64,000 bases of DNA from the NCBI GenBank assembly GCA_012513515.1, contig JAAZCA010000036.1, positions 1-64,000 of the forward strand, in the 5' to 3' direction. Positions 1-64,000 of this stretch are shown one piece after another. Within the stretch, counting starts at the first letter, position 1. The number at the start of each line of letters is the position of its first letter. The notes beneath the pieces were generated by a model, which was not told the origin of the DNA, made no database searches, and worked only from the letters and a program-made list of their open reading frames with translations. The position numbers were made by a program, and so were the translations under genes. The DNA is from Myxococcales bacterium. GTDB lineage: Bacteria > UBA10199 > 2-02-FULL-44-16 > JAAZCA01.

Positions 1-501
1 CTTTCGTCGCGCCCCGTGCGGGCGCGTGGATTGAAACTCGAGTAGCTTTGTGACTGAAAACCCGTGATAAAGTCGCGCCCCGTGCGGGCGCGTGGATTGA
101 AACCGATGACCGCCTCGACGAGTCTTGGATGGCGGTAGTCGCGCCCCGTGCGGGCGCGTGGATTGAAACCAACGAGATGGCAAAAAAGACCGTCATCCGC
201 CGTGTCGCGCCCCGTGCGGGCGCGTGGATTGAAACACGGATACGCCTACGTCGGCAGGCCGGTCATCTGTGTCGCGCCCCGTGCGGGCGCGTGGATTGAA
301 ACCTGTTCGTCCCCCATAGCGCGGCAAAGTAGCAAAAGTCGCGCCCCGTGCGGGCGCGTGGATTGAAACTTGTAACCGAGGGGGATGCCGATGAGTCTGG
401 AGTCGCGCCCCGTGCGGGCGCGTGGATTGAAACACCGCAGGCAGTTCGGCCCCGCATATTTCGTGATAGGTCGCGCCCCGTGCGGGCGCGTGGATTGAAA
501 A
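1..501 (+). CRISPR. CRISPR array, type I-C-like repeats (terminal end)
   Basis: Eight 32-bp repeats lie at 6-37, 72-103, 138-169, 204-235, 271-302, 338-369, 402-433 and 470-501, separated by seven unique spacers of 34, 34, 34, 35, 35, 32 and 36 bp. Each repeat starts GTCGCGCCCC, contains a 6-bp stem (GCGCCC/GGGCGC) around a 5-base loop, and ends GTGGATTGAAAC, the form typical of subtype I-C. Seven copies are identical; the last (470-501) ends in A instead of C. That end-degeneration, together with the ATTGAAAC 3' handle, puts the leader and cas operon to the left, outside the window. Positions 1-5 are the end of another spacer, so the array continues left. No cas gene is visible. Confidence 0.97.
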
Positions 502-597
502 TGATATGGTTTGAGATTCCGAACGGCAGATTCAAAAATTTTCCTGGACAGACGGCAAAACAGGAGTCTTTTAGAGGCGTTCTTCGCAGGATCTGAC

Positions 598-1926
598 CTA
601 CCTGTAATTCCCCGGTGCGAATTTTTTGTAGAGGTCGAGGAATACTCCGTTGGGGTCTGTCTCCGCTTTCACCCTGTGGTAATTTTCCGCATTGTAGATC
701 TTCCAGAACTCCTCTTCGCTGAAGTGGTTTCTGGAGATGAGCGTCTTTATCCCTCCTAACTCTGTCGTCTTATTCTCGAGAAGCTCCGAGTAATCCACCT
801 CAGGATCGCTATTCTTCTTCCCGTAGATAGCGCAATCTATGAAAAGGGTTCCGCCCATGCGCCTGGCGTACTCATCGTCAAGCCACGGATATAACTCCGG
901 CGCCCTGTAGGGAACGACCCAGAGAGGGAAGAAATCGAAATCATTTTCATACCATTTGAAAAACTCCTCGAAGCGCTGCGAAGGGATGAAGACATCGACG
1001 ATTACCTCCGGGCGTTTTTTGAGCTTCATGATTTTTTTGAGGCGCCTCGACCATGCGATGAGTTTGGTAGAACCAAGAACGATTTTTCCGAAAAGGAGCC
1101 TCGCCGGTTTTGTCTCCATCAGAGGCACGGTCTTTGTGAGCCAGTGGCACTCGGTGTCGTAGCGGAAAAAGTAGTCCTCTATCGTGAGATAGTCTTCCGT
1201 ACGTGCGGAGGTGCTCTTATAGAATATATTCAGCCATTTGTAGGAAGAGAGATAAGGGGCTTCGTCCGTCATTCTGCCAAGACAGATCACGAATTCGCTT
1301 TTGCTGTGAATTATCGCATCGACGAAGTCGTGGTCGCCGCCGTTACAACGATCCTTGAGCTCCGTCCAGAAGGATGAAAAATCGGAAAATTTTTTGTATT
1401 CCATCTTCACGAACTTCTTTGCTGGGAGGATCTTGAATTTTATTTTCGTGATGACGCCGAGCGTTCCATATGAACCATGCAACATGTTGAATAGAAGTGG
1501 GTTTGAGTTCTGTGAACAGGTGATTATTTCACCTGATCCGGTCACGACTTCATATTCTATACAGCTGTCATGGAATCCTCCGTATCTGTAGGACATCGAT
1601 TCGATTGAACATCCGGATATCGCCCCTCCGAGGGTGATGCCGGCCAGTTCAGGCACTGTATATGGAATGAGGCCGTGCTTTAGCGTCGCCGCTACGACAT
1701 CGGCGAATGTGGCGCTGGACTCGGCTGTGCATGTTCTCTGCGCAACATCGATGTCGATAATTTCGGTAAGATCGGATATGTCGATCTTTGGAAGCCTATC
1801 TCTTTTATTATAAGGGTTGGGGACAAAGTGCGAGTCCACCGATTTTCGTATTTTGACCTGAGAGTTCATTTCAGAGAGTTTGGCAATGGCCGACGCAACG
1901 GATTTTACCTTCTGATCATGATCCAT
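598..1926 (-). CDS. FAD-binding oxidase/reductase, DWF1 (24-sterol reductase)-like
   Basis: A 442-residue flavoprotein. The N-terminal half has the FAD-binding type 4 fold of the VAO/PCMH family: an SATFADVV stretch, then LAGITLGGAISG and later GSYGTLGVITKI, which contact FAD in this family. The C-terminal half (LWVVPYRAP..., FIDCAIYG) resembles the DWF1/DHCR24 branch. Substrate is unknown; in bacteria this branch often sits with lipid or cell-wall genes, but nothing here confirms that. The start at 1926 is preferred over an in-frame ATG at 1983 because AGGAGA lies just upstream and the extra 19 residues are not family-like. It is divergent from the rRNA methyltransferase and runs toward the CRISPR array; 502-597 between them shows nothing clear. 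Confidence 0.85.
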   Translation of the reverse strand: MDHDQKVKSVASAIAKLSEMNSQVKIRKSVDSHFVPNPYNKRDRLPKIDISDLTEIIDIDVAQRTCTAESSATFADVVAATLKHGLIPYTVPELAGITLGGAISGCSIESMSYRYGGFHDSCIEYEVVTGSGEIITCSQNSNPLLFNMLHGSYGTLGVITKIKFKILPAKKFVKMEYKKFSDFSSFWTELKDRCNGGDHDFVDAIIHSKSEFVICLGRMTDEAPYLSSYKWLNIFYKSTSARTEDYLTIEDYFFRYDTECHWLTKTVPLMETKPARLLFGKIVLGSTKLIAWSRRLKKIMKLKKRPEVIVDVFIPSQRFEEFFKWYENDFDFFPLWVVPYRAPELYPWLDDEYARRMGGTLFIDCAIYGKKNSDPEVDYSELLENKTTELGGIKTLISRNHFSEEEFWKIYNAENYHRVKAETDPNGVFLDLYKKFAPGNYR

Positions 1927-2050
1927 ATCATCTCCTGTTCCTTTAGAATTGGCCTTATACTGTTTGAGTTTGTTTTGAAACAATAAAATTAACGGTTGCC
2001 TTGGTCAATGCTTCCATATAGCTGCAATGGTATTCAGGAGGTTCTCAAAT

Positions 2051-3115
2051 TTGCAGGTAAGAATTGAAAAACTGGTTTACGGCGGCGCCGGCGTAGGGGA
2101 TATCGAGGGGAAAAAGACCTTCGTTCCCTTTGCAGCGCCTGGCGATCTATGCGAGATAGAAATAAATGCCGATTGCGGAAACTATTTTGAAGGCAGGCTC
2201 GTTGATCTCATCGAGGAATCGGCCGACAGAGTGGTTCCGAGGTGCCCGGTTTTTGGGAAATGCGGCGGTTGCCAATGGCAGCACATCTCGTACGATGCAC
2301 AATTGAAGTGGAAACGGGAAATCCTGAAGGAGAGCCTTTGCCGAATAGCGAAGATATCATCGCCGAATCTCCTCGAAACTATGCCTTCTCCGATGCAGTG
2401 GAACTACAGAAACAGGATGCAGCTCCATGTCGATTCAAAAGGGCGGGTCGGTTTTTATCGCGCCAAATCCAAAGAGGTCATCGAGTTCGAGGAATGCCTG
2501 ATAGCCGATGCGCGCCTGAATGAAAAGCTGCGCATAAATCGCGGCGATTTTTCTAAAAGGGACAGGGGGGTCTCACTCAGAATAGAGGAAGGTCCATCTT
2601 TTTTACAGATAAACAGTGGACAGAACGATCAGCTCAAATCGAAGCTGGTCGAGTGGGTATCTCAGGGGAAAGATCGGAAGATCCTTGAACTGTATGCTGG
2701 TGCGGGGAATTTTACCTTCGATCTGGCAAAAATTGCAGATCACGTCGTTGCTTTCGAGATAGATGTGAAGGCAGTGGAGATCGCCCGCGAGAAAATCGCT
2801 CAGCGTGGAATCTCGAATATCGATTTCTATGCGGAGGCCTCCGAAAAAACGGAAAATAGGATAAGCGGTAATCTCGACGCTATCGTTCTCGATCCGCCCA
2901 GAAGAGGATGCGAGGAGGCGTTGAAGGGGATGATGCGTCTCAGGCCAAAAAATATATATTATATCTCCTGCAATCCAGCCACACTCTCCAGGGACGTGGC
3001 GGCGATGATGAAGGAGGGATACGAGCTGGTGCGCGCGATCCCTATCGATATGTTTCCGCAGACCTTCCATGTAGAGGCGATGGTGCAGCTGACCCTTTTG
3101 AGGCCATTATTATAA
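2051..3115 (+). CDS. rlmD: 23S rRNA (uracil-5-)-methyltransferase, RlmD/TrmA family
   Basis: An SAM-dependent RNA m5U methyltransferase of 354 residues. An N-terminal TRAM-like domain (about 1-60) is followed by cysteines CPVFGKCGGCQ that with a later Cys bind a [4Fe-4S] cluster. The SAM motif ELYAGAGNFTF, then DPPRRG, the catalytic-Cys motif SCNPATLSRD and the general-base motif FHVEAM are all present. RlmD (U1939 of 23S rRNA) is the likeliest role given TRAM plus Fe-S; RlmC or TrmA specificity cannot be excluded. The start is taken as TTG at 2051, nine bases after a perfect AGGAGG (2036-2041); the ATG at 2027 would place that site inside the gene. Confidence 0.88.
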   Translation: MQVRIEKLVYGGAGVGDIEGKKTFVPFAAPGDLCEIEINADCGNYFEGRLVDLIEESADRVVPRCPVFGKCGGCQWQHISYDAQLKWKREILKESLCRIAKISSPNLLETMPSPMQWNYRNRMQLHVDSKGRVGFYRAKSKEVIEFEECLIADARLNEKLRINRGDFSKRDRGVSLRIEEGPSFLQINSGQNDQLKSKLVEWVSQGKDRKILELYAGAGNFTFDLAKIADHVVAFEIDVKAVEIAREKIAQRGISNIDFYAEASEKTENRISGNLDAIVLDPPRRGCEEALKGMMRLRPKNIYYISCNPATLSRDVAAMMKEGYELVRAIPIDMFPQTFHVEAMVQLTLLRPLL

Positions 3116-3248
3116 CGTATCATTTTTGCTGGTATTTATATTGACAAGGAATCTCCTTTTGATAAAAACGGGCAGTTTTTCGCAATTTCAACCTCAATAA
3201 GGCGTAACGCGTTGATTTTATTAGGCTTTAGAAAGGCGGTGATGTCGC

Positions 3249-3434
3249 ATGCCAGGCATTAAACTGCGTGAAGGTGAATCATTCGAGCAGGCCCTTCGCA
3301 GATTCAAGAAGCAGTGCGAAAAGGCGGGTATACTTTCCGATCTGAGGAAGCGCGAATACTACGAGAAGCCTTCGATCAAACGCAAGAAGAAGCAGATCGC
3401 CGCATCCAAAAAGCGTAAAAGAGTGCCTCGCTGA
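3249..3434 (+). CDS. rpsU: 30S ribosomal protein bS21
   Basis: A 61-residue, very basic protein. The N-terminal [25 protein letters not shown] is family-typical in pattern (I quote only part: [13 protein letters not shown]), and the tail is a lysine/arginine run ([15 protein letters not shown]). bS21 binds the 30S platform near the anti-Shine-Dalgarno end of 16S rRNA. It leads the macromolecular synthesis operon with dnaG and rpoD downstream. GGCGG lies nine bases before the ATG. A TTGACA at 3141-3146 upstream could be a promoter -35, but I see no well-spaced -10 (GATAAA is only 14 bases away). Confidence 0.96.
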
Positions 3435-3511
3435 TAGCGGTACCTTTTGCGCGCCGGGATGACTTTCCGAAACTGTTCAAAGTTGAAAGATCTGAAATTC
3501 AGGAGGGCCTT

Positions 3512-3955
3512 TTGAAACTCAAAAAAGAGATAAGTCAGAGGCTCAAGGAAGCTATGAAGGCGAAGGACGCGGATAGAATTAGCGCCCTTCGCCTTGTTCT
3601 TGCCGCTATCAACAACCGTGAGATCGAAAAGCGCGGCGAACTCGATGAGGGTGATTGCCTCTCCCTGCTTTCGTCGCTGGTGAAGCAACGTATGGAGTCC
3701 ATCGAGATGTTCAAACAAGGCGGGCGCGATGAGCTGGCCGCAAAGGAGGAGGCCGAGCTCCTCCTCATACGTTCTTTTCTTCCTGAACAGCTTTCAGAAT
3801 CCGATATTTCAGGTATCATCGAAAGTGCGATATCCGAAACGGGGGCATCCGGAATCAAGGACCTTGGCAAGGTGATGAAAGTCGTGTCTCCAAAAGTCAA
3901 AGGGCGCGCCGATGGCAAGCTCGTCAGTGATTTGGTAAAACAGAAACTCAGTTGA
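3512..3955 (+). CDS. GatB/YqeY-domain protein
   Basis: A 147-residue YqeY-type protein, related to the tail domain of the GatB subunit of tRNA amidotransferases. Family features are KEAMKAKDADRISALRLVLAAI at the N terminus (pattern AMKAKD...LRLV), the middle EEAELLLIRSFLPEQLSE and the C-terminal DLGKVMKVVSPKVKGRADG. Its molecular function is not settled; the domain likely binds tRNA. The start is a TTG, fixed by AGGAGGG five bases upstream (3501-3507). The gene sits between rpsU and dnaG, as in many Deltaproteobacteria and Firmicutes, and its stop lies 53 bases before the dnaG start used here. Confidence 0.93.
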   Translation: MKLKKEISQRLKEAMKAKDADRISALRLVLAAINNREIEKRGELDEGDCLSLLSSLVKQRMESIEMFKQGGRDELAAKEEAELLLIRSFLPEQLSESDISGIIESAISETGASGIKDLGKVMKVVSPKVKGRADGKLVSDLVKQKLS

Positions 3956-4008
3956 TAAAAATTTTTGGACTGCGGTTTATCTTTTACCGCGATCCGGGAT
4001 GGAATTTT

Positions 4009-5793
4009 ATGTACAGCAAGTCCATCTTAGATGAAATCAGGGATAGGGTTTCCATCGTCTCTTTGATAGGCGAGAGAATTCCCCTGAAGAAGGCCGGTCG
4101 TAACTTCAAGGGTCTTTGTCCGTTTCATGGGGAGAAAACCCCTTCATTCAACGTGTCTGACGACAAGCAGATCTATCACTGTTTCGGCTGTGGCGAAGGG
4201 GGCGACATCTTCAGCTTCGTGATGAAGTTCGATGGCGTAGATTTTTTGGAGGCTGTGAAATATCTCGCAGGGCTCGCGGGGGTGGAGCTCCCTAAAACGA
4301 AGTACGGATTCGTCAGCGCCGCTGACGAAGAGCATTCGAAGCGCAAAAAATGGGCCTTCAGGATTAACGAAATTGCGAGGGATTTCTTTGCGGCGACTCT
4401 GAAAGCTTCTGTCGGCGGGAGCGCGGCTAGTAACTACTTGATTAAAAGGGGTATTTCCGAAAATATTTGGACGCAACATTTTTTGGGATATGCCGACAAC
4501 GCTTGGGAGTCGCTTGTGGAGCACCTGCGTTCAAAGGGCGTGCCGCTTGATCTCGCCTCCGAACTCGGGCTGATAAGAAAGAGGGACAGCGGGGGGTATT
4601 TCGATTTTTTTAGGGAGCGAATAATATTCCCGATCATATCTCCGCGCGGGGAGGTGCTGGGCTTCGGCGGCAGGGATATATCGGAGCAAAAAGGCGATCA
4701 ACAGGTCGCAAAGTACATGAACTCTCCGGACTCTCTCATTTATCACAAGTCCGGATGTGTTTACGGGCTAAACAAGGCCCAGTCGTCGATACGAGAGGAT
4801 GGTAGCGCGATATTTGTGGAAGGATATATGGATTTGATCGCCCTTTCTCAGGTCGGTGTGAACAACGTTGTTGCGCCACTTGGAACCTCTCTTACTGAAG
4901 GGCACTTGAGGCTGATACAGAGATATACGCGAAATATTGTTCTCGTTTTCGATGGGGATGAAGCCGGCTCGAGGGCTGCGATCAGAAGTCTCGATCTGTT
5001 CATAGATGCGGGGTTGATGCCAAGGGTCGTAGCTCTGCCGGATGACGAGGATCCTGATACCTTCGTCAGGAAATACGGTGCAGAAAAATTTCGCGAAATG
5101 ACTGCATCCGCGAAATCGCTCTTTGAGTTCTTCGTTGAAAAAGTTTTGTCTGAAACAGGAAGGGACGCGGCCGGAAAAGTCAACGCGATGGGGAGGATCA
5201 TCCCGCATCTCAAAGCCATGTCCGACCCCGTGGAAAGAGGTATCTATTCGAAGGTTGCAGCCTTTCAGGTCGGCGTGGAGGAGAGGGATGTAGCGAGGTC
5301 GGTTGCGGCCGGCAAGATTTCGGTCGGCAGAGAGTTTTTGCCGCGGGGCGCAAAAAAGAAGATGTCGGCGCCTGCCTCCTGCGAGCTGATGTTGATCAAG
5401 GGTTTGTTGATGAAGCCCGCCAGGATAGCCGATGTGATGGAGAGCGTGAGCGTCGAAAAGTTTTCAGACGGATGGTGTCGCGACATAGTTTCTGTGCTTT
5501 TTTCGCAGACCGGAGAAAAGGATATCTCCGTAGGGGATATTCTCGCTTCGATTGATGACCCGGAGATATCGTCCCAGCTTCGCGAAATGGCCGTCGCAGG
5601 GTGTGGATGCGAAGAGGACGAGATCGACAATTTAATAGATGATTGCGTCAACAGGCTTAAAGAGAGGCCGGCCGCGAGAAGGCTTAAAGAGATAAACGAT
5701 GAGATCAAGAGGGCCGAAAGCGCAAGGGACGAAGTTAAGATTTTTGAATTGCTGAGAGAGAAAAAAGAACTGATATCGCAAAAGCACGACTGA
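4009..5793 (+). CDS. dnaG: DNA primase DnaG
   Basis: Synthesises RNA primers at the replication fork. The 594-residue product has the CHC2 zinc-binding domain with C37-x2-H40 and C58-x2-C61, the RNA polymerase core with RIIFPI and GEVLGFGGRD motifs, and the TOPRIM domain with VEGYMDLI and the metal-binding VFDGDEAG. The C-terminal ~150 residues are the less conserved helicase (DnaB)-binding region. An in-frame TTG at 3952 overlapping the yqeY stop would add 19 residues; the ATG at 4009 is preferred because MYSKSILDEIRDRV matches where DnaG proteins normally begin. It belongs to the rpsU-dnaG-rpoD operon. Confidence 0.96.
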   Translation: MYSKSILDEIRDRVSIVSLIGERIPLKKAGRNFKGLCPFHGEKTPSFNVSDDKQIYHCFGCGEGGDIFSFVMKFDGVDFLEAVKYLAGLAGVELPKTKYGFVSAADEEHSKRKKWAFRINEIARDFFAATLKASVGGSAASNYLIKRGISENIWTQHFLGYADNAWESLVEHLRSKGVPLDLASELGLIRKRDSGGYFDFFRERIIFPIISPRGEVLGFGGRDISEQKGDQQVAKYMNSPDSLIYHKSGCVYGLNKAQSSIREDGSAIFVEGYMDLIALSQVGVNNVVAPLGTSLTEGHLRLIQRYTRNIVLVFDGDEAGSRAAIRSLDLFIDAGLMPRVVALPDDEDPDTFVRKYGAEKFREMTASAKSLFEFFVEKVLSETGRDAAGKVNAMGRIIPHLKAMSDPVERGIYSKVAAFQVGVEERDVARSVAAGKISVGREFLPRGAKKKMSAPASCELMLIKGLLMKPARIADVMESVSVEKFSDGWCRDIVSVLFSQTGEKDISVGDILASIDDPEISSQLREMAVAGCGCEEDEIDNLIDDCVNRLKERPAARRLKEINDEIKRAESARDEVKIFELLREKKELISQKHD

Positions 5794-5828
5794 CAATTTC
5801 ACAATTGATAATATAGGAGAGGGGCAAC

Positions 5829-7601
5829 ATGGCCAAGCGGACCGAAGAGATAAAAGAGGTAAAAAAACTGATAAGCGTAGGCAAGGCCAAGGGTTTTCTC
5901 ACAGTTGAAGAGGTCAACGAAGCCCTTCCTTCAGAGATGGTTTCGTCCGACCAGCTCGACAGCGTCCTTTCTATTTTCGATGATATGGACATTGACATTG
6001 TGGAATCCGAAGCCGAGGGCAAGATGCTTCAGGACAAGGCATCTGAGAAAGAAAAGGAAGTCGAGAAGGAAAAGGATGTAGCTCTTACGCCCGACTATGC
6101 CAGCAGATCGGTGGACCCGGTCAGAATGTATCTTCGCAAGATGGGTCAGGTTGCTCTTCTGACGCGCGAAGGAGAAGTGGAAATCGCCAAGAGGATAGAA
6201 CAGGGGCAAAATGAGATGCTCAACATCCTCCTCTCTAGCTCGCTTGGCGTGCAGAAGGTTCTTTCCTTCGGTGACCTGCTTTCAAGGAATAAAATCCGCG
6301 TTATTTCGATAATGAAGGACCTCGAGGACGTAAACCTCGACGAGTTGGAAAATTTTGATGAGGCCGCTGAGAGGCTTAAAATGTTGAAGCTGATGCGGAA
6401 GGTTCGAACTCTCAATAAACAGAGAAACGAATCTACATCGAAGCTTTCCAAATCCGGGCTTTCCGAGAAGGCGAAAAAAGTTGCTACTTTCAAACTTGCC
6501 GATGTGAAGCAGAGGATACTCGAGTGCTTTAAAGAGATGGGGCTTGCCAACAGGACGATAAATGAAGTCGTCGAGGCGATGCATTCCGCGATTGACCAGG
6601 TCGAACAGAGCCACAGACTCATCAACAATTGCGCCAGGAAACTTCATACGGATGGGGAAGGGATCAAATCCCTCTCGAAGCAGTTTAAGAAAAATGACTA
6701 TCAGCGTAGGAAGGCCGTGAAGAGTTCCGGGCTTTCAAGGGAAGAAATAATCGAGGTCCTCGAATCATACGCGGAGGCAGAAGCTAAGATCTCAGAAATA
6801 GAAAAAGAAGCCGGTCAGGACATGGAAACTCTCAGAAAAACCTACATGGAGATTAAAAGGGCTGAGCAGTTCGCTGATAGGGCTAAAAATGAACTCATCG
6901 AGGCCAACCTGAGGCTGGTGGTTTCCATAGCCAAGAAGTACACGAATAGGGGTTTGCAGTTTCTCGATCTGATACAGGAAGGCAATATCGGTCTGATGAA
7001 GGCCGTGGATAAATTCGAATATAGGCGTGGCTACAAATTTTCCACTTATGCAACCTGGTGGATCAGGCAGGCGATCACTCGAGCCATCGCAGACCAGGCC
7101 AGGACTATCAGAATTCCGGTTCACATGATAGAGACGATCAACAAGCTCGTCAGGACGTCGCGCTATCTGGTTCAGGAGCTGGGCCGTGAGCCGACGCCGG
7201 AGGAGATCGCCTTCAAGATGGAGCTTCCTCTCGAAAAGGTGAGAAAGGTTTTAAAAATTGCAAAAGAGCCGATTTCACTCGAGACCCCCATCGGAGAGGA
7301 GGAGGATAGCCATCTCGGAGATTTCATAGAGGACAAGTCCATAGTTTCCCCGTCTGAATCGGTGGTGAATATAAGCCTCTCTGCCCAGACACAGCATGTC
7401 CTAGCGACGCTAACGCCGCGCGAAGAGAAGGTCCTTCGTATGCGTTTTGGAATAGGTGAGAAATCCGATCACACTCTTGAGGAAGTTGGCAGGGACTTCT
7501 CGGTTACGCGCGAAAGAATCCGCCAGATAGAGGCGAAGGCGCTGAGAAAGCTCAGACACCCAAGCCGCGCAAAGAAGCTCAAGAGCTTCATAGACTGGTA
7601 G
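5829..7601 (+). CDS. rpoD: RNA polymerase primary sigma factor (sigma-70)
   Basis: A 590-residue housekeeping sigma factor. Region 1.1 (about 1-80) is followed by region 1.2 ([13 protein letters not shown]), a long charged non-conserved insert, region 2 ([19 protein letters not shown], then [19 protein letters not shown] for -10 recognition and melting), region 3 ([13 protein letters not shown]) and region 4 with the -35-binding helix-turn-helix ([27 protein letters not shown]). The full-length region 1.1 and the sequence match a primary rather than an alternative factor. GGAGAGGGG precedes the ATG. It is the last gene of the macromolecular synthesis operon. Confidence 0.97.
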
Positions 7602-7642
7602 GATTCGACCCGGCCTCGAAAGCTGGCGCTGAAGGGGGATTT

Positions 7643-8053
7643 ATGCAGGTATGCAGAGAGCTCGATTATGGAGTCAGGGCTGTTCTCATGCTGTCGGCGG
7701 CAGAAGGAGAGGTCATCTCCAAAAAGCGAATCTCCGAACGGATGCAAATACCTGTAAACTTCCTTGCCATCATACTGCCGAAACTGGTCCGTACTGGAAT
7801 AATAAACTCCATCCCCGGCCCCAAAGGGGGATACCAGCTCAGCAGAAGGCCATCCGAAATTTCAATAAATGATGTGATCGGGTCAATCTGCAAAAGCTTC
7901 GCTTTTAACAGGTGCCTGGACGTTTCTAAAGGCTGTGAACTGGATTCAGTCTGCCCCGTGAAGCCTCACTGGAGCTTTGTGCAGGGGATGATTGAAGAAT
8001 ACCTCAGTAAAGTTAATTTTGATCAGCTTGCCAAAGACCTCAAAAACAAATAG
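7643..8053 (+). CDS. Rrf2-family transcriptional regulator, probable Fe-S sensor
   Basis: A 136-residue winged-helix protein of the Rrf2/IscR family. The N-terminal half holds the HTH (SKKRISERMQIPVNFLAIIL) and the wing motif GPKGGYQLSR. C91, C98 and C104 match the three cysteines that ligate the [2Fe-2S] cluster in IscR-like members, so redox or Fe-S sensing is probable. It lies 41 bases after rpoD and 41 before the VKOR-DsbA gene in the same direction. No isc or suf genes follow, so its targets are unclear; control of the adjacent disulfide-forming protein is a reasonable guess only. Confidence 0.88.
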   Translation: MQVCRELDYGVRAVLMLSAAEGEVISKKRISERMQIPVNFLAIILPKLVRTGIINSIPGPKGGYQLSRRPSEISINDVIGSICKSFAFNRCLDVSKGCELDSVCPVKPHWSFVQGMIEEYLSKVNFDQLAKDLKNK

Positions 8054-8094
8054 TTATAGTCCGGTTTATAATCCACAAAAAGAAAGGCGGGGGT

Positions 8095-9312
8095 ATGCGC
8101 AAAATCCTTCTCTGTTTGGCGCTTTTTCTGGCTCTGGCGGCGGTTTTTCTTTCGGCTGTTTCAATGAAGCAGCACTATCGCGTCCAAAGGGAGGGGTTTG
8201 AAAAACCCGCTTTTTGCGCGATAAGCGAAAGAATCAATTGCGATATTGTGAGCGCCAGTCAGAGCTCTCAGCTTTTTGGAATTCCAAATGGCGGCTGGGG
8301 AATAATATTCTACTCCTCCATTGCGATGCTCTTGATCTTCATCCTCGCATCCGTAAGAAAGAGGGATAACACCCTTGCGTTTACATGGATTCTTTCCGTC
8401 GTTGGATTTTTGTATGGTGCATGGATGATATATGTTACGGCTTTTGCCTTGAGGGTTTTCTGTTTTATAAATACGCCTCTCTACCTGACAGCCGTCATCT
8501 TGTTTGTGATTCTCTCCCTTCTTCTTCCATGCCGAATTGGAGGTATTCCGCATTTTGTCTTCAATTATTTTTTATCGGTCGTGGGAAGAAAATCAGATAT
8601 TTCTTTCAAGCCAAAGTTTTTCTCGCACCTGTTTTTTATGGCTCTTGCGGTTATCATAGGACTCATCGCTATTCGCGTATGGGGCAGCGTATCACATGGC
8701 AAGTCTGCAGATTCCGACGTCGATCAACAGGCCAAATATTTTTCCATGCAGGGAAAGAGCAGCATAGATATCGATCCAAACTGGCCGGTCTGGGGCAATC
8801 CTGATGCTGATGTCACGATAGTTGAATTCAGCGAATACCAGTGCCCGTTCTGCAAGATAGCGGCGTTTGGAGTAAAGCCTTATCTCTACGATTTCAAGGA
8901 CAAGGTCAGATACTATTTTGTAAATTTCCCTTTGGACAATGCCTGTAACGAGGAGATGACGCGGCCCATGCATCCTGTGGCCTGCTATGCCGCCAAGGCT
9001 GCGATATGCTCGCAGACGCGAGGGGATTTCTGGAAGTTTCACGATGAGTTGTTCAGGGCTCAGAAGGGGATGACCAGAAAGACTGTTGACTCTATCGCCG
9101 AATCCTTTGGATACGACATGCAGGATTTTGCATCGTGCATCGCATCGCCGGAAACGGAATCCAGGGTGAAGGATGATCTGGCAGCTGCCAGAAAATTGGG
9201 GATAACGGGGACTCCCACTATATACATAAATGGGAAAAAGGCACGATATTGGAGAAATCCCGAGTTCTTGAGAATGATCATAAAGAGCGAAATTAGAAGG
9301 GGCCATAGATGA
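8095..9312 (+). CDS. VKOR-DsbA fusion, disulfide-bond-forming membrane protein
   Basis: A 405-residue protein joining an N-terminal VKOR domain (about 1-150, four to five membrane segments, a further one at about 178-198) to a periplasmic DsbA-like thioredoxin domain (about 225-405). The thioredoxin domain has the CPFC active site (C250, C253) and the cis-proline motif TGTPTIYING. The VKOR part has the loop pair C41 and C49, but its quinone-proximal CxxC reads C123-F-I-N126, with the second cysteine replaced by Asn. In the known family this pair passes electrons to quinone, so the VKOR half may be altered or inactive. It overlaps the adenosine deaminase start by ATGA. Confidence 0.88.
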   Translation: MRKILLCLALFLALAAVFLSAVSMKQHYRVQREGFEKPAFCAISERINCDIVSASQSSQLFGIPNGGWGIIFYSSIAMLLIFILASVRKRDNTLAFTWILSVVGFLYGAWMIYVTAFALRVFCFINTPLYLTAVILFVILSLLLPCRIGGIPHFVFNYFLSVVGRKSDISFKPKFFSHLFFMALAVIIGLIAIRVWGSVSHGKSADSDVDQQAKYFSMQGKSSIDIDPNWPVWGNPDADVTIVEFSEYQCPFCKIAAFGVKPYLYDFKDKVRYYFVNFPLDNACNEEMTRPMHPVACYAAKAAICSQTRGDFWKFHDELFRAQKGMTRKTVDSIAESFGYDMQDFASCIASPETESRVKDDLAAARKLGITGTPTIYINGKKARYWRNPEFLRMIIKSEIRRGHR

Positions 9313-10547
9313 AAGACAGCCTGAAGAAAAAATGTGATTATTCGAAAGACTTCATCAGGAAGCTTCCAAAGACCGACCTCCATGTTCATCTGGACGGGAG
9401 CCTTCGCGTGTCGACGTTGATAGACTTGGCAAAAAAGCATTCTGTGAAACTTCCCTCTTTTACAGAAGCAGGGCTTAGAAAAACGGTTTTTAAAAAAAGA
9501 TATGGGGATCTGCTGGAATACCTCAGGGGCTTCGATTATACGCTAGCCGTCATGCAGACTCCAGAGGCGCTGGAGCGCGTCGCCTATGAATTTGCGATGG
9601 ACTGTTTTGAGGATGGCGTCAGGTATGTGGAACCGAGGTTTGCTCCGCAGCTGCATGTGAACGATCTTATGGCTGTGGAGGATGTCCTGATCTCGGTCAA
9701 CAAGGGACTCGCGCGCGCCAAAGAGGAGATCAATACCTCGAAGGCCATAGCGTCGGGTTCCGAGCCTTATTTTGAATATGGAATAATCTGCTGCGCTATG
9801 AGGATGTTCAATGAAAATTTTCCGGGAGTATTCAGAAAGCTGCTGTCCGTTCACAAGTATATGGATCGTGAGGAGCTCTATGGCCTTGCAGCGCTCGACC
9901 TCGTCGAGTCCATGATATATTGCCGTGATGAGTTAGGTCTTCCTATAGTCGGATTCGACCTGGCCGGAGCCGAGTCCGGATATCCAGCGGAGCATTATAA
10001 AAGTTCGTTCGAGTTGGCCCATAAAAATTTTTTCAGAAAGACGGTGCACGCCGGGGAAGCATATGGCCCGGAATCCATATTTCAGGCCATAGCGGATTGT
10101 CACGCCGACAGGATAGGGCACGGCACTCACATATTCGACGCTTCGATGGTGAAATCAGGTAGCAAGGCCGAAAAGGAACGTTACGTCAACGACCTGTGGC
10201 AATACGTTGCTGATAGCAGAATGACCATCGAAGTATGTCTGACATCCAACCTTCAGACGAAGCCGGAGATGAAGTCCGTTAGGAGCCATCCTGTTTCCAA
10301 GATGCTTGAGAAGAGGCTTTCATTTACCTTCTGTACTGATAACATGCTCGTATCGGATACGACTGCGACTGATGAAATATTGCTGGCTGTTAACAATTTC
10401 AAAATAAATTCCAACAAACTCAAGGATATAATAATCTACGGCTTCAAACGAAGTTTTTTTCCTGGCGACTATTTGGAAAAGCGCCGGTACATACGCAGCG
10501 TGATAGATTACTACGACAGGGTGGAGAAAGAATTCTTTGTTTCTTAG
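9309..10547 (+). CDS. add: Adenosine deaminase family protein
   Basis: Metal-dependent amidohydrolase that in the named family deaminates adenosine to inosine. The 412-residue product shows the zinc motif HVHLDGS (H25, H27), GFDLAGAESG, the zinc-ligand motif HAGEAYGPESI, RIGHGTHI and a C-terminal CTDNMLVSDT, where the first Asp is the zinc ligand and TDN replaces the eukaryotic TDD, as is common in bacteria. No signal peptide; cytoplasmic. The start overlaps the previous stop by four bases. A more distant deaminase specificity (for example modified adenosines) is possible since no purine genes are nearby. Confidence 0.87.
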   Translation: MKDSLKKKCDYSKDFIRKLPKTDLHVHLDGSLRVSTLIDLAKKHSVKLPSFTEAGLRKTVFKKRYGDLLEYLRGFDYTLAVMQTPEALERVAYEFAMDCFEDGVRYVEPRFAPQLHVNDLMAVEDVLISVNKGLARAKEEINTSKAIASGSEPYFEYGIICCAMRMFNENFPGVFRKLLSVHKYMDREELYGLAALDLVESMIYCRDELGLPIVGFDLAGAESGYPAEHYKSSFELAHKNFFRKTVHAGEAYGPESIFQAIADCHADRIGHGTHIFDASMVKSGSKAEKERYVNDLWQYVADSRMTIEVCLTSNLQTKPEMKSVRSHPVSKMLEKRLSFTFCTDNMLVSDTTATDEILLAVNNFKINSNKLKDIIIYGFKRSFFPGDYLEKRRYIRSVIDYYDRVEKEFFVS

Positions 10548-12273
10548 AATAACGACATTCCTGTTTTTAATTTTAATGCTGCCGTCATCGGCGGATGCCG
10601 TGCTGAGATCCCTATGTGAAGGTTACAAGATAGATTCTTCTGAAATAATAAGATTCAATGTCAACGAGAAAAAACTTATATGCGGAGATCACAATGCCGA
10701 ATCGTGGAACAAAATACCTAGATCACAGGCTAAGTATTTTGCGCGCAACTTTCTTCAGGAGCGCGGGTATTTGGATCCGGAGTTTAAAGAGGAAGGTGAA
10801 AATGTAATAATAGTCGTCGGGGAAAAAACTCGAATTACAGATGTTTCCATCAAAGGGGCTCCCCCGCGCACATTAAGGGCATGGCAAAAGAGGGGAATCA
10901 GGGGTGCTCCGCTCGATCCGAAATCCTTGGACTCGCTCGAAAGGTGGGGGGTATCGGGTCTCAAGTCGAAGGGGTTTGCATGCCCTCGCGTTTCGGCTTT
11001 AGGGGATGCCAGCAGCGGAGGGGTAGAGCTTGAAGTCAACCCCGGCCCTCGTCTCAATATAGCTTCCCTCGAACAGTCGCCTGTGGAAGGCCTGATGGAT
11101 GGGGCGCTTGAACGGTTCAATGCGTTTCATGTGGGGGATCCGTATGATTATAGGAATATAGCTCTCACCAGCAGAAGGATATCGCAGAGCGGAATACTTC
11201 AGAGCAGCTATTTTCTCACCGAGTGCGCCGACGACGGCGTTCACCTTACACAGAAATCTATTTCAGGGGCGAGCAGGCTCGTAAGCGCCGGGCTAGGAGG
11301 GAGCACCGAGGAGTATCTGATAGGAAAGGCTTCATGGAAGCAGGGAAGATTGGGTAAAGCAGGATCTTCATTTGAAGTGGCCGGCAGGGCCTCCTACAGG
11401 AGACAGCGATTTCTAGTCAAAGGGATGGTCTATCCCTTTTCTTTTCCGACTCGCTGGCACTTCACGCCCGCCTTTTCGACCAGGAGGGAAAAAGAATCCA
11501 GGTACGAGTACCTTGCCAATGATCTTCTTATCCCAGCTGCTGTGAACTGGGATACCAGGGAAATAGGATGGAATCTTTTTTTCGGGCCGAGATTGAATTA
11601 CACGAGGGTCTTCAGCGGAGCCGACAAAGGTTGGACGCACTTTCTATCAGGTATCGCAGGTTTGGAGATCATCAGCCATGTCTATGAGTTGAACGTGGCA
11701 GATCCCAAATCCGGTTACACCGTGAGGGGATTGGCTGAGTTCAACTCAGACAAGGCGTTTTCCACGATCAGCGCGCAGAAATTCACGTTGTCAGGAGAAG
11801 CTCTGTACAATTTTGCAGGGTTCGATTCGCCGCTGCTTATTCTCTCCATAAGGGGATTCGCCGGTACAACTTTGGTGGATAGCGGCAACGCACAATTTTC
11901 CAAGATGCCTCCATGGTTATTTTATTATTTCGGAGGTTCAGCCGATCTTCGCGGGTTCGGGCTTAAAAAATTGCCAGATGCTAACAGAGGCGCGCTGACT
12001 GCGCTTTACTCGGGCGTCGAAGCGAGGCTGGCGAATATATTTCCCTTGAACCTTCAGCCTATAGCTTTTGCGGATTTTGGTGTGATGGGTCAGAAGTCGG
12101 TCAGTCTTAATCTGCCTGTCTACTGCTCTCCGGGGATAGGTATCAGGTGGCCATCGCTCATTGGAGTTTTGAGGTTCACCGCTGCAAAGGGTCTGTTTTT
12201 GAAAAACAGCACCCCTCCCAAACAAGCCCCTTCGCGCTGGCATTTTATATTCAGCATAGGGGAGGAGTTTTGA
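10537..12273 (+). CDS. Omp85-superfamily outer membrane protein (BamA/TamA-like)
   Basis: A 578-residue protein with a signal peptide (cleavage near SADA, about 22), an N-terminal periplasmic region of about 200 residues that would hold POTRA-like repeats, and a C-terminal beta-barrel (about 230-578) that ends in Phe. The Omp85 lid-loop signature appears as YFGGSADLRGFGLKKL. Paired with a TamB-like gene only two bases downstream, it is most likely the TamA-type partner of a TamA-TamB pair that moves lipids or barrel proteins to the outer membrane. The start is TTG at 10537, preceded by GGAG and overlapping the deaminase end by 11 bases. The short POTRA region is smaller than BamA (usually five POTRAs). 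Confidence 0.83.
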   Translation: MFLRITTFLFLILMLPSSADAVLRSLCEGYKIDSSEIIRFNVNEKKLICGDHNAESWNKIPRSQAKYFARNFLQERGYLDPEFKEEGENVIIVVGEKTRITDVSIKGAPPRTLRAWQKRGIRGAPLDPKSLDSLERWGVSGLKSKGFACPRVSALGDASSGGVELEVNPGPRLNIASLEQSPVEGLMDGALERFNAFHVGDPYDYRNIALTSRRISQSGILQSSYFLTECADDGVHLTQKSISGASRLVSAGLGGSTEEYLIGKASWKQGRLGKAGSSFEVAGRASYRRQRFLVKGMVYPFSFPTRWHFTPAFSTRREKESRYEYLANDLLIPAAVNWDTREIGWNLFFGPRLNYTRVFSGADKGWTHFLSGIAGLEIISHVYELNVADPKSGYTVRGLAEFNSDKAFSTISAQKFTLSGEALYNFAGFDSPLLILSIRGFAGTTLVDSGNAQFSKMPPWLFYYFGGSADLRGFGLKKLPDANRGALTALYSGVEARLANIFPLNLQPIAFADFGVMGQKSVSLNLPVYCSPGIGIRWPSLIGVLRFTAAKGLFLKNSTPPKQAPSRWHFIFSIGEEF

Positions 12274-12274
12274 T

Positions 12275-14623
12275 ATGAAGAAAAAAGCTGTCATAGCCCT
12301 TATATCGGCGCCACTCCTGTTTTTAGCTATGATCTTCGCGCTTCTTATCGCTGTATTAAACTGGCCCACGATTATTATAAATCCATATTCGCTTTCGGCC
12401 CTTTCAAAATATCTCATCCCTCTTGGAATTCATGTCGGATGGTCCGACATGAAAGTTTCTACTGTATCAAGTGGATTCCTGGATGAAACAGTTTCGATCA
12501 AGGTTGAAAATATTTGCATTAAAATGAAACCGGAGATCGAACACGGATGCTTTTCTGACGTCGGCATCTCTTTCAGATACGAATTCAAAGGTATGATTCC
12601 GAACTTGAAGGAAATCGGTCCGCTTTCTATGACAGGCGGCGATATTTATGTGGTTCTAGCCGACGATGTAGAAGATGAGAGCACCGACGGTGAAATATTC
12701 ATCCCCGATGTAAGAATTCCAGGATATTTCTCCGATGTATCCATTTTGCCAGTGCGCATAAGTGTAGAGTCGACAAAGGTCGATTATTATGGCGGCAGCG
12801 TCTCAGGCTCGGTCGATATCAATGCTGATTCATCAAATCAAAATACGATAGATAGAATATCCCTCTCATTCAGGTTGAACTCCGATGCCCTTGGGAGATT
12901 CGACGGGACTATTGCCGCGCATAGCGCATCATCGTTCAGAAAAGGGGATTGGAGCGCCAGCGTCAATCTGTCAGGAAACCTGGATGGAGGTGGAATTGTT
13001 TCATCATCGATCGATCTATCTACAGATGACGGCAAAGAATTGGGAGTAGAGGTTAACGCGGATTATTCTGAAGGAATCCTTGCCGCGTCATCTAAAATCG
13101 ACGCGACAATTTCAAGTAAATCAGTGAACGCGCTCTTGAATGGAAATATGAAGGGTGTGTCCGATGTGATTCCGGAGGTCAGATTCTCCGGATGTAGGTT
13201 GGACTTTAAGAGCTCCGATAAATCCGGAAATAGAGGCCTCTTTGATTTTAAGTGCCTGACCTCTGCGCGGCTGAAAAGAAATAAACTTCCTTGCGATGCT
13301 GAAGTTATATACAGGCCTCCGGAAGATATCGATCTGGACATTTCGGCCAACGGAGAAAGTTTTTTTATTCCTGACCTCGATGTGATAACCAAGGGGAGCC
13401 TTTCTGCGGTTGTCAGGCCGCACAAGGGGAAATTGGTATATATGAGCGGGCATTTATCCTCTGCTTTTGAGGGAGTCCCTTCCGAAGGTGTGAAAGGGTG
13501 GAAATTTCAAACCGAGGCTGATCTCGACTTTACAATAAAGAATTTTGCTGAGTTGGTTTCCGTTCTTGAAAAAACGTCATGGCCAGTACCGGCTCCCTTT
13601 AATGTCCTTGACGGCTCTGTGGAGTTTTCTGTGGAAGGTAAGATGTCTTCCGAATCTGACAAGATAATCCTTCCTGCAAAGCTCAGGTCCAGACTTGAAT
13701 CCGCCAAACAAAAGATTTTTTTGGACAGCGCCGGAAAATTGGAGATAGGTTTTAAAGGCGATGCATCAGGCAAAGCTGCGCTCGATATGAACGTTGACTT
13801 CGATGATGTGCAGATACAGCTCCCGGACCTCGCTCTGGCGTCGATTCCAAGGCTCGTCCCCGACTCGAGGATAATCACAGGAGGAGGTTTGGGTAATTTG
13901 TCCGGTGATATGTCAGAATCGTATGACTTCGAGTACTCCATTTCATTGAGGACTGTATCGGGCAAGCCAATCAGGATTCTTTCAAATTTGACGCCTGAGT
14001 TTATCCCAATAGCTCTGGATATGAACACCAATGATGAGAGGCTTTCTGGAAGCTTTAAGATAGAATCATTTCCGGTTAAGTTGTTTTCGCGCTCAGCGAA
14101 TCTCGATTATCTGGATATAGAGTTGGCCGATCCATCTGAAAAGAGCGTTGTCAAAGGAAAATTTGTCATTCCATACATAGATATGAAAATTCTGGTCGAG
14201 ATTGCCGGGACCATTGAGCAGCCTTCGATAGTCCTTGCGTCTGAGCCGCCTATGTCTGAAGGGGACATACTATCGATGCTTTTGTACGGAGAGCCTCTAA
14301 ACGATCTGGATAGCGATAACGCATCATCTGTGAGCAACACAAACATGGCTATAGCTGAAAGGTCGATGGCCCTTACCAGCTTTTTACTTCTTGCATCAAC
14401 ACCGATTCAAAGCGTTGCTTATAATCCCGACACCAAAACTTTTTCAGCAAGGGTTAGGCTCGCCAACAAAACCTCCCTGACTGTGGGCTCCAGCGGAGAT
14501 CAGAAAGAAGTTGGAATCAAACAAAGGCTTGGTAAGGGCTGGAGTATAACGACTAACCTAGAAAAACACGACACCTCGCCAGGCGCGGCCTCCGCTTACA
14601 TAGAGTGGAGCAAGAGATACTGA
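12275..14623 (+). CDS. TamB-like translocation/assembly module protein (DUF490)
   Basis: A 782-residue protein with one N-terminal membrane anchor (about 5-30) and a long body of beta-rich repeats. The C-terminal TamB domain is recognisable by GTIEQPSIVLASEPPMSE followed by DILSMLLYG, and by a closing KQRLGKGWSITTNLE...SAYIEWSKRY barrel-like end. It is short for TamB (about 1,250 residues in E. coli). AsmA/TamB proteins bridge the inner and outer membranes and are linked to phospholipid transport. It follows its Omp85 partner directly and is probably cotranscribed with it. Confidence 0.85.
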   Translation: MKKKAVIALISAPLLFLAMIFALLIAVLNWPTIIINPYSLSALSKYLIPLGIHVGWSDMKVSTVSSGFLDETVSIKVENICIKMKPEIEHGCFSDVGISFRYEFKGMIPNLKEIGPLSMTGGDIYVVLADDVEDESTDGEIFIPDVRIPGYFSDVSILPVRISVESTKVDYYGGSVSGSVDINADSSNQNTIDRISLSFRLNSDALGRFDGTIAAHSASSFRKGDWSASVNLSGNLDGGGIVSSSIDLSTDDGKELGVEVNADYSEGILAASSKIDATISSKSVNALLNGNMKGVSDVIPEVRFSGCRLDFKSSDKSGNRGLFDFKCLTSARLKRNKLPCDAEVIYRPPEDIDLDISANGESFFIPDLDVITKGSLSAVVRPHKGKLVYMSGHLSSAFEGVPSEGVKGWKFQTEADLDFTIKNFAELVSVLEKTSWPVPAPFNVLDGSVEFSVEGKMSSESDKIILPAKLRSRLESAKQKIFLDSAGKLEIGFKGDASGKAALDMNVDFDDVQIQLPDLALASIPRLVPDSRIITGGGLGNLSGDMSESYDFEYSISLRTVSGKPIRILSNLTPEFIPIALDMNTNDERLSGSFKIESFPVKLFSRSANLDYLDIELADPSEKSVVKGKFVIPYIDMKILVEIAGTIEQPSIVLASEPPMSEGDILSMLLYGEPLNDLDSDNASSVSNTNMAIAERSMALTSFLLLASTPIQSVAYNPDTKTFSARVRLANKTSLTVGSSGDQKEVGIKQRLGKGWSITTNLEKHDTSPGAASAYIEWSKRY

Positions 14624-14817
14624 TCTTTGTCATCCGTAAGGATATCGGCTCCAGAGTTAAGTTGCCACGTTAGACAGAGGTAATATTAAGAAATCAAGAT
14701 GCGATCATACGGCTTTGATCTTCGAGCAGATTTCATTCGGACGGGCTGAAATCTACAAGATTCAAGAGGAAGAGGAGGCAAGAGATCGGGCGGGGAGATG
14801 ACAGCCGTGCAGTCATT

Positions 14818-14846
14818 CCCGCATGTCTTCAGCGGGCCTGCTTTTT
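14818..14846 (+). terminator. Possible terminator after the TamB-like gene
   Basis: CCCGC (14818-14822) and GCGGG (14832-14836) can pair around a nine-base loop, followed closely by CTTTTT (14841-14846). It would end the plus-strand operon but overlaps the 3' end of the convergent porB gene. The rest of 14624-14817 shows no gene or clear signal. Confidence 0.4.
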
Positions 14847-15737
14847 CAGCCAGTTCCAGCTTTTATCTATGTATTGCTGATAGGACTCGATCTGCTCTTG
14901 TGTCATGTGGCGGAAGCGCCCTTGCATCGAGAGATAATCCTGAACCGGAATTCCCTTTGGTTCTATGTTGATCGTGTATTTTTCACCATTTTCAACTTCG
15001 AATATGGGAAAGACCTTTGAATCGACGGCCTTTCTCATTACCTCGATGGATTTTTCCGAATCGATTTTCCATCCTGCGGTGCATGAGGCCAGTATGTGAA
15101 TGAACCGGAACCCCTTTATCTTTTTGGCCTTTTCAAACTTGGCCATGAGGTCGTGAGGAAATGCTGGCGAGGTCGTAGCCAGGTAAGGTATGCCGTGCGA
15201 TGCCATTATCCTATCGATGTTTTTCTTAGGCGTCATCTTCGGAAAATCAACAGGCGTCGTGGTGGTCCACGTGAATTCCGGTGTTGCTCCGGACTGCTGA
15301 ATGCCGGTATTCATATACGCCTCATTGTCGTAACAGACGTAGATTACATCCTCGTTTCTTTCGGCTGCTGAAGAGAGGGATTGAAGGCCGATGTCGAATG
15401 TTCCTCCGTCTCCAGCCCAACCCATGATTTGGGTTGTTTTATTTTCCTTTATGTCGAGCGCCGCACGGATTCCGGAGAGCACTGCGCCAGTCGTTTCGAA
15501 GGCCGTATGCATGAGCGGGACCTTCATGTTTGAGTAGGGAAATGGCCCTGGGATCACAGCCCAGCAGCAGGCTGGAATTACCACGATGGTGTCTGGCCCG
15601 AGAGATTTGAGAGCGAGTCTCATCGCTATCGCGGCGCCGCATCCGGGGCATGCCAGATGGCCGCTCGTCATCATTTCCGACTGTTCGTAACTCTGTTTGG
15701 ACTCACCCTGTTTGAAAAGATGTGGATCTGTTCGCAT
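14829..15737 (-). CDS. porB: Pyruvate/2-oxoacid:ferredoxin oxidoreductase, beta subunit
   Basis: The thiamine-diphosphate subunit of a 2-oxoacid:ferredoxin oxidoreductase, which converts pyruvate and CoA to acetyl-CoA, CO2 and reduced ferredoxin. The 302-residue product has the Fe-S cysteine motif ACPGCGA near residue 30 and the ThDP-binding GDGGTFDIGLQSLSSAAERN followed by DNEAYMNTGIQ. These are closest in form to pyruvate synthase beta subunits (PorB). AGAGGG precedes the ATG. It is the last gene of a four-gene operon read right to left: gamma, GltD-delta fusion, alpha, beta. Confidence 0.92.
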   Translation of the reverse strand: MRTDPHLFKQGESKQSYEQSEMMTSGHLACPGCGAAIAMRLALKSLGPDTIVVIPACCWAVIPGPFPYSNMKVPLMHTAFETTGAVLSGIRAALDIKENKTTQIMGWAGDGGTFDIGLQSLSSAAERNEDVIYVCYDNEAYMNTGIQQSGATPEFTWTTTTPVDFPKMTPKKNIDRIMASHGIPYLATTSPAFPHDLMAKFEKAKKIKGFRFIHILASCTAGWKIDSEKSIEVMRKAVDSKVFPIFEVENGEKYTINIEPKGIPVQDYLSMQGRFRHMTQEQIESYQQYIDKSWNWLKKQAR

Positions 15738-15749
15738 TATAACCCTCTT

Positions 15750-16925
15750 CTATTTTTTGAGACCTATCCAAATGTCTTCGGATGGGTGATCTGCTGCTTT
15801 CGTTTTGTTATAAACTTCGATGATGGATTCCGGCGTTACATCTCTTCCTCCAAGGCCTATATGGAAGGTGAAGATATCCGGAGCCTGCGCGATGTCGTAG
15901 AAAGCGGACTTGATTTCGCTGCTCCATATTCCGCCGCAGCCATGGCTGATATTTCTGTCCAGAACGGCTATCTTTTTTATTTTCCTGCCGCCCGAGATGT
16001 TTCCAGCCGCCTCACGTAACGCATCGAACGGGAATGGGCGGAACATTCGAATTTTACAGATGCCAACCTTTTCTCCACGTTCGCGGAGTTGTTTTACAGC
16101 GACGCGAGCGGTGGACGTCATCGATCCGCTGGTGAGGAACACTATTTCAGCATCATCGGCATCTATCATTTCCACGATGTCATTCGGCCTTCCAAATTTC
16201 TTTTCGAAATTTTTGGCGATATCGTTATATGTGTTTATCGCTTCACGGTGGGCCTTTTCCATTATATAGCGGAACTCCATATAGTTGTCAGGCGCGCAAA
16301 GCGGGTTGAAGGTCATTGGCGCGCTCGTGTCGAGCTTATATTTCGGCTTGAATGGAGGAAGGAACTTATCGACCTCGCTGATGTCGGGAATCTCAACCGG
16401 TTCGTAGGTATGGGAGAGTATGAACGAATCGTAGACCACCATGACCGGAAGATAGATCGTTTCCGCGAGCCTGAAGGCCATCAGTATGGTGTCGATGACT
16501 TCCTGATTCGTTTCACAGTATAGCTGTATCCAACCGGTGTCGCGCTGTGCAAGCGAGTCGGTCTGGTCGCTCCAGATGCTCCAGCCAGGGGCCATCGCAC
16601 GGTTGACGTTGCAAAGCACTACCGGGAGCCTCCCATACGCGGCCCAGAATAAAAGCTCGTGCATTAAAGCCAGCCCTTGCGACGATGTTGCGGTAAATGC
16701 CCTTGCTCCGGCCTGCGAAGCCGCTATAGTAGCGGCCATTGCCGAATGCTCGGATTCCACTTTTATAAACTTGGCGTTGAGCTCCCCTTTTGCGCACATC
16801 TCCGAAAGCTCCTCGACTATCTGCGTCTGCGGTGTGATTGGATATGCGGATATTACCTCTGTTCTGGCAAGCTTCACTCCGTAGGAGGTAGCGTGATTTC
16901 CCATTAGGACTTCTTTTTTTGACAT
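15750..16925 (-). CDS. porA: Pyruvate/2-oxoacid:ferredoxin oxidoreductase, alpha subunit
   Basis: A 391-residue alpha subunit. It begins with a typical GNHATSYGVKLARTEVISAY PITPQT-type region (PITPQTQIVEEL), then the VESEHSAMAATI stretch that contacts ThDP, SQGLALMHELLFWAAYGRLP and a transketolase C-terminal-like domain (about 255-370; VGICKIRMFRPFP). It is separated from porB by 12 bases. GGAAGG precedes the ATG. Together with the gamma and beta subunits it would form the catalytic core of pyruvate synthase. Confidence 0.93.
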   Translation of the reverse strand: MSKKEVLMGNHATSYGVKLARTEVISAYPITPQTQIVEELSEMCAKGELNAKFIKVESEHSAMAATIAASQAGARAFTATSSQGLALMHELLFWAAYGRLPVVLCNVNRAMAPGWSIWSDQTDSLAQRDTGWIQLYCETNQEVIDTILMAFRLAETIYLPVMVVYDSFILSHTYEPVEIPDISEVDKFLPPFKPKYKLDTSAPMTFNPLCAPDNYMEFRYIMEKAHREAINTYNDIAKNFEKKFGRPNDIVEMIDADDAEIVFLTSGSMTSTARVAVKQLRERGEKVGICKIRMFRPFPFDALREAAGNISGGRKIKKIAVLDRNISHGCGGIWSSEIKSAFYDIAQAPDIFTFHIGLGGRDVTPESIIEVYNKTKAADHPSEDIWIGLKK

Positions 16926-16950
16926 TTCAAACCTTCCTTCCGATGGACGT

Positions 16951-18759
16951 TCAAAATTCGGTTGGTTCTTCGGTCATCCTCATTGCTGCGCGCGGGCATT
17001 CGTGGGAACAAAGACCGCATCCCTTGCAGTAGTAGAGGTCTATCTCGAAACCGGAGCTTTTTTTGGCGATCGCCAAGTCGGGGCAGTATATGTAGCAGTT
17101 ATCGCACTCCGTGCATCTGCCACAGTGAAAACATCTTGAGAGTTCCGATGATTTTATATCTTCCGCTGGCGAAGCGTGAACCTCTGTGAACGGGTCGCCT
17201 GAGAATCTTTTTTCCAAGGGCAGAGATGGTTTTTCCGCAGGAGTTGAGTGCGTGAAATAGGCGCTGTTGAGGTCGGTAAATCGTACGATCTCGCCCAGCA
17301 TCTCTGTCTTAGAATCCGTTGACGCATTGTGAACTTTGCCCGTTCTGTGTTCCAGATATTTCGACATCAGAGGCGTGGACGTGCCAGGGATGGTTATCCT
17401 TGGAATGATGTCGGCTGGGTTTTCTCCTCGTAGAATGCAATCTATGGCTATGGCGCTGCGTTTGCCATCGCCGAGGGCGTCGACGACAGTACGGGAGCCT
17501 GCTGTTATATCTCCGCCAGCGAACATCCCCTTCAAGGAGGTCTTGCCAAACTCATCCGCTACCAGAGAACCATCTTTTATATGTATTGCGGCAGGGATGA
17601 TCCTGTTTTCTATCTCCTCCCCTATGGCGGAGAAGATGGCGTCAGCATCGAACATCATTTCTGAACCTTCGATTGGAACGGGGCGGCGTCTTCCGGACTC
17701 GTCGGGATCTCCAAGCTTCATGCGCAGGCATTCAAGCCCTTTTGCCTTTCCGGATTTTACTATGACTCTCTTTGGAGCCATGAGTATCTCTATACGGACC
17801 CCCTCGTCGAGGGCTGCCTGGATCTCTTCCTGAGATGCAGGCATTTCCGCAACGGATCTGCGGTAGATCACCGTAACTTCTGCGCCGAGCCTCTTCGCAG
17901 TTCTTGCAGTGTCGATTGCGGTATTTCCTCCGCCAACCACCAAGACCTTGCTTCCTATGTTTATCTTCTTGCTGTGTTCTATGGATTTGAGGAAGTTGAG
18001 TCCGGATGTCACGCCCTCGCTCTTTTCGTCAGAAACTCCCATCGGACGGGATTTGTGCGCCCCTGTGGCGACGAAGGTTGCGTCGTATTCACGCACGATC
18101 TCCTCCAGGTGTGCAGCGTCCTTTATTTCTTGGCCAAGTTTGAATTCTACTCCCATCCTCTTCAGCGAGTCGATCTCCCTGTCGATTACTCTTCTTGGAA
18201 GGCGGTAGGATGGAATGCCATAGCGAAGCATTCCACCCGCCATTTTTTCCCTGTCATAGACGACCGCTTTATGGCCGAGCCTGGTGATGTGGTAAGCGAA
18301 TGCCAGCCCCGCCGGGCCGGCTCCAACAGCAGCAACTTTTTTGCCGCTTTTTGCCGCAAATGGTTCCGGCGTTGGAATTTTATCTCCTATCGCATCGCCG
18401 AGGGCTCTTTCGAGCATGTTGATGTTGACCGCGCCACCCATCTCGCACCTGTTGCAGCCTTCCATGCACGGATGAAAGCAGACGCGCCCCATTATAGCTG
18501 GAAATGGATTTTCCAATGTTGCCGCCTGCCACGCCTTTTCGACTTCGCCATCTTGCATGAACCTTATCCAGCGCTCTATGTCGTTTCCGGTGGGACATGA
18601 TGCTTGGCAAGCCGGAATTTTTTCAACGTAGCTTGGGCGAAGGTAGCGCCATGACCCAGTCTCGTTCCACTCCATCGTGGCCGAGCAGATGTCAAAATAT
18701 GGCATCTCTTTTTCGCTGTTGAAGATTACAGGTTTTGGTTTGTTTTCTGTGCTGTTCAT
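16951..18759 (-). CDS. GltD-like NAD(P) flavoprotein fused to a PorD-like 2x[4Fe-4S] ferredoxin
   Basis: A 602-residue fusion. N-terminal cysteines (CQASCPTGNDIERW, then CFHPCMEGCNRCEMGG, within about 50-110) match the Fe-S region of glutamate synthase small subunits. Two Rossmann sites follow: AVGAGPAGLAFAYH for FAD and VVGGGNTAIDTARTAKRLG for NAD(P)H, then a GMFAGGDITAG FAD motif. The last ~70 residues carry two ferredoxin cluster motifs, CFHCGRCTECDNCYIYCP and CKGCGLCSHECP, like the delta subunit of pyruvate synthase. It therefore both supplies the delta subunit and offers a route between NAD(P)H and ferredoxin. Because it lies between gamma and alpha, a POR role is much likelier than glutamate synthesis; no gltB is present. 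Confidence 0.9.
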   Translation of the reverse strand: MNSTENKPKPVIFNSEKEMPYFDICSATMEWNETGSWRYLRPSYVEKIPACQASCPTGNDIERWIRFMQDGEVEKAWQAATLENPFPAIMGRVCFHPCMEGCNRCEMGGAVNINMLERALGDAIGDKIPTPEPFAAKSGKKVAAVGAGPAGLAFAYHITRLGHKAVVYDREKMAGGMLRYGIPSYRLPRRVIDREIDSLKRMGVEFKLGQEIKDAAHLEEIVREYDATFVATGAHKSRPMGVSDEKSEGVTSGLNFLKSIEHSKKINIGSKVLVVGGGNTAIDTARTAKRLGAEVTVIYRRSVAEMPASQEEIQAALDEGVRIEILMAPKRVIVKSGKAKGLECLRMKLGDPDESGRRRPVPIEGSEMMFDADAIFSAIGEEIENRIIPAAIHIKDGSLVADEFGKTSLKGMFAGGDITAGSRTVVDALGDGKRSAIAIDCILRGENPADIIPRITIPGTSTPLMSKYLEHRTGKVHNASTDSKTEMLGEIVRFTDLNSAYFTHSTPAEKPSLPLEKRFSGDPFTEVHASPAEDIKSSELSRCFHCGRCTECDNCYIYCPDLAIAKKSSGFEIDLYYCKGCGLCSHECPRAAMRMTEEPTEF

Positions 18760-18778
18760 CTTTTCACCTGTGGTTCAC

Positions 18779-19348
18779 TTAGTGTTCGCTTGAAAAAAGA
18801 ACTTCGTCATAAGCTTCCATGGCGGCCTTAATGTTGGCGTCTGGTTTTATTGGAACGCCTTTTCTTATCGCATTGGAGATAGAATCCATCGAGCATATGC
18901 CGGTTATTCTGCAAAATGCCCCAAGAATTGCGGTATTCACTATCGGGCTGGTCTGTGATCCGAGCCTGTTTCGCGCAGCTATGCCGCTTGCATCGACGCA
19001 GGCGATTTTGAATTCTGACATCTGGGCGGATGCCTTCAGCTCTTCAGGGGATTTTTTTGAATTGATGAGAACCCAGCCTTCTTTTTTGAATCCCTTGAAG
19101 GTGGCCGGATTTTTTAAGAGCGTCGAGTCGAGTATGATGAGGTGGTCTGGGGTGTATATCTGACTTCTCAGGTCTATTTTTTCTTTGTCTATTCGAACGA
19201 ATGCGGCCACGGGAGCTCCGCGTCTTTCAACTCCGAATGTTGGGAATGCCTGAACGAAGTTTCCTTCCGAAAAAATGGCAGTGGCCAGGATCTTTCCGCC
19301 GATCACAGCTCCTTGGCCGCCACGTCCGTGAAAGCGAATCTCGATCAT
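18779..19348 (-). CDS. porG: Pyruvate/2-oxoacid:ferredoxin oxidoreductase, gamma subunit
   Basis: A 189-residue gamma subunit and first gene of the operon. The N-terminal [16 protein letters not shown] is the family signature, followed by [24 protein letters not shown] sits just before the ATG. The gene lies 19 bases upstream of the GltD-delta fusion. A 97-base gap separates it from the CDF transporter gene on the same strand, so the promoter is probably at about 19350-19445, although I see no convincing -35/-10 pair. Confidence 0.92.
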
Positions 19349-19445
19349 AGCTCCTCCGCAGCTGAATTAAAACGCACCCCTTCATATAACATGGGGATAT
19401 CTTGTCAAATGGGATATTGGCTGCGGCCGACCGCGTTGCTAGCCT

Positions 19446-20336
19446 TTAAATGACGTCTGGAGGGTGTTTAGCGTGTTTTGTGCATTCTTCCGGATCGCTG
19501 TGGACCATGAGTCTAGAGTTGGGTATCTTAGCGCGTATTTCGGATATTATAATTTCTGTCAGATCGTGTGCTTCACGAAATGAAAGTTCATTTTCAAGCT
19601 CCAGATGGAACTCTATGAATTTCTCTCCGCCGACCCATCTCGTACGAAGATTGTGGTAACCTTTGGCCATCGGCCTGTGGGCGCGGATTGTCTCTCCGAT
19701 CAAATCTAGAAATTCCCTGGGAAGCGTTCTGTCCATCAACTGGGATATGGCGCTATGTCCTATTCTCGCTGCGGATATTATTATGTAGAGCGATATGAGT
19801 ATCGATATTATCGGATCGGCATTTTTTACGTGCCACCATTTTTCAAGCCCCAGCGCAACTATGACTCCGGAGTTGGTCCATATATCCGATGTGAAATTGA
19901 GCGCCGATGCCTCGAATGCCGTGGAATTGAATATTCTCCCGGCTTTTTTCATGCTGGCTGAAAGAAAGATGCTGAATATAACCGAGGCCAGCATGATCCC
20001 CAGCGCCAAGCCTTCTTCTTTGAGTGAATAGCCGAGCGCGATTCTCCTCAAGGCCTGATAGACGAGAAAGCTGGCGGAGACCATTATGAGAACTGCTTGC
20101 ACGAGCCCGGCTATCGCTTCAGCCTTCGCATGTCCGAATGGATGATTTTCATCGGCCGGCTTTTCAGATGCCGATACCGCAAAAGCGGTTATCGACGATG
20201 AGAATACGTCCATCAGCGAGTCGAGTGCGCTGGCAAGGACGCTGATGGACATGGTGGCGAAGCCTATTGCCCCCTTCACGATTGCGAGAAACAAAGGGAT
20301 GACTATGGCGACAAGAGCTGTTCTTTTTTTCTGCAT
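19446..20336 (-). CDS. Cation diffusion facilitator (CDF) transporter, FieF-like
   Basis: A 296-residue divalent-metal/proton antiporter. Six transmembrane segments are spread over about 8-205. The metal site appears as SALDSLMDVFSS in TM2 and FTSDIWTNSG in TM5, and the loop HPFGHAKAEA is a CDF hallmark. The cytoplasmic domain (about 210-285) ends with HSDPEECTKH, a possible metal-binding tail. Metal choice (Zn, Fe, Mn, Co) cannot be read from this. It is 21 bases downstream of rpe and probably in the same transcript. Confidence 0.88.
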   Translation of the reverse strand: MQKKRTALVAIVIPLFLAIVKGAIGFATMSISVLASALDSLMDVFSSSITAFAVSASEKPADENHPFGHAKAEAIAGLVQAVLIMVSASFLVYQALRRIALGYSLKEEGLALGIMLASVIFSIFLSASMKKAGRIFNSTAFEASALNFTSDIWTNSGVIVALGLEKWWHVKNADPIISILISLYIIISAARIGHSAISQLMDRTLPREFLDLIGETIRAHRPMAKGYHNLRTRWVGGEKFIEFHLELENELSFREAHDLTEIIISEIRAKIPNSRLMVHSDPEECTKHAKHPPDVI

Positions 20337-20357
20337 CGTCTAAGCCCATCCCCTCTT

Positions 20358-20999
20358 TCAGCGCAGCGAAGCTATTGATTTTGCATAGTCGTTGGATTCG
20401 AAGATGGCCGACCCCGCTACTATTATGTCCGCGCCAGCGCTAAGAACCCTGTTAACCGTGTTGGAATTTACTCCGCCGTCAACTTCGACTGGTATTGATG
20501 CCCCCATCTCTTTCAGCCGTTTTTTGATGATGGAGATTTTTTCCACCGAATCGTATATCATTTTCTGCCCGCCAAAGCCCGGGTTTACGGTCATTATAAG
20601 CACGAAGTCGGCGAGTTCGAGATATGGAAAAATCTTTTCGACAGGAGTAGGAGGGTTGATTACGATACCCGCCTTGCATTCCAGTTTTCTTATGTCCGGG
20701 AGAAGGTTTCGCAAATCTGAAGTTTCGACGTGAACCGATATCCAGTCAGCCCCTGCCTTTGCAAAGGCCGCTATGTATTTTTCGGGTTCTTCTATCATAA
20801 GATGGCAATCCAACGGAAGCCTTGTCGTCTTGCGTATTCCCTTCACCACCAGAGGGCCTATCGTTATATTTGGGACGAAGTGACCATCCATGACGTCAAT
20901 ATGTATGACATCAGCCCCGGCGCGTTCGACCGCTGAAATTTCTTCGCCTAGCTTTGCAAAATCGGCTGAAAGTATAGAGGGTGCAATCATGGTTTTCAT
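20358..20999 (-). CDS. rpe: Ribulose-phosphate 3-epimerase
   Basis: Interconverts ribulose 5-phosphate and xylulose 5-phosphate in the pentose phosphate pathway. The 213-residue TIM barrel has IAPSILSADFAKLGEE, HIDVMDGHFVPNIT (metal-ligand His and catalytic Asp), DCHLMIEEPEKY, TVNPGFGGQ and VDGGVN with the second catalytic Asp. The ATG at 20999 overlaps the fmt stop (ATGA), which decides it over the longer reading frame starting at 21110. Confidence 0.95.
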   Translation of the reverse strand: MKTMIAPSILSADFAKLGEEISAVERAGADVIHIDVMDGHFVPNITIGPLVVKGIRKTTRLPLDCHLMIEEPEKYIAAFAKAGADWISVHVETSDLRNLLPDIRKLECKAGIVINPPTPVEKIFPYLELADFVLIMTVNPGFGGQKMIYDSVEKISIIKKRLKEMGASIPVEVDGGVNSNTVNRVLSAGADIIVAGSAIFESNDYAKSIASLR

Positions 21000-21922
21000 T
21001 TTAAGATAGTTCCTTTCTTGACTTTGTAGCCGCGTAAAAAATCCTGAGCCGGCATCTTCTTTTTTCCCTCGAGCTGTACCTCGATGAGATATAAAACTCC
21101 GCTTCCGCATTTGACTGCGAGAGCTCCGTCCGTTTCGATTATCTCTCCGGGCGCTGCGTCGAAATCCAGATCCGTAAGGGCGGCTTCATGAATGCGAAGT
21201 GATTTGCCTCCCAGATGTGTAAATGCCCCCGGCCAGGGCTTGAACCCCCTTACCCTGTTGTATATATCTTTGGCGCGCATCGACCAGTCTATCAGTCCGT
21301 CTTCCTTTCTGATCATTGGCGCATATGTTGCCTTGGTATGGTCTTGATTGCGCGGTCTTATCCTGCCGGACTCTATCTGGGATATCGTTTCAACGAGGAG
21401 GTTAGATCCCATCTGCGCCAGCCTGTCGTGAAGCATCGGTGCGTCTTCGACGTCGTCGATGTCGGTTTTGCAGGACAACAGTATTTCACCGGCATCCATC
21501 TCTTCGTTGATCCTCATTGTTGTGACGCCAGTCTCAGTTTCACCGTTGATTATAGCCCAGTTTATCGGGGCAGCTCCCCTGTATTTGGGCAGCAATGAAG
21601 AGTGCACATTAACGCATCCGAATTTGGGTATCTCGATGAGCTCGATCGGCAGAATTTTGCCGTACGCAACTATCGCGATAAGATCCGGCGCTCTTTCTTT
21701 AAAGTGTGAAATAACCTCGGGCTTCTTTACGCTCTTTGGCTGATAGAGTTGAAGATTCATCTTCCGCGCCTTCGCTGCTATCGGACATGGGGTTATCTCT
21801 CGCCCACGGCCTGCTGGTTTATCAGGCTGGGTGACAACCTCTGCGATCTCATGTTCGGCCTCGGCGAGCGCCATAAGTGAAGGAACCGCGAATGCCGCAG
21901 AGCCCATGAAGATGATTTTCAT
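20996..21922 (-). CDS. fmt: Methionyl-tRNA formyltransferase
   Basis: Formylates initiator Met-tRNA with 10-formyl-THF. The 308-residue protein has the N-terminal formyltransferase domain with VVTQPDKPAGRG, AYGKILP and the catalytic-loop motif SLLPKYRGAAPINWAI (Asn and His nearby in NVHSS), and the smaller C-terminal OB-like domain (about 205-305). It abuts def, its functional partner, with no gap, the common def-fmt pairing. Confidence 0.96.
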   Translation of the reverse strand: MKIIFMGSAAFAVPSLMALAEAEHEIAEVVTQPDKPAGRGREITPCPIAAKARKMNLQLYQPKSVKKPEVISHFKERAPDLIAIVAYGKILPIELIEIPKFGCVNVHSSLLPKYRGAAPINWAIINGETETGVTTMRINEEMDAGEILLSCKTDIDDVEDAPMLHDRLAQMGSNLLVETISQIESGRIRPRNQDHTKATYAPMIRKEDGLIDWSMRAKDIYNRVRGFKPWPGAFTHLGGKSLRIHEAALTDLDFDAAPGEIIETDGALAVKCGSGVLYLIEVQLEGKKKMPAQDFLRGYKVKKGTILK

Positions 21923-22441
21923 CTAGAATGAAATCCCTTCCTTTTTCTTCTTTTCGATTTTTTTCAGGTACATATCCTGTTTGAGTCCGCTGGCGCAATC
22001 GATGATGAGCTTGCCGTCTAAATGGTCTATCTCATGCTGTACTGCGATGGAGAGAAGCTCTTTGCAATCGAGTGTCTTTCTTATGCCGTTTTCATCGAGA
22101 TATCGAAGGGTAACCCGGGCGCTTCTCTTCATCTTTATCCTGAAATCGGGGACGGAGAGGCATCCCTCTTCCCATTCGATCTGACCCTCTCTGTCGGTTA
22201 TTTCCGGATTTACAATTTTCAGAACGCCGTATTTTTTTTCGGACGCCTCCGAATCTATGTCTATCACGATAACCCTGAGGCTTACCGCTACCTGAGGGGC
22301 GGCCAGACCGACTCCCCCATCGGCGTACATGGTCTCGACCATGTCAGCTAGGAGGGTACGGATTTCATCATCAACCTCTAAAACCGGTTTGGCAACCTTG
22401 CGCAGGATTGGATTAGGGTGTGTTATGATTTTTCGTATCAT
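21923..22441 (-). CDS. def: Peptide deformylase
   Basis: Removes the N-formyl group from nascent proteins. A 172-residue metallo-hydrolase with all three family motifs: GVGLAAPQ, EGCLS (Cys metal ligand) and QHEIDHLDG (HExxH). The start MIRKIITHPNPILRK at 22441 matches the usual N terminus; a TTG at 22477 would add 12 non-family residues. No strong ribosome binding site is seen at either. Confidence 0.95.
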   Translation of the reverse strand: MIRKIITHPNPILRKVAKPVLEVDDEIRTLLADMVETMYADGGVGLAAPQVAVSLRVIVIDIDSEASEKKYGVLKIVNPEITDREGQIEWEEGCLSVPDFRIKMKRSARVTLRYLDENGIRKTLDCKELLSIAVQHEIDHLDGKLIIDCASGLKQDMYLKKIEKKKKEGISF

Positions 22442-22999
22442 GGCGATAGCTATACATAAATCGCCCACTGCGGGCAAGTGTTAGAGCCGGCCCGGCTGGT
22501 TTCCCATTCCTCGTAATGATCTTCTTTTGATATAAAAAATACTCCGCGATCCATTGTGTACTGTATAAATATTATGGACAGGGCTACCGCTGCGGTTGAG
22601 TTTACCTTTATGAATTTCTTGCAGCAAAATCCGATGCTGCAGGTCTTTAGCATCAGGTGAGTTGAAGGAAACAGCGCGATGACTTCGGGAGAGAGCGTCT
22701 AGCGCGTCTTCATCATGAACATAATCCCCCATTTTGATTGGTGGGCTTTTATGGCTGTAGGTCGAAATCTGATCGATCTGTTTGAACACCGGATAACAAA
22801 GAGCCCTTCAACACTATTGCTGAAGGGCCCAAAAAGGGGGGGCAGTCAAATTTTTAACCTCTACATCTTTCAGCCCATGCAAACGCTGCTTCCACAGTAA
22901 TTATCGGTTGCGCGGATGCCCAAGTTGCTTTGGGTGAAAAAAAAGTGCGCAGTCGCGTATATTTTTGCGCCTGACAAAAAGATCAATAATATTAGATAG
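22442..22999 (-). other. 558-bp gap between priA and def: one hairpin, no firm gene
   Basis: A minus-strand frame at 22481-22789 (102 codons, GTG start, no ribosome binding site) resembles no family I know. Another at 22870-22986 would encode 38 residues beginning with a hydrophobic stretch and ending NYCGSSVCMG. Neither is convincing. A strong inverted repeat lies at 22801-22831. Low coding signal and the distance suggest that def has its own promoter here. Confidence 0.4.
22801..22831 (-). terminator. Inverted repeat, probable terminator downstream of priA
   Basis: GAGCCCTTCA and TGAAGGGCCC pair over nine of ten positions around a ten-base loop (ACACTATTGC). Read on the minus strand the stem is followed by TCTTTGTT, a weak T-tract, which would fit termination of priA transcription. 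Confidence 0.45.
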
Positions 23000-25063
23000 T
23001 TATAAAAGATTGAGGGGGTCTACATCTATGCCGAACCGGACGTTTCCGGGCAGTGAGCTCTCAATTTTCGGTCGCGCGTTTTTCAGCAATGAGGAAAGGG
23101 CTGATGCAGATGGCGCTTTTAAGAGCATCTGCCAGCGATATCGTCCCCGCAGCTTTTCTATGATGGCGGGGGCGGGCCCGAGCAGTTTGATTCCGCTTTC
23201 AGAACGGCTTTCCAGAAGCATCTTCTTTATTATCTCCGCGGCAGTCTCGGCGGCCATCCGGGCCTTCTTTTTTTCGGTGGAAGATATTCTTATGTTCGCC
23301 AGACGCGTGAAAGGGGGATAGCCGCTCTCAATTCTCTGGGCGATCTCGGCTTCGGCGAATGATGCGCAGTCGTGATTCTTTGCGGAAACCAGGCTCAGGT
23401 GCGATGGCTGTCTTGTTTGGATTATTACCCTGCCGGGGCGATTTCTTCTTCCCGCGCGGCCGGCGACCTGCGTGAGAAGCTGGAATGTTCTCTCGGCGGA
23501 CCGAAAATCTGGTATAGACAAGGAAAGGTCGGCAGAGATTACGCCCACGAGAGTCACATCGGGGAAATCGTGCCCCTTCGTGATCATCTGTGTTCCTATG
23601 AGTACGTCGATTTTTCCGCTACGCATGTCATTCAAGATTTTTCTTCGCGTCGATGAGCGCATCACCGTGTCGCTGTCCAGCCTGGCTACTTTTGCTGAAG
23701 GGAAAAAATCCGTTATCTCCGCCTCTATGCGCTCCGTTCCGAAGCCTATAGGTGATATCTGGTCGGACCCGCATACGGAGCAGGTGTTTGGGGCGTCTAT
23801 GCTATAGCCGCAGTAATGGCAATTTAATTTTTCCTTTTTTCCTGAATTTCCGTGAAGCGCCAGTGATATGTCGCAGTTAGGGCATTTGATCACTTCGCCG
23901 CAGCCTGCGCACTGTATGAGGCTTGCGAAACCCCGTCTTCCGACAAAGAGCATTGTCTGCTCTCCGGAGTTCAATGTCTTTTCTATTGCGTCATAGAGCT
24001 CTGGGGAGAGGGCGCAGAGTTCGCGCTTCTTGCGATTCCCTTCACTTTTGTTGCGATCTTCTCTTTTCTGTTTAGCTCTCATGTCGACGATGGTGATCTC
24101 TGGGAGTCTGGAGAAGTTTGCACGGCTATTCATCTCGAGTTTGGAATACTTTCCCGCCTTTACATTATAGAGGCTTTCCAAGGATGGCGTGGCGCTTCCC
24201 AGTATCGCCACAGCCCCTTCCAGCTTTGCGCGCATAACTGCTGCGTCGCGCGCGTTGTATTGAAAGCCGTCGTCCTGTTTGAATGATGGGTCGTGCTCCT
24301 CGTCGACGACTATCACTCCGAGTCTTTCAAGGGGAGCGAAGAGCGCTGAACGAGTTCCGATGACGACCTTGGCTTTTCCGTCTCTTATGCGCAGCCACTG
24401 CTCGTGCCTTTGTGCGTCGGTGAGCCCGGAATGGTACACGGCAACATCATCCTTGAATTTTGCGACGGCTCTGGAAGTCAACTGCGGAGTCAACCCTATT
24501 TCCGGGACCAGCAGGAGAGCGGTCCTCCCTTTAGAGACCATCTCTCCAAAGATTTCCAAATAGACCTCTGTCTTGCCGCTTCCTGTTATTCCGTGAAGGA
24601 GGAATACCCTAGATTCCCCATCAGAAGATGATCTTATTATCTCGGCAGAGGCGGCCGCCTGCTCACGATTTAGCGTGGAGATGCCGCCCTCGGGCCTTAT
24701 CTCATGTGGGGAGGAGGCGCGTGTCGTCTTCGGCGAATTGCTTTTGAGCATCCTGGATGGAAGTGCGCATCTCACTACTTCCCCTATCGGAGCGCAGTAG
24801 TATGAAGACATCCATTCTGCGAGTTTGAGCATAGCCGTCGAAAATGACGGTTTCTGATCCAGTACGGATGATATTTTTTTGATCTTGGCAGGGGGAATGC
24901 CGGGGGTTGGGTCGTCCGATGTAGCAAAGCAAAGCCCTATCCTTTTTTTTCCTCTGAATTCGACCTCGACTCTCATTCCAGGGGAGATATTTTGAGCGTC
25001 GTCGAAGGAGTAGGTGAATAGCTTGAAGACCGGCGATTGTATGGCTATGTCCGCGTATTTCAT
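23000..25063 (-). CDS. priA: Primosomal replication restart helicase PriA
   Basis: A 687-residue 3'-to-5' helicase that reloads the replisome at stalled forks. The N-terminal DNA 3'-end-binding domain (about 1-100) is followed by Walker A GITGSGKTEVYLE, the DEEHDPSFKQDDGFQYNARD motif II region, and eight zinc cysteines in CAGC, CPNC, CHYC and CSVC pairs (about 395-445), then GFGTERIEAEI and the C-terminal helicase motifs GTQMITKGHDFPDVTLV and VAGRAGR. Complete and typical in size. It diverges from elbB. Confidence 0.96.
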   Translation of the reverse strand: MKYADIAIQSPVFKLFTYSFDDAQNISPGMRVEVEFRGKKRIGLCFATSDDPTPGIPPAKIKKISSVLDQKPSFSTAMLKLAEWMSSYYCAPIGEVVRCALPSRMLKSNSPKTTRASSPHEIRPEGGISTLNREQAAASAEIIRSSSDGESRVFLLHGITGSGKTEVYLEIFGEMVSKGRTALLLVPEIGLTPQLTSRAVAKFKDDVAVYHSGLTDAQRHEQWLRIRDGKAKVVIGTRSALFAPLERLGVIVVDEEHDPSFKQDDGFQYNARDAAVMRAKLEGAVAILGSATPSLESLYNVKAGKYSKLEMNSRANFSRLPEITIVDMRAKQKREDRNKSEGNRKKRELCALSPELYDAIEKTLNSGEQTMLFVGRRGFASLIQCAGCGEVIKCPNCDISLALHGNSGKKEKLNCHYCGYSIDAPNTCSVCGSDQISPIGFGTERIEAEITDFFPSAKVARLDSDTVMRSSTRRKILNDMRSGKIDVLIGTQMITKGHDFPDVTLVGVISADLSLSIPDFRSAERTFQLLTQVAGRAGRRNRPGRVIIQTRQPSHLSLVSAKNHDCASFAEAEIAQRIESGYPPFTRLANIRISSTEKKKARMAAETAAEIIKKMLLESRSESGIKLLGPAPAIIEKLRGRYRWQMLLKAPSASALSSLLKNARPKIESSLPGNVRFGIDVDPLNLL

Positions 25064-25155
25064 CGCTATACCGGTCTATATCATCGCCGGATTGTTCGCA
25101 AGGGCTTGATATCGTCGTGCCTGGCGTGTAGGTTAATTGCACGAAAGGGGGTTTT

Positions 25156-25824
25156 ATGGGATCCAGGAAAAAGGTGGCTGTGATTTTAGCAGGTTGTGGC
25201 AGGCTCGATGGCACTGAAATAAGCGAGGCGGTGTGTACGCTGCTTTCGATAGACCTCCTGGGGGCTGAAGCCGTATGTGCTGCGCCTCGAGGTGAATTTG
25301 AAGTGATACACCCCATTTCAGATAATCCCATGGGCGAGAAGAGGGAAATGCTTTTGGAAAGCGCTAGGATATCTAGGGGAAAAATTTCTGACATTGAAGC
25401 TCTAAATCCGGAAAAGATCGATGCAGCTGTGATTCCAGGGGGAAGAGGGATCGGCATCAACCTCTGTAATCTGAATGTAAAAGGCGCCTCCTGCGATATG
25501 AATCCCGGGTTTCAGAAGTTTTTGACGGAGATGCACAAAATGGGCAAACCTCTTTGCGGAATATGCCTTGGCACGGTAATTCTTGCGAGATCGCTGCATT
25601 TGATGGGAATAACAGCCGGGATAACTACAGGCGGAAAGGGTTTTTTTGCCAAGATGGTGGAATCCATGGGTCATACCCATATAGAGTGCAGCCCAAGTTC
25701 ATGCGTATCCGATGACAAGTCGAGGATCGTGACCACCCCTGCATTCATGAACGCTTCTTCGTTGTCCGAGACGTGGCTCGGAATCCAGAAAGCTGTTTCA
25801 GCGCTGATGGAGTTTGCACGGTGA
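25156..25824 (+). CDS. elbB: ElbB-type glyoxalase, DJ-1/PfpI superfamily
   Basis: A 222-residue class I glutamine-amidotransferase-fold protein. It starts KVAVILAGCGRLDGTEISEA, and has VCAAPRGEFEVI, SARISRGKI, VIPGGRGIGINLCN and the nucleophile-elbow motif GICLGTVI with the reactive Cys, all as in ElbB/SCRP-27A. E. coli ElbB shows glyoxalase activity and has been linked to early isoprenoid synthesis; its physiological role is not firm. It overlaps the rlmH start by GTGA. The mgsA gene elsewhere in the window makes methylglyoxal, so aldehyde detoxification is a possible link. Confidence 0.9.
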   Translation: MGSRKKVAVILAGCGRLDGTEISEAVCTLLSIDLLGAEAVCAAPRGEFEVIHPISDNPMGEKREMLLESARISRGKISDIEALNPEKIDAAVIPGGRGIGINLCNLNVKGASCDMNPGFQKFLTEMHKMGKPLCGICLGTVILARSLHLMGITAGITTGGKGFFAKMVESMGHTHIECSPSSCVSDDKSRIVTTPAFMNASSLSETWLGIQKAVSALMEFAR

Positions 25825-26246
25825 AAATCAAGATTATCAGCATTGGCAAGATCAAATCGAAGCCGGTTACCGAATTGGTCTCGGATTATTTTTCGAGGTT
25901 AAAACATTACCATAATGCAAGTTTGAATTCTTTCAGGGACGATTTCTATGCGCTCGGCGAGATATCATCATCGGATTATCTGGTAGTCATGGATGAGCAT
26001 GGGAAAAAATTAAGCTCCGTCGGTCTCGCCGAATTTATCGAGTCGAGGGCGAATGCATCCACAAAAAACCTCTGCTTTTTCATAGGAGGTCCGGATGGAG
26101 TTTCCGATGAGGTGAAGTTCAGGGCAAATTTAATCCTCTCCCTTTCCGATATGACTTTTCCACATGAACTTGCGCAGGCTATGCTTCTCGAGCAGCTCTA
26201 TCGTGCAAGTTCGATAAACCGGAATGAACCTTATCATAGAACTTGA
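25821..26246 (+). CDS. rlmH: 23S rRNA (pseudouridine1915-N3)-methyltransferase RlmH
   Basis: A 141-residue SPOUT methyltransferase that modifies helix 69 of 23S rRNA. The knot motifs are CFFIGGPDGVSDEV and LSLSDMTFPHELAQAMLLEQLYRA, ending NRNEPYHR, as in YbeA/RlmH. The GTG start at 25821 overlaps the elbB stop and gives the family-standard N terminus (VKIKIISIGKIK); a longer frame from 25773 is not needed. Confidence 0.94.
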   Translation: MKIKIISIGKIKSKPVTELVSDYFSRLKHYHNASLNSFRDDFYALGEISSSDYLVVMDEHGKKLSSVGLAEFIESRANASTKNLCFFIGGPDGVSDEVKFRANLILSLSDMTFPHELAQAMLLEQLYRASSINRNEPYHRT

Positions 26247-26259
26247 GGCATCAGAGAAT

Positions 26260-27978
26260 ATGGATTCACTTCGCATATCGGAAATTTTTCACGAGATGGC
26301 GGTTTTCTCTGAATTGCTGGAGGAGAGCCCGTTCAAGTCGCGCGCATACGAAAAGGCCGCCAGGATAATAGAAAACCTTGGCGACGAGATATTGGAGATC
26401 GCTCAAAGGGGCGAGCTCACGAAAGTAGATGGAATAGGCGAAAAGATCGCTTCCAAAATAAAAGAAATTATAGAGACAGGAGAGCTGGAGAGCCGCAATA
26501 AGATGCTCTTGTCGATTCCCGATGGAGTCCTTGAGATGCTAAAGATCCCCAGTTTGGGACCTAAACGGGTGAGGGGCCTTTGGAAGGATTACGGCATATC
26601 CTCGGTCGCATCTCTCAAGCTCGTCTGCGATCGACACGGCCTTGCAAAGATACCAGGATACGGGGCAAAAATGGAGCGCAATATCCTCGCAGGAATTGCG
26701 ATGCTCAGGAAAAATGCGGGCAAGTGGCTTCTTTCAGAGGCGTGGGAGTTTGCATCCGATATAGCCAAGTCGATAGGTTCTTGGGATGAGGTCGAATCGG
26801 TAAAAGTGGCCGGAAGCCTGAGGAGGCGCAAGGAACTCGTGAAAGATGTCGATCTCGTCGTAGCAACGCAAAATCCTAAAGCGGTGATGAAAAAATTTGT
26901 TTCACTTCCTTTCGTCGAAAGAGTTATACAGCATGGCGATACTAAATCTGAGGTGATCCTCGATTCAGGAATTCAGTGTGATCTCAGGGCTGTTTCTCCT
27001 TCGGAGTATCCTTTTGCGCTTCATCACTTCACTGGTTCTAAGGAACACAACTTAAAAATGAGATCCATTGCCAAAGATTCTGGCATGAAACTGAATGAGT
27101 ACGGAATTTTCAAGGGCAGCTCAAAGAAGGCTCTTCCGTGCAAGGACGAGGCTGAGATATTTAAAACGCTGAGCCTTGATTATATACCTCCAGAACTGAG
27201 AGAAGACATGGGGGAAATAGAGGCCGCTTCCCACGGCGCGCTTCCAAAACTGATAGAGGAGGACGACCTGAAAGGGGTCCTGCATGTTCACAGCAACTAT
27301 TCCGACGGCGTAAATTCTATATCCGAACTGAAATATGAAAGCGAAAGGCTAGGGTATGAATATCTACTGATCTGTGATCACAGCAAATCCCTTGCCATAG
27401 CCAATGGCATGGATGAAAAAGATGTTGTCAGGCAGCACCAGGAAATAGACAGGCTCAATATGGGGAAGGGTGGATGCAGAGTTTTAAAAGGGATCGAGGC
27501 AGATATTCTCGGTGATGGCTCGGTTGATTTCGATGGAGATATGTTATCTGCGTTCGACATCGTCATCGCTTCGGTGCACAGCAAATTCAAGATGGATAAA
27601 ACTGAAATGACGGATCGAATAATAAGGGCGATAGAAAATCCCGACGTCGATATCATAGGGCATCCTAGCGGAAGACTTCTACTATCGAGGGAGCCGTATC
27701 AAATAGATACCAGGAAAATAATAGACGCAGCATCCGCTAACGGAAAGGCGATTGAAATAAATAGCCACCCGCAGAGGTTGGATCTCGACTGGAGATGGAT
27801 TATGTATGCGCGAAAAAAGAAGGTTAAGCTTGCGATAGGTGTAGATGCCCATGACACTTTCGGTCTTTCTCTCGCCAAGTACGGCATATGGATTGCCAGG
27901 AAGGGGTGGCTTGAGAAGGATGACGTCATCAACTCGATGGCCATAAAGGACTTTTTGAAACGGTATTCAATAAAATAG
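26260..27978 (+). CDS. polX: DNA polymerase/3'-5' exonuclease PolX
   Basis: A 572-residue family X DNA repair polymerase with a C-terminal PHP exonuclease domain. The 8-kDa lyase-like domain (about 1-80) is followed by helix-hairpin-helix stretches (KVDGIGEKIASKI, PSLGPKRVRGL). The polymerase active site has GSLRRRKELVKDVDLVV with D196 and D198, and a third Asp D241 in IQCDLRAV. The PHP domain opens with LHVHSNYSDG (H342, H344) and continues with CDHSKSLAIANG, EADIL, GHPSGR and GVDAHDTF metal ligands. Bacterial PolX acts in base-excision and gap repair. The start at 26260 follows GAGG; a frame from 26224 overlaps rlmH. Confidence 0.94.
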   Translation: MDSLRISEIFHEMAVFSELLEESPFKSRAYEKAARIIENLGDEILEIAQRGELTKVDGIGEKIASKIKEIIETGELESRNKMLLSIPDGVLEMLKIPSLGPKRVRGLWKDYGISSVASLKLVCDRHGLAKIPGYGAKMERNILAGIAMLRKNAGKWLLSEAWEFASDIAKSIGSWDEVESVKVAGSLRRRKELVKDVDLVVATQNPKAVMKKFVSLPFVERVIQHGDTKSEVILDSGIQCDLRAVSPSEYPFALHHFTGSKEHNLKMRSIAKDSGMKLNEYGIFKGSSKKALPCKDEAEIFKTLSLDYIPPELREDMGEIEAASHGALPKLIEEDDLKGVLHVHSNYSDGVNSISELKYESERLGYEYLLICDHSKSLAIANGMDEKDVVRQHQEIDRLNMGKGGCRVLKGIEADILGDGSVDFDGDMLSAFDIVIASVHSKFKMDKTEMTDRIIRAIENPDVDIIGHPSGRLLLSREPYQIDTRKIIDAASANGKAIEINSHPQRLDLDWRWIMYARKKKVKLAIGVDAHDTFGLSLAKYGIWIARKGWLEKDDVINSMAIKDFLKRYSIK

Positions 27979-27988
27979 ACGAGTCTTC

Positions 27989-28015
27989 TTGACAGGATAT
28001 GCTGCCGGCTATAGC
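27989..28015 (+). promoter_or_regulatory. Candidate sigma-70 promoter for the ferredoxin gene
   Basis: TTGACA at 27989-27994 and TATAGC at 28010-28015 are 15 bases apart, slightly short of ideal. The position, 30 bases before the ferredoxin start, suits a monocistronic unit. Confidence 0.4.
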
Positions 28016-28044
28016 TTCACGCGATATTTTTTGAAGGAGGATCG

Positions 28045-28284
28045 ATGGCAAATCGTGACGGTAAATTTTTTGAAAATTCAAAGGGGTGTTACTACGTCGA
28101 TTCACAATGTATAGGCTGCAATATGTGCGTTGAAACGGCGTCCGGAAATTTCATCATGCATGAAAGCGGCAGCTATGCTTATGTAAATAAACAGCCAACC
28201 AGCGCCGAGGAAGAAAAACTTTGTGCGGAGGCTGTGAGATCATGCCCGGTCGAAGCTATAGGAGATGATGGCGAAGGATATTGA
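28045..28284 (+). CDS. Single-cluster [4Fe-4S] ferredoxin
   Basis: A 79-residue ferredoxin with one cluster motif: C22-x2-C25-x2-C28 and the distal C67-P. This single-cluster type resembles Desulfovibrio and Thermotoga ferredoxins. C60 near the last ligand could form a disulfide, as in some of those proteins. A perfect AAGGAGG precedes the ATG. It is a plausible electron acceptor for the pyruvate:ferredoxin oxidoreductase encoded in the same window. Confidence 0.93.
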   Translation: MANRDGKFFENSKGCYYVDSQCIGCNMCVETASGNFIMHESGSYAYVNKQPTSAEEEKLCAEAVRSCPVEAIGDDGEGY

Positions 28285-28332
28285 AAGGGTGTCGGCTTGG
28301 CGGTATTTGAAATATCGTTCTTATTCTTATTC

Positions 28333-29154
28333 TTATTTTTTACGTTTCGTTCTTTTGTATTTGGGAAGATTTATCCCCTTCATAAAGAAGGGGCTTGGCT
28401 CTGCGATTTCAAGCGCCGGTTTTTTTGATGCCGGAATTGAAAGGGTCGTCTCATTTTTTGGCTCTATAGCGAATTTTCTGAGCATTTCCAGAAAAGACGG
28501 TTCGTTTTGAATTTTAAAAAAGTCATCGCTGACGAATATCCACTCTGATGTCTTTTCAGGATCGATCTCATATGCTCTCTGGAGATTTCTCACCGCTTCA
28601 TCTACGTTTCCGAGTGCGGCGTTGTAAGCGGCCGCGTGTTCAGCCGCGGCGAAATCTCCAAACGTCGCCGCCTGCTCGACCTTTTCGAATATTTTCGATG
28701 CTTTTTTGAGATCCCCTGATGCTGCGAAAAGAGCTGCTTCGAGAAGTTTACACTGATCTTTTTGCATTCCCTTTGCTACCCTGCTGGCCTTGGTGTAATT
28801 TTTTTTTGCCTCGCTTAAAAATTTATCGCTGCTTACGCCCTCAGCGAGCAGAAAAAGATAGAGATTGTGATATGCAGTTGCTGCCCTGCGATAAGCGTTA
28901 TATGCGTTGGACTTGGAAGGTTTTTCCGAAGCCTCCATGTACAGAACCTTGGATATTTCACCTTGAATGTATTTGACCTTCATTCCCTGGGGCGATTCTG
29001 CAAGTTTGACGGAGGCCCCCTGAAGATCGCCTGCAGCTATCAGTTCTATCGTTTCCTGCGAAATTGTGTGCTGGTTTTTTCCTTCAGCCGACGCATCGCC
29101 AACAGATATGCAGGCGATGATTATAAAGATGGGCAAAGATATCCTTTTGATCAT
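28333..29154 (-). CDS. Secreted TPR-repeat protein, function unknown
   Basis: A 273-residue protein with a signal peptide (cleavage near DASA-EG, about residue 24). The body is alpha-helical with repeat-like segments (AAYNAALGNVDEAVRNLQRAYEIDP is a clear TPR; AALFAASGDLKKASKIFEKVE is another). The C terminus is basic (KYKRTKRKK). It lies three bases after the DUF3047 gene and is probably cotranscribed. No function is recognised; a periplasmic scaffold is the usual role of such proteins. Confidence 0.72.
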   Translation of the reverse strand: MIKRISLPIFIIIACISVGDASAEGKNQHTISQETIELIAAGDLQGASVKLAESPQGMKVKYIQGEISKVLYMEASEKPSKSNAYNAYRRAATAYHNLYLFLLAEGVSSDKFLSEAKKNYTKASRVAKGMQKDQCKLLEAALFAASGDLKKASKIFEKVEQAATFGDFAAAEHAAAYNAALGNVDEAVRNLQRAYEIDPEKTSEWIFVSDDFFKIQNEPSFLEMLRKFAIEPKNETTLSIPASKKPALEIAEPSPFFMKGINLPKYKRTKRKK

Positions 29155-29157
29155 TCG

Positions 29158-29826
29158 CTACTCCGATGAAATTGCGAAGGCCGAGTAATCGCAGCCGGAT
29201 GGTTTGTGCACTGCGTTTCCGTCCGTCAATATGGCTATCCCGGAAGGTTTTTTGTTCGGAGGTGACCCAAAAAGTTTTTTGTAATCCTCTATGACATCCA
29301 CCTTTTCGGTTTTCCACGAGTTTGTCTTTTTCAGACCGCTTTCCAAAACCTTTATTTTAAGTTTTCCATCTCTTCTCGTGACGGTTTTCCCGATAGGCAG
29401 CTCGGTGCTCCATACGTACTTTATGGCGTTTCCGGTGTATTGTCCGAATATGACGTAGACGCCGCAAGCACTGTCGTTTGTGGCGTCATTCGATTCATTG
29501 GCGCCATCCGGCAATTTTGTGGGACGCCAATTCCATGAAAGTTTCGGGTAAGTCTCAGTCTTCCAGTTGAAATTCAAAAATATTTGCTGCGATAGATCGG
29601 ATGAGTCGTAAGCTCTAATATATCTGACCCCATCCTCTTCGGCGATTTTATAGACCTGGGCCGCCTTGGATCTCTGAAGCGGCCAGGTTCTCCATCTCTT
29701 CGGGATGTTGCCTGGAGCGGTTCCGGAAAAATCATCCAGCAGTATCGACCTCCCCTGCGAGTTAATCGTCCCTTCAATCGCAAAAATTGCCACGGCAACC
29801 AAAATAATGACTGTCAGTTTTTTCAT
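29158..29826 (-). CDS. DUF3047 domain secreted protein
   Basis: A 222-residue protein with an N-terminal signal or anchor (about 1-23). It opens with LLDDFSG and contains YPKLSWNWRPTKLPDGANESNDATNDSACGVYVIFG, whose central pattern (WxWRxxxLPxGAxE, acidic stretch, VYVxFG) is characteristic of DUF3047, a family found mostly in Deltaproteobacteria. No biochemical function is known; the fold appears lectin- or carbohydrate-binding-like, which is inference. It is followed by the TPR gene. Confidence 0.8.
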   Translation of the reverse strand: MKKLTVIILVAVAIFAIEGTINSQGRSILLDDFSGTAPGNIPKRWRTWPLQRSKAAQVYKIAEEDGVRYIRAYDSSDLSQQIFLNFNWKTETYPKLSWNWRPTKLPDGANESNDATNDSACGVYVIFGQYTGNAIKYVWSTELPIGKTVTRRDGKLKIKVLESGLKKTNSWKTEKVDVIEDYKKLFGSPPNKKPSGIAILTDGNAVHKPSGCDYSAFAISSE

Positions 29827-29858
29827 GGTGCGGATATTCCGCTATTGGGGCACGTCTG

Positions 29859-30602
29859 TCAATGTTCCTCCATCCTTTGGATGAGTTCTAAAAAATCATC
29901 TGCAAGAGGGGATTCATAGCTCTCCAAAAGAAGTGATTTCGGATGTATTATGGCTACCCTGAAGGAGTGCAGCAGATGCCTCCTAGGCTTTAGCGTGTCG
30001 AGATCTTTCAGCGAACTGTTCATGTACAGGTCGTCCCCTGAAATGGGGTGGCCGATGCTGGCCATGTGAGCTCTTATCTGATGTCGCACCCCGGTCTTTA
30101 TCGAAATTTCGCATAGAGTATAACTGGTGTTTTTTAGTTTGAAATTTCTCAGAGGTTTTACGGTAGTCGTTGCAGCCCTAGCCGCGAATTTTTCGGCCTC
30201 AGATTTAGAATTGCATACCAGCATCTTCTTTTTTTTGCGCGGATGGTGAGCGATTGGCTTGTTTAAAAGAATCTCATCTTCGATCGTTCCTATGCACAGC
30301 GCCAGATATACTTTGTCAAAATTTTCTGCGGCGGTGACATTCCTTCGCAGCATTTTGAGAGTGGCAGTATTCCTCGCCGCTATGATGAGCCCTGAAGTTT
30401 CGTTGTCGAGCCTTTGGATGAGTCCCGCCTCGAGTTTTCCCTGCGGCAGATCGGCTTGGGAGGGAAAATTGTCTAATATCCATGATGCCAGTGTCCCTTT
30501 TTCACCTGATTTCAGTGACACTGAGGGCATTCCGGGGGGCTTCGATATTACGATGATGAAGGCGTCATTATGAATTATCGACGGTTCGAGGATTTTTTTC
30601 AT
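29859..30602 (-). CDS. RluA-family pseudouridine synthase
   Basis: Converts uridine to pseudouridine in rRNA or tRNA. The 247-residue product lacks the S4 domain of RluC/RluD and starts directly with the catalytic domain (VISKPPGMPS). The catalytic Asp is in GLIQRLDNETSGLIIAARN, and the C-terminal VRHQIRAHMASIGHPISGDDLY is family-typical. The target uridine cannot be predicted. Confidence 0.9.
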   Translation of the reverse strand: MKKILEPSIIHNDAFIIVISKPPGMPSVSLKSGEKGTLASWILDNFPSQADLPQGKLEAGLIQRLDNETSGLIIAARNTATLKMLRRNVTAAENFDKVYLALCIGTIEDEILLNKPIAHHPRKKKKMLVCNSKSEAEKFAARAATTTVKPLRNFKLKNTSYTLCEISIKTGVRHQIRAHMASIGHPISGDDLYMNSSLKDLDTLKPRRHLLHSFRVAIIHPKSLLLESYESPLADDFLELIQRMEEH

Positions 30603-30683
30603 CTGGGGATGGCGTCCTTTTTGTCACACGGGAATGAGAGGCATTTCAACTAATCGATAATCCTTATAGAATTATTTCGAGAG

Positions 30684-31973
30684 CTAAGGTGTAAGTCTGT
30701 TGAGTAGCCTCGGGAAGGGGATGGTTTCGCGGATATGATGTGTGCCACATATCCATCCGACGAGACGCTCCAGCCCGTATCCGAATCCTGAATGTGGAAC
30801 GCTTCCGAATTTGCGCAGGTCGAGATACCATTCGAATGCCTTCACCGGTAGGCCGTGTTCTTTGATTCTAGAAAGAAGCACTTCGTATTCATCTTCGCGC
30901 TGCGAGCCACCGATAATTTCTCCAAACCCTTCCGGGGCGAGCATGTCGGCGCAAAGGGCTAGATGTGGCTCGTTTGGATCGCGCTTCATGTAGAAGGCTT
31001 TTACCTCAGCCGGGTATTTTTCTATGAAGATAGGACGATCCATATCCTTGGTAAGAAGCGTTTCGTCATCCCCTCCCAGATCATCATTTTCTTTGATGTC
31101 GCTTCCCATAGAGCGCAGTTTTTTAACTGCGTCGGCGTGCGTCATCCTGTGAAAAGGGAGTTGAACCGATTCGAGCTTTGAGATGTCGCGTTCCAAAATG
31201 GCGAGCTCCTCTCGGCGATTCTCAAGGCATCTTTTGACGATGTGATATACGAGCTGTTCCTGAATCTCGAGGTTGTTTTTATGATCGCAGAATGCCATTT
31301 CGGCGTCCATCATCCAGAATTCGGTGAGATGCCTTCTGGTTTTACTCTTCTCCGCCCTGAAAACTGGTCCGAAGTCGAAAACCCTGCCGAGGCTCATGAT
31401 CGCCGCCTCTAGATACAGCTGTCCGGATTGCGACAGATACGCCTTGCCGAGGTCGAAATATTTGACTTCGAAAAGTGTAGTGGTCCCTTCGCAGGCCGCA
31501 GGAGTTAGGATAGGCGAGTCGATCTTCGTGAAGCCGTTGTTAGCGAACCATTCATAGGTTCCGTTTATTACCTCGTTCCTGACCTTCTGAATCGCCCACT
31601 GTTTTTTGGAACGTAGCCACAGGTGTCGCACGTCGAGAAGAAAATCGGGGCCGTGTTCCTTTTTTCCGATGGGATACTCGGGAGCTATCTGCACGATTTC
31701 GATGTCAGAGATATGAAGCTCATATTCATCCTTTTTGGGATGCTTCGAAACTTTTCCGGTGATTATGGCGGAGCTCTCAAGGGTCAGATTGCGTGCGTCG
31801 TTCCAGGTTTTTTCCGAGACATCTGGGTGATGAACTATCCCCTGTACGAAACCGGATCCGTCGCGGATCTGCAAAAATGTAATTTTGCCTGAGCTCCTCA
31901 GATTATAGATCCAACCCTTGATGGTGACTGTACTGTCTATGTATCTTGAAATATCGCTGATGAAAATATCCAT
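30684..31973 (-). CDS. asnS: Asparaginyl-tRNA synthetase
   Basis: Class IIb synthetase, 429 residues. An N-terminal OB-fold anticodon-binding domain ([21 protein letters not shown] begins it; about 15-110) is followed by the catalytic core with motif 2 [24 protein letters not shown] and motif 3 [12 protein letters not shown]. Presence of AsnS means direct charging of tRNA-Asn rather than only the amidation route. The promoter region lies in the few bases before 31973 or with galU upstream (seven-base gap), so the two may be cotranscribed. Confidence 0.95.
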
Positions 31974-31980
31974 TTTTTCC

Positions 31981-32859
31981 TCACATCATCAGAAGGTTTC
32001 TCTCGATAACTTCCTCGATAAAATTTGAAACGCCGTTTTTAAATTCACGGTGTCCGTAGTATATGTTCGCTTTGAGAAAGCCGAGAGGATCGCCGGTGTC
32101 GAACTGCCTTCCCTCGTATTCGAACGCGACCATCTTCCCCTCTTTGGCTAGGGTGTTCATGCCGTCAGCCAGCTGAATCTCGTTGTTTTTACCCGGAGGG
32201 GTTTTTTCGAGAATCTTGAAAAGTTCGGATGGGAAGAGATATCTGCCAACGACCGAAAAATCGGACGGGGCATCTTCCGCCTTTGGTTTTTCGACGACTC
32301 CACTGGCGTAGTGATAAGCCCCTTCAGATTTCGCTATATCGTAAACTCCGTATAGGTGGATCTGGTTTCTAGGAGTGTGTTCGGTAGCGTTCACAGCGCA
32401 GCCGGTTTTGACGTATGCGTCGATCAACTGCTTGCAGCAAGGAACTTTGCTTTCTATTATGACGTCTGGAAGAATCACGATGAAGGGTTCGTCACCTACG
32501 GCTTCCTTAGCACAAAGTATCGCGTGGCCTAGCCCTTTTGGATTGATCTGCATCGTTGTCGTTATATTCACTTTTGAGAGAAGTGAATATAGCCCTGACA
32601 ACATAGCCTCTTTACCCGCCTCCGCCAGCTTCCTGTCGTAGGAGGTCTTTTTGCTGAAAAATTCCTCGATCTGTTTTTTGTCGGGGGATGATACAAGGAT
32701 GATCTCTTCTACCCCGGATGAGACCGCCTCCTCTACGACGATCTGAAGCGTGGGTTTGGTTCCTATGGGCAAAAGTTCCTTAGGTACCGATTTCGTGACG
32801 GGTAGAAATCTGGTTCCCATTCCGGCCACAGGGATTACGGCCTTGCGGACTTTGGTCAT
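31981..32859 (-). CDS. galU: UTP-glucose-1-phosphate uridylyltransferase
   Basis: Makes UDP-glucose from UTP and glucose 1-phosphate. The 292-residue product starts with the nucleotidyltransferase signature [26 protein letters not shown], and has [18 protein letters not shown] and the sugar-binding [13 protein letters not shown] perfect GGAGG before the ATG at 32859 decides the start; the frame extends 24 codons further up. With galT and otsB in the same window it feeds nucleotide-sugar and trehalose metabolism. Confidence 0.94.
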
Positions 32860-32931
32860 AATTCCTCCGGGATTGAATTTACTGCAAACTAGCACAGGTA
32901 TTTTTGCTGTAAAGCGGTAAATTGACGCCAA

Positions 32932-33720
32932 CTAGCTATCCATGAGGCACAGCGGGCGGCCGGTTTGAGGATCCTGCATAGTTCTAACCTCGGTTTGAAA
33001 TGTGGCTGCCAGCCTGTCGGACCTTATGGTTTCTTGCGGAGGTCCATCGGAGATTATCCGGCCATCGCGCATAAGCAGTATTCTGGAGCAAAGCGCAGAT
33101 GCGAAATTTATGTCGTGTGCTGCGATGATAACCGTCATGCCGAGTTGGTCTCTAAGTTTTGCGATCGTTTTTCTCAGTGCAGAAAGATGTCCTATGTCGA
33201 GAAATGTGGTCGGCTCGTCCATGATGAGCGCTTTGGGCTGCTGGGCGATAGCTCTTGCGAGAAAGACGCGTTGGCGTTCACCGCCGGAGAGTTCTGATAT
33301 ATCTCGATTTGCGAGCTCTTCACAGTTGACCATCTTCATGGCACCCAGAGCGGTTTCTATATCTAATTTCGATTCGAAACCAGTTGCCGGAATGTGAGGG
33401 GCCCTGCCCATTAATACCGTTTCGAGGGCTGTTATCGAATATGCTATTGAAGGGCTCTGTGCGACAAAGGCTATTTTTTTTGCGCGCTCGCGGCATGTCA
33501 TTTTGCGATTCGGCTTTCCAAATAGGAGAATTTCACCTGATGATGGCTTCCTATTTCCGGCGATAAGCGAAAGCAGTGTGCTCTTCCCAGCTCCGTTAGG
33601 GCCGAGGACCCCCAGCAGTTCGCCGGGCGAGACCGCGAAGGAGACCGTATCTACTGCCATTCTGTTTCCGTAGCTGAATGATATTTCTCGTATATCGAAT
33701 GCCGTCGTATTTTCAGGCAT
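32932..33720 (-). CDS. btuD: Cobalamin ABC transporter, ATPase
   Basis: A 262-residue ABC ATPase of the iron-siderophore/B12 importer group. Walker A is GPNGAGKSTLL, the Q-loop is in FVAQSPSIAY, the signature is LSGGERQRVFLARAIAQ and Walker B is ALIMDEPTTFLD, with the switch His in AAHDINFA. The family alone does not separate B12 from haem or siderophore transport; the riboswitch and btuB in the same operon do. It overlaps btuC by eight bases and is the last gene of the operon. Confidence 0.93.
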   Translation of the reverse strand: MPENTTAFDIREISFSYGNRMAVDTVSFAVSPGELLGVLGPNGAGKSTLLSLIAGNRKPSSGEILLFGKPNRKMTCRERAKKIAFVAQSPSIAYSITALETVLMGRAPHIPATGFESKLDIETALGAMKMVNCEELANRDISELSGGERQRVFLARAIAQQPKALIMDEPTTFLDIGHLSALRKTIAKLRDQLGMTVIIAAHDINFASALCSRILLMRDGRIISDGPPQETIRSDRLAATFQTEVRTMQDPQTGRPLCLMDS

Positions 33721-34714
33721 GGCTCTTCCCCATGTTTTTTCTGAGAAGTATCATGAACAGAGGTGCGCCTATAAGTGCCGTTATTACGCCGACTGGCAGC
33801 TCAGTGGCGTAGTCGGAGTTGGAAAGTATCGTTCTTGCGATAGTATCTGCCAAAACCAGAAATGCTGCGCCGGCGATTCCGGAGGCCGGGATCAATAGGC
33901 GGTTGTCGGCGCCAAGGGTCAGGCGGACTATGTGCGGCACGAAGAGCCCTACGAAACCTATGAGTCCGGATGCCGCAACGGCCGCCCCAACCATAACCGA
34001 CGAACATACGAAGACCGCAGCGCGTATCCTGGAAGGATCGACTCCTACCGATCTCGCCTCGTCGTCTCCGAGCATAAGGATGTTCATTCTTCTTGCGAGA
34101 AGGGAAAGGATTATGAGCCCTGGAATTACCAGCGCCGCTGTTATCGCTACCAGCCCCAGCCCCATCTCTTCGAGATTTCCTATTAGGAGGAAGAGGATCT
34201 GATACGCCTCCTCCATGGTCACCATGGCGTTGATGAAGAGTATCAGCGCAAAGCAGAAGGCGTTGAAGATCACCCCGGTGAGCATCAGTTCGGTGGAGCG
34301 AAAGGAACTTCGCACCCTGGAAAACCACATGATTGCTATCATCGAGAGCATTGCGCCTAAAAATGCGGCTCCAGAGATCCATGCGAATGGAAGCCTGAAA
34401 CCCAGTGCGGCGATGCTGCCTAGTGCAGCGCCTCCTGATACTCCTAGTATGAATGGGTCAGCCAGAGGATTTTTTAGAAGAGTTTGAAATGCTCCACCTG
34501 ATGAAGCTAGAGCCATCCCGACGATGGCTGCAAGTAGGACCCTCGGGAGCCTCGCTCCCAACAGTATGTCGCTGCCAGCTCCGCCGAGAAGCGCTTCAAA
34601 GATATCTACCGATCCGCTGCCATGCGACAGGCCAAAATAAATCGCCGCGAGAAGCAGCACAGTAAGGATCGATATCGAAAACAAAAACTTCTTTTTTGTA
34701 AGGTACGATTTCAT
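33713..34714 (-). CDS. btuC: Cobalamin ABC transporter, permease
   Basis: A 333-residue FecCD/BtuC-type permease with about ten membrane helices. Recognisable are LGARLPRVLLAAIVGMALASSGGAFQTLLKNPLADPFILGVSGGAALG and GLIGFVGLFVPHIVRL, of which the conserved cores are RLPRVL, NPLADP and GFVGLFVPH. It works as a dimer with BtuD. The start overlaps the btuF stop by four bases. Confidence 0.94.
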   Translation of the reverse strand: MKSYLTKKKFLFSISILTVLLLAAIYFGLSHGSGSVDIFEALLGGAGSDILLGARLPRVLLAAIVGMALASSGGAFQTLLKNPLADPFILGVSGGAALGSIAALGFRLPFAWISGAAFLGAMLSMIAIMWFSRVRSSFRSTELMLTGVIFNAFCFALILFINAMVTMEEAYQILFLLIGNLEEMGLGLVAITAALVIPGLIILSLLARRMNILMLGDDEARSVGVDPSRIRAAVFVCSSVMVGAAVAASGLIGFVGLFVPHIVRLTLGADNRLLIPASGIAGAAFLVLADTIARTILSNSDYATELPVGVITALIGAPLFMILLRKNMGKSHA

Positions 34715-35550
34715 CTTTCTCCGTGTATAACCCTCGCCAGATTTTCCAGAGCGTCAGGTAGGCGTGGTCCGGGGCGAAAATCGTCAGCGTTCATTATGTA
34801 TATCCTGCCGCGCTTGTACGCATCGCAATTTTTTATCTTGCTCCACGCCTCTTCCGGGGTGTGCGCCTCGCTTCCCATCGACAGGTCCACTATGAAATCC
34901 GGATTCGCTGTTAGTATATCTTCCACCCCTATTCTGGGGTAGGGCACAGAAGATTTCTTCGCGGCGTTTTCAACTCCTATAGATGAAAGGAGCGTGCCCA
35001 TATACGAGATATCGCCAGCGGCTATGATGGGCCTTCTTCCCCATATTATGAATCCTTTTTTTTGGGGAGCGCTGCTCCACCTCTTTTTGAGTTCAATAAA
35101 CTCCTTCTTTATTTGAAGCGCAACTGCATCGGCGGATTTTTTCATTCCTATAGTTGCGCCTATTGCCGAGATGGATGAAACGATTTCATCGGGAGTGCTG
35201 AATGAAAAAAAACTCGTTTTTATTCCGAGGCTTTCCATTTTTTCGAATGATCTTCTGCTGGAGTTTTCCTCCGAATTCAGGACGACATCCGGGCGCAGCG
35301 CGACTATTTTTTCGATCATAGGGCGGGTGTAGTCACCTACGATCTGCGGTCTATTTTCCAGAGCTTCCAGTTCGCAGTATTTCGTCGCCCCGACGATCAT
35401 ATCTCCGGCTCCTATCGCGATCAGTGTGTCAGTGATCACCGGCTTCAGCGATACGATTCGCTTCGGCATCTCGTCGTTCGAAAATAGGTTTTGCGAAGAG
35501 AGGGAAGCTATAATCACGAATGTGATTAACACCCCTTCCTTGATTTTCAT
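34711..35550 (-). CDS. btuF: Periplasmic cobalamin-binding protein
   Basis: A 279-residue class III solute-binding protein with a signal peptide (about 1-24) and no lipobox. The two lobes are joined by a rigid helix; RIVSLKPVITDTLIAIGAGD and RPDVVLNSEENS are typical of the N-terminal lobe, and GVEDILTANPDFIVDLS of the C-terminal lobe. By family and position it hands B12 from the outer membrane receptor to BtuCD. It lies one base after the 445-residue lipoprotein gene. Confidence 0.91.
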   Translation of the reverse strand: MKIKEGVLITFVIIASLSSQNLFSNDEMPKRIVSLKPVITDTLIAIGAGDMIVGATKYCELEALENRPQIVGDYTRPMIEKIVALRPDVVLNSEENSSRRSFEKMESLGIKTSFFSFSTPDEIVSSISAIGATIGMKKSADAVALQIKKEFIELKKRWSSAPQKKGFIIWGRRPIIAAGDISYMGTLLSSIGVENAAKKSSVPYPRIGVEDILTANPDFIVDLSMGSEAHTPEEAWSKIKNCDAYKRGRIYIMNADDFRPGPRLPDALENLARVIHGER

Positions 35551-35551
35551 T

Positions 35552-36889
35552 TCAGTTCATCCCTGAGAGATCAACCTCATATATAGCACCGCCCATCGAT
35601 GCATCGGTCGCCGTTTGATATAATACTCCGTCAAATATCGTAGCGGGGCCGGGGTTTGCAGGGAGTTTTGTTTCTACGGTTCCATCCCATCCATCTTCGG
35701 CGGTGTTGAAAAAGATTACTTTGCCTGTGCTGCCAAAGAGGCCGAAATCCGATGCCGCTGCGACATTTCCGAAAATCTGCAGGGATGATATGAAACTTTC
35801 AACTTCGCCAAGCTCCAGTTTGAAAATCCTATCTCCGCTTTGTGCGTCAATCCCCGCCACCGCGTTCGAAGGCTTTTGCAGGCCTACGAGGATGGCTCCA
35901 TCCTGCGATATTGGCATCTCAGGGCTTATTATTCCTGTGAGAGGTCTTCTATCGTCAGATGCCATCGTGTGCGATATTTTATCTCCAGAGGGGAATGAAA
36001 ATATATCAACCGAAAGTTGCGTTTTTTGGTTGGGGTTAAATCCGTTTGAACAGAGAACAGCCAGCTTGTCTGAATCCATGGGTGCTACAGCGGTCGGGTT
36101 GATCCCTCCCGTGTAGTATGCAGTTGATGCGTCATGGACTACCGCTCCGAAACCATCGTATGGGAAGCAGATCAGAGTCCCTTCGTTGTGAGTGCTCTTT
36201 AATGGGTCCATGTCGATATGATCCATATTGGATGTCACGATGCAAACGTTGTCCTTTATAAGGGCAGCTCCCGAGGGCATGTTGGGTAGAAAAGCGAGAG
36301 GCTTTCCATTTTTATCGGCGATATATTCTTTCGAGAAAATGACTTCATCAGATATCTTTCGACTGACATCGTTTATCAGGACGAATCCATCAGGAGAGGA
36401 TCTCGTTATAAGGTGATATCCGCCGGAAAGTATCACGTGGTTCGATGGGCGACCGTCGAACTCTTCGAACGATTTCCATGGGGAATTAACACCCCCTATC
36501 AGCGACCTTTCCTGCAGAGAACCCTTGGTTGTTTCGCAGGTGACAAATACCTTCTGTGACTCATCATCTATTCTGATGCTTGCAGGAAAACCGCATGGCA
36601 ATTCGGAAAACAGATTTGCCATGGGTGGAGTTGGAGCTGCTGGTTTAGTTATCTCGGTTAATCCGTCTAAATAATCGATGATGTCGCCAAACGATATCTC
36701 TTTTGAAACTTCCGAAGTTTCCGCGTGGGTTACCAGTTCGTCTCTGATTTTGTCTGTCGGGTCCTGATGGTGAGACAGATCCATAGGTCGGTCAACGTCT
36801 GTGACAGCATCGACTTCCTTATCGATAACATCGTTTTTTACCGGGCGCGGTGCTGGTGAACATCCCCAAAGAAAACCTGCTGATAACAT
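35552..36889 (-). CDS. Unassigned lipoprotein, beta-propeller-like, in the B12 operon
   Basis: A 445-residue predicted lipoprotein: a very short signal peptide ending at a lipobox FLWGC (Cys10), then a charged, Asp/His-containing linker (about 12-60) that would hold the folded part away from the membrane. The body has repeated beta-type segments of the YVTN/quinoprotein kind (GGYHLITRSSPDGFVLIND, DSDKLAVLCSNGFNP, AVAGIDAQSGDRIFKLELG, NVAAASDFGLFG), consistent with a propeller. AAGGAGG precedes the ATG at 36889. It lies between a second lipoprotein and btuF and is cotranscribed with them, so a role in binding corrinoid at the outer membrane is likely but inferred. I do not recognise the family by sequence. 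Confidence 0.75.
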   Translation of the reverse strand: MLSAGFLWGCSPAPRPVKNDVIDKEVDAVTDVDRPMDLSHHQDPTDKIRDELVTHAETSEVSKEISFGDIIDYLDGLTEITKPAAPTPPMANLFSELPCGFPASIRIDDESQKVFVTCETTKGSLQERSLIGGVNSPWKSFEEFDGRPSNHVILSGGYHLITRSSPDGFVLINDVSRKISDEVIFSKEYIADKNGKPLAFLPNMPSGAALIKDNVCIVTSNMDHIDMDPLKSTHNEGTLICFPYDGFGAVVHDASTAYYTGGINPTAVAPMDSDKLAVLCSNGFNPNQKTQLSVDIFSFPSGDKISHTMASDDRRPLTGIISPEMPISQDGAILVGLQKPSNAVAGIDAQSGDRIFKLELGEVESFISSLQIFGNVAAASDFGLFGSTGKVIFFNTAEDGWDGTVETKLPANPGPATIFDGVLYQTATDASMGGAIYEVDLSGMN

Positions 36890-36901
36890 AACTCCTCCTT
36901 T

Positions 36902-38815
36902 TTAGTTTTGGATTTCTCCGTTTACGACCGATATGGCGTCGAGATCGAAGCCGGCTACCGGTTTTGATCCCGTGCTCTTGCGGTCTTTGATTTTTATGTA
37001 ACGAGCCCGTGCGACTCCGATTTCCGACAGATCGAATGCATTGCCTCCCGCGAGGTCAGGATCGAAGGGGCTTATTCCGTTTTTGGAATTTGAATATACC
37101 GGCATCGATCCGGCGCATCCATCGTATGGGTAAGCGGATGTGTCGCATGGGAATGCCTTGAAATTTATTCCGTCTGCGCTGACTTCAACCGATGCCAGTT
37201 CAGCGAAGGGGGCGTTTTCATCCCCTCCGATATAGAATGCGTTTTCAAATATTATGAAATCAGCGCCGGGGCCGTCTACCGCGTGGCAATTGCCGAGGTC
37301 CAGCGTGATACTGCCGTTTTTGCCCAGGCTTAAAACATCCAGGCCTCCTGCGAGCGCGCCATTTCCCTGTGGCGGGCCAAGGACAATATCTGGAAATTTA
37401 TCCTGCCCAAACCCCGCATCGTATCCGTATTTGACCGATCTGACTGCCTGTGCAAATCCCTGACAGGAATCTCCGTCATTTCCTTCCGGGGGGGGCGGAG
37501 GGTCGAAGCTTTCGCTATCCCCAGATTGTTCGTTCGGCAGATATCTCTTTGCAGGTGCATCGCTATAAACTGCCACGAGCGTCCCCGGATATCCGGTAAG
37601 GATGAAGAGATCGGGCCCTTCGTAGTCGATTCCTCTGGTGCCGGGGCGGACCGCGATCGGGCCTGCTCCGGTGTTTGCACCGGTGGGATTTTCCGTGGTT
37701 ACTTCGGAGGAATAGCCTACAACTATCGGGTCCTTCACTTCAGGGTTTGCAATATCGGATATGTCGACCGGATAAACAGCGCTTTTTTCAAAGCTTGCTA
37801 TGAAGATGTGGCTATTGTCCTGAGAGAGCTTTACATCCGTCATATAGTCGCTTTCATCCGTTATCATCAGCGGGTTATTTTTTCCTCTAAGGACGGAGAT
37901 ATTTATGAGGTCTATCTCATAGACTTCTCCAAACGCAGATGACCCGACAAATGCCAGAGATCCGTCTATGGTCACGGCCGCAGCATGAAATGATGCAGCA
38001 ACCTGTCCAAGCGGGATGCTTCCGGTTATCTCCATCGTTTCCGGGTCGGCGATATCTATTACGGAATCGGTTGCAGGAACTGATTCCGCATTTATGATAT
38101 TGATGACGCCGGAATTTGTTATTATCAATTCTTCTCCATTTCGCACCGAGAGCCCCGTTGGGTTAAATGCGCTCGTGACTATTATACCTGCGTCGATCAT
38201 CGATCCGCCCGACTTAATATCGAACGCTCGAACGATTCCTGGAGCGGCAACAGCCGGGTTTGTGGTGTTGATGTAATTCGACATGGCTACAAATATCCTG
38301 TCGCCGATTCTTGCTATTCCGGATGGAAAATTCGGAGTTATCTTCTCATCCGACGAAGTTCCGTCCGAGTTTCTATGGTCTTTCCCTATTTCCACATCCG
38401 AAAGGAGATTTGTCCTAGAGTGGACTCTTCCGGTTTTAGGGCTGAAGCGTATCAACGAATTCGAGGTGGTCAAGAACGCATCATCCTGGGATGAAATCAG
38501 CAGCTTCGAGGGGATTCCGGATCCATTCGGCGATATCAATCCTTGAAATTTCGAGGACACCTTCATCGTGTCGGCATTTATATCCACGGCTATTACTCCT
38601 GCAGGGGATGATGTGCTCACTATGAACGCGGTCGAATCCATCCCTTTGATATCCGGTATTACGATGTCGGATGGAAAATCGCTGGATAAAATAAATGATG
38701 GCGGCGCGAGAGATTCATCTTCATTTGGAGGAGGCCTGCTCTCTATCTCGCTGCTCCCGCAGGCGATCAAAAGCGTAAAAAAGATCACCGGTAAAATTCG
38801 AATATTCTTTTTCAT
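36902..38815 (-). CDS. Unassigned large lipoprotein with propeller-like and C-terminal surface domains, in the B12 operon
   Basis: A 637-residue lipoprotein (lipobox LLIACGSS, Cys19). Residues about 45-415 form YVTN-type repeats (SPAGVIAVDINADTMKV, FPSGIARIGDRIFVAMSNY, NPTGLSVRNGEELIITN, HAAAVTIDGSLAFVGSSAFGEVYEIDL). A Pro-rich linker (DPPPPPEGNDGD, about 445) leads to a domain of about 180 residues containing GSITLDLG, GADFIIFENAFY, ASVEVSADGINF and GFDLDAISVV. To my knowledge this last pattern resembles a domain in Bacteroidetes cell-surface proteins encoded near B12 transporters; this is from memory and unverified. AGGAGAT precedes the ATG, ten bases after btuB. Role inferred: surface corrinoid capture. 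Confidence 0.78.
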   Translation of the reverse strand: MKKNIRILPVIFFTLLIACGSSEIESRPPPNEDESLAPPSFILSSDFPSDIVIPDIKGMDSTAFIVSTSSPAGVIAVDINADTMKVSSKFQGLISPNGSGIPSKLLISSQDDAFLTTSNSLIRFSPKTGRVHSRTNLLSDVEIGKDHRNSDGTSSDEKITPNFPSGIARIGDRIFVAMSNYINTTNPAVAAPGIVRAFDIKSGGSMIDAGIIVTSAFNPTGLSVRNGEELIITNSGVINIINAESVPATDSVIDIADPETMEITGSIPLGQVAASFHAAAVTIDGSLAFVGSSAFGEVYEIDLINISVLRGKNNPLMITDESDYMTDVKLSQDNSHIFIASFEKSAVYPVDISDIANPEVKDPIVVGYSSEVTTENPTGANTGAGPIAVRPGTRGIDYEGPDLFILTGYPGTLVAVYSDAPAKRYLPNEQSGDSESFDPPPPPEGNDGDSCQGFAQAVRSVKYGYDAGFGQDKFPDIVLGPPQGNGALAGGLDVLSLGKNGSITLDLGNCHAVDGPGADFIIFENAFYIGGDENAPFAELASVEVSADGINFKAFPCDTSAYPYDGCAGSMPVYSNSKNGISPFDPDLAGGNAFDLSEIGVARARYIKIKDRKSTGSKPVAGFDLDAISVVNGEIQN

Positions 38816-38825
38816 TCGATATCTC

Positions 38826-40796
38826 CTATATCCCTGCTCCGAGAGTTACCCAGTAACTCCTGCGAGGGAGAGGAAATCCCCTTGCATCGTATATCTGCAC
38901 GTTGGTCACGTCCCTGACCTCGGCGGTAGCAAAGAAATGCTTTGCGAATTTCACAGTGGTTCCCAGATCTATTGCTGTATGCTGCGAGATCCAAACCGTG
39001 TTTGATGTATTGGATGGAAAGGATCCGATGTAGTGCAGCGTGCCGAAAAGGATCACTGGTTTTATCGTTCCGCGTACGCCTACGTTCAACTTGTGTTCAG
39101 GCCTTCCCGGCAATCTAAGCCTTCCTCCGGCGAATTTTGCATCCATCCATGAATAGTTTGCTTCCAGGTGAAGCTGCTTAACAGGATCCATGCTGATGCC
39201 AACCTCGACGCCATTCGTGATGGCCTTGTTCGTATTGACAGGCTCGATCGTAGTGGCGGAGATCGGTACGAAGATGATCTGATTCTCGATTCGATTCTGA
39301 AAAAAGGAAAATTCGAGGCTCACGTACTTTGGGCCTATTATGAATCCGGCATCGAAGTTTAGTGAATGTTCGTCTTTCAGTCGCGGGTTTCCACGCAGAT
39401 ACCCCTGGTCTGGATAGTACAGTTCGGAAAAATTTGGGTATCGGTATGCGGTCTGGACGTTTGATTTTAGAGTCAGCCATGGCAGCGGTTTCCCCGACAA
39501 TCCGACGCGCCAGCTCGCCCGAAATTTCCTGGAGGTTGCCTTCTCCAGACGTATCTGAGGAGATAGTATAAGCCTGTCGCCGAGAAATCCGACCACCTCT
39601 TCCAGAAAAAATGTGCCGGTATTCCGGGTATGGCTTCCCATGGTAGGGGTGGATGGTATCGGCGAGAGATCTTTTGCGTGATCGAATCTGTATTGTCCTC
39701 TTGCGGTGGATGCTAAATTTATACTGCGCCACGATGCGATGTGCATGACCTGCGCGTGCGCCTCCGGCGTGTAGCTTATGTAGGTCACGTCTATAGGATT
39801 TCCTATTGCAGGAGTGGGGTCCTTGAAATGGTCGTCATCGAAGAAGAATGTCGCGCCGCTTTGAAAGGAGAGCGGATCCATGAAAAATTTTTCAATTTCA
39901 AAGAGTACGTTAGATGTGTTTCGAAATATCTCCTGTTTGGCTTCCAGAGGATTTGTCGGGCTAAGCAGGGTGGTTTCTTCCTCCATCCCGGGAACTTCTC
40001 TATTCGTCCAGAAAAAGTCATTTGCTAGCGATATCTTCGTATTTTCAGAAAGCCTGATCCTTCCTTTGACGAGTACATTTTCGGCTATCGAACGGTTGTT
40101 TTCACGAGTCAGCGTCCTTGAAGCGCCGATTCTTCCTCCTGCCATGTTTACCGCCGCAGTTTTGAAGGTGAAGTCTCCCGCGGTAGACCTGTGGCTGTGC
40201 GCTAGAGTCATATCTCCGTTTTTAAATGGTTCCGACCAGGATTCGGCGGTCTTGAGAGTTAGGAAGGATCCTCCGGTCAGCTTTACATCGATGGAACGCT
40301 TGTCATGTGCTTCTTTGGTGACGATGTTGATCACCCCGCCTATGGCGTCGGTGCCGAAGCGCGCCGACGTCGCTCCGCGTATAACCTCGATTCGTTCTAT
40401 GGCATCTAGAGGGATTGTGGAAAAATCCACTGCGCCGAAGGTGGAAGAGTTGAGCCTGACACCATCGACAAAAACCGCAACCTGCTCCGCTGATGAGCCT
40501 CGTATAGATACGGTAGAGAGTTGTCCTTCGCCGCCGAGATTTGTCACGTCGACTCCGAGAGTTTCAGAGAGGATCTCTGAGGTGGTCTTCGACTGGTCGA
40601 AGTATTTGTCAGGTTTTATGATTGTAGCGAATGAGCCGGTGCTTTCGAGAGATTCGTATTCGTTTCTCCCCTTTATCTGGATTTCGCCGATGTCGGCGCT
40701 ATCGCTTGCCTTCGAGGGCAGAGGTGCGCACAGGAGAAGGATCAAAAAAATAAACCTCCTCCGCTGGAGAAGGTTTTGTGTGAAGCGAGGCTTCAT
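38826..40796 (-). CDS. btuB: TonB-dependent cobalamin receptor
   Basis: A 656-residue outer membrane receptor. After a signal peptide (about 10-30, ending near SKASD) comes a possible TonB box region (ADIGEIQIKG) and the plug with ILSETLGVDVTNLGGEGQL, VSIRGSSAEQVAVFVDGVRLN and IERIEVIRGATSARFGTDAIGGVINI, close to BtuB. The 22-strand barrel follows and contains the late motif RNVTNVQIYDARGFPLPRRSY (pattern DVTNxxYxxxxGYPxPGR) before a short end. The start at 40796 follows GAGGGAG; the frame extends 56 codons upstream through the riboswitch and is not used. No tonB, exbB or exbD is in the window. Confidence 0.93.
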   Translation of the reverse strand: MKPRFTQNLLQRRRFIFLILLLCAPLPSKASDSADIGEIQIKGRNEYESLESTGSFATIIKPDKYFDQSKTTSEILSETLGVDVTNLGGEGQLSTVSIRGSSAEQVAVFVDGVRLNSSTFGAVDFSTIPLDAIERIEVIRGATSARFGTDAIGGVINIVTKEAHDKRSIDVKLTGGSFLTLKTAESWSEPFKNGDMTLAHSHRSTAGDFTFKTAAVNMAGGRIGASRTLTRENNRSIAENVLVKGRIRLSENTKISLANDFFWTNREVPGMEEETTLLSPTNPLEAKQEIFRNTSNVLFEIEKFFMDPLSFQSGATFFFDDDHFKDPTPAIGNPIDVTYISYTPEAHAQVMHIASWRSINLASTARGQYRFDHAKDLSPIPSTPTMGSHTRNTGTFFLEEVVGFLGDRLILSPQIRLEKATSRKFRASWRVGLSGKPLPWLTLKSNVQTAYRYPNFSELYYPDQGYLRGNPRLKDEHSLNFDAGFIIGPKYVSLEFSFFQNRIENQIIFVPISATTIEPVNTNKAITNGVEVGISMDPVKQLHLEANYSWMDAKFAGGRLRLPGRPEHKLNVGVRGTIKPVILFGTLHYIGSFPSNTSNTVWISQHTAIDLGTTVKFAKHFFATAEVRDVTNVQIYDARGFPLPRRSYWVTLGAGI

Positions 40797-40832
40797 GCGC
40801 TCCCTCTTTCCGCGAAGAGTTGCAGCTTGAAA

Positions 40833-40986
40833 ATGCGGCGCAAGGTTTCCTGGCTTCGAGGGGATCTCTTTTTGCCTCGCCTTCCCGCCCCGCGGTAGGC
40901 GGGACAGTGACTTGCGGCAGAAGGGTGTTCCTCTTACAGTGGCGGGACCGCGCGGGATTTTCACCCGGCTTCCCTTGAACGTCGAA
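40833..40986 (-). promoter_or_regulatory. Cobalamin (AdoCbl) riboswitch
   Basis: On the minus strand, directly before btuB, the leader contains GGGTGAAAATCCC, then GCGGTCCCGCCACTGTAA, later AAGTCACTGTCCCGC, GGGAAGGCGAG, and finally GAAGCCAGGAAACCTTGCGCC: the conserved elements of the B12 riboswitch in order. Ligand binding would shut down the whole operon btuB-lipoproteins-btuFCD. Boundaries are approximate. Confidence 0.95.
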
Positions 40987-41005
40987 TCAGCAAATTGTGC
41001 GGCAT

Positions 41006-41034
41006 CACTAACAGGAAGGGATATCGCTTGTCAA
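41006..41034 (-). promoter_or_regulatory. Candidate promoter of the B12 operon
   Basis: On the minus strand TTGACA occupies 41034-41029; about 16 bases on, GTTAGT (near 41012-41007) is the best -10 match, which is weak. The site sits just upstream of the riboswitch, where a promoter is required. Confidence 0.35.
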
Positions 41035-41085
41035 TAAAAGCTATTCTCGTTGCTTTTGCCCGCGAAATGAGGTTTGAAGCGCGAT

Positions 41086-41763
41086 ATGAAGAAAAGCGGT
41101 GAAATGAGTACGACCCTTTGGGATTTCCCCTCCCGGCATATCGGGTCCTCCATTCAGGGGGATGATTCCTATATAGGCGCGACACCGGCCGGAATTATCT
41201 GGAATCTTCTCGAGAGATATACGCGGGAAGGGGACCTCGTAGTCGACCCGATGTGCGGAAGCGGCACGACTCTGGATGTAGCCCGCGAACTTTCGAGGCG
41301 TGCTCTCGGCTATGATCTCAAACCGTCCCGCAAGGATATCTTTCGCGCTGATGCGAGAAAACTTCCGTTGGAAAACGGGAAGGCGGATTTCATCTTCGTT
41401 GATCCTCCGTATTCGACGCACATCGACTATTCGGATGATCCGAGATGTATCGGGAAGCTTTCGGCGTTCGAGGAAAAATATTTCAAGGAGATGGAAAGGG
41501 TGATCGCGGAATGCGACAGGATCCTGCGCCCCAAGCGCTGCATGGCCCTTTACGTTTCCGACACATATCAGAAGAAAAAAGGGTTTGTGCCAATCGGATT
41601 TCGTCTATTCGAGATGCTTTGCCGGCGCTTTCGGCCGCTTGATGTCGTAGCAGTGGTTAGGCATAACAGGAAACTGAAGCGCGGAAACTGGCATGCCGAG
41701 GCGATAAAAGGGAATTTCTACCTGCGCGGCTTCAATTACCTCTTTATAATGAAGAAAGATTGA
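41086..41763 (+). CDS. DNA methyltransferase, N4/N6 (amino-MTase) type, solitary
   Basis: A 225-residue SAM-dependent methyltransferase. SAM motif I is DPMCGSGTT (D54-T62) and catalytic motif IV is DPPY (106-109), preceded by VDPP and followed by SRTHIDYSDD-like residues; motif I precedes motif IV. There is no obvious target-recognition domain, the protein is short, and no restriction enzyme gene is adjacent. It could be an orphan DNA methylase, or an RNA methylase of the related COG1041 type. Several starts are possible: TTG 41074, ATG 41086 (used) and ATG 41104, which follows a weak AGCGGTG. Divergent from the B12 operon. Confidence 0.75.
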   Translation: MKKSGEMSTTLWDFPSRHIGSSIQGDDSYIGATPAGIIWNLLERYTREGDLVVDPMCGSGTTLDVARELSRRALGYDLKPSRKDIFRADARKLPLENGKADFIFVDPPYSTHIDYSDDPRCIGKLSAFEEKYFKEMERVIAECDRILRPKRCMALYVSDTYQKKKGFVPIGFRLFEMLCRRFRPLDVVAVVRHNRKLKRGNWHAEAIKGNFYLRGFNYLFIMKKD

Positions 41764-42139
41764 AGTGTTTAACCTTTTGATATTACTGAATATTGTTGTG
41801 AATGTGGCGGGCGTTATGGTGCGGCTCAATTTCCTTGAAAATGTAGGTGCAATCGGTTAGCTTCCGCCGCCATTTGATCGGCGGTACCGTTTTTTGAAAT
41901 TGGATTCGTATTTTTGTTGTCATCCCCGCATGGTTTTGGCGGGGATCCAAAAACTGCCGTGACTTTTTCGAGGTTCGATGGTCGAAAACAGGAAGTGTTG
42001 GAACTGGATTGCTTCGCTTGGCGCTCGCAATGACGGCGAGTGTGTCATCGCGCTATGCTCACCAACGGTTTAGTGGCGGGCAATGCTGGCTCCGCCATTA
42101 ATGCGTCGGCAGGTGCTCGATTTGACAGCAGCTTTTTGT
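41764..42139. other. Gene-free stretch before the tRNA cluster
   Basis: No credible protein gene. It contains the dispersed-repeat-like block at 41917-42040 and GC-rich short inverted repeats near 41810-41890 (GGCGG...CCGCC). The remaining sequence shows no promoter or RNA that I can name. It marks the start of a roughly 1.4-kb region (to 43150) with only RNA genes and repeats. Confidence 0.5.
41917..42040. repeat. Dispersed intergenic repeat-like block
   Basis: It begins TGTCATCCCCGC with an 8-bp stem (41922-41929 with 41939-41946) and ends with CTGGATTGCTTCGCTTGG followed by CGCTCGCAATGACGG, a sequence form seen as multi-copy intergenic repeats in many proteobacterial genomes. Only one copy is in the window, so repetition in this genome is inferred. 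Confidence 0.5.
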
Positions 42140-42222
42140 GGGCGCATAACTCAGCGGAAGAGTGCGATCCTCACACGGTCGAAGTCGCAGGTTCAAACCC
42201 TGCTGCGCCCACAAAAAGCTGC
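42128..42222. repeat. 19-bp perfect inverted repeat enclosing tRNA-Val
   Basis: The arms 42128-42146 and 42204-42222 are perfect reverse complements. They comprise the seven acceptor-stem pairs of tRNA-Val plus twelve further base pairs outside the mature tRNA (GCAGCTTTTTGT with ACAAAAAGCTGC). Confidence 0.9.
42140..42211 (+). tRNA. tRNA-Val (anticodon CAC)
   Basis: A 72-nt cloverleaf: acceptor GGGCGCA/TGCGCCC, D stem ACTC/GAGT, anticodon stem CGATC/GGTCG with loop CTCACAC (anticodon CAC), T arm GCAGG-TTCAAAC-CCTGC, discriminator A. CCA is not encoded. It is the first gene of a three-tRNA cluster. Confidence 0.92.
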
Positions 42223-42234
42223 GCCAAATCGGGA

Positions 42235-42257
42235 GTTCAAACCCAGCAACGCCCACA
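42235..42257 (+). pseudogene. Duplicated 3' end of tRNA-Val
   Basis: These 23 bases match 42191-42213 of tRNA-Val (T-loop through the 3' end) with three substitutions: GTTCAAACCC then AGCAACGCCCACA. No 5' portion is present. Such 3'-end copies are typical leftovers of integrase attachment, but no integrase is nearby. Confidence 0.7.
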
Positions 42258-42290
42258 GTAGGACAGGGAGTAGGGGTAGAAAAGTGGAAT

Positions 42291-42362
42291 GCCCCCGTAG
42301 CTCAGTGGATAGAGTACCTGCCTCCGGAGCAGGTTGCGCAGGTTCGATTCCTGCCGGGGGCG
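42291..42362 (+). tRNA. tRNA-Arg (anticodon CCG)
   Basis: A full cloverleaf: acceptor GCCCCCG/CGGGGGC, D arm GCTC-AGTGGATA-GAGT with A20, anticodon stem CCTGC/GCAGG with loop CTCCGGA (anticodon CCG), T arm GCAGG-TTCGATT-CCTGC, discriminator G, no encoded CCA. Confidence 0.94.
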
Positions 42363-42466
42363 CAGGAGATTTGTTGTGCGGATATCCCCTCTATTTTCCA
42401 TTTTCTATTTTCGTAAAATGGGAAACAGGAAATTGAAAATGGGCGGAAATTTGTAAAACGGATTTT

Positions 42467-42502
42467 GGGGCAGTAGCTCAGCTTAAGAGAGCACCACGTT
42501 CG
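42467..42502 (+). pseudogene. 5' half of a tRNA-Ala-like gene, ending in the anticodon loop
   Basis: GGGGCAGTAGCTCAG, CTTAA, then GAGAGCACCACGTTCG follows tRNA-Ala (42598-42632) closely up to the anticodon loop and then stops matching. The D loop has lost GG. The 3' continuation appears at 42717-42823, beyond the intact tRNA-Ala. Confidence 0.75.
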
Positions 42503-42597
42503 TCCCGACGTCCGCATTCCTCCGTAGGCGGGATTTGCGGCGTCGAGGATCCTCGATGTGACTGACAATTTTTTGCTTTACCCCTTATGGGTTGAGA

Positions 42598-42670
42598 GGG
42601 GCACTAGCTCAGTTGGGAGAGCACCACGTTCGCAACGTGGGGGTCGAGGGTTCGAATCCCTTGTGCTCCA
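42598..42670 (+). tRNA. tRNA-Ala (anticodon CGC)
   Basis: A 73-nt cloverleaf: acceptor GGGGCAC/GTGCTCC with the alanine identity pair G3-U70, D arm GCTC-AGTTGGGA-GAGC, anticodon stem CCACG/CGTGG with loop TTCGCAA (anticodon CGC), T arm GAGGG-TTCGAAT-CCCTT, discriminator A. CCA is not encoded. Confidence 0.94.
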
Positions 42671-42716
42671 CTGAGCCCACGAGGGCGTGAAGCGAAAAAT
42701 TGTGCCACATCGGGAC

Positions 42717-42823
42717 AAGTGGGGGCCAAGGGTTCGAACGAACAAATGTTATGATGCGTGAGGGCGAAGCCCGGAACAAATAGCCCTGATCATCAGAACG
42801 AAGTGACAATCCCTTCTACTCCA
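42717..42823 (+). pseudogene. 3' half of a tRNA-Ala-like gene, interrupted in the T loop
   Basis: AAGTGGGGGCCAAGGGTTCGAA (42717-42738) matches tRNA-Ala from just after the anticodon loop, with three differences. After 69 unrelated bases (42739-42807), AATCCCTTCTACTCCA (42808-42823) supplies the rest of the T arm and acceptor. It pairs logically with the 5' half at 42467-42502. Confidence 0.7.
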
Positions 42824-42832
42824 CAAAAAAGA

Positions 42833-42870
42833 AAAGGGTCGCTGGTTTTTTGGCGGCCCCTTTCTTTTTT
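42833..42870 (+). terminator. Rho-independent terminator after the tRNA cluster
   Basis: AAAAGGGTCGC and GCGGCCCCTTT form an imperfect stem around TGGTTTTTTG, followed by CTTTTTT ending at 42870. It lies directly after the tRNA-Ala fragments and would end the tRNA transcript. From 42871 to 43150 I see only AT-rich leader sequence for the next gene. Confidence 0.7.
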
Positions 42871-43150
42871 GGTGGGGTTGAGGATGAGAACCGCAGCCGC
42901 AAGGTTGCCGGTTCCGACGCCCGACCATGTGAGGCGATTCTTTTATTCTTGAATTTTGCAGACTTCAGATCCTCAGATTAAATGCTATTCAAAGATCAAA
43001 TCCGTACGATTGTCTCTTGTTTTGTACATCTGAACAATTTATTGACGCTTGAAGTCTATAGTGTAAGTAGATCCTATATTGCAGATTTTGGACAAGACCG
43101 TAAGAGCCTGTGACAAATCAAATCGGAAATAAAACACAAATAGCGATTGC

Positions 43151-43852
43151 GTGATGTATTTAATTACGGTAAAATTCCAAAACTGCATAGCCTGGTTTTC
43201 TAAATTTTTTAATGGAGATTCTTTTGAGGGATTTGGCAATGAATGGTATTTTCTCATTATAAAAATTATTTACTTGGGATTTGCACTGATCATTATGAGG
43301 TACGTAGGCGGTTTGTCCCCCAAGCAGCTTGGAATTACCATTGATCGTAACAAAAAAACTTTTATTTTTTGGTTTGCGTCATCTGTAGGGTTCGCAATTC
43401 TGGTGATGTGTTTTTATATTCTTCTTATTAATATCTACTCATATTTTATAGGTGTTATTAATATTAATTTTTTATCCATAGTCGAAACTTTAAATAAATT
43501 AAGTTCGTATGATATAATCAACCATTTCTTTATATCACCTATATTTGAAGAAATATTTTTTCGAGCAATTCTTTGTTCGGTTTTTGCGTATTTATGCGGG
43601 TGGAACGTTTCTTTTATTGTTGTTACGAATGGGTTGTTATTTAGTATCGCACATTTTTACTATGGGAACCCAGATCCGGCCAATCTAGTCGGAGGTTATT
43701 TTCTCGCGTGGTCTTTTTGTATAAGTCGTTCTGTAATTACGCCGATAATGTTTCATATCATAGGTAATGCTCTTTGTTTTTTTCCAAATATTATAAGCAC
43801 GTTTTACCCAACGCTAATCTTGGATGTAACTTCAAAGCTTAATTTTTTCTAG
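43151..43852 (+). CDS. CPBP (CAAX/Abi-like) intramembrane metalloprotease
   Basis: A 233-residue membrane protein with about six to seven hydrophobic segments. The family's catalytic residues are present: E133-E134-x3-R138 (FEEIFFRA), SIAHFYYG with the second-motif His, and FHIIGN with the last His and Asn. Bacterial members process or modify peptides and some confer bacteriocin self-immunity. The gene is much more AT-rich than its neighbours (codons such as ATT, TTT and TAT dominate), and it sits between a tRNA cluster and REP-like repeats, so acquisition by transfer is likely. GTG 43151 or ATG 43154 could start it; neither has a clear ribosome binding site. No peptide gene is recognised beside it. 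Confidence 0.8.
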   Translation: MMYLITVKFQNCIAWFSKFFNGDSFEGFGNEWYFLIIKIIYLGFALIIMRYVGGLSPKQLGITIDRNKKTFIFWFASSVGFAILVMCFYILLINIYSYFIGVININFLSIVETLNKLSSYDIINHFFISPIFEEIFFRAILCSVFAYLCGWNVSFIVVTNGLLFSIAHFYYGNPDPANLVGGYFLAWSFCISRSVITPIMFHIIGNALCFFPNIISTFYPTLILDVTSKLNFF

Positions 43853-43859
43853 TTATCCA

Positions 43860-43883
43860 GGGGCACATACCGTTTGTGTCCCC
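43860..43883. repeat. REP-like palindrome 1
   Basis: GGGGCACATACCGTTTGTGTCCCC is a near-palindrome (quoted in two parts: GGGGCACATACC, GTTTGTGTCCCC). A second copy of the same design lies at 43943-43967, sharing TACCGTTTGT in the centre. Confidence 0.6.
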
Positions 43884-43919
43884 GAAAAAGCTTCTAAATA
43901 TCAAATAGTTGCTTGTTTT

Positions 43920-43941
43920 AAGAGGGGCGGCTCCTCTCTTT
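43920..43941 (+). terminator. Possible terminator of the CPBP gene
   Basis: AAGAGG and CCTCT pair around GGCGGCT, followed by CTTTT. It lies between the two REP-like palindromes, 68 bases after the CPBP stop codon. Confidence 0.4.
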
Positions 43942-43942
43942 T

Positions 43943-43967
43943 GGGGACGCTTACCGTTTGTCTCCCC
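43943..43967. repeat. REP-like palindrome 2
   Basis: GGGGACGCTTACC followed by GTTTGTCTCCCC, matching palindrome 1 in its ends (GGGG/CCCC) and its TACCGTTTGT core. It reaches into the leader of prfC and covers a potential upstream TTG start (43958). Confidence 0.6.
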
Positions 43968-44014
43968 CGAAAGTGTTTGCGAAATTGGGTATCTGCAAGT
44001 ATGCCTGCCGCCCG

Positions 44015-45649
44015 ATGAAAACAGTCGATAATGCAATAAGGGGCGAGATCACCCGCCGCAAGACCTTCGCGATAATTTCGCATCCCGATGCCGGAAAGAC
44101 AACCGTCACCGAGAAGCTGCTCCTTTTTGGGAACGCCATCCAGATGGCGGGTACCGTCAAGGCGAAGCGATCTGCGCAGTTCGCCACCTCCGATTGGATG
44201 GAGATAGAAAAACAGCGCGGCATTTCAGTCACCTCTGCGGTGATGCAGTTTTCGTATGCCAATCACGAGATCAATCTTCTCGATACCCCTGGCCACGCCG
44301 ATTTCAGCGAGGATACATACCGAGTTCTTACGGCCGTCGACAGCGCGCTGATGGTCATCGATGCCGCAAAGGGAATCGAGGCGCAGACTAAAAAACTTTT
44401 TCAGGTCTGCCGAGATCGCCACATGCCGATCATGACGTTGATGAACAAGATGGATCGCGAGGGGCGAAATCCATTCGATCTGATCGATGAACTTGAGAAT
44501 CAGCTCCATCTTTCATGCACGGTCATGACCTGGCCAATAGGCCAGGGGCGCGATTTTCGCGGTGTGTACGATCTCAAGGAGAAATGCATCAGGCTCTTCA
44601 GGCCGGGAGTGAAGGATCTTCACGAAGGGGATGACTTGAGGCTCGTTCGCGACCTCGATGATACGGAACTGAAAAAGCTCGTCGGCGAAGATGCAATTGC
44701 GAAGCTCAAAGATGATCTCGAGCTGATCGAAGGGGCGGGGCACGGGTTTGACGAGAAGGGATATCTATCCGGAAAACTCACCCCCGTCTTTTTCGGATCC
44801 GCCATAAATAACTTTGGAATAAGGGAGCTCCTCGAAGCATTTGTGAATTACGCCCCATCGCCGCTTCCGAGGCCGGCTGAAACTCGTGTCGTTGATCCGT
44901 TCGAGGGGAATTTTTCAGGGCTTATATTCAAGATTCAGGCGAATATGGATCCCAACCACAGGGACCGCATTGCATTCTTGAGAATCTGCGCCGGCGAATT
45001 CATCCAGGGGATGTCGGTCTATCACGTTCGTGCTGGCAAGGAATTTCGAATAAAAAATGCGCTGCAGTTCATGTCTCAAAAACGCAGCAACATCGATAGG
45101 GCGTACGCCGGAGATATCATAGGAATACACGACCGTGGCAATCTCATGATAGGGGATGCGCTGACGATGGGCGAAGATCTGAAGTTCACAGGAATTCCGC
45201 AGTTTTCTCCCGACAGGTTCAGCCTTGTGACGCTGAAAAATCCGATCAAGGTGAAGCAGCTTCACAAAGGACTCGGGCAGCTAGCGGAGGAAGGCAGTTC
45301 GCAGCTTTTTCGTAGGAAATACAACTCGGACATCATAATAGGTGTCGTCGGTCAGCTGCAGTTCGAGGTCGTGAAATTCAGGCTGCTAAACGAATATGGC
45401 GCGGATGCTATATTTCATCCCATGAATTATACGTGTTCCAGATGGTATCGTTCGGCCGATAGAAAAAAGCGGGAGGCATTCGAAAACTATTACCGCGACC
45501 ACATAGTCTATGATGCCCGCGGCTATCCTATGATACTCTTTAAAAGCGAATGGGAGCTGGGATATATTCAGGAAAAGCATCCTGAAATCAGCTTCTATTC
45601 AAGCCTTATAAATTACGAGCAGGAATGTTCTGAAAAAGCCGATACCTAA
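44015..45649 (+). CDS. prfC: Peptide chain release factor 3
   Basis: A GTPase that releases RF1/RF2 from the ribosome after termination; 544 residues. The G domain has ISHPDAGKTTVTEKLL, DTPGHADFSEDTYR and NKMDREG. The domain II beta-barrel follows, then the C-terminal domain ending KHPEISFYSSL. The start MKTVDNAIRGEITRRKTFAII at 44015 matches RF3; an in-frame TTG at 43958 lies within a repeat. No clear ribosome binding site. It begins a four-gene stretch with the cyclase, the SH3 protein and the M48 peptidase. Confidence 0.93.
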   Translation: MKTVDNAIRGEITRRKTFAIISHPDAGKTTVTEKLLLFGNAIQMAGTVKAKRSAQFATSDWMEIEKQRGISVTSAVMQFSYANHEINLLDTPGHADFSEDTYRVLTAVDSALMVIDAAKGIEAQTKKLFQVCRDRHMPIMTLMNKMDREGRNPFDLIDELENQLHLSCTVMTWPIGQGRDFRGVYDLKEKCIRLFRPGVKDLHEGDDLRLVRDLDDTELKKLVGEDAIAKLKDDLELIEGAGHGFDEKGYLSGKLTPVFFGSAINNFGIRELLEAFVNYAPSPLPRPAETRVVDPFEGNFSGLIFKIQANMDPNHRDRIAFLRICAGEFIQGMSVYHVRAGKEFRIKNALQFMSQKRSNIDRAYAGDIIGIHDRGNLMIGDALTMGEDLKFTGIPQFSPDRFSLVTLKNPIKVKQLHKGLGQLAEEGSSQLFRRKYNSDIIIGVVGQLQFEVVKFRLLNEYGADAIFHPMNYTCSRWYRSADRKKREAFENYYRDHIVYDARGYPMILFKSEWELGYIQEKHPEISFYSSLINYEQECSEKADT

Positions 45650-45661
45650 TTTGGGAGGGTT

Positions 45662-47785
45662 ATGGCGAAAATTCACAAAACTCATCCGCTGAGGCAGATA
45701 TTTTGGGCAGCAGCGATAGCCGCTGTATCGGTAATTCTGCTCCTCTCTCTTTCCAAGACCAAGCTGTTCAGGATTACCGAGTTAAAAACATATGATCTGC
45801 GAATGTCACTTCTGAGAAGCGGGCGCGCTGTTCCGGAAAACGTGGTCATGTTCTATGTGGACGAGCCATCGCTTCGTCACATGGAGTCTCAAGGGGTGAG
45901 CTGGCCGTGGCCCCGCGAACTCTATTCGATGGCGCTCGATTTCTGCAAGCGTGGCGGTGCGCGTGCCGCTGTTTTCGATATTTTCTTTTCTGAGGACTCG
46001 GTTTACGGCGTCGAAGATGATGAGGCTTTTACCTTCGGAATAAAGAGTGGACCGCCATCATATTTTGTTCTCTTCCTGTCTAAAAATAAGGCAGAAATTA
46101 CGCCTGTCGGAGAGATTGCGATTTCCAAAACAGACATTCCATTTCAAAGCGATCTCCCTCCATGGGTGTTAAAAAGTAATTCAATAAGTTCGCTGCCGAT
46201 ACCCGGAGTTGCTGAGTCGGCCTCTGGTTTCGGAAACGCCCAGGTTCCTCCCGATGAGGACGGGATCTATAGAAGGATATCTCTGATAGATGCTATGGAT
46301 TCTCATGCCATTCCTGCAATTTCTCTGAAAGTGGTCAGCGATGTGAGAGGGGTCGGGAATATCGAGTGGCTGCAGAGAAAAAATATCAAAATGGATGGCA
46401 GGAATCTGCCGCTCGATTCCGACGGCATGATGATGATCAACTATTATGGGGGTACCGATACATTTCCAAATTATCCGCTTGCTGGAATTATTTCCTCCGC
46501 ATTTCAAGTGGCAAACGGAGATGATCCTCAAATTTCCCCCGAAGTTGTGAAGGACAAGATCGTGATCTTCGGCCTCGCTGCTCCGGGACTTTACGACATG
46601 AAGCCATCTCCTATATCGCGCGTATATCCAGGCCCGGAGGTGCACGCAACTGTCATAGAAAATTTGATGCGAGGAGATTTCATGCGGCCTTTTCGGGCGC
46701 ATGCTGATTTTGTAGTGGTATTTTTGTCGGCTGCCATCGCATCTCTTGGCCTTACATGGATAGCGACATCTTGGGGAATAGCGATATTCATAGCCATCGT
46801 GCTTTGCTCTATAGCGGGTTCCTCCTTTCTGCTTTTTGCGAACGGTATTTGGATGCCGGTTGTCACACCGTTTCTTGCCGCTTCGTTTTCGTCATTTGCG
46901 ATGATATTGAAAAATTATCTCACCGAGGGAAGGCGTAGGCGCGAGATAAAGTCGGCCTTCAAACAGTATCTCTCCCCCGAGGTCGTATCGGAGATATCCA
47001 AGGACCCCGAAAGTTTGCGACTGGGGGGAGAGGAAAAAATCGTCACGCTGTTTTTCTCGGACATAGCGGATTTCACGACGATCTCCGAAAGCACCGAGCC
47101 CCCGGCGCTAGTGGCTCAACTCAACGAATATTTTTCATCGACGACGAGAATTATACAGGAAAGCGGAGGGACTCTCGACAAGTACATAGGCGATGCGATC
47201 ATGGCGTTCTGGGGGGCGCCGCTGCCTATGGATGATCACGCCGCCAAGGCCGCGATCGCTGCGCTTCGAATACAATCGCTTCTTGATAAGGGATCTCCAT
47301 TTACGACCAGAATCGGCATTCACACTGGACCTGCCGTGGTCGGCAACATAGGGTCGGATATACGGTTCAACTACACCGCTATCGGCGACACCGTGAATCT
47401 AGCCTCCCGCCTTGAGGGGCTCAACAAAAAACTGGGAACTCGGATCATGATGAGCGAATCCAGCTTCGAAGCTTCGAAGGATTTTTTGGAAGCGAGAAGG
47501 ATAGGGGCTGTAAGGGTTAAGGGGCGTTCGAAACCTGTCGGAATATACGAACCTCTCGGTGCTATAGGTGAATCGCATTCCCTTTCCGGCGATCTTCTTT
47601 CGATATTCTCCGATGCGCTTTTGCTCTTCGAAGTCGGAAGATTCAGCGAGGCCGCTGCTCTGTTTAACAAAGTTGCGGGAATAACCGGCGATCAGTGCTC
47701 AAAAATTTATGTTGGCATTTGCAATCAATATGATTTGAATCCCCCCGAAGGGTTTGATGGAGTTATAAATTTCACTACAAAATAA
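45662..47785 (+). CDS. CHASE2-domain class III adenylate/guanylate cyclase
   Basis: A 707-residue membrane cyclase. One N-terminal helix (about 14-32) leads to a periplasmic CHASE2 sensor (about 35-335), then three closely spaced helices (about 340-410) and the cytoplasmic class III cyclase domain (about 455-640). Metal and substrate motifs are FFSDIADFTTISE, LDKYIGDAIMAFWGAPL and RFNYTAIGDTVNLASRLEG. A short C-terminal region follows. It would make cAMP (or cGMP) in response to an unknown periplasmic cue. It lies 12 bases after prfC and 13 before the SH3 gene, so all may be cotranscribed. Confidence 0.92.
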   Translation: MAKIHKTHPLRQIFWAAAIAAVSVILLLSLSKTKLFRITELKTYDLRMSLLRSGRAVPENVVMFYVDEPSLRHMESQGVSWPWPRELYSMALDFCKRGGARAAVFDIFFSEDSVYGVEDDEAFTFGIKSGPPSYFVLFLSKNKAEITPVGEIAISKTDIPFQSDLPPWVLKSNSISSLPIPGVAESASGFGNAQVPPDEDGIYRRISLIDAMDSHAIPAISLKVVSDVRGVGNIEWLQRKNIKMDGRNLPLDSDGMMMINYYGGTDTFPNYPLAGIISSAFQVANGDDPQISPEVVKDKIVIFGLAAPGLYDMKPSPISRVYPGPEVHATVIENLMRGDFMRPFRAHADFVVVFLSAAIASLGLTWIATSWGIAIFIAIVLCSIAGSSFLLFANGIWMPVVTPFLAASFSSFAMILKNYLTEGRRRREIKSAFKQYLSPEVVSEISKDPESLRLGGEEKIVTLFFSDIADFTTISESTEPPALVAQLNEYFSSTTRIIQESGGTLDKYIGDAIMAFWGAPLPMDDHAAKAAIAALRIQSLLDKGSPFTTRIGIHTGPAVVGNIGSDIRFNYTAIGDTVNLASRLEGLNKKLGTRIMMSESSFEASKDFLEARRIGAVRVKGRSKPVGIYEPLGAIGESHSLSGDLLSIFSDALLLFEVGRFSEAAALFNKVAGITGDQCSKIYVGICNQYDLNPPEGFDGVINFTTK

Positions 47786-47798
47786 ACGGAGGTTTCTC

Positions 47799-48269
47799 AT
47801 GAAGAGACTCTTTTTTGCGGTGATCTTTGTTGTATCTGCTATCGCTGCGACACAGCTCTTTGCGCAGCAGAAGATGACGGTTGAGGTGCGTGAGGTTATG
47901 GTGAAGACGAGTCCTAATTATCTCGCCCAGTCTTCGGGAAAGCTCTCCTACGGCACCGAGGTAAATGTCATCGGCGAGGAGGGGAGTTGGATCAGGATTT
48001 CTTCACCATCCGGATATCTTCCGAAGAGCTCGGTTACCAAGAAGTCGATTCCCAAAAATCCTGACCAGAAATATGCTGGTGGAAGCGTCAAGCACGACGA
48101 GGTGGCGCTGGCCGGAAAGGGTTTCAACCCCCAGGTCGAGGCGCAGTACAAGAAAAACAATGCGCAGATGGCTGTGGCATTTTCAAGCGTAGACAAGATC
48201 GAAAAATTAGGATCCAGCGAGGCTGAGCTTCGCGCGTTTCAATCGGCAGGAAAATTGAAGCCAAGATGA
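47799..48269 (+). CDS. Secreted SH3-domain protein
   Basis: A 156-residue protein with a signal peptide (cleavage near LFAQQ, about 23) and one bacterial SH3 (SH3b) domain at about 25-75: VEVREVMVKTSPNYLA, LSYGTEVNVIGEEGSWIRIS and GYLPKSSV. The rest is charged and less ordered. SH3b domains often bind cell wall or other surface polymers. It is followed by the M48 peptidase; a joint envelope role is likely. Confidence 0.82.
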   Translation: MKRLFFAVIFVVSAIAATQLFAQQKMTVEVREVMVKTSPNYLAQSSGKLSYGTEVNVIGEEGSWIRISSPSGYLPKSSVTKKSIPKNPDQKYAGGSVKHDEVALAGKGFNPQVEAQYKKNNAQMAVAFSSVDKIEKLGSSEAELRAFQSAGKLKPR

Positions 48270-48336
48270 TTCGTATTAATCCGATCTTTTTGATGCGATG
48301 GAAAATTAATTCAGACCAAAAACAAGAGGTGATGGC

Positions 48337-49203
48337 ATGAAAAAGACATTTTTGATAGCAGCCATGCTCATGATTGTTATCCCAGCGATGTCGAGCGCGC
48401 AGGACTTGGGGAGAATAATAAGTTCTTCAATCGGAGGAATTCAGCAGATAGCCGAGGCTTCGAAAGACATCACTCCATCCGAGGAGCACTACATCGGGAG
48501 GGCGGTGGCCGCCACGATCATTTCCAAATATCCGCTGCTTCAAAATCCGGCGCTCAACAGCTATCTGAACAGGGTGGGATTGCTTGTAGCGGCAGCTTCG
48601 GAAAGGCCGGAAACCTATGGTGGGTATCATTTCGCCGTTCTAACTAGCGATGAACCAAACGCTTATGCCTGCCCCGGCGGAATAATTCTGGTGAACCAGG
48701 GACTGCTCAAACAAATAAAAAACGAGGATCAGCTCGCGGCGATTCTCGCTCACGAGGTCGCGCACGTCGCTCACAGGCATGGAATCAGAGCGATTAAAAA
48801 ATCGCGTTGGACCAAATTCGGGTTTTACGTCGCAGGCGAGGTTGGAAGCCAGTACACATCCGACCAGCTTGGCCAGCTTGCGCAGGAGTTTCAAAATGTC
48901 GTGATGGATGTTGCGAAGAAAGTCATGGAATCCGGGTACAGCAAGGGAGATGAGAAAGACGCAGATTCAAGCGGGATGCGCTTTGCCTGGGCCGCCGGTT
49001 ATAATCCCGGCGAGATGATAGAATTCATCGAGGCGGAGGCACAAGCAGGGAAAGGTCATCCTGTCGGCCCATTTTCTTCCCATCCGAAACCAGCTGACAG
49101 AGTTGCATCCCTCAAGAGGGAACTTTCAGGGCTTTCTCCGACAGGAAAAACCGAAAAAGTAAGAACTTCGAGATATGTGGCTGCAGTAGGCAATGTGAAA
49201 TAG
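48337..49203 (+). CDS. M48-family metallopeptidase (periplasmic)
   Basis: A 288-residue protein with a signal peptide (about 1-21). The zinc motif is HEVAHVAHRHG, the third ligand lies in GDEKDADSSGMRFAWAAGYNPGEMIEF, and SSHPKPADRVASL is the usual distal motif. It resembles BepA/YggG-type periplasmic proteases without the C-terminal TPR domain. Those act on misfolded outer membrane proteins, a plausible role here. AGAGGTGAT precedes the ATG. Confidence 0.9.
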   Translation: MKKTFLIAAMLMIVIPAMSSAQDLGRIISSSIGGIQQIAEASKDITPSEEHYIGRAVAATIISKYPLLQNPALNSYLNRVGLLVAAASERPETYGGYHFAVLTSDEPNAYACPGGIILVNQGLLKQIKNEDQLAAILAHEVAHVAHRHGIRAIKKSRWTKFGFYVAGEVGSQYTSDQLGQLAQEFQNVVMDVAKKVMESGYSKGDEKDADSSGMRFAWAAGYNPGEMIEFIEAEAQAGKGHPVGPFSSHPKPADRVASLKRELSGLSPTGKTEKVRTSRYVAAVGNVK

Positions 49204-49282
49204 TTTCTTGCGGTGAAACGCTGCCAGCTATTGTGCTTTTTCCGCCGGATGCTGATCCCATCCTCTAGTCCGATATAGATTT

Positions 49283-50914
49283 TTATTTGCAGAAAACATT
49301 CGCAGCTTTTGAGTCGTATCTATATATGTCCCTGCGAAAGTGACTTCCATCCTCATCCGCCCATGCAGTCAGATATATTATGTGTATAGGTAACTTTTCG
49401 GGAAGAGAGACCATCTGTTCTTTACCGCTCTTTGAAGCTTTTTCGATGCGATCTCGTTCCCACTTTTTTGTCGGTGAAAGCAGATATTCCGCCAGGTCCA
49501 GTGGTTTTTCAATTCTTATGCATCCGTGGCTGAATGCGCGCACATCATGTGCGAAAAGAGTTCTTGTGGGTGTGTCGTGAAGATAGACGTTATCCTTGTT
49601 AGGAAAAAGGAATTTTATTCCGCCTAGCGCATTTCCAGCTCCGGGATCCTGAACGAAGTTATATTCAAAGTTGTCTGCGGTCACTGAGTTCCAGTCATAA
49701 TTTTCGTAATCGATCTCAACTCGTTCCTTCCCGCTTCCGCTGTAAACACGCATACCGCGTTTGCGAAAAAGTTCGGGGTCTTCCCTCAGCTTACCAAGCT
49801 CTTCCTTTACCGCTATAGAGTGTGGCACGTGCCACTTGGGGCTCATTACTATGAATTCCATCTCGTCAGACATGATGGGGCTCTTGTCCTTGTAGGTGCC
49901 AACGATCGCTCTCATGGAGAGGGCCTTTTTGCCGCGTTCGAATAAATCCAGTTCAAATCCTGGAATATTTACAACGAGATATTTATTACCGGCGAGGAGT
50001 ATGTCGTATGCTCTCAGCCTGTCCATGTTCATTTGAATCTGGCATATTCTCTCTTCGACTGTTGCGCCTAGCATCTCAATAGTTATCTTGCCGGCGATTC
50101 CATCCTCGTTTAGGCCGTATATCCTTTGAAAGGACCTTACCGCCTCAGCGACTGCCTCGTCATATAGATCCTCATCTTCAGGCGGCACCTTAGGAAGCCG
50201 GGCTGCGGCGGATAGCCTCTTTCTGAGATCGATCACGAATGGGTGCCGTGTTCCTGTTTCCAGCTTTGTATTTTGGGGAAGGTTTGGAAATGGTGGCAGG
50301 GTCGGCCATCCACCATCAGTTGCGGATTTTCTGTATTTTTGAAGAAGATCGCGCAGCATCAGGTACCGGACCGACTTTGGTTTTAGCTGGTCCAATGATT
50401 TCCTGACGGAGTTCCGTCCCTCAGCTACCTCTGAGAGCAGCCACGACGGATCTGCCCCTTCCGGCTTTGAAAACCAGACGGGTTTCATGCTTTTCACATC
50501 CATCAGCCCATTGGAGAGATGGGAGGCGAGCATGAAGTAAGCGTCGGTAAATAAAAGTTCCAACTCGGTGGAACTTTCCGGCTTGCCGGATAGCTCCTCT
50601 ATTTTGCCGCGGTGATAAAATTCTGGACGGAGTCCCTCCAGATAAATCGAGTCGATGGCATTTACCAGTTCCCTTGCGCTTGAGTTGTTCTTTCCATTCT
50701 TCGTCCACACCGGCGCAAAATTTCGCGATTCGTAAAAAGGCTTCATCTGTGAATATGAGCGAAGTTCCTCACCAGCGGCCCTGTTCGTCCGCAGTGCCGC
50801 CTTGATCGCGGCATTTTCCCGAGGGGTTTCAATTGCTACTTCCGATGAGGCAACGTAAGGGTGGACCGATGTCAGGGTAAATACCAAGACTAAGAAAAAC
50901 AGTAGTTTTTTCAT
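49283..50914 (-). CDS. L,D-transpeptidase, YcbB (LdtD)-like
   Basis: A 543-residue periplasmic enzyme that forms 3-3 cross-links in peptidoglycan. A signal peptide (about 1-24) is followed by the scaffold region, a peptidoglycan-binding domain (about 250-300: AVRSFQRIYGLNEDGIAGKIT) and the YkuD catalytic domain ending with HDVRAFSHGCIRIEKP, whose Cys465 is the nucleophile. Lid-region MSPKWHVPHSIAVKE fits LdtD. Length and order match the YcbB class. Convergent with the M48 gene. Confidence 0.93.
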   Translation of the reverse strand: MKKLLFFLVLVFTLTSVHPYVASSEVAIETPRENAAIKAALRTNRAAGEELRSYSQMKPFYESRNFAPVWTKNGKNNSSARELVNAIDSIYLEGLRPEFYHRGKIEELSGKPESSTELELLFTDAYFMLASHLSNGLMDVKSMKPVWFSKPEGADPSWLLSEVAEGRNSVRKSLDQLKPKSVRYLMLRDLLQKYRKSATDGGWPTLPPFPNLPQNTKLETGTRHPFVIDLRKRLSAAARLPKVPPEDEDLYDEAVAEAVRSFQRIYGLNEDGIAGKITIEMLGATVEERICQIQMNMDRLRAYDILLAGNKYLVVNIPGFELDLFERGKKALSMRAIVGTYKDKSPIMSDEMEFIVMSPKWHVPHSIAVKEELGKLREDPELFRKRGMRVYSGSGKERVEIDYENYDWNSVTADNFEYNFVQDPGAGNALGGIKFLFPNKDNVYLHDTPTRTLFAHDVRAFSHGCIRIEKPLDLAEYLLSPTKKWERDRIEKASKSGKEQMVSLPEKLPIHIIYLTAWADEDGSHFRRDIYRYDSKAANVFCK

Positions 50915-50951
50915 CCCGGCGATAATAGCGAATTTTTGAGGAGTTGTCTAT

Positions 50952-51653
50952 CTAGCGGCGTCTTCCAAGGAGGCGAAGCAGCATCAAAAAGAGATTTATG
51001 AAATCCAGGTAGAGTCGAAGGGCTCCGATTATCGCCCCTTTCTGTTCCTCGCTGCTTTCGGGGTTAAGAAACCTCGCCATCTGCTTTATCTTCTGTGCGT
51101 CATAGGCGGTAAGCCCTACGAATACGAGCACGCCTATGTAAGTAGTAGCTGTGTAGATGAATGTGCTTTTTACGAAGATATTTACCACCGAGGCTATGAT
51201 GATGCCTATGAGCCCCATGAATGCCAGGTTGCCCATGCTGGTGAGATCCTTCTTCGTCAAGTAGCCGTAAAAGCTCATAGCGCCAAACGTGCCTGCGGTT
51301 ATCACGAAAGTGGAAGTCAGGGATTCATGCGTGTACACGAGAAATATCGATGAAAGAGTTATGCCGGTGAGGGCAGAGTAGAGGAAGAACATCGCCGTGG
51401 CGACCGTTGTGGATAGCTTGTTTATCGCCGCTGAAAGACCTATGACGAGTCCCAGCTGGGCTATGACGAGGATCATTAGTGTGCCGGGGCTTTGGAATAT
51501 CCTCCGAAGCAGCGCTTCGTTGGAGACCACGTAATACGATACGAAGCCCGTTGTCAGCAGCGCCGCGCACATCCATCCGTAGACCTTTGTGACAAATCTC
51601 TGTACCGACGATTTGGATTCCTCCTGAGATCCGGCAAATGCTTGATAGTCCAT
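50952..51653 (-). CDS. Bax inhibitor-1 / YccA-family membrane protein
   Basis: A 233-residue protein with seven hydrophobic helices. The family signature appears near the end as LFVGLTAYDAQKIKQMARF (conserved TAYDxQ/K) and NLFLMLLRLLGRRR. Related proteins are pH-sensitive Ca2+ leak channels, or modulate FtsH (YccA). The start at 51653 is set by GGAGGGAGAT directly upstream; the ATG at 51665 would contain it. Confidence 0.9.
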   Translation of the reverse strand: MDYQAFAGSQEESKSSVQRFVTKVYGWMCAALLTTGFVSYYVVSNEALLRRIFQSPGTLMILVIAQLGLVIGLSAAINKLSTTVATAMFFLYSALTGITLSSIFLVYTHESLTSTFVITAGTFGAMSFYGYLTKKDLTSMGNLAFMGLIGIIIASVVNIFVKSTFIYTATTYIGVLVFVGLTAYDAQKIKQMARFLNPESSEEQKGAIIGALRLYLDFINLFLMLLRLLGRRR

Positions 51654-51718
51654 ATCTCCCTCCACTTAAGTACAGACATTAGGATAGGTATAATGCGGAT
51701 ATGAAACAAGTGGCGCGG

Positions 51719-52174
51719 CTATTCTGTGTCTGGCTGAATAATCTTCAGTTCCACTCGCCTGTTCTGTTCCCTCCCTGCGGCAGTGCTATTTGAAGCTACA
51801 GGGTTCTTCTCTCCAAAGCCTACGATCTGCATCCTGTCAGTTTCTATGCCATTGTCGATCATGTAATTGAATACGGTTGTGGCGCGGCGAACCGAGAGAA
51901 CTTGGTTGTACTCGTCGCTGCCGATGCTGTCGGTATGACCTTCTATCGAAATGACGAGTTTTTTATCCTTCTTCAAAAGTTCGATGTCCTCGGAAAGTAT
52001 CTTAATGCCATCCTTGCGGAGCTGATATTTATCGAAGTCGAAGTGGACCCCTCTCAGGGTGGTTACCTTGACGACTTTGCCGCAGTATTTGCAGCGGGCT
52101 TCCATCTTCTGGCAGCCCATGTAAAATGCCCCGAGTACCGCTACTGCAGCCATAAGCACTAAAGCTCTTTTCAT
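51719..52174 (-). CDS. OmpA/Pal-like lipoprotein with a CxxC pair
   Basis: A 151-residue lipoprotein (lipobox AFYMGC, Cys21). The OmpA peptidoglycan-binding domain covers about 45-148, with VHFDFDKYQLRKDG, IEGHTDSIGSDEYNQVLSVRRA and GFGEKNPVASN...AGREQNRRVELKI, including the conserved Asp and Arg that hold diaminopimelate. Just after the lipid anchor there is C28-KY-C31 (RCKYCGK), unusual for Pal. The start at 52174 follows GGAGGGCGCG. No tol genes are near, so Pal itself is not certain. Confidence 0.88.
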   Translation of the reverse strand: MKRALVLMAAVAVLGAFYMGCQKMEARCKYCGKVVKVTTLRGVHFDFDKYQLRKDGIKILSEDIELLKKDKKLVISIEGHTDSIGSDEYNQVLSVRRATTVFNYMIDNGIETDRMQIVGFGEKNPVASNSTAAGREQNRRVELKIIQPDTE

Positions 52175-52419
52175 CGCGCCCTCCATTTAGTTCAATTTTA
52201 TGCCCTGCCGGTGGCACCTGGCGGCCTTCCGGTGGGTGCGGAGAGGTATTCCAATCTTTTGTTTAGAATTCAACCGTTAATTTGACTTTGAGGGGCTTTT
52301 GTCGATTTTATGGCGATCCCGGGGAGGCCCGCTGATCAGCGCAGATAGGGGCTTTACAGCCGAATTTTCATGGTCTATAGCCGAAATGTATAGGCTTGGA
52401 GAGCAAAAGGGGGGGAGAT

Positions 52420-54072
52420 ATGAATAGATTTGCCCTTGTAGCGGTTGCCGCTGTTTTCATCTTTGGAGCGGCTGCGTCCGCCTCCACAGGTATGGAGGAT
52501 CTCATGACCGTGAAAACCCAGCTGGACAAGTTTTCTCCCGTCACGATCAAGGTCGATTCCAAACTCCTCGATGCCAGACAGAAAAAGATGGTCAAGGAGC
52601 TTGTTGCTGCCGCGGATTACATTGACAAGATCTTCCTGATGCAGGTCTATGAAAACAACTATGAGATCAAAAAGAAACTCGAGGCATCGAAAGGCAAAAA
52701 ATCTGCCCTGCTGGAATATTTCAAAATAAATTACGGCCCTTTCGACAGGCTCGATCACGATAAACCTTTTGTCGAAGGGGTAGGATTCAAGCCGCTTGGT
52801 GCCAATTTCTATCCCTCGGATATGACCAAAGATGAGTTCGAAAAGTGGTTGAAGAAGCATCCGAAAGACAGGCCTGCCTTTGAGAGCAATTTTACGGTGA
52901 TAAAACGGGATGACAAAAGATTGATCGCCGTTCCCTATTCGGTGGAATACAAAGATTTCCTTGAGCCCGCGGCGGACCATCTTCGCAAAGCGGCCAAATA
53001 TGCGGATAATGCGACGTTGAAAAAATATCTACTCAGCCGCGCAGATTCGTTTTTGTCGAACGATTACTACCAAAGCGATGTCGATTGGGTCCGTATGAAA
53101 GATCACGATATCGAGGTCGTGATAGGGCCGTACGAGGTCTATGAAGATTCCCTTTTCGGATACAAGGCCGCCTTTGAGGCCTTTGTAACGCGCGTTGATC
53201 CCAAGGAGAGCGAGAGGCTTGCCAAGGTCGTTGCCTATATGGGCGACCTCGAAAAAAATCTTCCAATCGACGACAGGTACAAGGGGCTAGGGCGTAATCT
53301 CGAATCGCCGATAATCGTCGCTCAGGAGATATACACCGCTGGCGATACAAGAGCCGGCGTGCAGACCCTCGCCTTCAACCTCCCCAACGATGAACGCGTC
53401 CGTAAGGAGGAGGGGAGCAAAAAGGTGATGCTTAAGAACGTCCAGACGGCGAAATTCAACAAGGTTCTGATCCCTATTGCTAAAAAAGTTCTCGATCCGA
53501 AGGATGTGGCAAATGTCGATTACGAGGCGTTCTTTGCGCATACGCTACTCCACGAAGTTTCCCACGGAATAGGGCCCGGGGAGATTGTAAAAAATGGAAG
53601 AAAGACAACCGTCAATAAGGAGCTCAAGGAGCTATACTCGGTAATAGAGGAGGCCAAGGCTGATGTCCTTGGTGCCTATAACAACGTCTATCTCACGAAG
53701 AAGGGGCTCTACGAGAAAAACTTCATCGATGTGATATGGCCCACCTATCTAGCCGGGATGTTTCGCTCGGTCCGCTTCGGAATAAACGAGGCGCATGGCG
53801 GGGCCAACGCCATTCAGTTCAGCTATCTATTGGACAAGGGGGCCGTGAAGTATAATGAGAAGACTGGGCTCTTTTCTATCGACGAAACGAAGATAGATTC
53901 GGCGGTGAGGTCTCTGGCCTCAGAACTTCTCATGATCGAGGCCAGGGGTGACTACGAGTCGGCCAAAAAATTCGTAGCCAAGTACAGGAAGATGCCCGAG
54001 TCCATGAAGAATGCGATATCCAGGCTTGATTCTGTGCCGGTAGATATAAAGCCTACCTACGCTATCAAGTAG
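52420..54072 (+). CDS. Secreted M49-like zinc metallopeptidase (dipeptidyl-peptidase III-related)
   Basis: A 550-residue protein with a signal peptide (about 1-20; AAASAS). The zinc site is HEVSH (H378, E379, H382) in LLHEVSHGIGPG, with EEAKAD (410-415) as the likely third-ligand motif. Eukaryotic DPP III has HExxxH and EECRAE; here the helix carries the ordinary five-residue HExxH, as in bacterial Nudix-free relatives of M49. It would act in the periplasm on peptides. GGGGGGAG before the ATG at 52420 sets the start. From 54073 to 54265 nothing firm is seen. Confidence 0.82.
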   Translation: MNRFALVAVAAVFIFGAAASASTGMEDLMTVKTQLDKFSPVTIKVDSKLLDARQKKMVKELVAAADYIDKIFLMQVYENNYEIKKKLEASKGKKSALLEYFKINYGPFDRLDHDKPFVEGVGFKPLGANFYPSDMTKDEFEKWLKKHPKDRPAFESNFTVIKRDDKRLIAVPYSVEYKDFLEPAADHLRKAAKYADNATLKKYLLSRADSFLSNDYYQSDVDWVRMKDHDIEVVIGPYEVYEDSLFGYKAAFEAFVTRVDPKESERLAKVVAYMGDLEKNLPIDDRYKGLGRNLESPIIVAQEIYTAGDTRAGVQTLAFNLPNDERVRKEEGSKKVMLKNVQTAKFNKVLIPIAKKVLDPKDVANVDYEAFFAHTLLHEVSHGIGPGEIVKNGRKTTVNKELKELYSVIEEAKADVLGAYNNVYLTKKGLYEKNFIDVIWPTYLAGMFRSVRFGINEAHGGANAIQFSYLLDKGAVKYNEKTGLFSIDETKIDSAVRSLASELLMIEARGDYESAKKFVAKYRKMPESMKNAISRLDSVPVDIKPTYAIK

Positions 54073-54265
54073 GTTTGATGTGAGGCTCCTGGTGGGAGAG
54101 ACCTTCACCCGAATTTACAGGCGATCTGTTACACTAACTTATTCCACGTCAGCTTTTGCCGATGACAGAGAGTAGATATCAGAGGGCTGCCCGCGCCAAA
54201 GGAAAGGAAGTCTGGTACGGCGACCTTGCTAGTAACGGCATCTTATGATTTGCTGATGGGTATAG

Positions 54266-55156
54266 TTAAATTTTTATCGCCGGGGTGGATCCTGGCGGGC
54301 TCTGCTTTTTCGGAGCGTTGAGCATGATGGCTATTCCCGATCCGACTATTATGCAGGCTCCGGCAATGGATATTGCATCCGGAATTTCAGAAAATATCAG
54401 CAATCCTGCGATGTACGATCCGATCACGAATGTGTAGTTAAAGGGCGCTATGGTCGCCGCTTGTCCGAGTTTGTAGGCCTTCGTCAGAAATATCTGGGCC
54501 AGGGATATCATTAATCCGATGAATCCTAGCAGTGCCCATTCAATCGGTGTGGGCGGGACATATGTCGCTATTGCCATCGGAGCGCTGGCGATGGCTGTAA
54601 AAATTGTGAAATAAAGCGCGATTACCCACGATGAATCTTTTTCATGTATCTTTCTTATGCAAATCATGGATATCGAAGATATGAAACCTGCCAGAAGTGC
54701 ATAGACCGACATCGTTTGAACGATGCCGGAGGTCGGCTTCAATATCATCAGTATGCCGGCAAAAGCCGTTATGATGAATATAAACTGTTTTCTTCCGAAT
54801 GGTTCGCGCAGCAGGGGAGGCGCAAGCAGGGCGACAAATATCGGAAGGGTGTTAAATAGAGAGGCTGCGTCACCCATCTCCATGCGTACGATCGCATGGA
54901 ACGACAATATCATTGCGATATATCCAAAAAACGAGCGCAAAAAAACCATCTTTTTCGCGTTCACACGCAATGTCCTGACCCGCCAGAGCGTAGCGGGGAG
55001 GAGTATTGAGAGAGAAAAAAAACCGCGGAAGAAAAGTACTTCGAACAGCGGGAGTCTTTGTCCTATATGTTTGACTGCGCTCCAAGCTCCTACAAAGCAG
55101 ATCTGCGCCAATATCATGAGTATGATGCCGCGCCTTGTTGTATATCTCGTTGTCAT
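54266..55156 (-). CDS. EamA/DMT-family transporter
   Basis: A 296-residue protein with ten predicted membrane helices in two EamA repeats (about 10-135 and 150-280). FFRGFFSLSILLPATLWR and LFNTLPIFVALLAPPLLREPFG are typical. Family members export amino acids or metabolites; the substrate cannot be told. The ATG overlaps the stop of the M15-type peptidase gene by four bases. It ends near 54266 facing the M49-like gene. Confidence 0.88.
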   Translation of the reverse strand: MTTRYTTRRGIILMILAQICFVGAWSAVKHIGQRLPLFEVLFFRGFFSLSILLPATLWRVRTLRVNAKKMVFLRSFFGYIAMILSFHAIVRMEMGDAASLFNTLPIFVALLAPPLLREPFGRKQFIFIITAFAGILMILKPTSGIVQTMSVYALLAGFISSISMICIRKIHEKDSSWVIALYFTIFTAIASAPMAIATYVPPTPIEWALLGFIGLMISLAQIFLTKAYKLGQAATIAPFNYTFVIGSYIAGLLIFSEIPDAISIAGACIIVGSGIAIMLNAPKKQSPPGSTPAIKI

Positions 55157-56079
55157 CTTATTTCAAACGCCGCACTTTCTTTTATCGCAGGCATCGATTC
55201 CGGCATCTCGCCGCAGAACCCCACAGAGATCCTGTAGCGGCCCGAGGATATTTTTTCCGGCAGATCCAGGGAGATCCCTGTCATTTCATCTATATTCTTC
55301 ATCGAAACGCATTCTGCGCCAGAATTGCTCGAAAACTTTGCGCGTATGGTTTTTTTCAATTTCCATTTGTCCGATCGCGAGAGTTCCTCCAGACTGAAGT
55401 TGGGAGAGGCAGAAACGGGGAAAAGGGTTGCTCTGGTGAGTCTGACTTTTATCGTTTCGCCGGGTTTGTATATGTCTTTGTCCAAAACTATTTCTATGAG
55501 CTTATTATCATCCGAGATGTCGGTGCCGACCCCTGAGGTGGTCTCATCCCAGAATCTCGCCGGTCCGCTATCTACATGTACTGAGGTCCCATGGTAATAG
55601 CCTGCTCCTCCGAAATTATTCTCCCTTATGAAATGCCATAGGTCTTCAGCCCGAACTCCATCTATCTTTATGTCCGCCGCCATCCCGTACTGATGGAGAC
55701 TAGCCTTGGCAGCAAGTCGTCCTTTGTTTCTGAGACCGGTATTGTAAGATGGGCTTCTATATCCTGATATTATTGTGATTTTTGCCTTAGGATTGTAGTG
55801 ATCTTGAATATAATCGAGATATTCTATGAATCGTGTTGAAATTTCTGATCCAGGAATTCCGTATTTGGCGGAAAAGACCGAATGTATTTTTTCCATGGCC
55901 GAGGGGTCGTAGGTGCCGTCGGCAAGCCTGTATGTTCCGTTGAATGATATTCCATTTTTAGCTCCAACGATGTTGATTTTTCCGTCTCCTGAAAAGAAAT
56001 ATCGGGTTTGACCAAGACCTCTCGCAGATAGGGATGTCGCTACGAGAAGGAGGGCTGCGATGATCATTGTTTTTTTCAC
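55153..56079 (-). CDS. Secreted DUF882 / M15-type peptidoglycan peptidase
   Basis: A 308-residue protein with a signal peptide (about 1-19) and a YcbK/MepK-type metallopeptidase domain (about 65-180). The zinc and active-site motifs are SGYRSPSYN, SLHQYGMAADIKIDG (His and Asp ligands) and GGAGYYHGTSVHVDSG (distal His). A C-terminal beta-rich domain of about 115 residues (KPGETIKVRLTRA) is extra compared with MepK. Relatives cut peptidoglycan cross-links; the gene may work with the L,D-transpeptidase. Start is GTG at 56079. Confidence 0.85.
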   Translation of the reverse strand: MKKTMIIAALLLVATSLSARGLGQTRYFFSGDGKINIVGAKNGISFNGTYRLADGTYDPSAMEKIHSVFSAKYGIPGSEISTRFIEYLDYIQDHYNPKAKITIISGYRSPSYNTGLRNKGRLAAKASLHQYGMAADIKIDGVRAEDLWHFIRENNFGGAGYYHGTSVHVDSGPARFWDETTSGVGTDISDDNKLIEIVLDKDIYKPGETIKVRLTRATLFPVSASPNFSLEELSRSDKWKLKKTIRAKFSSNSGAECVSMKNIDEMTGISLDLPEKISSGRYRISVGFCGEMPESMPAIKESAAFEIR

Positions 56080-56170
56080 GCTGGCAGGATAGATTGAATG
56101 CCAGCGAAGTCAAGGAGTCTTAGGATCCCATTCTGCAAGAGTGCGCTCGATTTGATCGGTGGAGGTTCTC

Positions 56171-56626
56171 ATGAAAGAAAAAACGGTTTCAATGAAGAAA
56201 AAAAAGAGAATTGCGCTCATAGCCCATGATAATAAAAAAGATACGATACTCCAGTGGGCGAGGTTTAACAGAGAGCTTCTGGCCGAACACGAGCTGTACG
56301 GAACAGGAACTACCGGGTCCCTCATAGCCAGGGAACTTTGTCTGGGCGTGCACTGCTTCAAGAGCGGACCCCTAGGAGGGGACCAGCAAGTAGGGGCAAA
56401 AATTTCAGAAGGTGAACTCGACTGTATAATATTCTTTTGGGATCCCCTTTCACCCCATCCTCATGATGTGGATGTCAAAGCGCTTCTCAGGATCGCTGTT
56501 GTATACAATGTTCCAATTGCATGCAATCGCTCCAGCGCCGACTTCATAATATCTTCGCAGCTCATGAATGATAAATACGAAAGGATTACGCCTGACTTCG
56601 ATACCCTGATTCCAGGGCATAGCTGA
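56171..56626 (+). CDS. mgsA: Methylglyoxal synthase
   Basis: Converts dihydroxyacetone phosphate to methylglyoxal plus phosphate, bypassing lower glycolysis. The 151-residue product has IALIAHDNKKDTILQW, LYGTGTTGSLI, KSGPLGGDQQVGA and FFWDPLSPHPHDVDVKALLR, which are the phosphate-binding and catalytic segments. GGAGG five bases before ATG 56171 sets the start. ElbB, encoded in this window, is a possible methylglyoxal-handling partner. Confidence 0.94.
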   Translation: MKEKTVSMKKKKRIALIAHDNKKDTILQWARFNRELLAEHELYGTGTTGSLIARELCLGVHCFKSGPLGGDQQVGAKISEGELDCIIFFWDPLSPHPHDVDVKALLRIAVVYNVPIACNRSSADFIISSQLMNDKYERITPDFDTLIPGHS

Positions 56627-56637
56627 CAGGATGTAGT

Positions 56638-56736
56638 ATGCGCATTCCGGTTGTAATGGGAAGTTACAGGAAGGGTAAATGCGTCGATACGCTCGTGGAG
56701 AGAGTTGTCGGGGGCTTTCATGCGATGGCGTTATGA
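56638..56736 (+). pseudogene. N-terminal remnant of an NADPH-FMN reductase-like flavoprotein
   Basis: A 32-codon frame, MRIPVVMGSYRKGKCVDTLV then ERVVGGFHAMAL, matches the first strand and flavin-binding loop (GSYRKG) of flavodoxin-like iron-sulfur flavoproteins or NADPH-dependent FMN reductases, then meets a stop. No continuation is seen in any frame before the terminator at 56769. It is either a decayed gene or a deletion remnant. Confidence 0.55.
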
Positions 56737-56768
56737 TGGGCGAGCTCGTTCTCTTAGGCAAGGATGAA

Positions 56769-56794
56769 AAAAGCCCCCCGCAAGGGGGGCTTTT
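56769..56794. terminator. Strong bidirectional terminator
   Basis: AAAAGCCCCCC and GGGGGGCTTTT form a perfect 11-bp stem around GCAA, with A-tract and T-tract on either side, so it can stop transcription from both directions: mgsA from the left and the transketolase-like gene from the right. Confidence 0.92.
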
Positions 56795-56818
56795 AACGTC
56801 AAGCGATATTAGAAATCG

Positions 56819-59158
56819 TTACCTTTCTTTGATGTATCGCTGAATCTGTCTGAACTGGCTCTTTCCATCGAGACCTGCCTGCTGCATTACTGCGCGGGCC
56901 TCGCCGCTTCCTAAATAGTGTCCGTTTTGGAATGGATGCATGGTCATCGAGAGTCCGGATTCTGATCTGATCCACCGAAACATGGTCGGCAGGGTGAAGC
57001 CCGTTATTCCAATAGCGTTTTTCGAAGCTGTTTCCGGAAAGATCTCACGCTGTTTTTCAATCGGCAACATGTCGAATATCTCGGCGCTGGATACGTAATA
57101 CACATCCAGGTTCATTCCAGCCTGACGGATGAGTGGAAGCGCTTCTTCGACGAAGGCGTATGCTACTCCGCTTCCTTGTATGACTATCGTGGCCTCGCTC
57201 TTTCCATTTGCCTCTACGAGTTTGTAGAGACCGTTTGAAGTCTCAAGCACCGGGGCGAGATTGAGCGCTTTCCTGTCATAGACCGTTTCGCTCGGACGCG
57301 TCACGAACGGGGCTATCACCGCCGGCCTTTTTGCAAGGGCGGTGGAGAGCAGTGGCCACACTTCCTGGGGATCCCATGGCGTCATGGTTATCATCGTCCC
57401 TCGCGGGAAGTTTTCCTGCAGGAGTTGAAGTGCCTGCGGATCGGCGTGCGTAGGTCCATCCTCTCCGGTTTTTAATCCTGCGTGTGCGCATACGAGTATG
57501 AAAGTCTTGTAAGGTTCTTTTTTGATCTCTTGGCGCGACTGGCTTCCGATGCAATGCAGCCTCGCAGCTATATGCCCAAGCGGCGCTATGAATGCGCCGT
57601 ACGAGGAACCGGCGCCGATGTTGTGACCGAAGGTGCTAAGGCCGGAGAGAACGCCTGCCATCGCATCTTCACATATACCCCCTACTGACAGAGTTCTCGC
57701 GCCTGCGTTGGAGATCGCGTTGAAAAATCCGGCGGGAAATTCCTTTCCGACTTCGTTGAAACTGGTTGAACCGAGAAGGTCCGCCGCCGCGACCAATATG
57801 GCTCCGCCGCTTTTCTTGTTGAGATAGCCGAGAGCTTTCCCCAGTTCCCCTCTCAACGTAGTTGACGATCCAGACTGAATGGCAAGTTTGGATGGAACCT
57901 TTAATCCCTCCTCCTTGGCCGTGCGATATACGGCTTCCATGTCGGGAGCGTTTGCACGTGGCTTTCTGGAAAGTTTTGCCAGTCTGCTGCGCGATTCGGA
58001 TATTTTCTTCGCAAGGTAGGCGCATGTATCCGGGTTATTTTCCAAAGCCATGCGGATTGCCTTTAGGGCTTCCCAGAAGCATGCCTCGCCGACTGTGGAA
58101 TCGTCGGAGCATCTTTTCTCATTCTCACAGCGCGGAATTTCCGAAATACGGTCCCCTATCAGCGGTCCGAGCGTCTTAAAATATCCGTCCGTGCAAAGTT
58201 TATGACCAGCTCCATGCGATGCCCGCCCTTCGATTCCATACTGCCATCCTTTGATTGTCCTGTACACGATAGCCGTCGGCTGCCCGTTGTTCAGTTCGGA
58301 TGCTTTTTTCTGAGCTGCGAGTATCTGCGCGAAGTTCTTTCCATCCGGGACGGAAATGACATTCCAGTCGTACAGATATGCGAATTCAGCAGGGTTCCAC
58401 TGGACGTAGTCTCCCGGCTTATCGCCTTCGCGGCAGACGGCGTTGGAGTCAATGGATGCCTGGTTCCAGTCGACGTGCATCATTATGTTGGCTAGCGATG
58501 ATGTTCCGGCGGATGCGAATGCCTCGGCGACCCTGCCCGGGGTCATTCCTCCTTCTCCCTCCACTACGTGAACTACCGGCGCGTTCTTGCCGAACCTGTC
58601 GGCGGCTCCGAATGCCAGCCCCAATGATGCTGCCACTCCAACCCCGGAGGCCCCGGTCGAAAGCTTCACGAAGGGGGTCGCTGGTGTGGGATGTCCGTCG
58701 AGAGGCTTGGAGTTGAATTTTTTAAACAGCGGAGTTGATGTAGTAGGGTTTCTTCTGAAACCGAGCAGATCCTCTAACCTTAATTGAAGTTTTACATCCT
58801 TCGGAAGAAGATCCGGATCTGCTATGCGGACTATTTCGTTTCTCAGTGCCCACATCGCGTAGAGCCCCAGGGCCTTGTGTCCTGCAGCATAGGATATCAT
58901 GTCCGCATCTTCCCTGTCCGGATCGGAGATATCGTAATTCATCGTTTCAAATAGTAGCGATGATACGAATCTCCCAGACGATATCGATCCGCCAGGATGC
59001 CCTGAAGTGGGCACGTAATTGTACATCATTGCGCAAAGAGTGCGATAGACTAGATCCAGTTTTTCAAGGTGATCAATCCCGGCACTTGCATCAGCAGTTT
59101 TAATTTCCTTCGATATGTCGATGTAAGTTCCGCGCCTCGGTCCGAATTCGAATGACAT
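56819..59158 (-). CDS. Transketolase-family ThDP enzyme (full-length, divergent)
   Basis: A 779-residue protein containing the whole transketolase order: N-terminal ThDP domain (about 30-330, with SGHPGGSISS and VVEGEGGMTPGRVAEAFASAG, then HVDWNQAS), the pyrimidine-binding domain (about 430-610, with CEDAMAGVLSGLSTFG and GLKTGEDGPTHADPQAL) and the C-terminal domain. The usual GDG ThDP motif reads GEG, and the protein is longer than TktA (about 665). It may be the main transketolase, in line with rpe in the same window, or a specialised relative. It is followed by the terminator at 56769. Confidence 0.82.
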   Translation of the reverse strand: MSFEFGPRRGTYIDISKEIKTADASAGIDHLEKLDLVYRTLCAMMYNYVPTSGHPGGSISSGRFVSSLLFETMNYDISDPDREDADMISYAAGHKALGLYAMWALRNEIVRIADPDLLPKDVKLQLRLEDLLGFRRNPTTSTPLFKKFNSKPLDGHPTPATPFVKLSTGASGVGVAASLGLAFGAADRFGKNAPVVHVVEGEGGMTPGRVAEAFASAGTSSLANIMMHVDWNQASIDSNAVCREGDKPGDYVQWNPAEFAYLYDWNVISVPDGKNFAQILAAQKKASELNNGQPTAIVYRTIKGWQYGIEGRASHGAGHKLCTDGYFKTLGPLIGDRISEIPRCENEKRCSDDSTVGEACFWEALKAIRMALENNPDTCAYLAKKISESRSRLAKLSRKPRANAPDMEAVYRTAKEEGLKVPSKLAIQSGSSTTLRGELGKALGYLNKKSGGAILVAAADLLGSTSFNEVGKEFPAGFFNAISNAGARTLSVGGICEDAMAGVLSGLSTFGHNIGAGSSYGAFIAPLGHIAARLHCIGSQSRQEIKKEPYKTFILVCAHAGLKTGEDGPTHADPQALQLLQENFPRGTMITMTPWDPQEVWPLLSTALAKRPAVIAPFVTRPSETVYDRKALNLAPVLETSNGLYKLVEANGKSEATIVIQGSGVAYAFVEEALPLIRQAGMNLDVYYVSSAEIFDMLPIEKQREIFPETASKNAIGITGFTLPTMFRWIRSESGLSMTMHPFQNGHYLGSGEARAVMQQAGLDGKSQFRQIQRYIKER

Positions 59159-59182
59159 TACGTTCTCCTTTTTTGTTGTTGG

Positions 59183-60475
59183 TCAGCTGAGACGTTTGCC
59201 TTCCTTTATGAAAGCGGCAAAGCCATCACGATCGCGGGCCGCTTTCGATATCCGTTCAACGCCATTTTTCAGGTCCTCTATTCCGGTTGCGATGGAGAGC
59301 CTCAAGAAATGCTTCCCCGCGGTTCCTATTTTTCCGAAGGATTTTCTATCCATCGACGCCACGTGATATTTGAATAGAAGGAACATCTGAAACAGAGTCG
59401 ACGGGCTAGTTTTCGCTTTTACTTCATCTGGAAGCGAATTGTAGGCAGATACAGCGCCTATGCTTTCGCATACACCGCCGATGTTCGGAAATACGTAGAA
59501 AGCACCTTTCGGCTTCTGACAGCTTATGCCCTCTATCGAATTTAGCCCCGATACTACGACGTCGCGGCGCTCTTGAAAGGCGGTGACCATCTTGCGTATT
59601 TCGGCCGGACTCTCCGGTGATTCGATTGCGACTTTTGCCCCCATCTGGTTGTAGGCCGGTATGCAGGAAAAGTAATTGATGTTGAGGTTCTTGAATGTTT
59701 GCGCTTCTTCGGCGGTAGGGAATACAGCCCATCCCACTCTGCCTCCAGTCCAGGAGTATGACTTTGAGACTCCCGATATGATTATAGTATTGTCGGGCAT
59801 GAGCGGGGCGATGCTCCGGTGGACGCTTCCGTCGAAGAGTATGTGCTCGTAAACTTCATCCGAGTAGATCCTGATGTCCGGGTTTGCTTTCTTTTTTATC
59901 ACCCTCGCGATTTCCGATAGCTGTTCTTCGGTCGCGACGCCGCCAGTGGGATTCGAGGGAAAATTGATGTAAATTAGCTTGGTTTTATCCGTGATCAGCG
60001 GTTCGAGCTCAGCTCCCGTAAAACTGAAACCGGCTTCTTCCCTCAGATGCAGCGGAACAGGCTTCGCCCCGATGTAGGCTATGAAAGATTCGTATATCGG
60101 GAACCCGGGGCTGGGATAGATTATTTCATCCCCCGGATTGCAGTAGGTCTGCTGGCACAAGCCTATCGGAGGTTTTGCGCCCGGGAAGACGACGACCCTG
60201 TCCGGTGTTACGCTGATGCCTCTTGATTTGGAGATATAGGATGCTATCGCCTCGCGAAGCGGAAGTATCCCCTGTGGATCGCAGTAGTGGGTGAGGTCGT
60301 TGTCGATCTGCTTTTTAACTTCTTCGCGGATATGTTTGGGCAGGGCGAAATCGGGTTCGCCCAAATTGCATTTGATGACTTTGTGGCCCTGCTTCTCCAC
60401 CTCCGCGATGTAAGGCCCGACTTTAAATGCATTTTCCGTGTCGATCTTTGAAACCCTTTCCGCATACAGATTCAT
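59183..60475 (-). CDS. PLP-dependent aminotransferase, class I/II
   Basis: A 430-residue fold-type I enzyme of the aspartate aminotransferase group. Visible motifs are GEPDFALPKHI, NFPSNPTGG (substrate-contacting Asn), YSDEVYEHILF and the PLP lysine in SGVSKSYSWTGGRVGW. Substrate range is not readable. GGGAGGG before ATG 60475 sets the start over ATG 60499. It lies 24 bases upstream of the transketolase-like gene and is probably cotranscribed with it. Confidence 0.9.
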   Translation of the reverse strand: MNLYAERVSKIDTENAFKVGPYIAEVEKQGHKVIKCNLGEPDFALPKHIREEVKKQIDNDLTHYCDPQGILPLREAIASYISKSRGISVTPDRVVVFPGAKPPIGLCQQTYCNPGDEIIYPSPGFPIYESFIAYIGAKPVPLHLREEAGFSFTGAELEPLITDKTKLIYINFPSNPTGGVATEEQLSEIARVIKKKANPDIRIYSDEVYEHILFDGSVHRSIAPLMPDNTIIISGVSKSYSWTGGRVGWAVFPTAEEAQTFKNLNINYFSCIPAYNQMGAKVAIESPESPAEIRKMVTAFQERRDVVVSGLNSIEGISCQKPKGAFYVFPNIGGVCESIGAVSAYNSLPDEVKAKTSPSTLFQMFLLFKYHVASMDRKSFGKIGTAGKHFLRLSIATGIEDLKNGVERISKAARDRDGFAAFIKEGKRLS

Positions 60476-60576
60476 GTAACCCTCCCTGGTTTTGTTCAAA
60501 ATCCGATGTGGGGCGCACTCTAGTGCTGATATCCCATTTAGTCAACCTCTGCTGGTTGCAGGTTTTCCTTGTCGGC

Positions 60577-60605
60577 TTGACCTTAAGCGGAAATTCACTT
60601 AGATT
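60577..60605 (+). promoter_or_regulatory. Candidate promoter of the otsB operon
   Basis: TTGACC (60577-60582) and TAGATT (60600-60605) are 17 bases apart, an ideal spacing with fair consensus match, 31 bases before the DUF5752-like start. Confidence 0.45.
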
Positions 60606-60636
60606 GTTGCGCCAATCAAAAAGGTACGTGATTTCA

Positions 60637-60897
60637 ATGAAAAAGCTTATTATAAGGAAGGCTTCAAATCCATTTTATTTTCATTCCAGACTTCATCTGA
60701 GGGAATTGATCGGCTTGAGGGCTTCGAACCCTCATCAGTTTTCGATGGCAGATACCGCCGCAGAGACTTCGACAAGAACTCTTAGAGACAAAATAGTCGA
60801 TGCGATCGAAAACGCCCTTACGGAAATATCTTTGCTTATAGATGGGCGGAAAAATTTGTTTCAGAACTCGCCTCGCTGGTTTGAATTAAAATTATGA
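60637..60897 (+). CDS. Small DUF5752-like protein upstream of otsB
   Basis: An 86-residue protein with PFYFHSRLHLRELIGLRASNP near its N terminus, a pattern (F-x-F-x-S/T-R-x-H-L-x-E-x-x-G-x-x-A-x-x) that I associate with DUF5752 proteins found beside trehalose genes in Deltaproteobacteria. The usual central region (a YYHTHHF-type motif) is missing and the C terminus (ENALTEISLLIDGRKN) is different, so it is a short or internally deleted member. It overlaps otsB by four bases (ATGA), which supports it being real and translated. Function unknown. Confidence 0.6.
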   Translation: MKKLIIRKASNPFYFHSRLHLRELIGLRASNPHQFSMADTAAETSTRTLRDKIVDAIENALTEISLLIDGRKNLFQNSPRWFELKL

Positions 60898-61676
60898 AAT
60901 ATTTGCCTCATTCAATTCCATTCATAAAAAAGAGAGCCGTTGCATCCAAGGGGGTGCTCCTCCTCTTTGACTTCGATGGAACGATAGCCCCGATAGTCGG
61001 GGATCCCCTGAAGGCTGAAATGCTGCCCCATTGGCGCGATTGGCTCGTTGCCCTTATGGGGAAGAATAATATTGAAGTAGGTGTCGTAACAGGACGCGCC
61101 CAACCAGATGCTGGGGAGAAGGTCCGCATAGATCGTATGCTCATAGCCTCGGATCATGGCTATGAGATATGGCGCGGTCGCAAAAAAATATTTTCTATAG
61201 GGTCAGAGTTTACCGCCGAGATTAAAAAATTGGGGTCTGTGGTCTATAAAAAATTCGGGTCAATCTCAGGCGTCAGTATAGAGCAGAAAGATTATTCAGT
61301 CGCTCTTCATTACAGACATGTGGATGTGAAAAAGCAGAGCTTGCTGGTTAAGGAATATATGGAAATGATTCGGCCCATTCTAAAAGAGCAGAACCTCGAG
61401 CTTATGAGGGCGAAAAAACTTTTTGAGGTCAGACCTAAAAAGTTTTGGGACAAGGGAAAGGGATCGAAATGGATATGGGAAAATATCGCGCCCGGATATC
61501 TTCCCGTTTATTTTGGCGATGATACGACCGATGAAGATGCATTCAAGGAACTGAAGTCATCTGGTATCACCGTTCGTGTCGGTCTGAAAAAGAGCAGCAA
61601 GGCGGAGTATTATGTCAGAGAGATAGACGATGCCGCTCCTCTCATGAAGTGGCTACTCGAGGAATACGGGCGTTGA
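60894..61676 (+). CDS. otsB: Trehalose-6-phosphate phosphatase
   Basis: A 260-residue HAD phosphatase, last step of the OtsAB trehalose pathway. HAD motif I is LFDFDGTIAPI (D26, D28), motif II is GVVTGR, and motif IV is FGDDTTDEDAFKEL. The cap domain lies between about 110 and 190 and contains IEQKDYSVALHYRHVD. No otsA lies beside it, so the synthase must be elsewhere. Its start overlaps the DUF5752-like gene. Confidence 0.92.
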   Translation: MKYLPHSIPFIKKRAVASKGVLLLFDFDGTIAPIVGDPLKAEMLPHWRDWLVALMGKNNIEVGVVTGRAQPDAGEKVRIDRMLIASDHGYEIWRGRKKIFSIGSEFTAEIKKLGSVVYKKFGSISGVSIEQKDYSVALHYRHVDVKKQSLLVKEYMEMIRPILKEQNLELMRAKKLFEVRPKKFWDKGKGSKWIWENIAPGYLPVYFGDDTTDEDAFKELKSSGITVRVGLKKSSKAEYYVREIDDAAPLMKWLLEEYGR

Positions 61677-61692
61677 TGCTCCTGGATTTTCT

Positions 61693-62682
61693 TTAAGCTT
61701 TCCTTAGGTATTCCGCTGCGGTTTCCGGAGGGGTCGGATTTATGTAGAAATCGGTTCCTCTTTCAAACCCGGCTATTATGTTGAGGGACGGAGCTATTTC
61801 GATGTGCCAGTGATATATACCCTCAAGGTTTTCACCAAATGGCGATGTGTGCAGCATCATGTTGTATGGAGGATCCTTCAAGGTTTGCTTCATTTTTGTC
61901 AGGACGGATTTCAATATCTCTGCCAAGCAGGTGATTTCGGAATCAGAGATATTTTCAAAAGAGCTTTCGTGCCGCCGCGGCAATATCCATGTTTCAAAGG
62001 CGTAACGGGGTGCAAAAGGACAGATGGCGGCAAATTTTTCATTCAGGAGAACTATCCTGGATTCTTGTTTTATTTCATCATCCAGCATCTTGCAGAATAT
62101 GCACCCGCCCGTCGAGCGATTGAACTCTTTGGCAGGTGTGATTTCTTCCGAGAGAGCCTTCGGCGTTATCGGAAGCCCTATTATTTGCGAATGCGGATGT
62201 TCACGGCTGGCTCCGGCGCTCTGTCCATTATTCCTGAAGAGCATGGCATATTTCACCGATCCGAGTTTTTTCATATGATCGAACCTTGCCGTGCAGGTTT
62301 TAAGAAAATCCGAGATTTCTTGGACGCCCAGGTCGGCTAGCGTCACGGAATGTTTTGGCGTTTCGACGATGACCTCGTGGGTTCCGTGTCCTGCCATGTT
62401 TTTGTATATGCCATTCGAATTTAGTTCGGGCAGGGGACCCTCGGCAAGAGCCGCAAATTTGTTAGGGACAACCCTGGTTTTCCATCCCTGGGAATTTGCC
62501 TCGGTCCCTTCCCTTATCGCAAAAACTTCTTCGGGGGTCATCGATTCATTTCCCTGGCAAAAGGGGCAGACCCCCTCTTTGCGCTCCGCTTTTGAGACGG
62601 TAAAATCTTCGGGGCGCTTGGCCCTCTCCGGGCTTATTATTACCCATCTTTCGGTGATTGGATCTTTTCTCAGTTCTGGCAT
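61693..62682 (-). CDS. galT: Galactose-1-phosphate uridylyltransferase
   Basis: A 329-residue HIT-superfamily enzyme of the Leloir pathway. It starts ELRKDPITERWVIISPERAKRP, has a zinc-type CPFC pair, the nucleophile motif HPHSQ (H162, H164) and a second CIFC pair (GGCIFCKM), and ends in the distal HIT repeat (WILPRRHESSF, YHWHIEIAP). It transfers UMP between UDP-glucose and galactose 1-phosphate; some bacterial members act as ADP-sugar phosphorylases instead. It converges on otsB. GalU at 31981 supplies UDP-glucose. Confidence 0.92.
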   Translation of the reverse strand: MPELRKDPITERWVIISPERAKRPEDFTVSKAERKEGVCPFCQGNESMTPEEVFAIREGTEANSQGWKTRVVPNKFAALAEGPLPELNSNGIYKNMAGHGTHEVIVETPKHSVTLADLGVQEISDFLKTCTARFDHMKKLGSVKYAMLFRNNGQSAGASREHPHSQIIGLPITPKALSEEITPAKEFNRSTGGCIFCKMLDDEIKQESRIVLLNEKFAAICPFAPRYAFETWILPRRHESSFENISDSEITCLAEILKSVLTKMKQTLKDPPYNMMLHTSPFGENLEGIYHWHIEIAPSLNIIAGFERGTDFYINPTPPETAAEYLRKA

Positions 62683-62700
62683 TTTGTTTCCTCGTATAAG

Positions 62701-63210
62701 TTAGAAAAAGATTTCAAACATTCCGCGTCCGGCTATCGTAGCTGCCGTGACTGCGACCCCTGCCAAAAAAACGCCGATCGTGTTCGCTACATAGAAGTTT
62801 TTTCGGCTCATTCCAAGAAGGTATGCCCCGACCGCCCCCGAATAGCTGCCGCTTCCGGGCAGAGGTATCGCGACGAATATCGCTATGCCAAGCGTGCCCC
62901 ATTTCTCCACATACGGATGAACTTTTTTCTGAGCGTGTGAGGTGAAGCGGTTCCAAGCTTTTCCTATTAGTGGAATTTTAGACAGGAGCCTCATGATTTT
63001 ATCGATCATCGGGTATAGTATGAAACCCAAGATTGCGTTCGCGGCTACGCATATTGTGAACGCCGACAGCCACCACATCCCCATCCCTTCAACGTGAAGG
63101 CCGAGTGGAAGATCGACTCGTCCACTGAGGATTCCGTATGGAATTGAGGCCCTCAGCTCGAATGCCGGTATCATGGTTATTACGAACAGAATCAGAATAT
63201 TTTTTATCAT
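62701..63210 (-). CDS. Small multidrug-export (SMP) family membrane protein
   Basis: A 169-residue integral membrane protein with four to five helices. IPAFELRASIPYGIL at the N terminus and IPLPGSGSYSGAVGAYLLGM are the core of the small-multidrug-export / DUF2585-like COG2426 family (PF06695). The function is unproven; the family is only loosely linked to drug export. The ATG at 63210 overlaps the stop of the DUF4438 gene by four bases; a longer frame to 63393 runs through that gene and is not used. Confidence 0.83.
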   Translation of the reverse strand: MIKNILILFVITMIPAFELRASIPYGILSGRVDLPLGLHVEGMGMWWLSAFTICVAANAILGFILYPMIDKIMRLLSKIPLIGKAWNRFTSHAQKKVHPYVEKWGTLGIAIFVAIPLPGSGSYSGAVGAYLLGMSRKNFYVANTIGVFLAGVAVTAATIAGRGMFEIFF

Positions 63211-64000
63211 TTGATCTTCCGGTATCTGCCGATTTTGAGATATCTGCCTATGTTTGCATCCTTCGATTTTTTTGGGATGATAGCGCCGATTGAACTCGTC
63301 ATTATCGTAGCCATCCCGGGGCCGTGACCGGAAAGGTGCGAGTCGCCGTGTATCACTACCGCCACCGTTATCGCGCCGCCACGGTGGCACCATCCGAAGC
63401 TTGCATCGCAGTCCGCTATTGCAACGATGTCTCCCAGCTTCAAATCGAGAAGATCGTTTTGCTCCAGCAAATTTTTATCGGAGGATATCAGGTCGATATC
63501 TCCGCTTTTTGAATGCGTGGATCCCATTCCGGAACCGGTCAACTTTGCGGGAACTATTTTTGCTACCTCCACCTCAAGCTTTTTGCCGAGGGATTTCGGG
63601 GACATTTTATGAAGGAGTTCAGGATCGAGTGAGGATAATGTAATTTCCGGGAAATCCTCCAGACACAGCCCCTGTCCGAAGGTCCTGATCTGTATTTTGT
63701 CGTCGAGCGACATCTTTTCAAACACATCCTTTGGGAAATCTATGATTACATGTTCCACTCCGCCATGGTGGCCGGTGACTACTCCTTTTTTGCCAGCCAT
63801 TTTTCCGCCGATGATTACCGCCTCGTTTCCTATGCAGGTCAGGAAATTGAACGCCACGTTGGGGCGTTCCTTTCGCTTTTCCGCATTGTGAACTGTGGAG
63901 ACGCACGGTTCTATATGATCGGCCGCCCAGCCAAAAGCCGGATCTCCCACTAGCACGTTGAAGGTGATGCCACCTACGCTGGGGATGTTGTGGATTTTCC
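63207..64000 (-). CDS. DUF4438 protein, cut by the window end
   Basis: The reading frame is open to the last base of the window, giving at least 264 residues without a start. NIPSVGGITFNVLVGDPAFGWAADHIEPCVS opens the visible part, quoted here as SVGGITFNVLVGDPAFGWAA; later come GKMAGKKGVVTGHHGGVEHV, GSGMGSTHSKSGDIDL and DCDASFGWCHRGGAITVAVV. To my knowledge this pattern is that of DUF4438, a family with a solved structure but no known reaction, and with several conserved His/Asp that suggest a metal site. It overlaps the SMP-family gene and is probably cotranscribed. Confidence 0.75.
   Translation of the reverse strand, partial: KIHNIPSVGGITFNVLVGDPAFGWAADHIEPCVSTVHNAEKRKERPNVAFNFLTCIGNEAVIIGGKMAGKKGVVTGHHGGVEHVIIDFPKDVFEKMSLDDKIQIRTFGQGLCLEDFPEITLSSLDPELLHKMSPKSLGKKLEVEVAKIVPAKLTGSGMGSTHSKSGDIDLISSDKNLLEQNDLLDLKLGDIVAIADCDASFGWCHRGGAITVAVVIHGDSHLSGHGPGMATIMTSSIGAIIPKKSKDANIGRYLKIGRYRKIK

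Follow-up and report, generated by a model that had tools for sequence, protein, structure and literature searches.

The closest described systems are those of Bacteroides thetaiotaomicron. In its BtuG1, a BtuH domain is joined to a BtuG propeller (PMC10404256); the protein has since been renamed BtuGH, and each of its domains separately binds cobalamin (PMC12751083). BtuGH (BT_1490, found with BtuB1) is a lipoprotein with an N-terminal seven-bladed propeller and a C-terminal H domain, encoded beside btuB under a cobalamin riboswitch. BtuG2 and BtuG3 (3DSM, 8BAI, 8OKV) are also seven-bladed propeller lipoproteins adjoining btuB, and in BtuH2 (BT_1956, 7BIZ) a B12-binding jelly-roll follows N-terminal PKD/Ig domains. 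BtuG has been reported to be "exclusively found among the Bacteroidetes" (PMC6143338), and in the open-access literature we found nothing linking BtuG or BtuH to the Myxococcota or to the phylum of the genome studied here.

We have analyzed a window of 64,000 nucleotides, the whole stretch of DNA examined, from a small deltaproteobacterium-like bacterium, that carries on its minus strand an operon most probably devoted to B12 scavenging with a BtuGH-like outer-membrane capture protein, whose binding of B12 and exposure at the surface are predicted. The initial annotation had described one cobalamin riboswitch heading btuB, two lipoprotein genes (here LP1 and LP2), btuF, btuC and btuD. The riboswitch, the genes in this order and their tight spacing were all found, with intergenic gaps of +10, +12, +1, -4 and -8 bases from btuB through btuD. 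The features are the following:

41013-40826, minus strand: cobalamin riboswitch aptamer RF00174 (cmscan 79.6 bits, E 5.8e-18)
38826..40796, minus strand: btuB, TonB-dependent corrinoid receptor (656 aa from ATG; Pfam TonB plug and barrel)
40744..40776, minus strand: terminator-like hairpin and T7 run, located within btuB (20-52 bases into the gene)
36902..38815, minus strand: LP1, BtuGH-like lipoprotein of 637 aa (lipobox LIAC, G after Cys19)
37562..38698, minus strand: propeller (G-like) domain of LP1, residues ~40-418 (AF2 model, pLDDT 93.0)
36917..37456, minus strand: H-like jelly-roll domain of LP1, residues ~454-633, predicted to bind B12 (AF2 model, pLDDT 95.8)
37235..37261, minus strand: motif D519-x(3)-F523-E524-N525-x-F527, predicted phosphate/nucleotide-loop site (from conservation)
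35552..36889, minus strand: LP2, second propeller protein of 445 aa (related to the LP1 propeller by iterated HMM)
34711..35550, minus strand: btuF, periplasmic corrinoid-binding protein (Peripla_BP_2, E 5e-27; best NCBIfam PRK03379 BtuF, below cut-off)
33713..34714, minus strand: btuC, inner-membrane permease (FecCD, E 1e-80; best NCBIfam BtuC, below cut-off)
32932..33720, minus strand: btuD, ABC ATPase (ABC_tran, E 2e-34; NCBIfam matches not specific to BtuD)

The riboswitch is the only RF00174 copy in the 1.79 Mb genome and lies directly upstream of the btuB operon. The long GTG start of btuB (40964) falls within the riboswitch, and the gene likely starts at the ATG at 40796, preceded by AGAGGGAG. 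Just inside the coding region, the hairpin (AAACCTTCTCC-AGC-GGAGGAGGTTT-ATTTTTTT), also seen in the RNA fold, suggests an attenuator of the riboswitch, i.e., transcription attenuation. A comparable strong hairpin was found in one distant relative (G005, L060). It is missing from most relatives, and attenuation by such a hairpin was rejected as a trait of the whole phylum. In another genome (G002; L088, contig C12) we detected a cobalamin riboswitch and no LP1 or BtuB relatives; the genes downstream of it on the same strand code for leucyl-tRNA synthetase and DNA polymerase III delta.

LP1 reproduces the plan of BtuGH. In the AF2 models a seven-bladed propeller is followed by a jelly-roll of ~190 aa (residues ~446-637), so that the earlier description of this protein as propeller-like holds for the first domain and not for the second, separate one. 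Since the jelly-roll matches BtuH2 and also BtuG1 in its H domain, and the propeller profile matches BtuG, LP1 has the architecture of BtuGH, and both proteins are encoded beside btuB under a cobalamin riboswitch. LP1 differs from BtuGH in belonging to another phylum, in sharing with it ~16-18% identity, in having btuFCD within its operon, and in an H domain that is more compact (~190 vs. ~250 aa) and contains a conserved cysteine pair. The lipobox of LP1, LIAC followed by G, is good, and Cys19 is unchanged in 10 fused homologues. Lipoboxes had been assigned to both middle genes; the invariant Cys19 bears this out for LP1, but not so the very short and uncharged signal peptide of LP2.

A profile built from 26 relatives of the propeller, compared with PDB chains, placed the BtuG structures 8BAZ, 8BAI and 3DSM on top (E 1.3e-4 to 1.5e-4), the next chain appearing at E 0.059. 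Foldseek gave BtuG3 (8OKV) as rank 1, with many BtuG chains among the top 26. When ranked by structure alone, hydrazine synthase and RACK1-type propellers lead, equalling or beating BtuG. Judged by its sequence, the LP1 propeller is BtuG-like, pure structure giving no separation from generic propellers. The Pfam family of BtuG, PF16819 (DUF5074), had no match at E<1 in LP1 or LP2 and none anywhere in the genome, and matched the riboswitch-locus propellers of two relatives (L084 and L065) only below cut-off. This family is not decisive for BtuG membership because it also matches outside Bacteroides, in E. coli and Methanosarcina. Other Pfam identities for LP1 and LP2, for example SBP56, were discarded as sub-threshold noise.

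Folds foreign to known corrinoid binders, combined with a lack of btuB co-occurrence in related genomes, had been named beforehand as evidence against the capture reading, and for LP1 the outcome was the opposite. Its C-terminal domain has BtuH-type domains, those of BtuH2 and BtuG1, as its best structural matches. In VIA-align the top alignment was with 7BIZ, the jelly-roll of BtuH2 (Z 13.3; chain 314-593; 154 residues aligned at 2.9 A and 16% identity), followed by 8BLW_B, the H domain of BtuG1/BtuGH (Z 12.9, chain 392-660). All remaining chains reached Z values of 9.8 or less, ~3 units below. Where BtuH2 has PKD/Ig domains before the jelly-roll, LP1 has instead the propeller. Neither the H-like profiles (40 and 87 rows) nor the full LP1 profile gave a hit in the PDB; because no sequence profile reaches BtuH, the link between the two rests on structure. 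No Pfam family was found among the 87 H-like domains. The DUF4465/BtuJ family, also a jelly-roll B12 binder of B12 loci, is by profile different from the H-like domain, and was rejected as its identity: PF14717 matched none of the 46 genomes of the phylum, with a positive Bacteroides control. The BtuJ structure 9FCT was absent from the structural matches listed, which is uninformative.

The jelly-roll fold is common to many carbohydrate-binding domains, and LP1 might be an accessory of the B12 locus whose jelly-roll recognizes a glycan, or some other ligand at the surface, in the manner of CBM32 or discoidin domains, rather than a corrinoid. By plain Foldseek E-value the F5/8-type and CBM32 carbohydrate-binding domains indeed come first, with 8BLW_B at rank 4 and 7BIZ outside the top 50, and many of them reach Z 8-9.8. 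However, both B12 binders outscore every other chain by more than 3 Z units and align over more residues (154-156 vs. mostly 120-150 in the others), and a glycan ligand hardly accounts for the linkage of this domain to cobalamin riboswitches in two phyla, described below. We consider the glycan reading unlikely.

The H-like domain contains a conserved motif, predicted to be a phosphate/nucleotide-loop site. D519, F523, E524 and N525 are present in 87/87 H-like homologues and F527 in 80 of them (92%). In BtuH2, Asn399 contacts the phosphate of B12 and Phe401 the lower ligand (PMC8941943). We infer that N525-x-F527 is equivalent to Asn399-x-Phe401, an equivalence of spacing and not of residue alignment; from the whole BtuH contact set (Asn399, Phe401, Gln333, Tyr510, Trp511, Trp577 and His476) the comparison takes only the N-x-F spacing. 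Plasmids, phages and viral contigs provided no Bacteroidetes homologue for an alignment of residues.

Within the phylum, 40 of 46 genomes contain relatives of LP1 and its H-like domain. This domain is found, in 30 of the 40 cases, on the same strand as a cobalamin riboswitch and downstream of it by no more than 6 kb; the other cases are mostly at contig ends. The btuB gene adjoins the LP1 relatives in most of the riboswitch-linked loci, across most families of the phylum. The domain appears either fused to a propeller or as a separate neighbouring lipoprotein, with at least two changes between both states in the family (four is the best figure), a repeated switching that sets it apart from BtuGH. 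Five distant families (f14, f17, f18, f20 and f21; loci L077, L078, L079, L080, L082, L083 and L084) have a riboswitch operon with propeller and H-like lipoproteins and without btuB, BtuB-like receptors being found on other contigs; in them, capture proteins and receptor seem to be uncoupled, a point that counts against the reading favoured here.

We extended the search in a genome-wide scan that detected 455 relatives of the H-like domain, those kept being mostly from Myxococcota. A cobalamin riboswitch was present in 48/50 genomes with H-like relatives, again mostly Myxococcota, and of the 44 Myxococcota loci scanned, 32 had one preceding the H-like gene in the same orientation, as a rule at a distance of no more than ~3 kb. 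Given that there are one to few riboswitches per genome of several megabases, this closeness is far beyond chance. Co-occurrence with btuB and B12 riboswitches in related genomes is seen in Myxococcota as well as throughout the phylum. In Myxococcota the domain can stand alone. In Myxococcus xanthus AM003 (L169, 6451-8573), a second cobalamin riboswitch precedes two lipoprotein genes, the first propeller-like with a TEPDAG repeat spacer and the second H-like.

The second lipoprotein of the operon presents a different picture. LP2 starts with MLSAGFLWGC (36860-36889, minus strand) with an in-frame stop just upstream, which leaves the short signal peptide mentioned above; its relatives carry ordinary ones, e.g., MAMVQDICAGLAMGVALGLGGC. 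It was found in 8/46 genomes of the phylum with 32% mean column identity, far less conserved than LP1. LP2 is a fast-evolving propeller, its signal peptide being doubtful. Its profile matches hydrazine synthase and YncE propellers first in the PDB, and its identity as a BtuG was rejected. Of the comparable outer-membrane B12 capture module initially proposed, the part concerning LP1 is supported by its BtuH-fold domain, BtuG-like propeller sequence and linkage to btuB and the riboswitch; a part for LP2 in capture is putative. Elsewhere in the phylum (G008; L094, 6710-9826, contig C16) we found two tandem LP2-like propeller genes outside the B12 locus, with long spacer regions.

These properties of LP2 bear on a second alternative, in which BtuB and BtuFCD alone import B12, while LP1 and LP2 reside in the periplasm or have a structural role and have only their regulation in common with the transporter. 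E. coli needs no such lipoproteins, and besides the atypical signal peptide of LP2, the signals known for export to the surface are not applicable to this genome: the export signal of Bacteroidetes (LES) is not expected outside that group. Against this, LP1 stays beside btuB in most families, its lipobox cysteine is invariant and its domain architecture equals that of BtuGH, which makes import by BtuB and BtuFCD alone decidedly unlikely as the full account of the operon.

The names of the transport genes reflect best matches plus gene context, and that of btuD the context. The best NCBIfam for BtuB was TIGR01779 (TonB-B12), with 180.8 bits vs. a cut-off of 599.7, and TonB_C proteins are encoded in the genome. 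On the demand side, the corrin-ring marker CbiC was found in none of the 46 genomes of the phylum and proteins with B12-binding domains in 45. From the absence of the former and presence of the latter, the phylum seems to subsist on corrinoids that it scavenges; as CbiC is a single marker, the evidence is strong but not complete. That the receptor carries another tetrapyrrole, a metal chelate or a siderophore, competing with or replacing B12, would fit scores for BtuB, BtuF, BtuC and BtuD that are all under the equivalog cut-offs and the matches of related siderophore families, but it is most improbable given that the best family matches are a B12 receptor, BtuF and BtuC and that the genome uses B12, without CbiC and with no second riboswitch-controlled uptake locus.

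We favour, then, B12 scavenging by an operon that would work like BtuBGH, with which it shares architecture, fold and regulation; binding of B12, exposure at the surface and a complex with BtuB are predicted by this likeness. When cellular B12 is low, the riboswitch would permit expression of the operon. LP1 would be lipid-anchored in the outer membrane with two predicted corrinoid sites, its propeller placed as a lid over the mouth of BtuB. The H-like jelly-roll may capture scarce corrinoid and pass it to the propeller, in this presumed order, and LP2 probably assists as a second propeller. BtuB, with TonB, would import the corrinoid across the outer membrane, BtuF would ferry it through the periplasm and BtuCD would deliver it to the cytoplasm.

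Outside these two phyla, we have found a resemblance to the LIC_13355 family lipoprotein of Leptospira (NF033170), which 84 of the 87 H-like domains match weakly (best E 2.7e-15); the domain of LP1 itself scores 42.7 bits, far under the 120-bit cut-off. LIC_13355 has been studied only as a binder of host components (PMC11891782), and it is not known to have a link to B12. The riboswitches reported in Leptospira are at other loci, in front of LIC12374/btuB and LIC20135 (PMC3953431). LIC_13355 is a predicted corrinoid binder. We propose tentatively, giving it a chance a little short of even, that the H-like domain is an unnamed and widespread corrinoid-capture domain outside Bacteroidetes, with more than 450 relatives, mostly in Myxococcota and the phylum studied here and nearly always in the company of a cobalamin riboswitch, repeatedly fused to and separated from BtuG-like propellers, and reaching as far as LIC_13355, which would then bind corrinoids rather than act chiefly as an adhesin.

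All this suggests that the distribution of BtuGH-type B12 capture is much wider than the gut bacteria from which it was originally reported. To our knowledge, BtuH has been studied only in Bacteroidetes. Should LP1 prove to bind B12, the design of BtuGH would be used also by environmental bacteria with small genomes and no corrin-ring pathway, and by myxobacteria, and a function would be provided for a domain that has no Pfam entry, is present in hundreds of genomes and otherwise receives no better annotation than unknown lipoprotein. It would also supply new parts for corrinoid sensing and purification, and a direct means of testing to what extent communities beyond the gut are shaped by B12 scavenging.

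Variants of the H-like genes were also seen. Two loci (L108 and L118; Corallococcus, Myxococcaceae) each combine two cobalamin riboswitches with two tandem H-like lipoprotein genes. One H-like protein (L080, 1130-2626) has an N-terminal Big_2 Ig-like domain, a layout resembling the Ig/PKD-plus-B12-domain arrangement of BtuH2.

What the first reader, a model, noticed from the sequence alone, without database searches (positions are those of the whole stretch)
42467..42823. A tRNA-Ala-like gene split in the anticodon loop around an intact tRNA-Ala
The 5' half (42467-42502) stops in the anticodon loop; the matching 3' half resumes after the loop at 42717, beyond the intact tRNA-Ala(CGC). The 3' half itself is broken in the T loop by 69 bases. 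The order half - whole gene - half suggests insertion of a tRNA-containing segment into an older tRNA copy, or an unequal exchange. A functional split or nested tRNA is unlikely but not excluded.
Basis: seen in the sequence. Interest (0 to 1): 0.6.

Follow-up and report, generated by a model that had tools for sequence, protein, structure and literature searches.

The report
tRNA nested inside a broken tRNA
An intact alanine tRNA gene sits at the tip of a long DNA hairpin that lies inside the anticodon loop of an older, broken alanine tRNA gene, and the same tRNA-inside-tRNA pattern recurs at other tRNA genes of this and related uncultured bacteria, pointing to an apparently undescribed kind of tiny hairpin element that targets tRNA loops.

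Summary
A tRNA-Ala remnant (42467-42502, 42716-42738, 42808-42824) is interrupted in the anticodon loop by a 213-bp palindromic double hairpin "E" (42503-42715), and in the T loop by a second, REP-like repeat "TI" (42739-42807). The intact tRNA-Ala(CGC) (42598-42671) sits at the tip of E's second hairpin. Removing the inserts gives a decayed tRNA that lacks one anticodon-loop base.

It is not a one-off. At least ten further nested cases were found (Val, Ala, Gly, Pro, Asp, Arg, Met) in this genome and relatives, including G031 from another family. Of 152 tRNA loci, 32 carry same-strand fragments of their own tRNA, against 0-4 for swapped tRNAs. All 16 5' fragments lie upstream and 17 of 18 3' fragments downstream; breakpoints cluster in D, anticodon and T loops. 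Nearly every E copy lies in or beside a tRNA sequence. E stems covary strongly with almost no G-U pairs, so E behaves as a DNA palindrome, not an RNA.

Best reading: small non-coding hairpin elements insert into tRNA-gene loops, and copies carrying an intact tRNA of the same isotype are tolerated. The enzyme and the route of tRNA capture are unknown. A functional split tRNA is not supported.

The parts
42467..42502 (+). outer (broken) tRNA-Ala, positions 1-35 (one extra D-loop base), ends in anticodon loop ...TTCG
   Evidence: sequence; repeats D5/D7; called a tRNA after removal of inserts
42503..42549 (+). element E, hairpin 1 (TCCCGACGTCCGC...GCGGCGTCGAGGA)
   Evidence: fold -25.3 kcal/mol; E model hit on the window, E 0.002; similar copies in G000:C23 and G017
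42550..42597 (+). element E, hairpin 2, left arm (TCCTCGATGTGACTGACAATTTTTTGC...), continuous with the acceptor stem of the inner tRNA
   Evidence: inverted repeat I2 85%; fold -90.0 kcal/mol with the tRNA at the tip
42598..42671 (+). inner intact tRNA-Ala(CGC)
   Evidence: ARAGORN, Rfam 65.3 bits; about 99% identical to tRNA-Ala of G004
42672..42715 (+). element E, hairpin 2, right arm (...GCGAAAAATTGTGCCACATCGGGA)
   Evidence: inverted repeats I2 and I15; 21-nt repeat D3 shared with the flank of tRNA-Val
42716..42738 (+). outer tRNA-Ala, anticodon loop 3' side to T loop (CAAGTGGGGGCCAAGGGTTCGAA)
   Evidence: direct repeat D2 90%; sequence
42739..42807 (+). TI element in the T loop of the outer tRNA (CGAAC...GTGAC, flanked AA/AA)
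   Evidence: TI model 80.9 bits, the only copy in this genome; 81-86% identical copies in G001 and G003
42808..42824 (+). outer tRNA-Ala 3' end (T stem and acceptor strand)
   Evidence: direct repeat D6 88%
42824..42871 (+). terminator-like hairpin after the outer tRNA
   Evidence: inverted repeat I3
42116..42139 (+). left hairpin arm before tRNA-Val (CTCGATTTGACAGCAGCTTTTTGT)
   Evidence: inverted repeat I1, 19 nt perfect; fold -63.0
42140..42212 (+). tRNA-Val(CAC), second nested tRNA of the window
   Evidence: same nested layout in G005 L149
42213..42234 (+). right hairpin arm after tRNA-Val (...GCTGCGCCAAATCGGGA)
42235..42257 (+). decayed 3' half of an outer tRNA-Val
   Evidence: direct repeat D1 78%

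Best explanation
The locus is a resident tRNA-Ala gene that became redundant and was invaded twice. First, a palindromic double-hairpin DNA element (E, ends TCCCGA/TCGGGA), bearing a complete tRNA-Ala at the tip of its second hairpin, came to lie in the anticodon loop (between positions 35 and 36). Second, a 69-bp REP-like element (TI) inserted in the T loop after AA. The inner tRNA is the functional gene; the outer one is a pseudogene. SHOWN: the anatomy, its recurrence at several isotypes and in several genera, the loop positions, the DNA-palindrome mode of E evolution, and the near-confinement of E to tRNA sequences. INFERRED: that E is mobile, that loops are preferred because folded tRNA-gene DNA exposes them as single strand (for example on the lagging strand), and that only insertions leaving an intact same-isotype copy survive selection. 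How the tRNA gets to the hairpin tip (carried in by the element, or copied from the sister gene by template switching during insertion or repair) is open; local copying fits the constant isotype match better.
For: Nested layout (5' part, hairpin arm, intact same-isotype tRNA, hairpin arm, 3' part, in whole or partly decayed) at window Ala and Val, L149 Val, L139 Ala, L155 Val, L156 Gly, L165 Pro, L147 Asp, L151 and L235 Arg, L328 Met of family f5. L149: the outer halves match the inner tRNA exactly, and joining them gives an intact tRNA-Val. All 16 5' fragments upstream and 17 of 18 3' fragments downstream; most 5' ends at 14-20 and 33-38, 3' starts at 35/39 and 52-62. E flanks rejoin into tRNA at 14-15^15-16 for Met, Gly, Val, Ala and a His-like tRNA, plus Leu 18^19 and Met 19^20. 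E junction motif: 3 places in the genome, all at tRNAs; 3 of 3 in G005. Covariation 20 of 43 pairs, 40 cells against 12.4 shuffled, only 3 G-U cells of 256. TI copies elsewhere keep AA-type flanks. G007 has a single uninterrupted tRNA-Ala in the same Val-Arg-Ala order.
Against: No transposase or integrase was linked to E, and no polymorphic empty/filled pair of the same site in closely related strains was available, so movement itself is inferred. E has no clear target-site duplication. Related genomes without E also show some tRNA fragments (7 of 82 loci), so part of the fragment pattern predates or does not need E. Other insert families (TI2, EL3) and tandem partial duplications contribute. 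In some cases E sits in a short 5' fragment beside an intact tRNA rather than around it. The window's own E is a weak model hit (E 0.002).
Confidence: 0.7

Rival explanations
1. Ordinary tandem partial duplication of the tRNA gene by slippage or unequal exchange, with random decay and secondary insertion of unrelated repeats into the useless copy.
For: Several loci do look like tandem copies: L158 Thr repeats leader plus element, L254 Gln has a nearly complete first copy broken only by TI, L148 carries three T-loop 3' ends in a row. Class members without E also have cognate fragments (7 of 82).
Against: Slippage cannot place an intact tRNA between the two arms of a hairpin inside the other copy's loop (L149, L139, L328, window). 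Random insertion would not fall in the loops, nor confine E to tRNA sequence.
Confidence: 0.2
2. Remnant of an integrative element using a tRNA loop as att site through a tyrosine integrase, which leaves an intact plus a partial tRNA.
For: Integrases are known to use tRNA genes, and partial plus complete copies are the usual footprint (PMC9897764; loop sublocations are from own knowledge of Williams 2002, a paper not held). Breakpoints here lie in the same loops.
Against: Inserts are 69-230 bp with no coding capacity; fragments occur on both sides of the intact tRNA with hairpin arms between; the same double hairpin serves many isotypes. The att footprint is one intact copy and one partial copy at the two ends.
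Confidence: 0.06
3. A functional split or intron-containing tRNA: the outer tRNA is restored by removal of the inserts at the RNA level.
For: Loop positions resemble intron sites; some outer copies (L149 Val, L254 Gln, L328 Met) would give complete or nearly complete tRNAs if precisely spliced.
Against: The window's outer copy lacks an anticodon-loop base; other outer copies are truncated. No Rfam intron or other family match to the inserts. E stems change by full base-pair swaps with almost no G-U, unlike RNA helices. Intact copies are present.
Confidence: 0.03

Closest known systems
Mitochondrial double-hairpin elements (Allomyces DHE), sponge RHE and yeast GC clusters
   Same: Small non-coding palindromic repeats, single or double hairpins, stem structure conserved, thought mobile (PMC2800124, PMC4478555).
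   Different: Those are mitochondrial and not tied to tRNA genes; E is in bacteria, near-confined to tRNA sequences, and several copies carry an intact tRNA at a hairpin tip. DHE details are from own knowledge.
Bacterial REP/REPIN and MITE elements (RAYT or IS mobilised)
   Same: Short palindromes, no genes; TI in particular looks REP-like, and Y1/RAYT transposases occur in six of seven genomes searched.
   Different: REPs are dispersed between genes in high copy; E occurs a few times per genome, in tRNA loops. No sequence link between E or TI and a RAYT was tested.
E. coli tyrT terminal repeats (RtT)
   Same: Tandem units downstream of a tRNA, each holding a copy of the tRNA 3' end, as in G004 L148 (own knowledge; one search found no paper on it).
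   Different: RtT repeats lie only downstream; here 5' fragments lie upstream and whole tRNAs are nested. No RtT match in Rfam.
tRNA footprint of integrative elements
   Same: One intact and one partial tRNA; breakpoints in tRNA loops (PMC9897764).
   Different: No island, no integrase, inserts under 250 bp, fragments on both sides of the intact copy.
Archaeal split or permuted tRNAs and tRNA introns
   Same: tRNA halves separated in the anticodon loop.
   Different: Intact copy present, outer copy decayed, no intron family found.

Membership tests
MITE (non-autonomous DNA transposon) | Terminal inverted repeats, short, no genes | tested here: met
   E ends TCCCGA/TCGGGA (I15), copies of 90-112 bp without cargo
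MITE (non-autonomous DNA transposon) | Target-site duplication | tested here: not met
   L149 and the D-loop copies rejoin without duplicated bases
MITE (non-autonomous DNA transposon) | Autonomous parent element with the same ends | not tested
   no E-ended transposase gene was sought or seen
REP/REPIN | Many dispersed intergenic copies | tested here: not met
   E junction motif at only 3 places in G000, all tRNA loci; TI has 1 copy in G000 but 19 matches in G001
REP/REPIN | RAYT (Y1) transposase in the genome | tested here: met
   PF01797 in 6 of 7 genomes, also in 5 of 14 control genomes, so not specific
Double-hairpin element | Two adjacent stem-loops with conserved pairing | tested here: met
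   20 of 43 pairs with changes on both sides, 96.5% of cells paired
Double-hairpin element | Mitochondrial origin or homology to known DHEs | not tested
   no DHE sequences were compared
Integrative-element att remnant | Element of several kb with integrase next to the tRNA | tested here: not met
   inserts of 213 and 69 bp, no integrase-like gene in the listed ORFs around the locus
Functional split tRNA / tRNA intron | Halves give a complete tRNA | tested here: not met
   joined outer tRNA-Ala has a 2-base anticodon
Functional split tRNA / tRNA intron | Known intron structure | tested here: not met
   no Rfam intron match
Functional split tRNA / tRNA intron | Joined RNA product | not testable with these tools
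   needs small-RNA sequencing

The most novel reading that the evidence does not exclude
A new class of bacterial DNA-hairpin elements targets the loops of tRNA genes and travels with, or rebuilds, an intact copy of the target tRNA at its own hairpin tip, so that insertion into an essential single-copy tRNA gene is harmless.
Probability: 0.35. Interest if true: 0.85.

Novelty: new variant of a known kind. Interest (0 to 1): 0.62.

Why it matters
tRNA genes are classic landing sites for large mobile elements, which spare the host by restoring the tRNA. Here elements of about 100 bp without genes use the same refuge in a different way, inserting in D, anticodon or T loops, in several cases with a whole tRNA at the tip of the hairpin. 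If movement is confirmed, it would be a minimal case of a tRNA-sparing selfish element, a source of tRNA fragments that confuse annotation, and a testable link between folded single-stranded DNA and insertion-site choice.

Tried and rejected
Rfam at gathering and permissive thresholds for the inserts: nothing credible; weak microRNA-type hits are chance hairpins. TI as a pseudoknotted ribozyme: the crossing helix I considered is not kept across the copies in A1, and RNAalifold finds only short hairpins. E as an RNA structure or intron: rejected on the near absence of G-U pairs. Y1/RAYT transposase as the E mobiliser: present but not specific. Naming the organism: the PrfC scan returned only distant relatives at 50-58% identity, so the class is not named. 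Literature: no description of tRNA-nested hairpin elements in bacteria among the papers held; subscription papers are missing. A covariance model of the third insert family (TI2) was not built, because its subtypes aligned poorly.

Full report
THE OBSERVATION. The window has three intact tRNA genes, Val(CAC) 42140-42212, Arg(CCG) 42291-42363 and Ala(CGC) 42598-42671. Around tRNA-Ala lie the pieces of a second tRNA-Ala: 42467-42502, 42716-42738 and 42808-42824. Taken together without the inserts they are recognised as a tRNA, but the anticodon loop is one base short. The outer copy has G7:C66 in the acceptor stem, as in the intact tRNA-Ala of G005 and G007, whereas the inner copy has C7:G66, as in G001, G002 and G004. 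So the outer ends belong together, and inner and outer are not a very recent duplication here.

WHAT SEPARATES THE PIECES. Between the first and second piece lies a 213-bp palindromic unit, E (42503-42715). It starts TCCCGA and ends TCGGGA. Its first hairpin is 42503-42549. The second hairpin runs from TCCTCGATGTG... to ...CACATCGGGA and is continuous with the acceptor stem of the intact tRNA-Ala, which forms its tip (fold -90.0 kcal/mol). Between the second and third piece, in the T loop, lies a 69-bp element, TI.

THE SAME LAYOUT ELSEWHERE. tRNA-Val in the window has the same kind of arms (19-nt perfect inverted repeat) and a decayed 3' half behind it. In G005 tRNA-Val is nested perfectly: both outer halves are identical to the inner tRNA, and joining them gives an intact tRNA-Val. 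G002 tRNA-Ala has E with the intact tRNA in the D loop, a reversed TI in the anticodon loop and a decayed insert in the T loop. Gly(TCC), Pro(TGG), Asp and Arg(CCT) of this genome, Val and Arg(CCT) of G003, and a tRNA(CAT) of G031 from another family show nested layouts, some decayed on one side. In every nested case where both can be read, inner and outer tRNA are of the same isotype. G007 has Val-Arg-Ala in the same order with a single uninterrupted tRNA-Ala, which is what the empty state should look like.

STATISTICS. Among 152 tRNA loci of seven genomes, 32 have cognate same-strand fragments within 500 nt, 1 has an antisense fragment, and swapped tRNAs give 4, 2 and 0. All 16 fragments that contain the 5' end are upstream; 17 of 18 that contain the 3' end are downstream. 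Ends fall at positions 14-20 (nine) and 33-38 (four) for 5' fragments and mostly 52-62 for 3' fragments. In genomes of the class where the E model found nothing, plus G031 and an outgroup, 7 of 82 loci have fragments, so a lower background exists beyond E.

E IS CLOSE TO tRNA-SPECIFIC AND EVOLVES AS DNA. The E junction motif occurs at three places in the whole genome, each at a tRNA (Asp, Ala, Arg), and at three places in G005, each at a tRNA. A covariance model from six E copies finds E in 9 of 46 genomes of the class. Flanks of most copies rejoin into tRNA sequence, typically at D-loop position 15^16. Exceptions are a weak match in G004 without tRNA flanks and one G017 copy that was not examined. 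In the six-copy alignment 20 of 43 pairs change on both sides (40 cells, shuffled mean 12.4, none of 500 shuffles as high) and only 3 of 256 cells are G-U. RNA helices normally pass through G-U; their near absence points to a DNA palindrome, kept by selection or by palindrome correction (inference).

TI AND OTHER INSERTS. TI is confined to this family of genomes: one copy here and in G002, five matches in G003, nineteen in G001, some of the latter away from tRNAs with CAA before and AA after. TI is therefore a dispersed REP-like repeat that has also entered T loops. Two further structured insert types occur: one ending at T-loop position 57, arrayed three times behind tRNA-Ala in G004, and one in the anticodon loop of Thr, Leu and Gln copies. 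None matches Rfam.

HOW IT PROBABLY WORKS. Inference from here on. The elements favour hairpin loops, which tRNA genes expose when their DNA is single-stranded and folded. An insertion that simply breaks a single-copy tRNA is lost; those that leave or rebuild an intact same-isotype copy survive, and the outer copy decays. The inner tRNA may be carried in by E, or copied from the sister gene during insertion or repair; constant isotype identity favours local copying. The enzyme is unknown: Y1 transposases are present but not specific.

COMPARISON WITH KNOWN SYSTEMS. It works like mitochondrial double-hairpin elements and bacterial MITEs or REPs, but it is not filed as any of them: no target duplication, few copies, near-confinement to tRNAs. 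It is not an att footprint of the usual kind and not a functional split tRNA. No description was found in the open-access papers searched.

LIMITS. The relatives are unnamed, mostly draft assemblies; E was modelled from six copies; the fragment count uses one fixed threshold; the window's own E is a weak model hit (E 0.002) and is assigned on its ends, arms and context.

Noticed in passing
window 42880-42950: Truncated copy of the T-loop insert type TI2 (GATGAGAACCGCAGCCGCAAGG...) after the terminator that follows the outer tRNA-Ala.
   Followed up: partly
L148 1999-2360 (G004): Array of structured inserts, each followed by the last 18 bases of tRNA-Arg or tRNA-Ala and a terminator, behind the intact tRNAs; three tRNA-Ala 3' ends in a row. 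Resembles the E. coli tyrT terminal repeats.
   Followed up: partly
L158, L224, L178: A further ~107-nt structured insert type in 5' fragments of Thr (between positions 33 and 34), Leu and Gln tRNAs (..GGATGCGAATCCCTGGAGTGCGAGGCA..GCTGAGCGGTTACG..).
   Followed up: no
L199, L207, L224, L218, L155: Leaders and trailers of many tRNAs are complementary over 10-19 nt, extending the acceptor stem; often, but not only, at nested loci.
   Followed up: no
L155 650-916 and L141 (G003): tRNA-Ala(CGC) of G003 appears interrupted in D, anticodon and T loops, and no intact copy was seen in the loci fetched; contigs break inside TI, so this may be an assembly gap.
   Followed up: partly
window 40826-41013 (-): Cobalamin riboswitch in front of a TonB-dependent receptor gene (38826-40964, minus strand).
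   Followed up: no
window 41985-42035: REP-like palindrome of the common type CGTCATTGCGAGCGCCAAGCGAAGCAATCCAG.
   Followed up: no
L142, L143/L213, L144, L314 (G001): TI copies in G001 flanked by AACGCAAGCAA-like repeats that themselves form an inverted repeat with TTGCTTGCGTT.
   Followed up: no
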